A DNA stretch of 26,681 nt from a virus: the IMG/VR virus record IMGVR_UViG_3300044646_001569, positions 1 through 26,681 of that record; one strand, 5' to 3'. The position numbers and the translations under genes were made by a program. Below, piece by piece: positions 1 through 26,681 of the stretch. Position 1 is the first letter of the stretch; each line of letters opens with the position of its first letter. The notes beneath the pieces were generated by a model that saw nothing but the letters and a program-made list of their open reading frames with translations, had not been told where the DNA came from and did not search any database.

Positions 1-65
1 ATAATCCAGAAATAGGTTGCCTGCAACGAAACCGACCGGGCGTTCGCAATTCGCGAATTACGAAA

Positions 66-287
66 ATGACACTCCCTCGCGAGCGAACCAGCGCCGTCAT
101 CCGCACGCAGGATTTCCTGCTGCGTCTCGCCAGCCCCTATGAGGGCGGGATCAAGGGCATCCGCCGCGAGGTACGCGAGGAGGCTAGGCGGCTGTTGAAG
201 CACTATCCGCACTGGTTCGACCTCGGACGTTCCGATGCCTTCGACGCCCAGGCCGCCAGCCGGATCGCCAGCCAGGACGAGCGTTGA
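66..287 (+). CDS. BPSL0761-like small phage/accessory protein
   Basis: A 73-residue basic protein without membrane segment or signal peptide. Its layout (N-terminal ERTxAVIRTQDFLLRLASP, a middle 'IRREVREEARRLLKHYP', then 'HWFDL') matches my recollection of the small BPSL0761-type proteins found in prophages and genomic islands, whose biochemical role is unknown. The ATG at 66 is the only sensible start; the sequence before it is AT-rich (gaattacgaaa) with no clear Shine-Dalgarno. It is the first of a series of very small plus-strand genes and is followed after 30 nt by the next one. Family assignment is from memory of the pattern; function is not known. Confidence 0.7.
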   Translation: MTLPRERTSAVIRTQDFLLRLASPYEGGIKGIRREVREEARRLLKHYPHWFDLGRSDAFDAQAASRIASQDER

Positions 288-317
288 CCTAATTGACGGG
301 GGCGATAGGCTTCGGGC

Positions 318-533
318 ATGGAAGCCACGCTGCGGTTCAACTTGGACGACCGCGACGACGCCCGCGAGCATCGCTGCGCCCTGGCGGGCCGTGACGCCTT
401 GATCGACCTGGAGCGGATCGACATGCACTGTCGCGGGCGGATCGAACACTGCGAGCTTGGCGACGAGGCTAAGGCCGAGCTTGAGGCGGTGCGGCGTATG
501 ATCGCGGCCGAACTCACGGAGCTACTGCACTGA
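318..533 (+). CDS. Small acidic hypothetical phage-type protein
   Basis: 71 residues, rich in Asp/Glu/Arg. The opening 'MEATLRFNLDDRDDAREHRCAL' followed by a helical region with a dividing 'L..ID....CRGRIEHCEL' resembles a small phage protein type (often written MxATLxFxLPEExxEHxxAL) found beside replication or packaging genes; the role of that type is unknown to me. Two helices are likely (about 17-40 and 47-68). The ATG at 318 follows ggcttcgggc, a weak ribosome site. Its TGA shares its last base with the ATG of the next tiny open frame, suggesting coupling. Confidence 0.65.
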   Translation: MEATLRFNLDDRDDAREHRCALAGRDALIDLERIDMHCRGRIEHCELGDEAKAELEAVRRMIAAELTELLH

Positions 534-661
534 TGGGCGAGTATTCCCGAGCGGGACAGTCCGAGGCGAAAACACGCGATTTCGATGCCGACGTTCCCGC
601 TCGGGACAACACGCTTCGCGGGCTGCTTGACCGCACACAAGATGGCGCGAATCGCCAATAG
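533..661 (+). CDS. Possible 42-aa coupled small protein
   Basis: A short open frame that starts on the A of the preceding stop (TGATG), a common arrangement for translational coupling. It encodes 42 residues ending in TLRGLLDRTQDGANRQ, which resembles the LRGLLER / LRGILNR tail shared by two cassette proteins further right (2059 and 3024). It contains the two TCCCG(NN)CGGGA palindromes noted separately, so the DNA may instead be regulatory. No ribosome site is visible apart from the coupling. The call is tentative because of length. Confidence 0.35.
   Translation: MGEYSRAGQSEAKTRDFDADVPARDNTLRGLLDRTQDGANRQ
545..606. repeat. Paired palindromes TCCCG-NN-CGGGA
   Basis: Two 12-bp imperfect palindromes, TCCCGAGCGGGA at 545-556 and TCCCGCTCGGGA at 595-606, each with a 5-bp arm around 2 central bases. 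They are perfect reverse complements of each other and also share the direct flank TTCCCG..CGGGACA. They could be twin binding sites for a dimeric regulator or could pair to form a 12-bp stem with a 38-nt loop. They overlap a possible tiny coding frame, so the regulatory reading is inference. Confidence 0.45.
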
Positions 662-862
662 ATGCGCAGTTCGTAAGACAAACGTGGCATTAATGCTTAC
701 AGATTGACGCAACACGCCGCAGAGAGCGTCGGCCCTCCCGCCCCGCCCTAGATTCTCACGATGCCAACTGTCCGACAGGGGCGGGAATCTCGGTTCTGCC
801 GGGAAAGGCGGGGTTTTCCCAAAAATCTTTCAGCCGGGGGTTGCCTTCCGTCCGACATTAGG
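662..862. other. Non-coding stretch with hairpins and a repeated octamer
   Basis: No convincing gene. The octamer GTCCGACA occurs at 770-777 (inside the palindrome CTGTC-C-GACAG) and again at 850-857, between the -35 and -10 elements of the promoter called at 841-868, which is where a repressor site might sit. A short stem GGGAAA/TTTCCC at 801-806 and 815-820 is followed by A-rich then T-rich bases and could be a weak terminator. AGATTC/GAATCT (751-756, 784-789) can also pair. Confidence 0.4.
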
Positions 863-868
863 TATACT
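841..868 (+). promoter_or_regulatory. Sigma70-like promoter for the 917 gene
   Basis: TTGCCT (841-846), 16-bp spacer, TATACT (863-868). The -10 stands out in GC-rich DNA. The predicted transcript would begin near 875 and reach the ATG at 917 with an approximately 40-nt leader. A copy of GTCCGACA overlaps the spacer, suggesting repression. Seen in sequence; activity is inferred. Confidence 0.55.
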
Positions 869-916
869 TAGGGCATGACGCGGCAACGAGCCGCAAGCCT
901 CAATCTGGAGAAAGCG

Positions 917-1288
917 ATGAGCAAGCCAGCTAACGTGGAAATCGGTTCAGAGTGGTTTACCTACGGGGGGCATCACTTCTCAATGTTTGAAGTGGTTGCT
1001 CTGGTCATCACCAAGCAGGACGCTAATTCTTCTGACAGTTATCGGTGCAAGTACACCAGTAACGAAACTGGCAGTGCGGGCAAGTTTGATTGGATCAACG
1101 GCTGCTATTTGTTCAGCACCAGGGATGAAGCGTGGGAAGCAGCGGCAAAGCATATGGAGAAGGGAGCAGCGGAATATACCCAGTTGGCCGCTAAGTACCG
1201 CAGCAAAGCGGCTTGCGAGCGTGGCGAAAACTCTGACTGCCCAGACGCCCACCTCTGCCGCCACGGCGTTGAAGGAGGCGGACTGTGA
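917..1288 (+). CDS. Hypothetical accessory protein, 123 aa
   Basis: I do not recognise this protein. I chose the ATG at 917 because it is preceded by ctggagaaagcg, a good ribosome site, whereas the in-frame ATG at 875 lies at the likely transcription start and has none. The protein has an N-terminal beta-rich part (EIGSEWFTYGGHHFSMFEVVAL), a YRCKYTSNE segment and a 'YLFSTRDEAWEAAAKHM' helix followed by a Cys/Arg-rich tail (two Cys and two His within about 25 residues), which might bind metal weakly. Its last codon and stop overlap the GTG of the next gene (GTGA), so the two are likely co-translated from the promoter at 841-868. Confidence 0.65.
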   Translation: MSKPANVEIGSEWFTYGGHHFSMFEVVALVITKQDANSSDSYRCKYTSNETGSAGKFDWINGCYLFSTRDEAWEAAAKHMEKGAAEYTQLAAKYRSKAACERGENSDCPDAHLCRHGVEGGGL

Positions 1289-1461
1289 TTGCAACAAAAG
1301 TCATCACGGTGATCGGTGAGCGAGACGACAAGGGCCGATACTGGATTTTGCGGCAGACCGAGAACGGCCGCATGGACGTTGTCGGACGCAAGTACCGAAG
1401 TCGAACGGCGGCGGTGGCTGCGGCAAAAAAGATTGGCGGAAAGGTACAGTTCTGGCATTGA
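1285..1461 (+). CDS. 58-aa small protein coupled to upstream gene
   Basis: GTG start overlapping the upstream stop (GTGA) and preceded by a near-perfect Shine-Dalgarno, gaaggaggcgg. The product begins MIATKVITVIGERDDKGRYW and ends in a basic helix (SRTAAVAAAKKIGGKVQFWH). The strand pattern followed by an Ala/Lys helix suggests a small folded protein, perhaps nucleic-acid binding, but no family is recognised. The very good ribosome site and overlap are the main support for a real gene despite its size. Confidence 0.6.
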   Translation: MIATKVITVIGERDDKGRYWILRQTENGRMDVVGRKYRSRTAAVAAAKKIGGKVQFWH

Positions 1462-1462
1462 T

Positions 1463-1684
1463 ATGAACGACCGCATTACCTTCCGCCTCGGACCGCTCGC
1501 GGGGCCGATGGCGGTTTACTGCGAGAAACACGGCACGACGCCCAGTGAGGCGATTAGGCTCGCGCTGTCTCGTCTCTTGCGAGTTGACGCCCCGAAGATG
1601 CCGCCGGGCAACCCGGCAATCGCGGAGCAGGCCGAAGCCGGTGCGGCGGCAAGATGGAAGCCAAAGAAGAAACGGCGCAAGTAA
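1463..1684 (+). CDS. Ribbon-helix-helix-like small protein
   Basis: 73 residues. An N-terminal strand (DRITFRLGP), then helix (AGPMAVYCEKHG), turn (TTPSE) and helix (AIRLALSRLL), is the order expected of a ribbon-helix-helix or Arc/MetJ-type DNA-binding fold. The C-terminus is strongly basic (RWKPKKKRRK). The ATG at 1463 directly follows the previous stop (TGATATG). It is the gene immediately to the left of the first attC-like hairpin, so it could be the first cassette gene, although no site marks its left side. Fold assignment is by pattern; function could be a small repressor or antitoxin. Confidence 0.6.
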   Translation: MNDRITFRLGPLAGPMAVYCEKHGTTPSEAIRLALSRLLRVDAPKMPPGNPAIAEQAEAGAAARWKPKKKRRK

Positions 1685-1719
1685 GCGGCGAGTGCGCTCT
1701 TGAGCGAAAGTGAAGACGT

Positions 1720-1805
1720 AGAACGTGAACGATCAACAGCCGCGAACAAAGGAGGCGGCAACTATGAGTGATGAAAATGAGCGGTCTGTTGCATCGGCTG
1801 GTTCT
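1720..1805 (+). repeat. attC-like recombination hairpin 1
   Basis: R arm AGAAC (1720-1724), spacer GTGAA, L arm CGATCAACAG (1730-1739), loop, L' arm CTGTTGCATCG (1786-1796), spacer GCTG, R' arm GTTCT (1801-1805). The L stem is perfect apart from one extra C (1792) in the 3' arm, which is an extrahelical G if the bottom strand folds, as in integron attC sites. The conserved AAC/GTT triplets are present, but outside them the R boxes do not match the textbook RYYYAAC/GTTRRRY. The loop holds AAAGGAGG and the ATG (1764) of the next gene. Confidence 0.7.
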
Positions 1806-2012
1806 GGCTCGGGGTTGCCAGCACACCTGATGCAGCCGGAGTGGATGGAACTAGCGCGAGCCGTGACGTTCTTTGGCGTGCCGCTAGACAGACTTAGCCG
1901 TGACGAGTTGATTGCCAACATTGGATACCTCCTTACTCAAGTTGAGGATGTGAAGCGGATGCACCGCGCAACGCTGGAAATCTTGAAGGCGAGGCACCCG
2001 GTTTCTTGGTAG
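1764..2012 (+). CDS. Cassette protein B, start supplied by attC-like loop
   Basis: 82 residues. The ATG at 1764 follows aaaggaggcggcaact, an ideal ribosome site located in the loop of hairpin 1. The first residues (MSDENERSVASAGS) come from the hairpin's 3' side and are nearly the same as those of the next gene (RSVASAGS in both), while everything after the GTTCT box is unrelated. The body is predicted helical (PEWMELARAVTFFGV, LSRDELIANIGYLLTQVEDVKRM), and I recognise no family. It is followed after 2 nt by hairpin 2. The predicted recombination point lies within codon 13 (Gly, GGT), so the leader and body may have separate origins. Confidence 0.65.
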   Translation: MSDENERSVASAGSGSGLPAHLMQPEWMELARAVTFFGVPLDRLSRDELIANIGYLLTQVEDVKRMHRATLEILKARHPVSW

Positions 2013-2014
2013 CC

Positions 2015-2100
2015 AGAACGTGAACGATCAACAGCCGCGAACAAAGGAGGCGGCAACCATGAACGAGACGAATAAGCGGTCTGTTGCATCGGCTGGTTCT
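2015..2100 (+). repeat. attC-like recombination hairpin 2
   Basis: Same length (86 bp) and same arms as hairpin 1: AGAAC (2015-2019), GTGAA, CGATCAACAG, loop, CTGTTGCATCG with the extra C, GCTG, GTTCT (2096-2100). The loop is identical through the ribosome site and diverges after the ATG at 2059 (tgagtgatgaaaatg versus tgaacgagacgaata). The spacing to hairpin 1 is 295 bp, one cassette length. Confidence 0.7.
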
Positions 2101-2355
2101 CAGCCGGTGGCGTGGGCAGTTGAGTTTGACGGAGAGGTGGAGCCGTTCTGCGGTTCGTTTGACAAAAGCGAGGCAATCAAAGTGGCGGGTGGAGTCGGCC
2201 GTGTGTTTCCGCTGTGGCGGTCGCCCACGCTCACCGACGCGGAGCGGGAGGCGGTGGAGTGGGCAATCGGCGTTACCGCCAGAATGTACGACGACGCTGA
2301 CGGCGGCCCGATCAAGCGAGAGGCGCTGCGCGGGCTACTGGAACGGCAGAAGTGA
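2059..2355 (+). CDS. Cassette protein C with LTxxER...LRGLLER domain
   Basis: 98 residues. The ATG at 2059 lies in hairpin 2's loop behind AAAGGAGG. After the shared leader (RSVASAGS) comes 'QPVAWAVEFDGEVEPFCGSF', a layout common to small phage proteins that start PVAWAV. It ends with a helical domain PTLTDAEREAVEWAIG...ALRGLLERQK that is clearly related to the end of the 3024 gene (PTLTADERRAIDWS...TLRGILNRMK). The TGA stop overlaps the AGAAC arm of hairpin 3 (TGAGAAC). The function of the domain is unknown; it may be a small helical adaptor. Confidence 0.65.
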   Translation: MNETNKRSVASAGSQPVAWAVEFDGEVEPFCGSFDKSEAIKVAGGVGRVFPLWRSPTLTDAEREAVEWAIGVTARMYDDADGGPIKREALRGLLERQK

Positions 2356-2406
2356 GAACACGCAGGATAAGCGGCGGCCCCGCCGTCCGCTTCATCCGCT
2401 GGTTCT
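2355..2406 (+). repeat. attC-like recombination hairpin 3, short loop
   Basis: AGAAC (2355-2359), ACGCA, GGATAAGCGG (2365-2374), loop CGGCCCCGCCGT, CCGCTTCATCC (2387-2397, extra C at the same place), GCTG, GTTCT (2402-2406). The L-stem sequence differs from hairpins 1 and 2, yet pairing is kept by compensating changes, strong evidence that the fold rather than the sequence is conserved. The loop is short, with an inner CGG/CCG extension, and contains no start codon. Confidence 0.75.
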
Positions 2407-2428
2407 ATTGCGAACGGAGGAGTGGGTC

Positions 2429-2641
2429 GTGATTCTGAAAGTGCCGGAAGACTGTGCCTGCGATGTGTTCGACGCCAGCGGCGTGCGGCTTGAGTACGTC
2501 GTGTGGTGCGACACTGAGACGGGGGAGGCGGTGCATATCGTCCAGCCGCTTGAGTTCACAATCGACGATGATGGTGATGCTGGAGTTCGAAAAGAGTGGC
2601 GGCAGCATCCTGCCCCGCTGAAGTTCAACAGGTTTCGGTGA
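2429..2641 (+). CDS. Cassette protein D, hypothetical phage-type
   Basis: 70 residues. I chose the GTG at 2429 because cggaggag sits 5-6 nt before it; a TTG at 2408 is possible. Unlike its neighbours the start lies outside the hairpin. The order 'MILKVPEDCACDVFDASG', 'VRLEYVVWCDTETGEAVHIV', 'FTIDDDGDAGVR' suggests a small beta-sheet protein, and the V(V/E)WCDTETGE motif is one I associate with small phage proteins of unknown function. A 15-bp remnant of a hairpin follows its stop at 2647. Confidence 0.6.
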   Translation: MILKVPEDCACDVFDASGVRLEYVVWCDTETGEAVHIVQPLEFTIDDDGDAGVRKEWRQHPAPLKFNRFR

Positions 2642-2646
2642 GCAAT

Positions 2647-2661
2647 AGAACGCGTGGTTCC
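2647..2661 (+). repeat. Collapsed attC-like remnant
   Basis: AGAAC-GCGTG-GTTCC. The left AGAAC and right GTGGTTC look like the outer R arms of a hairpin whose L stem and loop have been deleted; GCGTGGTTC also matches the right flank of hairpin 5 (cgtggttct). It lies at the D/E cassette boundary where a site is expected. The short length makes this inference rather than proof. Confidence 0.45.
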
Positions 2662-2673
2662 GCAGGTAAAGCC

Positions 2674-2979
2674 ATGAAACTTGAAAGCCGAACGTCGAAG
2701 GCTGCCAACGCTGCCGACAGGTGGATTGAACAGTACGGCTGCGACCAGAGCGGCATCGCAAAACGCATTAGGTCGCTTGGCGATTCTCCGACGCCCGAAG
2801 CGGTCAACGAGATCACCGGAAACACATCATGGACGGACTGCCAATGCAACGAGTGCGACCGTTACGTTGATTGCGTGGTGCAGGTTGGTGACGAGCCGAC
2901 ATACGACTCAAGTACGGCGTGGCTGTGCGGAGACTGCATCGCAAAGGCGGCGTCGCTTTTGGCAAATGACGGACGGTGA
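2674..2979 (+). CDS. Cassette protein E with CxxC zinc-ribbon-like core
   Basis: 101 residues. The ATG at 2674 follows gcaggtaaagcc. The N-terminal half is helical (AANAADRWIEQYG, IAKRIRSLG, EAVNEITG). The C-terminal half has CQCNECDRYVDCVVQVG, then DSSTAWLCGDCIAKAASLL. Two CxxC pairs (CNEC and CGDC) about 33 residues apart fit a small zinc-binding ribbon. No catalytic motif is visible. It could be a nucleic-acid or protein adaptor. It lies between the collapsed remnant and hairpin 5. Confidence 0.6.
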   Translation: MKLESRTSKAANAADRWIEQYGCDQSGIAKRIRSLGDSPTPEAVNEITGNTSWTDCQCNECDRYVDCVVQVGDEPTYDSSTAWLCGDCIAKAASLLANDGR

Positions 2980-2982
2980 CGC

Positions 2983-3068
2983 GGAACGCCAGCGATCAGC
3001 GGCATCGAACACAGGAGACGACCATGACAGACGAGGTAGATGAGATGTCCGCTGCATCGCGTGGTTCT
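2983..3068 (+). repeat. attC-like recombination hairpin 5
   Basis: GGAAC (2983-2987), GCCAG, CGATCAGCGG (2993-3002), loop, CCGCTGCATCG (3049-3059, extra C in the same place), CGTG, GTTCT (3064-3068). Total 86 bp, as for hairpins 1 and 2, although the loop sequence differs completely. The loop again contains a ribosome site (acaggagacgacc) and ATG (3024) of the next gene. The R stem has a G.T wobble at its outer base. Confidence 0.7.
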
Positions 3069-3281
3069 GGCAGCCCAGTGTCGGTGTCGGTGCATGTGGA
3101 CAAGTCCGCGTGCGGCTTGCCATACAGCCGCCCGCTGCGACGAACCGTTCCGACGCTAACGGCTGATGAGCGGCGAGCCATCGACTGGTCGGCGACAATG
3201 CTGGAGCATGGGTCGCTTCCCGAAAGCGTCAACAGGACATGCGCCGAGACGCTTCGCGGGATACTTAATCGAATGAAGTGA
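3024..3281 (+). CDS. Cassette protein F with LTxxER...LRGILNR domain
   Basis: 85 residues. The ATG at 3024 lies inside the loop of hairpin 5 behind caggagacgacc. The leader MTDEVDEMSAASRGS is encoded by the hairpin arm and parallels the RSVASAGS leader of genes B and C. The C-terminal half (TLTADERRAIDWSATML...CAETLRGILNRMK) is homologous to that of gene C, so two cassettes carry members of one family. The stop overlaps a TGAGAAC motif, as in gene C, and a decayed right arm follows. Function unknown. Confidence 0.65.
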   Translation: MTDEVDEMSAASRGSGSPVSVSVHVDKSACGLPYSRPLRRTVPTLTADERRAIDWSATMLEHGSLPESVNRTCAETLRGILNRMK

Positions 3282-3449
3282 GAACCAATGTTTCTGCGGA
3301 ACCCGATAAACACGCCGCCCGTCGTGACAACTCCCCTGCGGGTGAGTTTCTGCCGGGGAGAATCGACTGAGACGGGATTTATCTGGCCTGCCGTCGTGAT
3401 AACGCGACGCTGAATGTCGCTACAGCGGCGATGCGACGCCGCTGACTGA
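3281..3449. other. Boundary region: decayed site, repeats and hairpins
   Basis: Begins with AGAAC-CAAT-GTTTCT (3281-3295), a probable decayed hairpin end. It contains the near-identical direct repeats CCGTCGTGACAAC (3319-3331) and CCGTCGTGATAAC (3391-3403), a stem CTCCCC/GGGGAG (3331-3336, 3355-3360) that embeds a near-copy of the CCCCTGCGG motif, and the stem listed at 3423-3444. No coding frame is convincing. This is the junction between the cassette array and the phage late genes. Confidence 0.4.
3423..3444 (+). terminator. 8-bp GC-rich hairpin before late unit
   Basis: CAGCGGCG, loop ATGCGA, CGCCGCTG: a perfect 8-bp stem with a 6-nt loop directly upstream of the CCCCCTGCGG element. There is no T-run, so termination is uncertain; it could isolate the cassette genes from the late promoter. 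Confidence 0.35.
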
Positions 3450-3483
3450 CCCCCTGCGGCTCGCCCGGCACGGCCGGCACACT
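3450..3483 (+). promoter_or_regulatory. Candidate late promoter, CCCCCTGCGG copy 1
   Basis: CCCCCTGCGG at 3450-3459, 18 nt, then CACACT at 3478-3483, 8 nt before the ATG at 3492. The same decamer precedes the genes at 7447 and 17147 at equivalent spacing to a TAnnnT-like element, which suggests a non-canonical -35/-10 pair. If so the transcript would be almost leaderless. Function is inferred from recurrence only. Confidence 0.4.
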
Positions 3484-3491
3484 TGGCCGCC

Positions 3492-4568
3492 ATGACCGGC
3501 CACGAGCACGACCTCGCCCTCTCCGTCCACAGCTACTACGTCGGCGAGCTCGACGCCGGCCGCCGGGCGTGCGAGCGGCTCCTCGCCCGGCCCGACCTCA
3601 CGGAAGAGATCGAGCACATGGTCCGCACCAACCGGACGTGGTACACGCCCACGCTCGACGAGCTCGCCAGCGTCCACCACCAGCGGATCGACGTGGAGCC
3701 GGCCCACGAGGGCTGGTCGCTGTTCAACCCCACGCTCGCGAGCTACGGCGGCGACCTGGTCGCCCTGGTGCGATCCTCGAACTACCAGATCGTGGACGGC
3801 CGCTATGAGATGCCCGCCGCCGACGGCGGCTGCATCCGCACGGAGAACGTGCTCGTCAGGCTGCGGCCCGACCTCACCGTGGCCTCGGCCCGCGTTGTCG
3901 CCGGCCCCGACTACCCACGGACGGGCTTCGCGGTCACCGGCCTGGAGGACTGCCGGCTGCGATATACCCAAACGGGTATAGGCGTCTCGGCCACCGTCCG
4001 CGACGTGAGCCCATTCGACGGCCGCTGCCGGATCGCCACGGCCGACCTCGACCTGCGGACGGCCACCTTCTCGGGGCTGCGGGTGCTCGACGGGATCCAC
4101 GTCCAGGACCACGAAAAGAACTGGATGCCGTTTGTGGGCCGCGAGGGCTGGCTCTACGCGGCGAACCACAACGGTCACGTCGTCACGGTGGACCCCAACG
4201 GCTCGATCCCGGGGGCGTGGCAGATTTCGCAGCGTCGCCCGTCGCCGGACCTCGCCAAGCGGTTCCGTGGCGGCTCGCAGCTGCTCCAGTTCGACGACGG
4301 CTGGCTCGGCCTGGTGCACGAGGTGGCGGGCCTCGGCAGCCGCCGCGTCTACGAACACCGGTTTATCTGGCTTGACGCCGACCTCGAACTGCGGCGGGTC
4401 TCGCCCGCTTTCGCCTTTCGCGAAAGGCAGGCGATTGAGTTTGCCGCCGGGCTGGCGGTCAACGGCCACCGGCTGGTGGCCAGCTACGGCGTTCGCGACG
4501 CCGAGGCGTGGCTCACGGCGATCGACGCCGACGACCTTCGGAGGATGCTGTATGCCGTCACCGTTTGA
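3492..4568 (+). CDS. GH130-like beta-propeller protein with N-terminal repeat
   Basis: 358 residues; the ATG at 3492 is preferred over an upstream TTG (3483), which overlaps the putative -10. The N-terminus (about 1-50) looks like one or two TPR-type helices (VGELDAGRRACERLLARPDL). The rest shows the repeating blade pattern of five-bladed propeller glycoside phosphorylase/hydrolase relatives: FNPTLA, GLEDCRLR (near 152), HEKNWMPF (near 207), FRGGSQLLQF..GWLGLVHEV (258-277) and EFAAGLAV near the end. GH130 family members process mannose or related beta-linked sugars. It overlaps the methyltransferase start by 17 nt and heads a sugar-gene trio. Substrate cannot be read from sequence. Confidence 0.65.
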   Translation: MTGHEHDLALSVHSYYVGELDAGRRACERLLARPDLTEEIEHMVRTNRTWYTPTLDELASVHHQRIDVEPAHEGWSLFNPTLASYGGDLVALVRSSNYQIVDGRYEMPAADGGCIRTENVLVRLRPDLTVASARVVAGPDYPRTGFAVTGLEDCRLRYTQTGIGVSATVRDVSPFDGRCRIATADLDLRTATFSGLRVLDGIHVQDHEKNWMPFVGREGWLYAANHNGHVVTVDPNGSIPGAWQISQRRPSPDLAKRFRGGSQLLQFDDGWLGLVHEVAGLGSRRVYEHRFIWLDADLELRRVSPAFAFRERQAIEFAAGLAVNGHRLVASYGVRDAEAWLTAIDADDLRRMLYAVTV

Positions 4569-5100
4569 AGTGAAGATTTCCAAGACGCTGGCCGATGCGT
4601 GGCGGCCACACGACTGGTTCCAACTCGACGAGCGGGTCGCTCGCCACTACTACCGCAAGGCGTCTGTCGCCGCCGACGTGCGGCCGAAGCGGGTGATCGA
4701 GATCGGCACGCGGTGCGGCTACTCGCTTGTGTCGTTCGCCACGGCCTGCCCTGACGCCCGCTACTTGTGTATCGACGGGGCGGCCGACGACGACAGCCTC
4801 GACTGCCTGGCTCACTGGCAGAGCGTGGTCGAGCGATGGGCGATCGACGCGTCGCTTGTGGTGGTCAACAGCCGGGCGGTTCGCAGCCTGCCGCCGGCCG
4901 ACTTCGCCCACGTTGACGGCGACCACTCCTACGCCGGGGCGTTGCACGACCTGCACCTCGTGGCTCAGGTGCCCGTGATCCTGGCCGACGACTGCTGTAA
5001 CCCCGAGGTACGGAAAGCGGTCGATGAGTTCGCCCGCGAGAAGCGGCGGCGCGTGGACTTTATCAACGACGGGCTTCGGGAGGCGGCGGTGATCACATGA
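4552..5100 (+). CDS. Class I SAM-dependent methyltransferase
   Basis: 182 residues. The ATG at 4552 lies inside the end of the previous gene, after ttcggaggatgctgt. Motif I is VIEIGTRCGYS (about 48-58), the acidic second strand end is YLCIDG, and a later HVDGDHSYAGALHDL (about 120-134) places DGDH at the position typical of Methyltransf_24-type enzymes that act on sugars or small molecules. A Cys pair (ADDCCNPE) follows strand 5. It sits between a propeller sugar protein and a GT2 enzyme, so methylation of a glycan, possibly capping a chain, is a reasonable inference. A nucleic-acid target is less likely as no target-recognition domain is present. Confidence 0.75.
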   Translation: MPSPFEVKISKTLADAWRPHDWFQLDERVARHYYRKASVAADVRPKRVIEIGTRCGYSLVSFATACPDARYLCIDGAADDDSLDCLAHWQSVVERWAIDASLVVVNSRAVRSLPPADFAHVDGDHSYAGALHDLHLVAQVPVILADDCCNPEVRKAVDEFAREKRRRVDFINDGLREAAVIT

Positions 5101-6146
5101 AAATCGGCGTCTACGCATTGGCGAAGAATGAGGCGAAGCATTGCGCCGAATGGGCCGACTCGTGCCGGGAGGCCGACGTGCGGGTGGTCACCGACACAGG
5201 ATCCACCGACGGCACGCCGGGGATCCTGATGCAACAGGGCGTTACGGTCTGCAACGGCTACGTCGTGCCCTGGCGGTGGGACGATGCCCACAACCTGTCG
5301 CTCCACCATCTGCCGCCCGATGTCGATGTCTGCATCCGGCTTGATCTCGACGAGCGGCTGCAGCCCGGGTGGCGGGAGGTCATCGAGCGGGAGTGGGACA
5401 ACGAGCACAACAACCTCCGCTATCGCTACGTGTGGTCTTGGAAGGCCGACGGCACGCCGGGGCTCGTCTTCTACAGCGACCGCATCCACGCCCGTCACGG
5501 GTTCAGGTGGACGGCGGCGACGCACGAGGGGCTCGTGTGCTGGAACGGCGAGAAGCGGCAAAAGTTCGTCGAGGGGCTGGAGATCCACCATCACCGGGAC
5601 GCCGGCAAGCGGCACAAGACCGATCTCGCCCTGCTCCAGGTGGCCGTGCGCGAGGCTCCGCACGATGCCCGGGCCTGGTGGTATCTCGCCCGCGAAATGG
5701 AGTGGGCCGGCGACCCGCAGGCTGCGGCGACGTTCGTCCACTACCTCGGAATGAAAGGCGGCATGTGGACCGAGCGGGCCTACGCCTACCGCGCCCTGTT
5801 TCGCCTGACGGGCGACGAGAAGCATCTACACCACGCCGCGACGGAGGCGACCGGCGAGCCCGACGCCTGGCAGCAGCTGGCGTTCTGCCACTACAAGCGG
5901 GAGGAGTGGCGGGAGTGTCACGCCTTCGCCGCCCAAGCGATCAACGCCGACGGCCAGGGCACGCACGCGACCGATCCCGAGGCCAAGACAAAGGCCTACG
6001 ACCTCGCCAGCGTGGCGGCCTGGAATCTCGGCATGCGGCCCGAGGCCCTCCAGTTGGCGAGGGAAGCCGTGGCACGATGCCCGGGAGACCCACGCCTGAC
6101 GGGCAACGTCGAGGCAATGGAGCGAATCCTGGAGGCCGCCGCGTGA
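5097..6146 (+). CDS. GT2-family glycosyltransferase with helical-repeat tail
   Basis: 349 residues, ATGA overlap with the methyltransferase. The N-terminal GT-A fold shows IGVYALAKNEAKH, DTGSTDGT (about 33-40) and RLDLDERL (about 81-88), the nucleotide-sugar and DxD-type metal motifs of GT2. After about 175 come paired helices resembling TPR repeats (DARAWWYLAREMEWAGDPQ, PDAWQQLAFCHYKREEW, ASVAAWNLGMRPEALQL). This GT2-TPR fusion is known in bacterial and phage glycan systems. It likely transfers a sugar onto a virion or surface component; the acceptor is unknown. The last codon overlaps the GTG of the tail-completion gene, so sugar and tail genes are co-translated. Confidence 0.85.
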   Translation: MKIGVYALAKNEAKHCAEWADSCREADVRVVTDTGSTDGTPGILMQQGVTVCNGYVVPWRWDDAHNLSLHHLPPDVDVCIRLDLDERLQPGWREVIEREWDNEHNNLRYRYVWSWKADGTPGLVFYSDRIHARHGFRWTAATHEGLVCWNGEKRQKFVEGLEIHHHRDAGKRHKTDLALLQVAVREAPHDARAWWYLAREMEWAGDPQAAATFVHYLGMKGGMWTERAYAYRALFRLTGDEKHLHHAATEATGEPDAWQQLAFCHYKREEWRECHAFAAQAINADGQGTHATDPEAKTKAYDLASVAAWNLGMRPEALQLAREAVARCPGDPRLTGNVEAMERILEAAA

Positions 6147-6580
6147 GCCTGCTCAAAGACCTCGCCGACGCCTTGGCGGAAGCCTTGTCGGGCTATTCGT
6201 GGAGCACTGTGGATGCCACTCCGTCCGTGTCTCGCGCGAACTGGCCGAGCGTAGACATCGAGGACATGGTCAACCCGGTGATCGTCGTCACGCCCGGAAG
6301 CCAGAACAACATCGAGCGAGTCGATCGCTCCAAGCACCAGTTCGACTACCAGATCAATGTGTTTGTCGGCAGGCACACGCCAACCGAGGCGGATGCCGAC
6401 CAGATGCTCGAGTTCACGGAAGAGATCATCGACGTGCTGCTCGCGAACGACTGGGGCGAGTTGGAGTTTCCGGCGACGAGCCCGATGTCGATCAGTCTCG
6501 ACATCAACCCAGACGAGGGCCTGCAGGAACGCAACGTGTGGCGGGCCGTGATCTCGGTCACGTACAGGACGTTCCGCTGA
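6143..6580 (+). CDS. Putative tail completion/terminator protein
   Basis: 145 residues. The GTG at 6143 overlaps the upstream TGA and follows ctggaggccgcc. A start helix (LLKDLADALAEAL) is followed by beta-rich sequence with VIVVTPGSQ, FDYQINVFVGRH, a helix (ADADQMLEFTEEIIDVLLA) and a final strand WRAVISVTYRTF. Size, fold order and position immediately before an HK97-gp10-like gene and the tail tube match tail terminator/completion proteins of siphoviruses, which cap the tail tube and join it to the head. Family assignment is from context and pattern; similarity at sequence level is weak. Confidence 0.6.
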   Translation: MSLLKDLADALAEALSGYSWSTVDATPSVSRANWPSVDIEDMVNPVIVVTPGSQNNIERVDRSKHQFDYQINVFVGRHTPTEADADQMLEFTEEIIDVLLANDWGELEFPATSPMSISLDINPDEGLQERNVWRAVISVTYRTFR

Positions 6581-7374
6581 TGGCACGGGCAAGCCGGGCA
6601 CACATTCGCCCCGGTGCCGTCGGCGGCAATCGCCGAGAGGCCTCGGCCGCGACGCAGTCCAAGATCGCCCTGCAAGCAAAGATCAAGGGCCAGTTCTTTG
6701 ATCGGGCAAAGGTGCGGCGGGCACTAGAGAAAGCCAACTACGAAGCCCTACGCAAAACCGGCCGCGACATCCAGGAGGCGTCAAAGCGTGGCATTGGCCA
6801 GAATGCCCCAGCAAAGACAAAAGCCGGCCAGAAAGCGGTGCGGGCAAACGAGATCGTCGAGTTTGTCGGCGGCCTCTACCGCGACATCACGATGGCCGGA
6901 AGCGGCAAGCCTCGCTCGGCCGGCAGGCCAATCAAGTCGTGGGCACCAAAGCGGTTCGCTTACCGCGACGTGATGTTTTTCTGGGATGGGTCGCGCCGCA
7001 GCGTGGTAATCGGGGCACTCAAAGCTGACTGGCTTGGCCGGCTCCATGAGTTCGGCGGCACGATGACGCTCACTGCCTACCGCATTGGCGTCGGGGCGGC
7101 CCGGAATGCGTTCCTGCGACGCAAGGGTTATGGCAAGCAGGGGCGAGACGCCAAGGGGCGGTTCACTACAAGCCTGCCCCAAGCCAATCAGTTCCAGTAC
7201 GGGGCAATCCTTTGGTCTCACAAAGGCTTTCGCCACTCCAGGAACTGGGAGCGGACGACCATGACCAAGACCGCTCGCTATCCTGCCAGGCCGTACATGC
7301 AGGGCGCGGCGGGCGTCCAGAAAGTTGTGGCCCGCGCCCGCGAGCGGTTCCGCGACACGCTCCGCGCAGCCTAG
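6580..7374 (+). CDS. HK97-gp10-like / virion morphogenesis minor tail protein
   Basis: 264 residues, strongly basic. The ATG at 6580 overlaps the previous stop (TGATGG). A long first helix (FDRAKVRRALEKANYEALRKTGRDIQEASKRGI) is followed by sheet segments, LGRLHEFGG, and the ending ARPYMQGAAGVQKVVARARERF; 'HEFGG...RPYM/F' with a terminal helix is the signature layout of HK97-gp10/Mu-gpG-like proteins at the head-tail joint. A loop of about 80 residues between the HEFGG and RPYM motifs (AFLRRKGYGKQGRD...SHKGFRHSRNWE) is longer than usual. Followed by the second CCCCCTGCGG motif, so a transcription boundary may exist here. Confidence 0.7.
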   Translation: MARASRAHIRPGAVGGNRREASAATQSKIALQAKIKGQFFDRAKVRRALEKANYEALRKTGRDIQEASKRGIGQNAPAKTKAGQKAVRANEIVEFVGGLYRDITMAGSGKPRSAGRPIKSWAPKRFAYRDVMFFWDGSRRSVVIGALKADWLGRLHEFGGTMTLTAYRIGVGAARNAFLRRKGYGKQGRDAKGRFTTSLPQANQFQYGAILWSHKGFRHSRNWERTTMTKTARYPARPYMQGAAGVQKVVARARERFRDTLRAA

Positions 7375-7379
7375 CCACA

Positions 7380-7414
7380 CCCCCTGCGGAGAGCCTGCCT
7401 GTCAGCCCTATCGT
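7380..7414 (+). promoter_or_regulatory. Candidate late promoter, CCCCCTGCGG copy 2
   Basis: CCCCCTGCGG at 7380-7389 followed by TATCGT at 7409-7414 (19-nt gap). It lies in the only sizeable gap (72 bp) between the gp10-like gene and the first tail-tube gene and would give a leader of about 25 nt. Tail-tube genes are needed in high amount, so an internal promoter here is sensible. Function is inferred. Confidence 0.45.
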
Positions 7415-7446
7415 GAGCGGCACACCCCGCACACGGAGCAGTCCAC

Positions 7447-7764
7447 ATGGCAGTGACCCTCGGCAAGGACGCGAATATCACGGGCATTGCGAATGCTCGC
7501 AGTGTCACGGTCAACAACTCGGCGAGTGAGATCGACGTGACCAAGTTCGGCGACGCGGCCCGCAAGTTCCGTAAGGCGCTTATCGAGCAGACCGTCGAGG
7601 TCGAATGCGTGGACGACCCGGGCGTTGAGGCCGGCGACACGTTCACGCTCGGTGGAACGAATACCGGCAACGTCGAGTACGTCGTGACCAGCGTCGCTAA
7701 GGCTGACCCGATCGACGGCATCCAGACGTGGACCGTTTCCGCCAGCCGTCACTCCACCACCTAA
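7447..7764 (+). CDS. Tail-tube-like structural protein, paralogue 1
   Basis: 105 residues starting MAVTLGKDANI. It shares with the next two genes the N-terminal LGKD, a central (E/T)IDVT/V segment, and a C-terminal strand pattern DGxxTWTVSA / DGAVTFTITA / DGVVTYTVEA. Beta-rich with no catalytic motif. Position after the head-tail joint protein and before the chaperone G/GT and tape measure is that of the major tail tube protein. Ribosome site cggag upstream. Which of the three paralogues is the main tube subunit is not decidable by sequence. Confidence 0.65.
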   Translation: MAVTLGKDANITGIANARSVTVNNSASEIDVTKFGDAARKFRKALIEQTVEVECVDDPGVEAGDTFTLGGTNTGNVEYVVTSVAKADPIDGIQTWTVSASRHSTT

Positions 7765-7779
7765 CGCAGGAGCACCAAC

Positions 7780-8100
7780 ATGTCCATTGTTCTTGGCAAG
7801 GACGGCTCGGCCCCTCCGTTCGGCACCGACATCATCTCGGCGACCTACACGGAAGAGTGTGAAGTCATCGACGTGACGAACCGCGCCAACGAGGGCGGGG
7901 CGTCGGGTGCAGCTGGCTACCGGGCCTACAAGGCCGGATTTACCACGAAGATGTGGGAGATCGAGTGCCACGACGCCACGGGCGTGATTGCTCAACTCAC
8001 GAGCAATACGCCGGCCAGCAGCTTTCTTGTCATGGGCGTCACTGAGAACATCGGAATTGACGGAGCCGTGACGTTTACGATCACCGCACGGGAGGGCTAA
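7780..8100 (+). CDS. Tail-tube-like structural protein, paralogue 2
   Basis: 106 residues, MSIVLGKDGSAPPFGTDI. The ATG is preceded by gcaggagcaccaac. It aligns by the LGKD start, EVIDVTNRANEGG, YRAYKAGF..KMWEIECHD and the ending GIDGAVTFTITAREG. It is the most divergent of the three in the middle, with an insertion of Gly-rich sequence (NEGGASGAAGYRAY). It may form an alternate ring or a decoration of the tail. Confidence 0.65.
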   Translation: MSIVLGKDGSAPPFGTDIISATYTEECEVIDVTNRANEGGASGAAGYRAYKAGFTTKMWEIECHDATGVIAQLTSNTPASSFLVMGVTENIGIDGAVTFTITAREG

Positions 8101-8104
8101 TCCC

Positions 8105-8476
8105 GTGGCGATCCAACTCGGCAAGGATTGCGTCATCAGCGTTGACGGCGTCACGCTGGTCGGCGTGCGTGCTGTCAACGTGCAGCGGACCGCACGCACG
8201 ATTGACGTAGACGAGTACGGCAGCCGCCAGGCGACCGTCTACCCGACCGGGTTTGAGACCTCAGTGTCGATTGAGTTCAACGACATTGACGGCTGCAACC
8301 TTGCCAAGGATGGCATCATTGAGGGGCGGCAGTTCAGCCTGGTTTCGGTCGGCGGCAGCGGCGTAGCTATTCCCTGCGTTGTCACGTCGTTTGCCGAAAG
8401 TCAGCCCGTCGATGGCGTCGTGACATACACGGTCGAAGCCCGCTTGTGTCGGGAAGGCATCCAGCCAAACGAATGA
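8105..8476 (+). CDS. Tail-tube-like structural protein, paralogue 3
   Basis: 123 residues from a GTG at 8105, 4 nt after the previous stop, with gggaggg upstream. It begins MAIQLGKDCVISVDGV, continues TARTIDVDEYGSRQATVYPTG and VSIEFNDIDG, and ends PVDGVVTYTVEARLCREGIQPNE. Its C-terminal extension distinguishes it from the other two. The arrangement of three neighbouring tube-like genes is compatible with gene duplication inside the operon. Confidence 0.65.
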   Translation: MAIQLGKDCVISVDGVTLVGVRAVNVQRTARTIDVDEYGSRQATVYPTGFETSVSIEFNDIDGCNLAKDGIIEGRQFSLVSVGGSGVAIPCVVTSFAESQPVDGVVTYTVEARLCREGIQPNE

Positions 8477-8486
8477 GAGGTGACGA

Positions 8487-9086
8487 GTGAGGGAGTTTCG
8501 CGATAACGAGGGTCGTCCCTGGCAGGTGGCGCTCACGGTGGCATCTGCCCTGCGGGTGCGGGACATGGTCACGGTGGACGTGACGGTCGAGGAGGAGTTG
8601 CCAGACGGTGGCGTGAAGACTGAGCGCAAGACGCTGCCATTCGACATGGTCGATGTGGCGTCGCTGTCGCAGACGTTCCAGGTGCTTCGCGGCCAGTTCG
8701 CCAAAGTGGGCGAGTCGCTGTACGCGATCCTGACCAAGCAGGTTGAGGAGCGGAAGCTGACGAAGGATCAGTTCCTCGACGGGCTTCGCGGCGATTCCTT
8801 GGAGGCGGGAGCGAAGGCCCTGGAACAGGAGCTTGTCGATTTTTTCCCCCAGCGCCTCCGTCGAATGGTCGGGCTCCTCGCGGCAAAGATGGACGAAGTG
8901 GCCGGCGAGATGCTCGACAAGGCGGAGGCGGGGCTGGCCGAGGTGAAGGCGTCGGATCTGCCTGGAGTGCGATCTGGGAAGCCGCAGGAATCCTCGGCGT
9001 CCACCCCGGCGAGTGGACCTTCCGGCAACTCGCCGCAGCCCGAGACGCCCGCCTCGAACACGACTGGTGGCACACCGCCAACGTGA
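8487..9086 (+). CDS. Tail assembly chaperone (gpG-like)
   Basis: 199 residues from a GTG at 8487, ten nt after the tube gene and behind gagaggtgac. It begins MREFRDNEGRPWQVALTVASALRVRDM, the opening of a phage chaperone type located between tube and tape measure, and contains LEAGAKALEQELVDFFPQRLRRM. The last 40 residues (PQESSASTPASGPSGNSPQPET...) are low complexity where the DNA is also read in the -1 frame. In lambda and relatives such a protein binds the tape measure and tube subunits, and a minor frameshifted GT form is essential. See the 8846-9241 entry. Confidence 0.8.
   Translation: MREFRDNEGRPWQVALTVASALRVRDMVTVDVTVEEELPDGGVKTERKTLPFDMVDVASLSQTFQVLRGQFAKVGESLYAILTKQVEERKLTKDQFLDGLRGDSLEAGAKALEQELVDFFPQRLRRMVGLLAAKMDEVAGEMLDKAEAGLAEVKASDLPGVRSGKPQESSASTPASGPSGNSPQPETPASNTTGGTPPT
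8840..8846 (+). promoter_or_regulatory. Candidate -1 ribosomal slippery heptamer T TTT TTC
   Basis: In the G frame the codons are GAT TTT TTC CCC, giving T_TTT_TTC, which fits the canonical X_XXY_YYZ -1 slip rule. The -1 frame stays open from here to the TGA at 9239-9241. A possible caveat is that G-frame codon choice looks authentic for a further 35-40 codons, so either both frames are used across this overlap or the slip is nearer 8960. Confidence 0.5.
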
Positions 9087-9241
9087 TGGCGGCGATCTTC
9101 AATGTGAACAGGGACCGCCGCAAGCCGCCAATCGACCCGTCAAAGCTACACCCCTTCGCTCGCAAGAAAGCAGTCCGCCAGGCCACACCAGAAGAGATTG
9201 CCAAACTTTTTGGGCCTGACTGGCACACGGTAGAAACATGA
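8846..9241 (+). CDS. Frameshifted T extension of chaperone (gpGT-like)
   Basis: In the -1 frame relative to G there is an open frame with no ATG, GTG or TTG before its conserved part. From 8963 it reads WSAIWEAAGILGVHPGEW, then FRQLAAARDARLEHDWW, HTANVMAAIFNVNRD, RRKPPIDPSKLHPF and GPDWHTVET. The 'W..ta...a...N.nr...(P/p)..P..(l/f)HPF' pattern is typical of the T part of siphovirus GT chaperones. Codon choice in this frame becomes good from about 8960. A slip at 8840 would give a 251-aa fusion with G residues 1-120. Its stop overlaps the ATG of the tape measure (ATGA), as usual. Confidence 0.65.
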   Translation, partial: PPAPPSNGRAPRGKDGRSGRRDARQGGGGAGRGEGVGSAWSAIWEAAGILGVHPGEWTFRQLAAARDARLEHDWWHTANVMAAIFNVNRDRRKPPIDPSKLHPFARKKAVRQATPEEIAKLFGPDWHTVET

Positions 9242-11742
9242 GTGCAGGACGTGTCAGGCAGGGCGGCGTATTCGTCGAAATCGGCGCTGACGCGCGCAAG
9301 TTCTTTGCGACGCTCGACCGCGTCAATAAGTCGGTCGGAAAAGTTGGCGCGTCGATCGCCGGTATCGGCGGCCGGATGGCCGGCGTCGGGGCCGGGCTTG
9401 CCGCACCGTTCGTGGCCTCGGCTATGGCCGGGGCACGGTTCCAGGACGTGCTGCTCAACGTCCAGGCGTCCACCGGGGCGACTGCGGCCGAGATCGACCA
9501 GGTCCGCAAGGCCGCCCTCTCAATGTCGCAGGCCCTCGGCGTCGGGCCGACCGAGGCCGCTGCCGGCTTCCTTGAACTGCTGAAGGCCGGCATGTCGCTG
9601 GAGCAGGTGCTCGGCGGGGCCGGCGAGGCGGCGATCGCGTTTGCCAAGGTCGGCGGCATGGCCGTGGCTGACGCCGCGGTCGTGATGGCCGACGCCATGA
9701 ACGTGTTCAAGGTGAGCGGCGACGTGGCTGCGAACACGCTCTCGGCTGCGGCCGACGCGAGCTCGACCTCGATCGAGGGCATCGCCCAAGCGTTCTCGCA
9801 GGTGTCGGCCGTCGCCGGGCTGGCCAACCAATCCATTCAGGACACGGCCGCTGCGTTGGCTGTGCTGGCCAACGCGGGCATCAAGGGATCAGACGCCGGC
9901 ACGAGCCTGAAGACGATGCTCATGCGGCTTATGGCCCCAGCCGAAGATGCCGTCGGAGCCTTGGAGCAGGTGGGCCTATCGGTGCAGTCGTTCCGCAACG
10001 CCGACGGCACGATGAAGCCGATGGTCGAGATCATCGGCACGCTCTCGACCGCCCTCGAAGGCATGGACCAGGCGGCAAAGGACGACATCTTCCGCCGCAT
10101 CTTTGGGTCCGACGCGATCCGGGCCGCCGCCGTGATGACTTCGGCCGGCGTCGATGGCTTCAACGCCATGCGGGACGGGATGGCCGGTGCGATGTCGGTG
10201 GGCGACAAGTTCGCCACGATGTCGAGCGGGCTGTCGGGGGCGATGGCGAGCCTGTTCGCCGCGATGGAGCGGCTGGCGATCGCTGTAAGCGATGCCGTGG
10301 CCCCGGCTCTGATGGCCCTCGCCGGGCCAATCACGGCGGTGGTCAACGGCTTCGCGTCAATCGTGAGCAACAACCAAGAGCTCGTGGCCAACATCGCCAA
10401 GGGCGTGGCCGTGTTTAGCGCTGTCGGCGCTGTCTTGGTCGGCGTCGGGGGCTCGCTGCAACTGGTGTCGTTTGGCCTGGGCGGCCTGATCAACGCCGCG
10501 TCGCTCGTCGTGGCTCCGATCGTGGGCATCATCACCACGCTGGCCGGGTTGGTCATGTCGTTCGTGTCGGCCACGGCTGGCGTGCTCGCCTACTCGGCCG
10601 CGTCGGTGGCGGCGGCCGTTGCATCCGGTACTGCGTGGGCCGTGGCCAACGCCCCGCTCTTAGCCCTTGTCGCGGTTCTCGCTGCTGCGGGCGGCTTCGT
10701 CTTCTACATGCTCGGAGGCTTTGAAGGCATCTCGTCTGCACTGAGCGGCGGGTTTGCTACGGCCGTGAGCGATGCGACGACACTTCTGACCGACCTTGGC
10801 AACATCGGCAGCACGACGTTCTCGGGGCTGTACGAAGCCATTGCCGGCGGCGACCTCCAGGGCGCAATGGACATCGCCATGGCCGGGCTCTACGCCGCCT
10901 GGGCTCGCGGGTCCGAGGCGATCATGGGCTCGGTCGATTCGTGGTCGGCGTTCGTGCAGAACACCGTGACCTACATGTGGGCCGGCATCAAGGGCGTGTT
11001 CGGCGACTCAATCAACTGGGTGCTCAACGCGTTTGACGACATGGTCGCTGCCGTCCAGAAAAGCTGGAACTACGTCCAGAGCTTCATCAAAAAGGGCTTC
11101 GACCTCGAAGCTGAAAACAAGAAGGTCACCGACGCCAACACAGCCCGCAAGCGGGAGCGGGAGGCGGCCCGCGGCTCGGGCGCGGAGATGAAGAAGGCCG
11201 ACGAGATCGCGGCTGGCCGCCTGGCGGAAAACGACAAGCGAGCCGAGGAGCGACGGGCCAACACGGTGGCCGCCGAGCAGAACCTCGGACAGGCGGCCCG
11301 AGGGGCCAGCAACCGCCGCGTCCAGGGCGAGCAGTTCGCCGACCTCCTGAAGAACATTGAATCCGCGTCGTCGATCGAGCAACTCCAGGACCTCTACGGC
11401 GAGTTCGACGCCCTCTCGTCCAACGGCCGGCTTTCGGCGCAGCAAGCCGCCACGATTGAGGCCGCGCTTGAAGACGCCCAAGAGCGTCTCAGTAAGGCTG
11501 GCAGTGCCGCAGCCGGCGGGGCCGCAGCGGCTGGCGCTGGCGGACAGGCGGCGGATCCGGCAGGCATGCAAGACGCCGCGAACCAGGCCTCCCAGAACCA
11601 AGGCGAGAGCGTCGGTTCGTTCTCCGCGTTTGCAGCTGGTGGTATGGGTGTAGGGACCAGCATTCCCCAGAAGCAGCTAGAGACGCTGCAGCGGATCGAG
11701 CAGAACACGCGCGAAGGCGACGGCGGCGTCGTGAAGGAGTAG
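9238..11742 (+). CDS. Tail tape measure protein (TP901 family)
   Basis: 834 residues. The N-terminal 350 residues follow the TP901/PhageMin_Tail pattern: GGRMAGVGAGLAAPF, a helical ARFQDVLLNVQASTGATAAEI, LSMSQALGVGPTEAAAGFLEL, AADASSTSIEGIAQAF, ANAGIKGSDAGTSLKTMLMRL and FRRIFGSDAIRAA. Residues about 375-500 are very hydrophobic (several predicted membrane segments), the part thought to enter the host membrane during DNA injection. The C-terminus is a charged coiled coil (KKADEIAAGRLAENDKRAEERR) ending in an Ala/Gly-rich linker. The length fits a tail of roughly 120 nm by the usual 1.5 angstrom per residue rule. No lysozyme or peptidase motif seen. Confidence 0.92.
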   Translation: MSAGRVRQGGVFVEIGADARKFFATLDRVNKSVGKVGASIAGIGGRMAGVGAGLAAPFVASAMAGARFQDVLLNVQASTGATAAEIDQVRKAALSMSQALGVGPTEAAAGFLELLKAGMSLEQVLGGAGEAAIAFAKVGGMAVADAAVVMADAMNVFKVSGDVAANTLSAAADASSTSIEGIAQAFSQVSAVAGLANQSIQDTAAALAVLANAGIKGSDAGTSLKTMLMRLMAPAEDAVGALEQVGLSVQSFRNADGTMKPMVEIIGTLSTALEGMDQAAKDDIFRRIFGSDAIRAAAVMTSAGVDGFNAMRDGMAGAMSVGDKFATMSSGLSGAMASLFAAMERLAIAVSDAVAPALMALAGPITAVVNGFASIVSNNQELVANIAKGVAVFSAVGAVLVGVGGSLQLVSFGLGGLINAASLVVAPIVGIITTLAGLVMSFVSATAGVLAYSAASVAAAVASGTAWAVANAPLLALVAVLAAAGGFVFYMLGGFEGISSALSGGFATAVSDATTLLTDLGNIGSTTFSGLYEAIAGGDLQGAMDIAMAGLYAAWARGSEAIMGSVDSWSAFVQNTVTYMWAGIKGVFGDSINWVLNAFDDMVAAVQKSWNYVQSFIKKGFDLEAENKKVTDANTARKREREAARGSGAEMKKADEIAAGRLAENDKRAEERRANTVAAEQNLGQAARGASNRRVQGEQFADLLKNIESASSIEQLQDLYGEFDALSSNGRLSAQQAATIEAALEDAQERLSKAGSAAAGGAAAAGAGGQAADPAGMQDAANQASQNQGESVGSFSAFAAGGMGVGTSIPQKQLETLQRIEQNTREGDGGVVKE

Positions 11743-11745
11743 CGG

Positions 11746-12642
11746 ATGGCGATCCAGTGGGTCGAGGATAACGAGTCGCGGACAGCCACGATCGTACGGC
11801 CGGGCCGCAAGGCAACGAGTACGTACGTCAAGTCGTGGAAGCTCTTTGGCTCGACGGACGACACTGCCGTCCACAACGACATCGTTGATCAACTAAACGT
11901 CCGCAATCTCTATTGGAACTATCCGCCAGGCGGCGGCCAGCTGCAGGCCGATAGCTACACGCTGGAATACCTCGGCGGTGACGCGTGGCACCTCACGGTT
12001 AACTACTCCAAGGAAGGAGCGGAGGACGAAGAGCAGACGGGGCCGATTCGCCGCTCGCGTTCGTTTGACACGTCCGGCGGGCAAGAGCACATCACGCAGG
12101 CCATTGCGGGCAAGGTGTCGGAAAAGGGAAAGACGCCCAATCTGACTGACGGCGACAAGGTCATCGGCTTCGACGGCCAGAACGTCAACGGCGTGGACAT
12201 CATCGTGCCGCAGTTGTCGTGGCAGGAAAACTACGAGGTGCCGTCGTCGTACATAGACGCGGCCTACATAAAAACCGTGTCGCAGGCGTCAGGCACGACG
12301 AACAACGGCGATTTTCGCGGCTTCAAAACAGGCGAGGTTCTATTCCTCGGCTGCTCCGGCTCGCAGGAATGGGACAAAGATAAGGGCGATGGCCCGTGGG
12401 CGTTGACGTACAAGTTCGCCGTCTCGCCAAACGCTGGCGAGGATCAGACGCTGCCGGCACTCACGATCGGCGAGATCGTAAACATCGAGAAGAAGGGCCA
12501 CGAGTACCTCAACACGTACTACGAAGACGACGTGAAGGACAACAAGATTTGGAAGGTGCCCAAGATCGTGTGGGTGCACCAGGTCTACCGCGAGAGCAAC
12601 TTCGCCGATCTAGGCATCGGCACTGACACGACGGGGCTCTGA
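11746..12642 (+). CDS. Tail-associated structural protein, unknown family
   Basis: 298 residues. Strong ribosome site gaaggagtagcgg between the tape measure stop and the ATG. The protein is mixed alpha/beta and aromatic-rich (NLYWNYPPGGG, AWHLTVNYSKEG, VPQLSWQENYEVP, GPWALTYKFAVSPN, KIVWVHQVYRES). I do not recognise a family. By position it would be a distal tail or baseplate-hub component, like the proteins immediately downstream of tape measures in other siphoviruses. Its TGA overlaps the next ATG. Confidence 0.6.
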   Translation: MAIQWVEDNESRTATIVRPGRKATSTYVKSWKLFGSTDDTAVHNDIVDQLNVRNLYWNYPPGGGQLQADSYTLEYLGGDAWHLTVNYSKEGAEDEEQTGPIRRSRSFDTSGGQEHITQAIAGKVSEKGKTPNLTDGDKVIGFDGQNVNGVDIIVPQLSWQENYEVPSSYIDAAYIKTVSQASGTTNNGDFRGFKTGEVLFLGCSGSQEWDKDKGDGPWALTYKFAVSPNAGEDQTLPALTIGEIVNIEKKGHEYLNTYYEDDVKDNKIWKVPKIVWVHQVYRESNFADLGIGTDTTGL

Positions 12643-13184
12643 TGGGCAACGCTACCCGCAAAGATGGCCGCATTGAGCCGGGCCAGAAGCTTGGCACCGC
12701 TATCTCGGCCCGCGCGTGGAACCGGGCGCAGGATGCGGCCGACATCGTGCTGGGCGAGCGAGATAAATTCTTATCGCCAGGACAGGAGGGGCCGCCTCGG
12801 GCGTCAAACATCTTGCTTGTGCGAAACAACAGCGGCGAAGATGTGCCGTGGCTGGGCGTGCTTGGCCTTGGCAATCCAGTCACCTCAACCGCAAGTAATT
12901 CCTCGGCTCAATTCACGTCTGACATGGTGCTCGCTGGCCTTAAGCCGTCGGGCGGCGACCAGCCAGTTGGCGTGGCCGTCGAGCCAATAGCGGAAGGGGC
13001 CGTCGGCCGCGTGGCCGTGTCTGGCCGATTCCCGGCCAAGATCAAAATCCTGACCACGGCCCACAAGTACGCCCGAGGGCGGGCCGACGACGTTACGCAA
13101 CTCATCACGGCCGAGTGCGGGCCTCTACGAATAGTGTGGATGGGCTCCGGCACTGACGGGGTCATGGCCGCCGTGATTGGATAG
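12642..13184 (+). CDS. Small structural protein, tail-tip region
   Basis: 180 residues, TGATG overlap with the upstream gene. The first 30 residues are basic and helical (MGNATRKDGRIEPGQKLGTAISARAWNRAQDAADIVL); the rest is beta-rich with NILLVRNNSGEDVPWLGVLGL, VEPIAEGAVGRVAVSGRFPAKI and GPLRIVWMG. The 'AEGAVGRVAVSG' with surrounding strands resembles small capsid/tail decoration domains, e.g. the 'IA.G..G.v.v.G.' repeats in head-fibre proteins, so a decoration or fibre role is possible. No family is certain. Confidence 0.55.
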   Translation: MGNATRKDGRIEPGQKLGTAISARAWNRAQDAADIVLGERDKFLSPGQEGPPRASNILLVRNNSGEDVPWLGVLGLGNPVTSTASNSSAQFTSDMVLAGLKPSGGDQPVGVAVEPIAEGAVGRVAVSGRFPAKIKILTTAHKYARGRADDVTQLITAECGPLRIVWMGSGTDGVMAAVIG

Positions 13185-13186
13185 CC

Positions 13187-16100
13187 ATGGCCAACTGCAA
13201 CTGCTGCGGCTGCATTGTTGTTGACGTGCTGCACAAGTACGCATACGGCAACTCACGCTACACGTTCTCGGCCGTTCAGTCGCTGCTCACGCAAGGCGGC
13301 ACTCTGATTGACTGCAGCGCCGTGGCACACCCGTCAACGGTCACGACATCGCGGGCGTGGTCCGTGGATGCGTATGAGATTTTCGGGCAGATCACGGGCA
13401 CGGCCACCGGCGGAAGTTCGTCGTTTGACCTCGGGGCATTTAGCGTACGCATCGGAGCGACGTGGAGCCCTGTGCCGGGGCGAGAGACAGGCAACGCCTA
13501 CATCTACGACGAAGAGCATCCGCCGACGCAGGCGGAGAAAAACGTCGCGGCGTCCGTGTCGCTTTTTGGGACAACGCAAGCCACGGCCAGAGGCGAGCTT
13601 ATAGCGCGTGACGCGCCTGAGGGCTTTGCGGATTCGTGGATGATTTATTTTGACCCGGAAGATCCGCAGACGCTCAATACGACGAATTGGCCCAATTCAC
13701 TAGAGCCCACGCGCGGCTATTACCTAGGCTTTAGCGGCGTGGGGGCGCACTACATTCGCTCGCCATACTTTGTTGACGTTCAGGCGTCTATCGTTGAATC
13801 GCTGGATTTCGGCTCACCGCTTGATCCGTACAGCGGCGACTTCAAACCGTTTCTGGTCAGGGCCTTAAGCGACCTGCCCGAGCCGGCAGGCGACGTTGCC
13901 ACCCTCGCTGGAACTCGATCCCTCCCGGCCCACCCAGGCACGCCGCTCAACGACTTTATAGAGCGGCCGTTGGAGGAGCTGGAGTCGGTCGTCATCTACG
14001 CCGAATCGGTTTCGCTTCAGCCACTCGCGGCCGGCAACGAACTGGCCTGGGCCGCGCACCTGCCGGGCGTTAGCGGTTACTCTGGAAACACCCCGCCCAA
14101 CACAGAAGGTTTTGACTCTAAAAGGTCGTTGGAGTTTCAAGGCCAGACGATGCTGATCGTCGCCGGCCACATCTATTCCGGCTTCAGCACTCCAGCCGGC
14201 CTCGACGTTGGGATTGTGTGCCTGGCGAGCGGCACGGCGGAGGAGGTTCCGGCGAATGGCTTTTGCACTGCATTTGCGAGCCGCGGGCCTGCTTCGATTC
14301 CTTCGTCATACAACGGCCAGAACGCGGCGAAGTCTCACGCGACCTACTATCGCGACGGCGTCGAAGTGCTTGCGGCAGTCAATCCGACGCAAGAGGCAAT
14401 CAATGCGGCAACCAAGGCCGAGGGCTCGTATCTCGTCGTGACGGTGCCTGCTGAGGATCCATGGGAAGGCTCAGGCCCAGACTTCAGGCGATGGAACCCA
14501 GGGTTCCATAAGGCCTATTCGTCTTTTATTCGCGACATCACGAAACCGGCCGTTGGATACACGGTCCCAAACGATCTGTTCTGGGAGCTCGATTTTTTTG
14601 GCCAGCCGAAATATCTTCCAGCCGGCCGTGTTGTCTCCACTGAGCCGCTATCTGGCAAGCGCCCGGGATATAACGTCACCGGCAAGCAATACCTGTGCGA
14701 GCCAGACGAGCGGGCAGATGGATTCTTTGCGAGGCCGAGCAGTCGGGTTGCATTCCGCGATGCGGCCAGCGGAGCGTACATCTCAGGGCCGGGGGATTAC
14801 ACACTCAGCCCCTATTTCAGCCTGGCGTTTCTCGCGGAATGGAATATCGGTGTTTTGGCGACGAGCGACGAGGCTGGAAACGCCCCGCTCGGTATTCCAG
14901 CGGTGCCATGGAAGTCGCACCAAATCCCCGCCGACGACCATCGCGGCGCAGTGGCAACGCTTACGGACGTTGGCCTGCAGACGTGCGAATACTGGCGGGC
15001 GCGAAGGCAGTCAGAAAAGGTGTCGTCTGTCACGCTGACGTTTGATCGCAAGATTGACCCAGAAGGCGTCGATGTCGGCCAGTTCACGCTCACGAAATGG
15101 CTGCCCGACGGCACGCAGGAAGACGTGGATGGCATTGAGGTCGAGGCAGTTGGCGACGGCAGCCGGGAGTGGAAGGTCACGGTGCCGACCGCCGCTCAAG
15201 AAGAGCGAATGTTCTTGGTGCTGAAGTACGACCCGGCAGGCGATGTCTTCACCGACGACATTGTGACCATTGAGCTCTCGTCGATTGATCGCCGCCCTGA
15301 GCAGGGGCGAGTCAAAACAATCTACGTCTACCCGGACCCTGAAGATCCAGAGCAGACCAAGCGTTCGTACTGGGGGCGACCTCTTGGCGAAAGCGATGGT
15401 TCAGTCGGATACCACGACATCGAAGAGGGGGATCCGCCAGTAGACCTAGCCGGGTTTCCCTACGATCCAGAGCCGTGCGTGCTTGCGGCTCGAACGTCGT
15501 GGCTGATGGCCGACGAAAGCGGGTGGCCGCGGCTCATCGACACGAGCTCGACGACCGGGCCGTATGCCATCGGGCGAGTGGCAAGCCTCTCCGGGACAGT
15601 GACGCTCGGCAAGACTGCCTTTGAGAATGCCTCCAAAAAGCTGTCCACAGTATCGGCGTCGGCGACCGTGACCGTTCCTGTGACAATCGGCGAGTATTCG
15701 CCGCGACTGATCCGCGACGGCTACGTGCCGGGCGTGCCGCCGCTTACGTCGCCGCCTCCTGGGCATTCGTATTTCGGACTGACGACCACAATCGATCCCT
15801 GCCCGCCGGCCAGCCTTTCGGCGTGCGTCGCGCCGTCGGCGGCCCAACTACACGCTTCCGCGATCCGCTGCGACGAGGACATCGACGGCTTCGAGGTAGA
15901 ACTCGTCGCGTACCAGGGCAATGCCGAGGCCGATTTTACGAAGACGGATTACGGCAACGTCGGCGACTTTTCCGTCGTTCCGACCAATAGCGAAGCAAGT
16001 CCAGCAACAACCACGGCCGCAATACTCCTCGCCAAAGACGGCGGGCCGATGTCGTTTGCCAAGACGCTCCAGGGCGAGACGCTACCGCAGAACGTCTGGA

Positions 16101-17098
16101 TGGCCGTCGAGTCGGTGCGCGGGGCCGAGCTGCCAATCCGCGAAGCCGTTTCGCGCCCACCCGACGCCGTGCGGACGAGCGGCGACTATGAGGGCGAGTG
16201 GTATCGCGTGCGATACACGTTTGAGAATGAGACGTATTCGCAGGCCGAGGTATTGGAGTGGGAGCCGATACTGGTCGCTATGCCGGACGTGCAACGAGCC
16301 GACGGCACAATAGTAAACGGACCTGTTGGCGGCTTTTACGATCCTGAAGAAATTGAATTCCTGCCAGGCGACAAATATGCGGGGGGCAGCTTTCATGCTC
16401 CGTCGATGGTCGGAAAGCTAATCCCCTGGTGGCTCTATCGTCGCCCGCCGGAAGTGTGGCCTGATGACTGGTCTGTAATTCGCCACGAAGATAGCGGCGT
16501 CGTCCGGCAGTTGTCGGGCGGAGCGATTACGCAGACGGGCCTACAAGCGTGTTTGTCTGCGTGGCGAGATCATCGCACGTATCCGGCACTCAAGACAACG
16601 ACGCTTGGTGATCTGTCGCTGGCGATCTCGGTGCGCGTCACATTGCGAGCCGATGTCGATTACGTGGATTGGCAGCTAGAGCCGCAGCTTTTCGCTACGG
16701 TAAGCGGAGACGCGAATTGGGCTGAGTTGTACGAGTACGAAGACGATGCTTTATTGCAGGGCCAGTTAGGTCCAAACTGGATTGCGTCGCGAGGCACAAC
16801 CAACGGAGGGGCGTTCATTGGCGGCGCTTCGTCCGACCCAGGCGAGTACGAGCGGCAGTCACCGTACAAGCAAGGGTTTGCACTGCTTGGCGGCCTCGCC
16901 GCATGGCAAAAGCTTGAAGACGCCACGGAGGCCGATTCTCGCAGTGTCACGCACCAGTTTTGCGCCGACATCTCCGACGTGCTCGTGCTCAACAAGTTCC
17001 AAGAGGAGCAGCTGGCGGAAGGCGAGGACGTGATGATTCGGGCGGCTGGAATACCAGACGGCACGCGGACGTGGTATTGGCGGATTCGGAAGACGTAG
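13187..17098 (+). CDS. Large tail-tip/host-interaction protein, 1303 aa
   Basis: The largest gene in the window. ATG at 13187, 2 nt after the previous stop. It starts with a Cys cluster (MANCNCCGCIVVDV), then long beta-rich sequence. An Ig-like stretch is visible near residues 610-690 (SVTLTFDRKIDPEGVDVGQFTLT...REWKVTVPTAAQE). The C-terminal end is YWRIRKT. There are many Trp/Tyr/Pro-rich loops. Size and position (after hub-like proteins, before accessory genes) match a central tail-tip or receptor-binding protein, although I do not see the gpJ fibronectin arrangement. Codon use is more AT-tolerant than in neighbouring sugar genes. The sugar genes may modify this or the tail surface, but that is conjecture. 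Confidence 0.6.
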   Translation: MANCNCCGCIVVDVLHKYAYGNSRYTFSAVQSLLTQGGTLIDCSAVAHPSTVTTSRAWSVDAYEIFGQITGTATGGSSSFDLGAFSVRIGATWSPVPGRETGNAYIYDEEHPPTQAEKNVAASVSLFGTTQATARGELIARDAPEGFADSWMIYFDPEDPQTLNTTNWPNSLEPTRGYYLGFSGVGAHYIRSPYFVDVQASIVESLDFGSPLDPYSGDFKPFLVRALSDLPEPAGDVATLAGTRSLPAHPGTPLNDFIERPLEELESVVIYAESVSLQPLAAGNELAWAAHLPGVSGYSGNTPPNTEGFDSKRSLEFQGQTMLIVAGHIYSGFSTPAGLDVGIVCLASGTAEEVPANGFCTAFASRGPASIPSSYNGQNAAKSHATYYRDGVEVLAAVNPTQEAINAATKAEGSYLVVTVPAEDPWEGSGPDFRRWNPGFHKAYSSFIRDITKPAVGYTVPNDLFWELDFFGQPKYLPAGRVVSTEPLSGKRPGYNVTGKQYLCEPDERADGFFARPSSRVAFRDAASGAYISGPGDYTLSPYFSLAFLAEWNIGVLATSDEAGNAPLGIPAVPWKSHQIPADDHRGAVATLTDVGLQTCEYWRARRQSEKVSSVTLTFDRKIDPEGVDVGQFTLTKWLPDGTQEDVDGIEVEAVGDGSREWKVTVPTAAQEERMFLVLKYDPAGDVFTDDIVTIELSSIDRRPEQGRVKTIYVYPDPEDPEQTKRSYWGRPLGESDGSVGYHDIEEGDPPVDLAGFPYDPEPCVLAARTSWLMADESGWPRLIDTSSTTGPYAIGRVASLSGTVTLGKTAFENASKKLSTVSASATVTVPVTIGEYSPRLIRDGYVPGVPPLTSPPPGHSYFGLTTTIDPCPPASLSACVAPSAAQLHASAIRCDEDIDGFEVELVAYQGNAEADFTKTDYGNVGDFSVVPTNSEASPATTTAAILLAKDGGPMSFAKTLQGETLPQNVWMAVESVRGAELPIREAVSRPPDAVRTSGDYEGEWYRVRYTFENETYSQAEVLEWEPILVAMPDVQRADGTIVNGPVGGFYDPEEIEFLPGDKYAGGSFHAPSMVGKLIPWWLYRRPPEVWPDDWSVIRHEDSGVVRQLSGGAITQTGLQACLSAWRDHRTYPALKTTTLGDLSLAISVRVTLRADVDYVDWQLEPQLFATVSGDANWAELYEYEDDALLQGQLGPNWIASRGTTNGGAFIGGASSDPGEYERQSPYKQGFALLGGLAAWQKLEDATEADSRSVTHQFCADISDVLVLNKFQEEQLAEGEDVMIRAAGIPDGTRTWYWRIRKT

Positions 17099-17106
17099 GC
17101 CTTCCA

Positions 17107-17140
17107 CCCCCTGCGGCCGGCTCGACACGCCCCGTACCCT
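17107..17140 (+). promoter_or_regulatory. Candidate late promoter, CCCCCTGCGG copy 3
   Basis: CCCCCTGCGG at 17107-17116, 18-nt spacer, TACCCT at 17135-17140, 6 nt before the ATG at 17147. The clearest copy: spacer length and TAnnnT element fit a promoter, in a 48-bp gap that separates the structural genes from the GT71-like gene. The mRNA would start at or within one or two bases of the ATG, i.e. leaderless. Inferred. Confidence 0.5.
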
Positions 17141-17146
17141 AGCGGC

Positions 17147-18049
17147 ATGTCCCCCTTTCGCCTGGCCCTCGCCGACCGGCTCGACCACCCGCCGCTCCTG
17201 GTGCCGCCGATCCGCGAGCTCCGCGGCGTGGTCATCGTGGCCGGCGGCGACCTCTACAGCCGTCTGGCGTTCCACCTGATCACCGCCCTCCGCGGCCTCG
17301 GCTGCCGGCTGCCCGTCGAGCTCTGGCACTTCTCGCACGAGATGCCCGACGCGATCCGCGGCGTGTTCGCCCCCGAGCCCGGCGTGCGGCTGGTGGACGT
17401 TGGCCAGTTCTGTCGCGAGCGTGGGATCGCTACGCGGGCCGTGGCGGGCCGATCCGCCCAGCACTCGGGGTGGTGGCTCAAGTCGTTCGCCCTCGCTCAC
17501 ACGGGCTTCGCCGAGGCCCTGCTGATCGACGCCGACAACGTGCCGGTCACCAACCCGACCTACCTGTTTCACGACAAGAACTACGAACGGGCCGGCGCGA
17601 TGTTCTGGGCCGACTTGCCGCCCAGCCGTGAGCGTGGCCAGTGGGTGCCCGAGGGCGCGTGGCGGGCCGTGGGCCTGGAGCCCGTGCCCGGGGCGCGGCC
17701 GTTCGAGTCGGGCCAGATCCTCGTGGATCGCCGCAAGCATTACGCCGCCCTCGACGTGGCCCTCTGCCTGAACGACTGGAGCGACGAGGTCTACCAGTTC
17801 GTGTACGGCGACAAGGACACGTTCCTCCTAGCGTGGCACCTCTGCGGGCACCGCTACCACCTGCCGCCGCGCAATCCCGTCTGGCGGCATCCTGCCATTT
17901 GCCAGCACGACAGCGACGGCAACCTCGTCTTCCAGCACGCCTGCCAGGGCAAGGCCGAGCTTGCCAACGGTGCGATCATCAAGTCGCTGATCAATCGCCG
18001 GTTCGCACCGGACGCCAAGGCCGAATACGACCGCCGGCTCGCAGGGTAG
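17147..18049 (+). CDS. GT71-like (mannosyltransferase-type) glycosyltransferase
   Basis: 300 residues. A GT-A nucleotide-sugar fold: GVVIVAGGDLYSRLAFHLITAL, LPVELWHF, then WWLKSFALAHTGFAEALLIDADNVPV (DADN, DxD type, about residues 128-131), ESGQILVDRRKH (near 187) and VYGDKDTFLLAWH (near 221). These three blocks are the arrangement of putative alpha-mannosyltransferase (Mannosyl_trans3/GT71) proteins of fungi and some bacteria and phages. It likely adds a hexose to a virion protein or glycan together with the GT2 enzyme at 5097, but the substrate is not visible. Codon bias is like the 3492 and 22174 genes. Followed after 4 nt by the next gene. Confidence 0.75.
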   Translation: MSPFRLALADRLDHPPLLVPPIRELRGVVIVAGGDLYSRLAFHLITALRGLGCRLPVELWHFSHEMPDAIRGVFAPEPGVRLVDVGQFCRERGIATRAVAGRSAQHSGWWLKSFALAHTGFAEALLIDADNVPVTNPTYLFHDKNYERAGAMFWADLPPSRERGQWVPEGAWRAVGLEPVPGARPFESGQILVDRRKHYAALDVALCLNDWSDEVYQFVYGDKDTFLLAWHLCGHRYHLPPRNPVWRHPAICQHDSDGNLVFQHACQGKAELANGAIIKSLINRRFAPDAKAEYDRRLAG

Positions 18050-18053
18050 CGCG

Positions 18054-18341
18054 ATGCCTCGCCGCCAACGCAAGCAGCGGACGGTCTACGTTGGCGACCA
18101 GCGGTGGAAGATCCTCCGCAAGCGACTTCGTAACGACGACGGCCAGTGCGACTACAACGCCAAGACGATCCGCATCGCCGACACGCTCCACGGCGTTGAC
18201 CTCTTAGATACCCTGCTTCATGAGTTGATTCACGCCCGGTGGCCAGACCTGAGCGAGGAAGCCGTCGCGGAGTTTTCCGAGACCCTGTCGGGCGTGCTCG
18301 ATGCCGAGGGGTTCCGGCAGCCCGACGACCATGAGGAGTGA
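18054..18341 (+). CDS. Mini zincin-like metallopeptidase domain protein
   Basis: 95 residues. LDTLLHELIHARWPDLSEE contains HExxH (H56, E57, H60) in a helix, preceded by a beta hairpin (QCDYNAKTIRIADT) and followed by a helix with Glu residues (EEAVAEFSETL) that could supply the third ligand. This is a minimal SprT/WSS-type zinc-metallopeptidase shape common in small phage genomes. No substrate is apparent. The N-terminus is very basic (MPRRQRKQRTVYV). The ATG at 18054 follows cagggtagcgcg, weak ribosome site; four nt after the GT71-like gene, so likely coupled. Confidence 0.7.
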   Translation: MPRRQRKQRTVYVGDQRWKILRKRLRNDDGQCDYNAKTIRIADTLHGVDLLDTLLHELIHARWPDLSEEAVAEFSETLSGVLDAEGFRQPDDHEE

Positions 18342-18344
18342 CGC

Positions 18345-18596
18345 GTGGGCAAGGCCAAAGGCGACATCATCGACGAGGTGCTCGGCAACATTAGCGAGCG
18401 GCAGTCACAGGCGTGGTATCAGCGGATCGCCCCCGAGCACGCCGACACGCTGCGGCAGATCAAAGACGCCTACCTTGCGGGCCGGTTCGGCAAGCAAAAG
18501 AAGCCGGCGGCCGAGGCGATCGCACGGACGCTGAAAGATCGCGGCATTGCCGCCGTCCAATTTCAGGGGGTGCTCGCATGGCTCGAAAGAGCGTAG
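18345..18596 (+). CDS. Small helical, HTH-like protein
   Basis: 83 residues from a GTG at 18345, three nt after the previous stop, with ggagtgac before it. Helix order: GDIIDEVLGNIS, AWYQRIAPEHADTLRQIKDAYLAGRF, PAAEAIARTLKDRGI, AAVQFQGVLAWLERA. The last two helices ('AEAIARTLKDRGI..VQFQGVLAWLER') resemble a winged or tri-helical DNA-binding unit in small phage proteins. Possibly a terminase-small-subunit-like or regulatory protein, but neither is proven. Its end overlaps the start of the phosphoesterase gene by 19 nt. Confidence 0.55.
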   Translation: MGKAKGDIIDEVLGNISERQSQAWYQRIAPEHADTLRQIKDAYLAGRFGKQKKPAAEAIARTLKDRGIAAVQFQGVLAWLERA

Positions 18597-19777
18597 TCGC
18601 GGAGGTTGCCGCCCAGATCAACGGCGACAAAGGCCTGACCATCGAAGAGGTTTCCAAAAAGGAGACCGCCGACGGCCTGGAAGTGAAGAGCGTTTCGGCT
18701 CGCATCCGCACCGTCGAGGATCTGCTGCGGCACATCGAGGCCGACCTGACCAAGTTTGAGATTGCCACCAGCGAGGCGACCAAGTGGGAAGGGCTGACCG
18801 CAGACCGCGAGACGGGCGAGCCGGTTGTCACTGAGCTACACCGCGTGCACGTTCGGCTACGCCCGAAGGCCGGGCCGGGCATCCGCGAGGCGGTCGAGGC
18901 GATGATCGCGGGAGCCGCTGCCTCGGGCCGCATCGGCAAGCCCAAGGCCAAGGCAGCGAAGGCCAAACGTGACGGCGTCTGGCAGGTGCTCGTCGTGGCA
19001 GATCCGCATTTCGGCAAATACGCCTGGGGCAAGACGACGGGCGGCGACGACTACGACCTCGATCATGCCGACCGCCTGGTGCGAGACGCCGGGCTGCGGC
19101 TCATCGACGCTGGCGACCGTCAAGAGCCAGCCCGGCGGACGATTGCCTTCCTTGGCGACGTGTATCACTACGACACGCCCGACGCGAAGACGACGCGCGG
19201 CACGCAGCTAGAGCGTGACGGCCGCCTCGAAAAGATGATCGAGACCGGGACGGCCGCAGCCACCTACCTCGTCGATCGGTCTGCGGAGACCTGCCCAACC
19301 GACGTGGTCTGCGTCCCGGGCAATCACGATGAGACGATGACCGCGTGGTTTCGCCTGCTATTGGCCACGCACTTCAAGGCCGACAAGCGGGTGACGATCC
19401 ACGAAACCTACACGCACAGGCAGTACCTGGAGCACGCCGGCAACCTCATCGGATTCGCTCACGGCGACAAGGCTCGCGGCAAGCTGCCGTCGCTCATGGC
19501 ACTGGAGGTGCCCGACGCCTGGAGCCGCTGCCGCTATCGCGAGTTCCACACGGGCCACCTTCACAAGCAAGCGGCGCGCATGCGGCGAGTGATCGACACG
19601 GACGGCATCGACACGGTTGACGGCGTGGTCGTGCGGATCGCACCGGCTCTGTGCCCGCCCGATGACTGGCATTCGCAGGAAGGCTACCTCGGATCACGGC
19701 AGGCGATGGAGACGTGGTTCTACGCCCCCGGCGGCGGACTCGCCGGCATGCTCGTCGCCGGTGCCGCTCGTGCTTGA
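18578..19777 (+). CDS. Calcineurin-like metallophosphoesterase
   Basis: 399 residues; I chose the ATG at 18578, inside the end of the previous gene, because it is preceded by ttcaggggg. The N-terminal 130 residues are helical/charged (a linker ending in basic GKPKAKAAKAKR). The catalytic part carries all the metallophosphoesterase motifs: VVADPHFGK (about 140), FLGDVYHYD (about 191), PGNHDE (about 247), AHGD (about 294) and TGHLHK (about 326), which bind two metals. Members hydrolyse phosphodiesters; phage ones are often DNA/RNA nucleases or phosphatases. The N-terminal extension, also basic, might bind nucleic acid. All ligand residues are intact so it should be active. Position in the late operon is unusual. 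Confidence 0.85.
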   Translation: MARKSVVAEVAAQINGDKGLTIEEVSKKETADGLEVKSVSARIRTVEDLLRHIEADLTKFEIATSEATKWEGLTADRETGEPVVTELHRVHVRLRPKAGPGIREAVEAMIAGAAASGRIGKPKAKAAKAKRDGVWQVLVVADPHFGKYAWGKTTGGDDYDLDHADRLVRDAGLRLIDAGDRQEPARRTIAFLGDVYHYDTPDAKTTRGTQLERDGRLEKMIETGTAAATYLVDRSAETCPTDVVCVPGNHDETMTAWFRLLLATHFKADKRVTIHETYTHRQYLEHAGNLIGFAHGDKARGKLPSLMALEVPDAWSRCRYREFHTGHLHKQAARMRRVIDTDGIDTVDGVVVRIAPALCPPDDWHSQEGYLGSRQAMETWFYAPGGGLAGMLVAGAARA

Positions 19778-20513
19778 CGCTGACTACATAACGGCAGCAG
19801 AGCACCGGGCTCGTCGATTCTCCGGTGCGTACACGGGCACCAGCGGCACGCTCGCCGCCGATGTCCTTCGATTGATCCACGAAAGGAAAGCTATGACCGC
19901 AGCGTTCGACCAGTTGGAAGCCGACAACCAAACCCTTCGCGAGGCCGTTGCCGCCCGCATGGAAGCGACCGATCCCGCCGATCCGAAGCATCGAGGCTAC
20001 ACGCCGATGGCCGCTTCTTTGGCCGGATGCAAGCCGGCGCAGGAAGCCGCGGCTCGGTGCTTCGACACGACCGTCGATCCGGTGCCCAGCGACGCCGCCG
20101 ACTCTGACACGCCCAGCATTCCCGACGACTGGATTCTTCGCGGGCACCGCGAGCTCGAAGGGCAGCGACTGCGTGGCGATAGCCTGCGGGCTGTCACTCC
20201 CGACGTGCCGGCTGGGTGGAGGACGCACACGCTCCCAAAGGCCGACGACGTGAGCCCGTCGGAGCGGCTGCTCCTCGATGCCGCTGCCGCCGTCCGAGAC
20301 CGCCGGAAGAAGTACGGGCCGCCGCTGGAACACTTCCGCGTCACGGTCGCCCTGGTCAACGCCGCCTTCGGGACTTCGTTCCGCCCCGAGGACTGGGCGA
20401 CGATCATGCAGCTGGACAAGATCGCTCGCAGCAGAGGCCCCGACGACCATCCCGATAACGACATCGACGCTGCCGGCTACGCCGCCTGCCGGGCCGAGTG
20501 TCGCCATCCATAG
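19770..20513 (+). CDS. DUF6378-type phage protein
   Basis: 247 residues from a GTG at 19770 (also possible: GTG 19761, or ATG 19893 behind gaaaggaaagct, which would give 206 aa). I take the longer form since its start region (ITAAEHRARRFSGAYTGTSGTLAADVLRLI) looks coding and continues into a coiled coil (FDQLEADNQTLREAVAARM). The C-terminal domain has RRKKYGPPLEHFRVTVALVN, FRPEDWATIMQLDKIAR and HPDNDIDAAGYAA, the pattern of phage DUF6378 proteins, which are not functionally characterised but resemble MazG-like nucleotide-related helical enzymes. The DN and D residues after a His may coordinate metal. Overlaps the phosphoesterase end by 8 nt. Confidence 0.7.
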   Translation: MLDADYITAAEHRARRFSGAYTGTSGTLAADVLRLIHERKAMTAAFDQLEADNQTLREAVAARMEATDPADPKHRGYTPMAASLAGCKPAQEAAARCFDTTVDPVPSDAADSDTPSIPDDWILRGHRELEGQRLRGDSLRAVTPDVPAGWRTHTLPKADDVSPSERLLLDAAAAVRDRRKKYGPPLEHFRVTVALVNAAFGTSFRPEDWATIMQLDKIARSRGPDDHPDNDIDAAGYAACRAECRHP

Positions 20514-20553
20514 CCCCTCCGTTTTGCCCCCCTCTGGCGGCGACCCTAGGGGC

Positions 20554-20793
20554 GTGATCGCTCACGCCCACTTTCGCCGAGGCGGTGCAGACGGCCGCGA
20601 GCCGATCGCGGCCCCGGGCGACATCACGTCGATTGCGGCGAACTACACGCCACAGCAGCAGTTCTGGGGCAAGGTGACGAGCAAGCGCCCCGCCAGGCAT
20701 TCCAAGGCGGACATCGAGCTCGCCGCGTTTCGCGCGGGCGTAAAGCCGGCCGCCCTCCTTCAGGCCATCAACGCGGGGCTCGTCAATGGCTGA
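20554..20793 (+). CDS. Hypothetical small protein, 79 aa
   Basis: A GTG at 20554 after ccctagggg starts a 79-aa protein: a short basic start (MIAHAHFRRGGADGREP), AAPGDITSIAANYTPQQQFW, then a helical end (SKADIELAAFRAGVKPAALLQAINAGL). 'AFRAGVKPAALLQAINAG' looks like a small helix-turn-helix. No family known to me. The stop overlaps the ATG of the next gene (ATGGCTGA), so it is likely part of the operon. Upstream 40 bp (20514-20553) is C-rich but lacks the CCCCCTGCGG motif exactly. Confidence 0.5.
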   Translation: MIAHAHFRRGGADGREPIAAPGDITSIAANYTPQQQFWGKVTSKRPARHSKADIELAAFRAGVKPAALLQAINAGLVNG

Positions 20794-21319
20794 GACGCTC
20801 ACGGACGCACTGACCGGCACGATCCGCACGACGCTCTCGTGGACGCGGCTCGACACGCAAGAGGTCGGGTCGATCACGAACCGCAAGACCGTGTCGGGCT
20901 CCTACACAATCACCGACGGCGACGGGCCGGGCGAGGCGGATCTCGTGTTTGCCGATGCCCGCACGATCCCGGCCAACTCCATCGAGTCGTTCGACCTGCT
21001 CAACCTCACGCAGCAGTCGCTCGGCGTGACGGTGCCGTTCACCTTCCGGCAGCTGCGGGCCATCCGCGTGGCGAACACCACGACGACGCCGGGCCGTCGG
21101 CTCCTGGTAGGCGTGGATCCCGGGCGACCGACCGTCGTTTACGCGGCCGAGGTCGGCCCCGGCTCGGAGTGGTTTTCCGTGAATCAGACCGACTCGTGGG
21201 AGGTCACCGAGGCCAATAGCGTGATCCGCATCGCGAATCCCAACGGGGCCGCGGTCACCTACGAACTGTATTTGTTCGGCACCTCGACGGCAGCGGGAGG
21301 CAGCGGCAGTGGCAGCTAG
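20786..21319 (+). CDS. Beta-rich virion protein, paralogue 1 (head-fibre/decoration-like)
   Basis: 177 residues; ATG overlaps the previous stop. Beta-strand-rich, Thr/Val-rich with pairs such as TVSGSYTITDGDGPGEADLVF, ESFDLLNLTQQSLG, FRQLRAIRVANTTT and VIRIANPNGAAVTYELYLFG. It shares its overall order with the next gene (DGTGDDQAN / DGDGPGEAD; IRVANTTTTPGRRLLVG / LLVKNRSTAASLSVGG; IRIANPNGAAVTYELYLFG / IAITNNGAAAADVELYVVG). The C-terminus is Gly/Ser-rich. These features suggest a jelly-roll-like virion or fibre subunit. The stop overlaps the following gene's start region. Confidence 0.55.
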   Translation: MAETLTDALTGTIRTTLSWTRLDTQEVGSITNRKTVSGSYTITDGDGPGEADLVFADARTIPANSIESFDLLNLTQQSLGVTVPFTFRQLRAIRVANTTTTPGRRLLVGVDPGRPTVVYAAEVGPGSEWFSVNQTDSWEVTEANSVIRIANPNGAAVTYELYLFGTSTAAGGSGSGS

Positions 21320-21806
21320 TTTCTCGCTCACCGGTTCCCTGCGGATCGTCCCGCGGTGGACCGACGAACTGAATACGACCACCGTCACCGACACGGCGAC
21401 GGCCAACCTAGCGTTCACGCTTGTTGACGGCACGGGCGACGACCAGGCCAACGGCTACTTCAAGGACGTGATCACCATCGCGGCTGGCGGCACCGCGACC
21501 GTCGATCTGCGGGCGCTCACGCTCAACATCATGGGCGGCACCGGGACGCTGTCGCTTGCCAAGGTCAAGACACTACTAGTGAAGAACCGCTCGACGGCGG
21601 CGAGCCTGTCGGTCGGTGGCACGACCTCGAACCGCTGGACGGCCCTCGCGGCCGGCGCGACGACGGTCGGCCCCGACGGCGTGCTCTACGTCTCGCACCC
21701 GAAGGCGGGCTACGCGACGACGGCGAGCGACAAGGTGATCGCGATCACGAACAACGGAGCCGCCGCGGCTGACGTGGAACTGTACGTCGTAGGAGTGAAG
21801 GCATGA
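21309..21806 (+). CDS. Beta-rich virion protein, paralogue 2
   Basis: 165 residues from a GTG at 21309, inside the end of paralogue 1. It opens MAASFSLTGSLRIVPRWTDELN and continues NLAFTLVDGTGDDQANGYFKDV, VKTLLVKNRSTAASLSVGG and VIAITNNGAAAADVELYVVGVKA. It aligns segment by segment with the upstream protein, evidence for tandem duplication. No catalytic motif. Likely a surface decoration or fibre subunit; exact place in the virion is unknown. Confidence 0.55.
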   Translation: MAASFSLTGSLRIVPRWTDELNTTTVTDTATANLAFTLVDGTGDDQANGYFKDVITIAAGGTATVDLRALTLNIMGGTGTLSLAKVKTLLVKNRSTAASLSVGGTTSNRWTALAAGATTVGPDGVLYVSHPKAGYATTASDKVIAITNNGAAAADVELYVVGVKA

Positions 21807-22177
21807 TCTCGTCTGCACCGATCACCGTGGCCAGCAACCTCTACACGGTGGCCGACAAGGTCGCCGCGTTCATCGCAACGGCCCGCTCGGCCGCAGCCGA
21901 CGGCATCACGGTCGCCGAGTTTGGCGAGCTCACCGTCGCCCTCCTGAAGACGGTCATGGCGGCGCTCGACTCGCTGCCCGAAAGCGGGGCCGCAAAGAAG
22001 GCGTGGGCTCTTGAAGCCGTTGGCCTGCTCTTTGATGCCGTGGCCGACAAGGCCGTGCCCACGCTGGCGTGGCCCGTCTGGCTCATCGTTCGCCCGACGA
22101 TCCGGCAACTCGTGCTTCTCGCCGCGGCCGGTGCCATCGAGTCGCTCCTGCCCCTCGTGCGAAAGGCCGCCATATGA
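21803..22177 (+). CDS. Small helical protein with hydrophobic C-terminus
   Basis: 124 residues, ATG overlapping the previous TGA. Amphipathic helices (NLYTVADKVAAFIATARSAAADG, VAEFGELTVALLKTVMAALDSL, KKAWALEAVGLLFDAVADKA) precede a hydrophobic stretch (TLAWPVWLIVRPTIRQLVLLAAAGAIESLLPLV) that could cross or lie on the membrane. The size and the TM-containing neighbours suggest a phage lysis or injection-related membrane protein, but no holin signature is clear. Overlaps the next start (ATGA). Confidence 0.5.
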   Translation: MISSAPITVASNLYTVADKVAAFIATARSAAADGITVAEFGELTVALLKTVMAALDSLPESGAAKKAWALEAVGLLFDAVADKAVPTLAWPVWLIVRPTIRQLVLLAAAGAIESLLPLVRKAAI

Positions 22178-22713
22178 TCACCGCCGCCCTGTTGCTGGCC
22201 GCTGCCGTCGCGCTGGCGTGGCCGTGGATCCAGGAGCACGCCCACCTGGTCGAGCGGCTCGACCGCCGGCACTACGCCGCGATCGCCCTCGGGGCCGCTG
22301 CCCTGATCTCCTACGCCAGCCGCTCGCCGGCCAGCCCGCAGCCCACACCCACGCCAGACGCCACCAGGCTCGATTTGCGGGGCACGTTCGTCGGGCCTGA
22401 CGCCGCAGCCGACGCGGCCACGACGGCCGCTCTGTGCAACGAGCTCGCGGCCGAGCTCGAGTGGGACGCAACGCAGGCCGAGCCGTTGATCAAGACGGGC
22501 GTCGCTTTCGACGAGTTGCGAGTGCGGACCCGGCTCCTCTTGGTGAAGGGGCAGAGCCTCGGCGAGAAGCACCCCCGGGCACGGGCCGCGATCGAGGAGT
22601 ACCTCAACGCCGCCGCGGGCACCTCGGGCGGGCCGCTGACGCCTGAGCAGCGAGCCCGATGGGTCGCCGCCTATCGCGAGGTTGGCCGTGCCGCGGAGGC
22701 CGCCGCCCGATGA
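22174..22713 (+). CDS. Membrane-anchored helical protein (lysis module?)
   Basis: 179 residues, starting at the ATG at 22174 that overlaps the previous stop. Two membrane segments: MITAALLLAAAVALAWPWI (1-19) and YAAIALGAAALISYA (about 32-46), followed by a Pro/Thr linker (SPASPQPTPTPDATRLD) and a soluble alpha-helical domain (TAALCNELAAELEWDATQAEPLI, LRVRTRLLLVKGQSL, RARAAIEEYLNAAAG, EQRARWVAAYREVGRAAEAAAR). This holin- or spanin-like topology could fit a lysis or membrane-remodelling function. No known family recognised. Confidence 0.5.
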   Translation: MITAALLLAAAVALAWPWIQEHAHLVERLDRRHYAAIALGAAALISYASRSPASPQPTPTPDATRLDLRGTFVGPDAAADAATTAALCNELAAELEWDATQAEPLIKTGVAFDELRVRTRLLLVKGQSLGEKHPRARAAIEEYLNAAAGTSGGPLTPEQRARWVAAYREVGRAAEAAAR

Positions 22714-23843
22714 GCTCGTCCGCGAAAGCCAAGTGGCAAATCTTTACCGCCGCCCTGCTCCTCGGGCTGGGCCTCGCCGTGGCCCTTGAAGCGTGGCGCG
22801 GCGACGGCGTTCCCGGCGGCTGGACCGGCCTCGGGGGCGATGACGGCAACTACGGGTACGTGCCCAACCCCGAAGGCGTGGCCGAGTTCATGGCCGAGCT
22901 TCCGCAGCCGATGTTCCGGCAGGCTGGGGCCGAGGCTATGGCCAAGGCGAAGAACGTGGACACGTTCCTCTATCGTGCCATGTTCAAGGCTCACCGTGCC
23001 CGCTACGGCACGGACTTCGTTGTTGGTAAGCAATTGAACGGCAGCTGCGTCGCGTGGGGCGCGATGCACGCCGTGTATTGTGCCGAGGCGGTGTCGTGGG
23101 AAATCGGCGAACTAGCCGAGCCGCCGCTGATGCCCGCGACCGAGCCACTGTATGGCGGATCCCGCGTCGAGGCGAGGCGAAACAACCCCGAAGGCTACGA
23201 CGGGTCGCAGCCCGTCGGCGGCTGGAGCGATGGCTCCTTCGGTGCCGCCGCCGCCCGCTGGCTCCGCGACTGGGGCGTGATCTACCGCAAGCCATACGAA
23301 GGTATCTTCGACTACACGACCTACAACGCCAGCCGAGAAAAGAGCGAGGGGGCGTACGGGGCCGGCGGCCAGGGCGACAACTATCGGCTCGACCGGCTGG
23401 CGAAGAAGCACCCGTGTAAGCACGTCGTCAAGGTCGAGACCTGGAGCGAGCTAGCGGCGGCCTTGGAGTCGGGCTACCCGTGCACCGTCGCAAGCTCGCA
23501 GGGCTTCTCTACCGTCGCCAATCGCGGCATCGCCGAGGCCAGCGGGACGTGGCATCACCAGATGATGATTTGTGGGATTCTCCACAAGGCCAACGGCGCT
23601 CCAGACGATCTCGCTGTCATTCTCAATAGCTGGGGGCCTCGCTACCTGCGATACGAGGGCGGCAAGTTCCCGGCCGACCTGCCCGACGGTGCGTTTCTCG
23701 CACGCCGCAGCGTCGTCGAGCGAATGATCAAGGGCGATACGTGGGCCATCGGCGGCGTCGCCGGGTTTGGCTACCGCGACATTCACAACGGCCGCTGGCT
23801 GCAGCCGGCACCGATCGAGTCTCTGACGAAGGTTGAGCCATGA
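22710..23843 (+). CDS. Membrane-anchored papain-like (C1) cysteine protease
   Basis: 377 residues from the ATG at 22710 that overlaps the previous stop (ATGA). Residues 9-27 (WQIFTAALLLGLGLAVALE) form a signal anchor. The protease part shows Gln108-LNGS-Cys113 (KQLNGSCVAWGAMHA), His282/His283 in SGTWHHQMMICGI, and Asn306 in VILNSWGPRYL, the Cys-His-Asn triad order of C1/papain enzymes. The region between contains a long insert (YGGSRVEARR..., YGAGGQGDNYRLD) not present in minimal papains. It is encoded with lysis-like membrane genes, so it might act on host envelope or virion proteins in the periplasm-equivalent space; planctomycete envelopes are proteinaceous-rich, which makes a lysis role conceivable. 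Confidence 0.8.
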   Translation: MSSSAKAKWQIFTAALLLGLGLAVALEAWRGDGVPGGWTGLGGDDGNYGYVPNPEGVAEFMAELPQPMFRQAGAEAMAKAKNVDTFLYRAMFKAHRARYGTDFVVGKQLNGSCVAWGAMHAVYCAEAVSWEIGELAEPPLMPATEPLYGGSRVEARRNNPEGYDGSQPVGGWSDGSFGAAAARWLRDWGVIYRKPYEGIFDYTTYNASREKSEGAYGAGGQGDNYRLDRLAKKHPCKHVVKVETWSELAAALESGYPCTVASSQGFSTVANRGIAEASGTWHHQMMICGILHKANGAPDDLAVILNSWGPRYLRYEGGKFPADLPDGAFLARRSVVERMIKGDTWAIGGVAGFGYRDIHNGRWLQPAPIESLTKVEP

Positions 23844-24100
23844 AAGTTGACCGCAACACGATGATCGTCCTCGTCGCCTGCGTGGCCCTCGGCTACTGGA
23901 TGGCCAGCCCAAGCCAGCCCGTCGGCCCGCTCGCGGATCGACCCGTCCTCCGATGGATCGCCAAGGCGGCGAAACAGATGCTCTGGATTGCCGTGTTCGT
24001 TGAGCCCGCCCCGCCCGAGCCTGAGTCGCGGCAACTGGTTAAGGCCCCCGCCATCGGTGACGACGGTTACGCGGTGATCGACCACGGGAAAGGCTGGTAG
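23840..24100 (+). CDS. Small membrane protein
   Basis: 86 residues, ATG overlapping the protease stop. One N-terminal membrane segment (MIVLVACVALGYWMA, about 8-22), then a basic stretch (LRWIAKAAKQMLWIAVFVEP) that may be a second, and a soluble tail (PPEPESRQLVKAPAIGDDGYAVIDHGKGW). A typical tiny phage lysis-region protein without recognisable family. Only 3 nt separate it from the next gene. Confidence 0.55.
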   Translation: MKVDRNTMIVLVACVALGYWMASPSQPVGPLADRPVLRWIAKAAKQMLWIAVFVEPAPPEPESRQLVKAPAIGDDGYAVIDHGKGW

Positions 24101-24103
24101 CCC

Positions 24104-24439
24104 ATGTCCTTCTGGAATTGGATCATCTGGATCCTCACCGGGCTCTCGGCCGACCCGGTCGCGTTCGACCGCGAGGCGGCCCGCGCGGCTGCGGCCGTCA
24201 GTGCGGCCCGAGCGTCAATGGCGATCGAGGCCCCGAGCCCCACGCCCCCGGCCCCCGGGCCGAAGCCCGACAAGTGCTGCGGCGAGTGCGTGAACGGCTG
24301 GATCACGCACGGCGACGGCCACCGGACGCCGTGCCCCTGCCCCGCGACCTGCAAGTGCAAGGGCGGCACCGGCTGCCCTGATGGTAAGTGCCGCGTGTCG
24401 GGCGCGTCGCCCGCGCAAGGTTCACCGGCCAGGCCCTAG
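24104..24439 (+). CDS. Cys-rich membrane-tethered small protein
   Basis: 111 residues. An N-terminal hydrophobic segment (MSFWNWIIWILTGL) is followed by an Ala-rich helix, a Pro linker (APSPTPPAPGPKPD), and a Cys-rich knot KCCGECVNGWITHGDGHRTPCPCPATCKCKGGTGC: ten Cys in about 45 residues plus His, suggesting a zinc- or disulphide-stabilised mini-domain with the spacing CxxC/CxC. The arrangement recalls DnaJ-type zinc repeats in small phage proteins. Function unknown; may bind metal or DNA at the envelope. Confidence 0.55.
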   Translation: MSFWNWIIWILTGLSADPVAFDREAARAAAAVSAARASMAIEAPSPTPPAPGPKPDKCCGECVNGWITHGDGHRTPCPCPATCKCKGGTGCPDGKCRVSGASPAQGSPARP

Positions 24440-24454
24440 TGGCGGGAGGTGCCC

Positions 24455-24841
24455 GTGGGCGACGCGCTCGGCATGCTGCTCGTGGATCTGCACAAGACGA
24501 TCAACCGCCGTCTCGCCGTCAAGGCAGGCGGCATGGCTGACGCTACGGCCGAGGTGGTGGATACGACGCTGCGGTTTTGGCCAGAGCGAACGATGGCCCG
24601 CTACGCCGCCAAGGGCGACGCCGACGCGCCGAAGGTGCTCGACGCGATGCCGGTCATCTGGGCCAAGGTCCGCGAAGACCTCGAAGCCCGATGGGGCACG
24701 TCGCCCAACACGATGGCGGCCCTCGACCTCCTGGTGCAGCCCGTGGTGACAGAGCTTGCCGCGATTTGGTTCGCCAGCATTGAGGAGCGGATCGACTTCC
24801 GCCGCTGCATCTGGGAGGCACGGCATCTGCGCCGCGCTTGA
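24455..24841 (+). CDS. Hypothetical helical protein, 128 aa
   Basis: I chose the GTG at 24455, preceded by gcgggaggtgcc, over the in-frame GTG at 24449 that overlaps the ribosome site. Helical throughout (ALGMLLVDLHKTINRRLAVKAGG, LDAMPVIWAKVREDLEARWG, TMAALDLLVQPVVTELAAIWFAS). No family recognised. The stop overlaps the TTG start of the next gene. Confidence 0.5.
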   Translation: MGDALGMLLVDLHKTINRRLAVKAGGMADATAEVVDTTLRFWPERTMARYAAKGDADAPKVLDAMPVIWAKVREDLEARWGTSPNTMAALDLLVQPVVTELAAIWFASIEERIDFRRCIWEARHLRRA

Positions 24842-25266
24842 CGCACCGGATAGCGTGGACCGTCAAAGGAAGCGATCACGGGAGCGGTCGCTTGGCACAG
24901 CGAGTCAGATGGCCGGACGACCTCAACCCGCAGCTACGCAAGTGGTTGACGCGGGTGCAGCGCGTGCAGGCCCACCTGCGTTCGACGTTACTGATCTACA
25001 GCAATCGCCGCAACGTCGGCGGCGATTCGCTGATTGGCAACCATGCGTACACCGAGCGGGCCGCGAGCTATGACCGGACGATTCTGCATGACGCCCTGCT
25101 CTTGGCTCGCGACGCGTTTGACGAGGTTGTCCGCGAGGTGCAGGCCGTGATGGATTCGCCAAAGCCGACGGCCGCGATCCCGGGCACTAAGGAAAAGGTC
25201 GATGTGATGGAGGCCAGGGCGCGAGGCGGCTACTCGATTTTTATCGACAAAGACCCGCAACACTGA
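24838..25266 (+). CDS. Hypothetical helical protein, 142 aa
   Basis: TTG start at 24838 within TTGA, overlapping the previous stop; a second TTG at 24892 after gggagcggtcgc is possible. The sequence is basic at the start and then helical (PQLRKWLTRVQRVQAHLRSTLLIYSNRRNVGG, YDRTILHDALLLARDAFDEVVREVQAVM), ending ARGGYSIFIDKDPQH. No family recognised. It is the last gene before the terminator at 25280. Confidence 0.45.
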   Translation: MTHRIAWTVKGSDHGSGRLAQRVRWPDDLNPQLRKWLTRVQRVQAHLRSTLLIYSNRRNVGGDSLIGNHAYTERAASYDRTILHDALLLARDAFDEVVREVQAVMDSPKPTAAIPGTKEKVDVMEARARGGYSIFIDKDPQH

Positions 25267-25279
25267 CCCGGACGGGCGC

Positions 25280-25316
25280 GGCGGCGAGGGGTTTCGCTTC
25301 CTTTACCCTCGCCGCC
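25280..25316. terminator. Convergent-gene terminator hairpin
   Basis: GGCGGCGAGGG (25280-25290) pairs perfectly with CCCTCGCCGCC (25306-25316): an 11-bp stem with a 15-nt loop that contains TTTCGCTTCCTTT. It lies in the gap between the plus-strand late operon and the minus-strand recombinase, and can serve both directions. No terminal T-run, as often in high-GC DNA. Confidence 0.7.
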
Positions 25317-25326
25317 CCCGTCGCGG

Positions 25327-26259
25327 TCACGCGGCCGACTCTGGCCCTTGACCAATACTGTCAATGGGCGGGTCGGTCAGGTCGAGCGGCGGCATCGTGG
25401 CCCGATCCTCTGGGCAGATGGTCGGATCGACATACACCTGCTGCAGATTGGGATCCGCGTGATCAAGCATCTGCGTCGCTGCGGCCCTTCCGCCGGCCAG
25501 TGCGGCGTATGAGGCTGCCGTACGCCGAAAGCCGTGAAAGCCTCTGTATCGCACGCCTGCGAGCTTGCAGAGGAGTTTGAGGCTATTCCACTGGGCTCGG
25601 CTCTTGCGGTCCCACGGCCACACCAGAGCGTCTGGCGGCCCCTGCTGCGGCGACAACATCTTCACAAGCTCGGGCGGTATGTCCCGCTCGATGTCGCGGG
25701 TGCTGCCCTTTCGCGTCTCGCCGAGAAACACGACCTTGCCCCGCGCGAGGTCCACCTGCCCCCAACGCAGTGACGTGAGGGCCGTAAAGCGTTCGCCAGT
25801 GCAGTAGGCGGCATAGAGCACGGTGGACCACCACCAGGCCGACGGCCTGCCGCCCGTCTTGCCGTTGCGGCGTTTGGCCCGCCGGATCAGGGCCGCCACG
25901 TCGGCCAGCGTGTAGGCACGACCGGTCGGCAGTCGCTTCGGGACTTTGATCCGCGGGAGCTCGGGGAAGTCGGCCGCCCATTTCTTTCTGGCGGCGAGGT
26001 TCCAGGCGGCTGCGAGCATCACCTTGTCCTTTTGGACACTTGCGGCAGATGGAACCGCCCCTCTCCATCCCGGCGTCGCTGCCCTCCATCGCAGATAGCG
26101 GGAGATGACGAGGTCGTCGAGGTCGGCGACGGTGGCCTCTCGGCCGAGGAAGGCGTCCAGCCGGTCGGCTAGCTGGTCGTAGAGCTTCACTGTCTTAGCG
26201 TTCAGATTTCGGAGCGTTGAATACCGCTCCACCAGTTCGCGGAAGGTCATCGGTTGCAT
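25327..26259 (-). CDS. int: Phage-type tyrosine recombinase (integrase)
   Basis: 310 residues. I chose the start at 26259 (minus strand) because CTCCT at 26267-26271 (AGGAG on the coding strand) precedes it by 7 nt; a longer frame continues upstream without ribosome site. The N-terminal core-binding domain (TFRELVERYSTLRNLNAKTVKLYDQLADRL) resembles SAM-like integrase domains. The catalytic domain has Arg157 in CTGERFTALTSL, His242-x-x-Arg245 (HGFRRTAASY), His267 (LDHAD) and Tyr276 (QQVYVDP): all residues of an active tyrosine recombinase are present. Missing the extra helix insertion typical of integron IntI, so it is a prophage integrase and not the enzyme for the attC-like sites. Confidence 0.9.
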   Translation of the reverse strand: MQPMTFRELVERYSTLRNLNAKTVKLYDQLADRLDAFLGREATVADLDDLVISRYLRWRAATPGWRGAVPSAASVQKDKVMLAAAWNLAARKKWAADFPELPRIKVPKRLPTGRAYTLADVAALIRRAKRRNGKTGGRPSAWWWSTVLYAAYCTGERFTALTSLRWGQVDLARGKVVFLGETRKGSTRDIERDIPPELVKMLSPQQGPPDALVWPWDRKSRAQWNSLKLLCKLAGVRYRGFHGFRRTAASYAALAGGRAAATQMLDHADPNLQQVYVDPTICPEDRATMPPLDLTDPPIDSIGQGPESAA

Positions 26260-26273
26260 AGCTACTCTCCTGG

Positions 26274-26317
26274 GTGGAGGCACTACTATACAAAAGTACA
26301 ACTCCCGCCGCCTCCAC
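26274..26317. promoter_or_regulatory. 8-bp inverted repeat upstream of integrase
   Basis: GTGGAGGC (26274-26281) and GCCTCCAC (26310-26317) are perfect inverted repeats spaced by 28 bp of AT-rich DNA (ACTACTATACAAAAGTACAA). They flank the region expected to contain the integrase promoter and could be operator arms or recombinase arm-type sites. Confidence 0.45.
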
Positions 26318-26344
26318 TCGAACATTGGAGCTGCCCACGATCCT

Positions 26345-26401
26345 ACGCCGGGGTCGGGGGCCAGTTCCAGTCGTACAGTTTGACGGACGTAGCCCCGGCG
26401 T
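26345..26401. promoter_or_regulatory. 9-bp inverted repeat around the excisionase-side promoter
   Basis: ACGCCGGGG (26345-26353) and CCCCGGCGT (26393-26401), perfect 9-bp arms, 39 nt apart, flanking the -35 TTGACG. Likely a regulatory or recombination-related element in the int/xis intergenic region. Confidence 0.45.
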
Positions 26402-26407
26402 TAGTAT
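26380..26407 (+). promoter_or_regulatory. Sigma70-like promoter for the HTH gene
   Basis: TTGACG (26380-26385), 16-bp spacer, TAGTAT (26402-26407), 6 nt before the ATG at 26414. The close distance predicts a leaderless transcript. The right arm of the 9-bp inverted repeat overlaps the spacer. Confidence 0.6.
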
Positions 26408-26413
26408 TGAGGC

Positions 26414-26650
26414 ATGGTCGTGGCCCTACCTGAAGGCAAGAAGCTGATTTCGACGGCTGACGCCGCCAAGAAACTTGGCGTCAGCATGGGCAGGGTCCGC
26501 CAGTTGGGCCTGCTCGGGGCCAAGAAAGGCGGGCTGACCCGCTATTGGGCCGCCCCGACCGCCCTGGTGTTCGACGAGGCCGAGGTCGAGAAGCTGGCCA
26601 AGGCCAAGCCGAAGACCGGCCGCCCCAAGGGCGGGTTCAAGGCCAACTAG
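26414..26650 (+). CDS. Excisionase-like HTH (MerR-superfamily) protein
   Basis: 78 residues, divergent from the integrase. An N-terminal helix-turn-helix ISTADAAKKLGVSMGRVRQL, a wing-like strand with GLTRYWAAPTALVFDEAEV, and a basic C-terminus KAKPKTGRPKGGFKAN are the order of small excisionase/MerR-type DNA-binding proteins. Divergent pairing with an integrase supports a directionality or regulatory role, e.g. Xis. The starting ATG lies at the predicted transcription start; there is no ribosome site. An alternative role as a plain regulator cannot be excluded. Confidence 0.7.
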   Translation: MVVALPEGKKLISTADAAKKLGVSMGRVRQLGLLGAKKGGLTRYWAAPTALVFDEAEVEKLAKAKPKTGRPKGGFKAN

Positions 26651-26681
26651 CCTTCCTTGCGATCCCGACAGGATGCCGTTT
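26651..26681. other. Right-edge sequence, no feature seen
   Basis: 31 bp after the HTH gene; no gene, hairpin or tRNA fragment visible. An attachment site may lie further right, outside the window. Confidence 0.3.

Follow-up and report, generated by a model that had tools for sequence, protein, structure and literature searches.

As a rule, integron cassettes lack a promoter, and those remote from the integron platform are often poorly translated because the hairpins of attC sites block ribosomes (PMC8876359). Translation signals within a recombination site can aid cassette expression, as in ORF-11 of attI1 and the short ORFs of attC sites; the usual TAG in the GTTRRRY core terminates such short ORFs, ORF-11 among them, and the ribosome restarts (PMC8876359). 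Clusters of attC sites without intI have been described in temperate and virulent phages, and several of these sites were recombined into attI1 by IntI1 (Qi et al. 2023, PMC9892861). The 17 phage CALINs of that study have GTTRRRY boxes, and attC-internal start codons are not described in the portions of the paper available to us.

Two groups of chromosomal integrons also have to be compared with the sites considered here. Those of the Planctomycetota, for which an attC model has been published (Ghaly et al. 2021, PMC8352920), have near-identical stems (CGATCAGCGG / CCGCTGCATCG) with the same bulges, and carry intI on the same contigs as the attC arrays; their cassettes differ, however, in that gene direction is canonical in 13 of 16, and none of 24 array sites holds a Shine-Dalgarno sequence (SD) and start codon in its loop. 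Integrons of the Cyanobiaceae share the attC architecture, and one member holds phage-type cassettes beside intI, but the native stems differ in sequence (CTGAGTGGCAGGC...) and none was seen with a start in the loop.

The DNA analyzed here, an IMG/VR virus record of 26,681 bp that we refer to as the window, is a fragment of a temperate tailed phage. We consider it highly probable that positions 1718-3285 constitute a five-cassette CALIN in this phage, with the + strand of the window corresponding to the attC bottom strand, each gene lying downstream of its own attC site, and translation mostly starting within the attC loop. A phage-borne, integrase-less array is in itself of a known kind (PMC9892861). 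As described there, the phage CALINs differ from the arrays studied here, which have sites of the planctomycete type and genes on the bottom strand that start in the loop, and which were found on 60 contigs with a single pattern. The present sites also differ from ORF-11 and the short attC ORFs, which end at the core (PMC8876359), in that the start within the phage attC gives one continuous fusion with the gene through an R box that is recoded and free of stops.

Hairpins and cassettes of the array

Four hairpins lie at 1720-1805, 2015-2100, 2355-2406 and 2983-3068, where a preliminary description of this DNA had placed them, and both the sequence and the folds bear this out. In each, outer arms of AGAAC or GGAAC face GTTCT, unpaired spacers of 5 nt and 4 nt follow, and a stem of 4+6+4 bp carries two unpaired bases, both in the 3' arm: a C on the outer side and, six nucleotides from it, a T farther in (T-N6-C). 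The loop is 37 nt long in three sites and is CCC in site 3. The R arms, 5/4-nt spacers, 10-bp L stem (4+6) and extra C in the 3' arm that had been reported are all present in the folds, and the description holds as far as it went, but it had overlooked the four further base pairs past the L stem and the extrahelical T, the ribosome-binding site (RBS) and ATG inside three of the four loops, and a fifth, stem-less site at 2645-2663.

A descriptor search of the window returned exactly four hits on the + strand and none on the - strand, compared with 10 hits in total over 100 dinucleotide shuffles of the window, or about 0.1 per window. In an alignment of 37 sequences the 14-bp stem is 97.5% paired, and 11 of the 14 pairs show changes on both sides, in agreement with the compensating changes noted before. 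The covariance model built from this alignment, a check that had been proposed at the outset, lends strong support, finding all four window sites at 55-84 bits and nothing in seven unrelated bacterial loci. Rfam, searched at its gathering thresholds, gave no match in the window.

As a control we folded the bottom strand of a resistance-cassette attC site: its R helix is 7 bp long, its spacers measure 5 and 4 nt, and the 3' arm bears T-N6-G bulges. Site 3 of the window folds in the same way, but with T-N6-C. This motif is present in 190 of the 209 viral and window sites, and T-N6-G and T-N6-C are the forms best excised by IntI1 (PMC3053210). The window hairpins are imperfect palindromes with R and L helices, an unpaired central spacer and a terminal loop, as expected of attC sites; their core sites depart from RYYYAAC/GTTRRRY, with AAC and GTT always retained. 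Judged by fold, bulge pattern and the pairing of R boxes discussed below, the four hairpins are integron attC sites in a cassette array, as had been proposed from the letters of the sequence, and the remark that their R boxes are not of the textbook kind extends to the phage sites at large, which have mostly GTTCTNN or GTTATNN.

The first (R') and last (R'') bases of an integron cassette derive from the one attC site of the circular cassette, and are hence complementary despite changes of neighbor. The four variable R-box bases match fully within the cassette in 116 of 148 cases, compared with 26 of 148 between the two boxes of one integrated site, and in the window four of the five cassettes match perfectly (GTTCTGG/CCAGAAC, GTTCTCA/TGAGAAC, GTTCTAT/ATAGAAC and GTTCCGC/GCGGAAC).

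All of the window sites are annotated on the - strand, their bottom strand being the + strand of the window. Site 1 (1718-1807; 82.7 bits) has the R boxes GTAGAAC/GTTCTGG and a 37-nt loop that holds AAAGGAGG and the ATG at 1764; from this ATG, with AAAGGAGG as its SD, runs the 82-aa ORF of cassette 1 (1764-2012, + strand), whose family, F30, also occurs in another phage contig, L032. In site 2 (2013-2102; 78.7 bits; CCAGAAC/GTTCTCA) the first box is the reverse complement of the GTTCTGG that opens cassette 1, and the loop holds an SD and the ATG at 2059 of the 98-aa ORF of cassette 2 ('SQPVAWAV...LTDAEREAVEW...LRGLLERQK'; 2059-2355, + strand), whose stop TGA lies within the R box TGAGAAC. Site 3 (2353-2408; 55.2 bits; z = -4.55 as DNA) belongs to a short class, with 56 nt and a CCC triloop, and its boxes are TGAGAAC, which pairs with the GTTCTCA of cassette 2, and GTTCTAT; the 70-aa ORF of cassette 3 (2429-2641, + strand) starts with GTG behind its own SD, GGAGGAG, just past the site.

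Next comes the stem-less attC remnant (2645-2663; ATAGAAC GCGTG GTTCCGC), from which the whole stem has been deleted, and which is recognized as a fifth boundary because ATAGAAC pairs with the GTTCTAT of cassette 3 and GTTCCGC with the GCGGAAC at 2981. Cassette 4 (ORF of 101 aa with two CxxC pairs, 2674-2979, + strand) is therefore without an attC stem, and is probably no longer mobile by itself. Site 4 (2981-3070; 84.0 bits; GCGGAAC/GTTCTGG) again has an SD and an ATG, at 3024, in its loop, and starts the 85-aa ORF of cassette 5 (3024-3281, + strand), the C-terminus of which is homologous to that of cassette 2. The stop of cassette 5 falls in the terminal R box TGAGAAC (3279-3285, + strand) that ends the array, where two of the four variable bases match its GTTCTGG. 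As read from these boundaries, the array is one of five cassettes, one of them with a deleted stem.

Searches of the window cassette ORFs against Pfam and PHROGs gave nothing convincing, and the array DNA had no match among 50,697 phage records. Cassette products are mostly small and without an assigned family, recognizable cargo in other records comprising an HNH endonuclease, a DNA methyltransferase, a PAPS-reductase-family protein and a DUF551 protein; the cassettes probably supply small accessory phage genes.

Strand, gene ownership and the start of translation

Relatives of the array were gathered with one specific pattern, which includes an RBS and matched 60 IMG/VR contigs. A scan of these contigs gave 205 viral sites, nearly all on a single strand per contig, and the same scan of 244 kb of shuffled sequence gave none. 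Related arrays were found in Planctomycetota metagenome-assembled genomes and in a Cyanobium culture assembly; among nine bacterial assemblies reached via matching sites five had IntI over the cut-off, and integron integrases lie on the array-bearing contigs of G044, G049 and G046.

Whether a hairpin travels with the gene before it or the gene after it can be read from arrays that share only one of the two. Arrays that share the downstream gene and not the upstream one have an arm identity of 0.85, with 58% of pairs at 0.9 or more, whereas those that share the upstream gene and not the downstream one have an arm identity of 0.66, with 0% at 0.9 or more, against a background of 0.65; the pairs in this comparison have sequences in common, which makes them non-independent, and a few of the contigs nearly duplicate one another. 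Identity between arrays drops at AAC. By this linkage the hairpin belongs to its downstream gene.

Given that the bulges on the + strand match those of the control attC bottom strand, and that the linkage test and the geometry of intI and array agree, the + strand of the window is the attC bottom strand, with the C itself extrahelical. The geometry is that of G044, where the array extends away from the 3' side of intI, in the polarity to be expected if cassettes inserted at an attI in that position; transcription of intI toward attI is known in Treponema, and the Treponema IntI falls into one group with its counterparts in Synechococcus and Blastopirellula (PMC3607928). The preliminary description had assigned the + strand to the top of attC and placed the extrahelical base, a G, on the opposite, bottom strand; on this point the linkage test, the bulge pattern and the geometry all contradict it. 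Because the genes too lie on the + strand, the phage genes are inverted relative to ordinary cassettes, and, since the hairpin moves with the downstream gene, relative to planctomycete chromosomal cassettes in particular. Consistent with this, the bottom strand carries the longest SD-bearing ORF in 140 of 150 phage cassettes versus 3 of 16 planctomycete chromosomal ones. In place of the usual order, in which attC lies 3' of its gene, the attC site here accompanies a downstream gene on the bottom strand.

The attC loop holds both an SD and a start codon in 121 of the 205 viral sites (~59%), a share that is inflated because the collecting pattern contains the RBS; without the sites chosen by the pattern it is 62 of 103. 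In a further 54 of the 205 the start lies just past the site. In 102 of 109 unique sites the frame of the loop ATG continues without a stop for at least 25 codons beyond the R box, the figures for the other two frames being 7 and 16, and the distance from ATG to GTT varies from 19 to 52 nt among loop-start sites. Predicted unpairedness is only moderate, with means of 0.62 for the SD and 0.55 for the ATG. At the other end of the cassette, stops occur within the terminal R box, either as the TGA of TGAGAAC, 4 nt before AAC (55 cassettes), or as the TAA of ATAAC, 1 nt before AAC (18 cassettes). In most phage cassettes the reading frame thus passes from the loop ATG through the 3' attC arm and the R box into the gene body, and it often stops in the terminal R box. 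A short phage attC class (~49 nt, with a tiny loop), in which the SD and start of the gene lie just past the R box, makes up 47 of the 205 viral sites.

A fused frame of this sort restricts which R boxes can be used. GTTCT preceded by G reads GGT TCT in the dominant frame, in which GTTAGNN, GTTAANN and GTTGANN give TAG, TAA and TGA, respectively, so that most GTTRRRY boxes are closed to translation; loop-start sites with GTTAG use a different frame in four of four cases. Host planctomycete arrays have mixed GTTAGGC and GTTCNNN boxes. We infer that the phage boxes depart from the textbook form because most GTTRRRY boxes would place a stop in the fused frame, and that selection of GTTCT and GTTAT boxes by the reading frame would be the simplest account of them.

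Carrier, exchange and competing explanations

That the carrier is a temperate tailed phage, as the preliminary description had suggested in calling it a possible prophage, follows from several genes of the window: a tail tape measure protein (9238-11742, + strand) and a phage beta-1,4-glycosyltransferase (5097-6143, + strand; phrog_13126, E 5.6e-73), both in the same direction as the array, a weak match to a major tail protein, a phage tyrosine integrase of the lysogeny type that matches phrog_1 (25327-26325, - strand), and an excisionase-like regulator (26414-26650, + strand; phrog_66, E 3.6e-6). The weak tail match (phrog_1407) is that of the third of three tandem look-alike ORFs of 105-123 aa at 7447-8476. 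Between the array and the tail genes, at 3489-6143, the window encodes a 359-aa protein resembling beta-propeller glycosidases, a possible SAM methyltransferase and the glycosyltransferase, perhaps a glycan-modification set, in which the family match is that of the glycosyltransferase only.

Structural and packaging genes also stand beside the array in related records. In G038 it lies upstream of HNH, terminase, portal, protease, adaptor and tape measure genes. Large terminase (TerL) was found in 19 of the 41 phage records. In six of these records the TerL match crosses a single in-frame stop, TAG in G012, G013 and G026 and TGA in G007, G022 and G040, which could reflect stop recoding, an insertion or a frameshift.

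Cassette families are found with different neighbors in different phages, which speaks against one fixed operon, the outcome that had been named as refuting a cassette array. Over most of the structural regions that they share, G035 and G038 are 82-91% identical; they have one common cassette end and then different cassettes, their homology ending at the R box. The pair L032 and G038 (97-99% identical in the main matches) was considered as a further case of site-specific exchange and rejected, the break near the array falling inside a cassette.

Exchange seems also to have reached a bacterial chromosome. On contig C39 of Cyanobium FGCU52, which carries intI, three phage-type cassettes whose genes lie on the bottom strand stand in tandem between native attC sites. 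The contig could conceivably be misassembled, though every junction (5 of 5) has matching R boxes; and its native attC types recur in other Cyanobiaceae, which makes a stray contig from a planctomycete unlikely. Because a contig with intI holds three phage-type cassettes between native ones, cassettes have very probably been exchanged between phages and a chromosomal integron, and C39 is the best, if circumstantial, evidence that bacterial IntI platforms accept phage-type cassettes. The same contig (14860-15724 of L117) contains a head-to-tail duplication of a native Cyanobium cassette, its two attC sites being identical and 762 bp apart. Among 151 Cyanobiaceae genomes, 27 encode an integron integrase scoring above the cut-off, and sites resembling attC are dispersed over many contigs.

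The host of the phages is most likely a freshwater planctomycete, given tetranucleotide composition, attC similarity and a weak similarity of TerL. All eight phage records profiled (8/8) are closer in tetranucleotides to three intI-bearing planctomycetes than to Cyanobiaceae. The TerL of G038 has no relative among 101 Cyanobiaceae and has relatives in planctomycetes at 34-38% identity, too weak to fix the host. The phage-type pattern gave only three hits in 392 planctomycete genomes, each with two mismatches.

With four attC sites and no match to the integron integrase family TIGR02249, the window holds a CALIN (at least two attC sites with no intI nearby) and not a complete integron with intI and attI, as the preliminary description had it. 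Granted that the cassettes are genuine, recombination might be due to the tyrosine integrase of the phage, or to a phage IntI that has escaped notice, instead of to a host IntI. A related tyrosine integrase does occur in the window and in several relatives, and the phage records are incomplete, but the window enzyme matches lysogeny integrases and not TIGR02249, that family is found in 0 of 41 phage records (the window and 40 others, all of them fragments), and the phage-type cassettes of Cyanobium adjoin a bacterial intI. We therefore regard a phage recombinase as unlikely, and prefer a host IntI acting in trans, although no phage of the set was observed together with an IntI-bearing host in a single cell.

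It was also reasonable to consider that the arrays are no more than frozen remnants of a single capture from a bacterial integron, inherited since then as a fixed operon. The stem-less site of the window would fit such decay, as would the constant cassette order in some close contigs (L024/L027, L054/L055 and L013/L063). Against this, cassette families change neighbors between phages, G035 and G038 diverge at an R box after a shared cassette end, and stem pairs and reading frame are kept intact among relatives, which makes a frozen origin rather improbable.

The presence of an RBS and ATG in the loop at most sites, and of an array co-directional with phage structural genes, might suggest that the hairpins are RNA control elements, 5' leaders of a phage gene family that resemble attC by convergence and spread by homologous recombination. 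However, homology ends at the AAC core and not within the conserved stem, 47 short sites share the architecture with no room in the loop for an RBS, the T-N6-C bulges agree with published attC sites, the same sites adjoin intI in bacteria, and the covariation of R boxes at the start and end of each cassette (116/148) largely refutes the proposal, which we hold to be very improbable.

Least plausible of all is a bacterial origin of the IMG/VR contigs, as integrons wrongly classed as viral, for although gene-poor or unknown-rich arrays may mislead classifiers in general and 22 of the 41 records have no TerL hit, the arrays lie upstream of, and in the same direction as, HNH, terminase and portal genes in several records (G035, G036, G038, G009 and G026), and the 392 planctomycete genomes yielded only the three two-mismatch matches.

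A start codon within attC and its possible consequences

Taking the hairpins as attC sites served by a host integrase, a host IntI would excise and insert cassettes in trans, acting on the folded bottom strand of single-stranded phage DNA, and the arrays would be transcribed together with the surrounding phage operon. A start codon within attC would make a cassette translatable wherever it lands, and would sidestep the block that attC hairpins impose on downstream translation. We lean toward the broader picture that phages of freshwater planctomycetes keep a cassette lineage of their own, with inverted genes, a start in the folded attC, a recoded, stop-free R box and a stop codon in the terminal R box, which is shuffled in trans by host integrases and leaks into chromosomal integrons of further phyla, the cyanobacteria for example. 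The design, with inverted genes that start within attC, appears to be new; no earlier description of such cassettes was found in the open-access literature searched, subscription journals being outside its scope.

One hairpin would thus do both tasks, recombination as folded DNA and initiation of translation as mRNA, and the coding constraint would account for the departure from the GTTRRRY consensus. Searches that expect GTTRRRY and a gene upstream of attC may miss such arrays. Traffic of cassettes from phage to chromosome across phyla becomes directly testable in a sequenced Cyanobium culture. If the proposal is correct, the dual-use hairpin would remove the translational part of the position effect on cassettes, and translation-ready cassettes would form a common pool of accessory phage genes.
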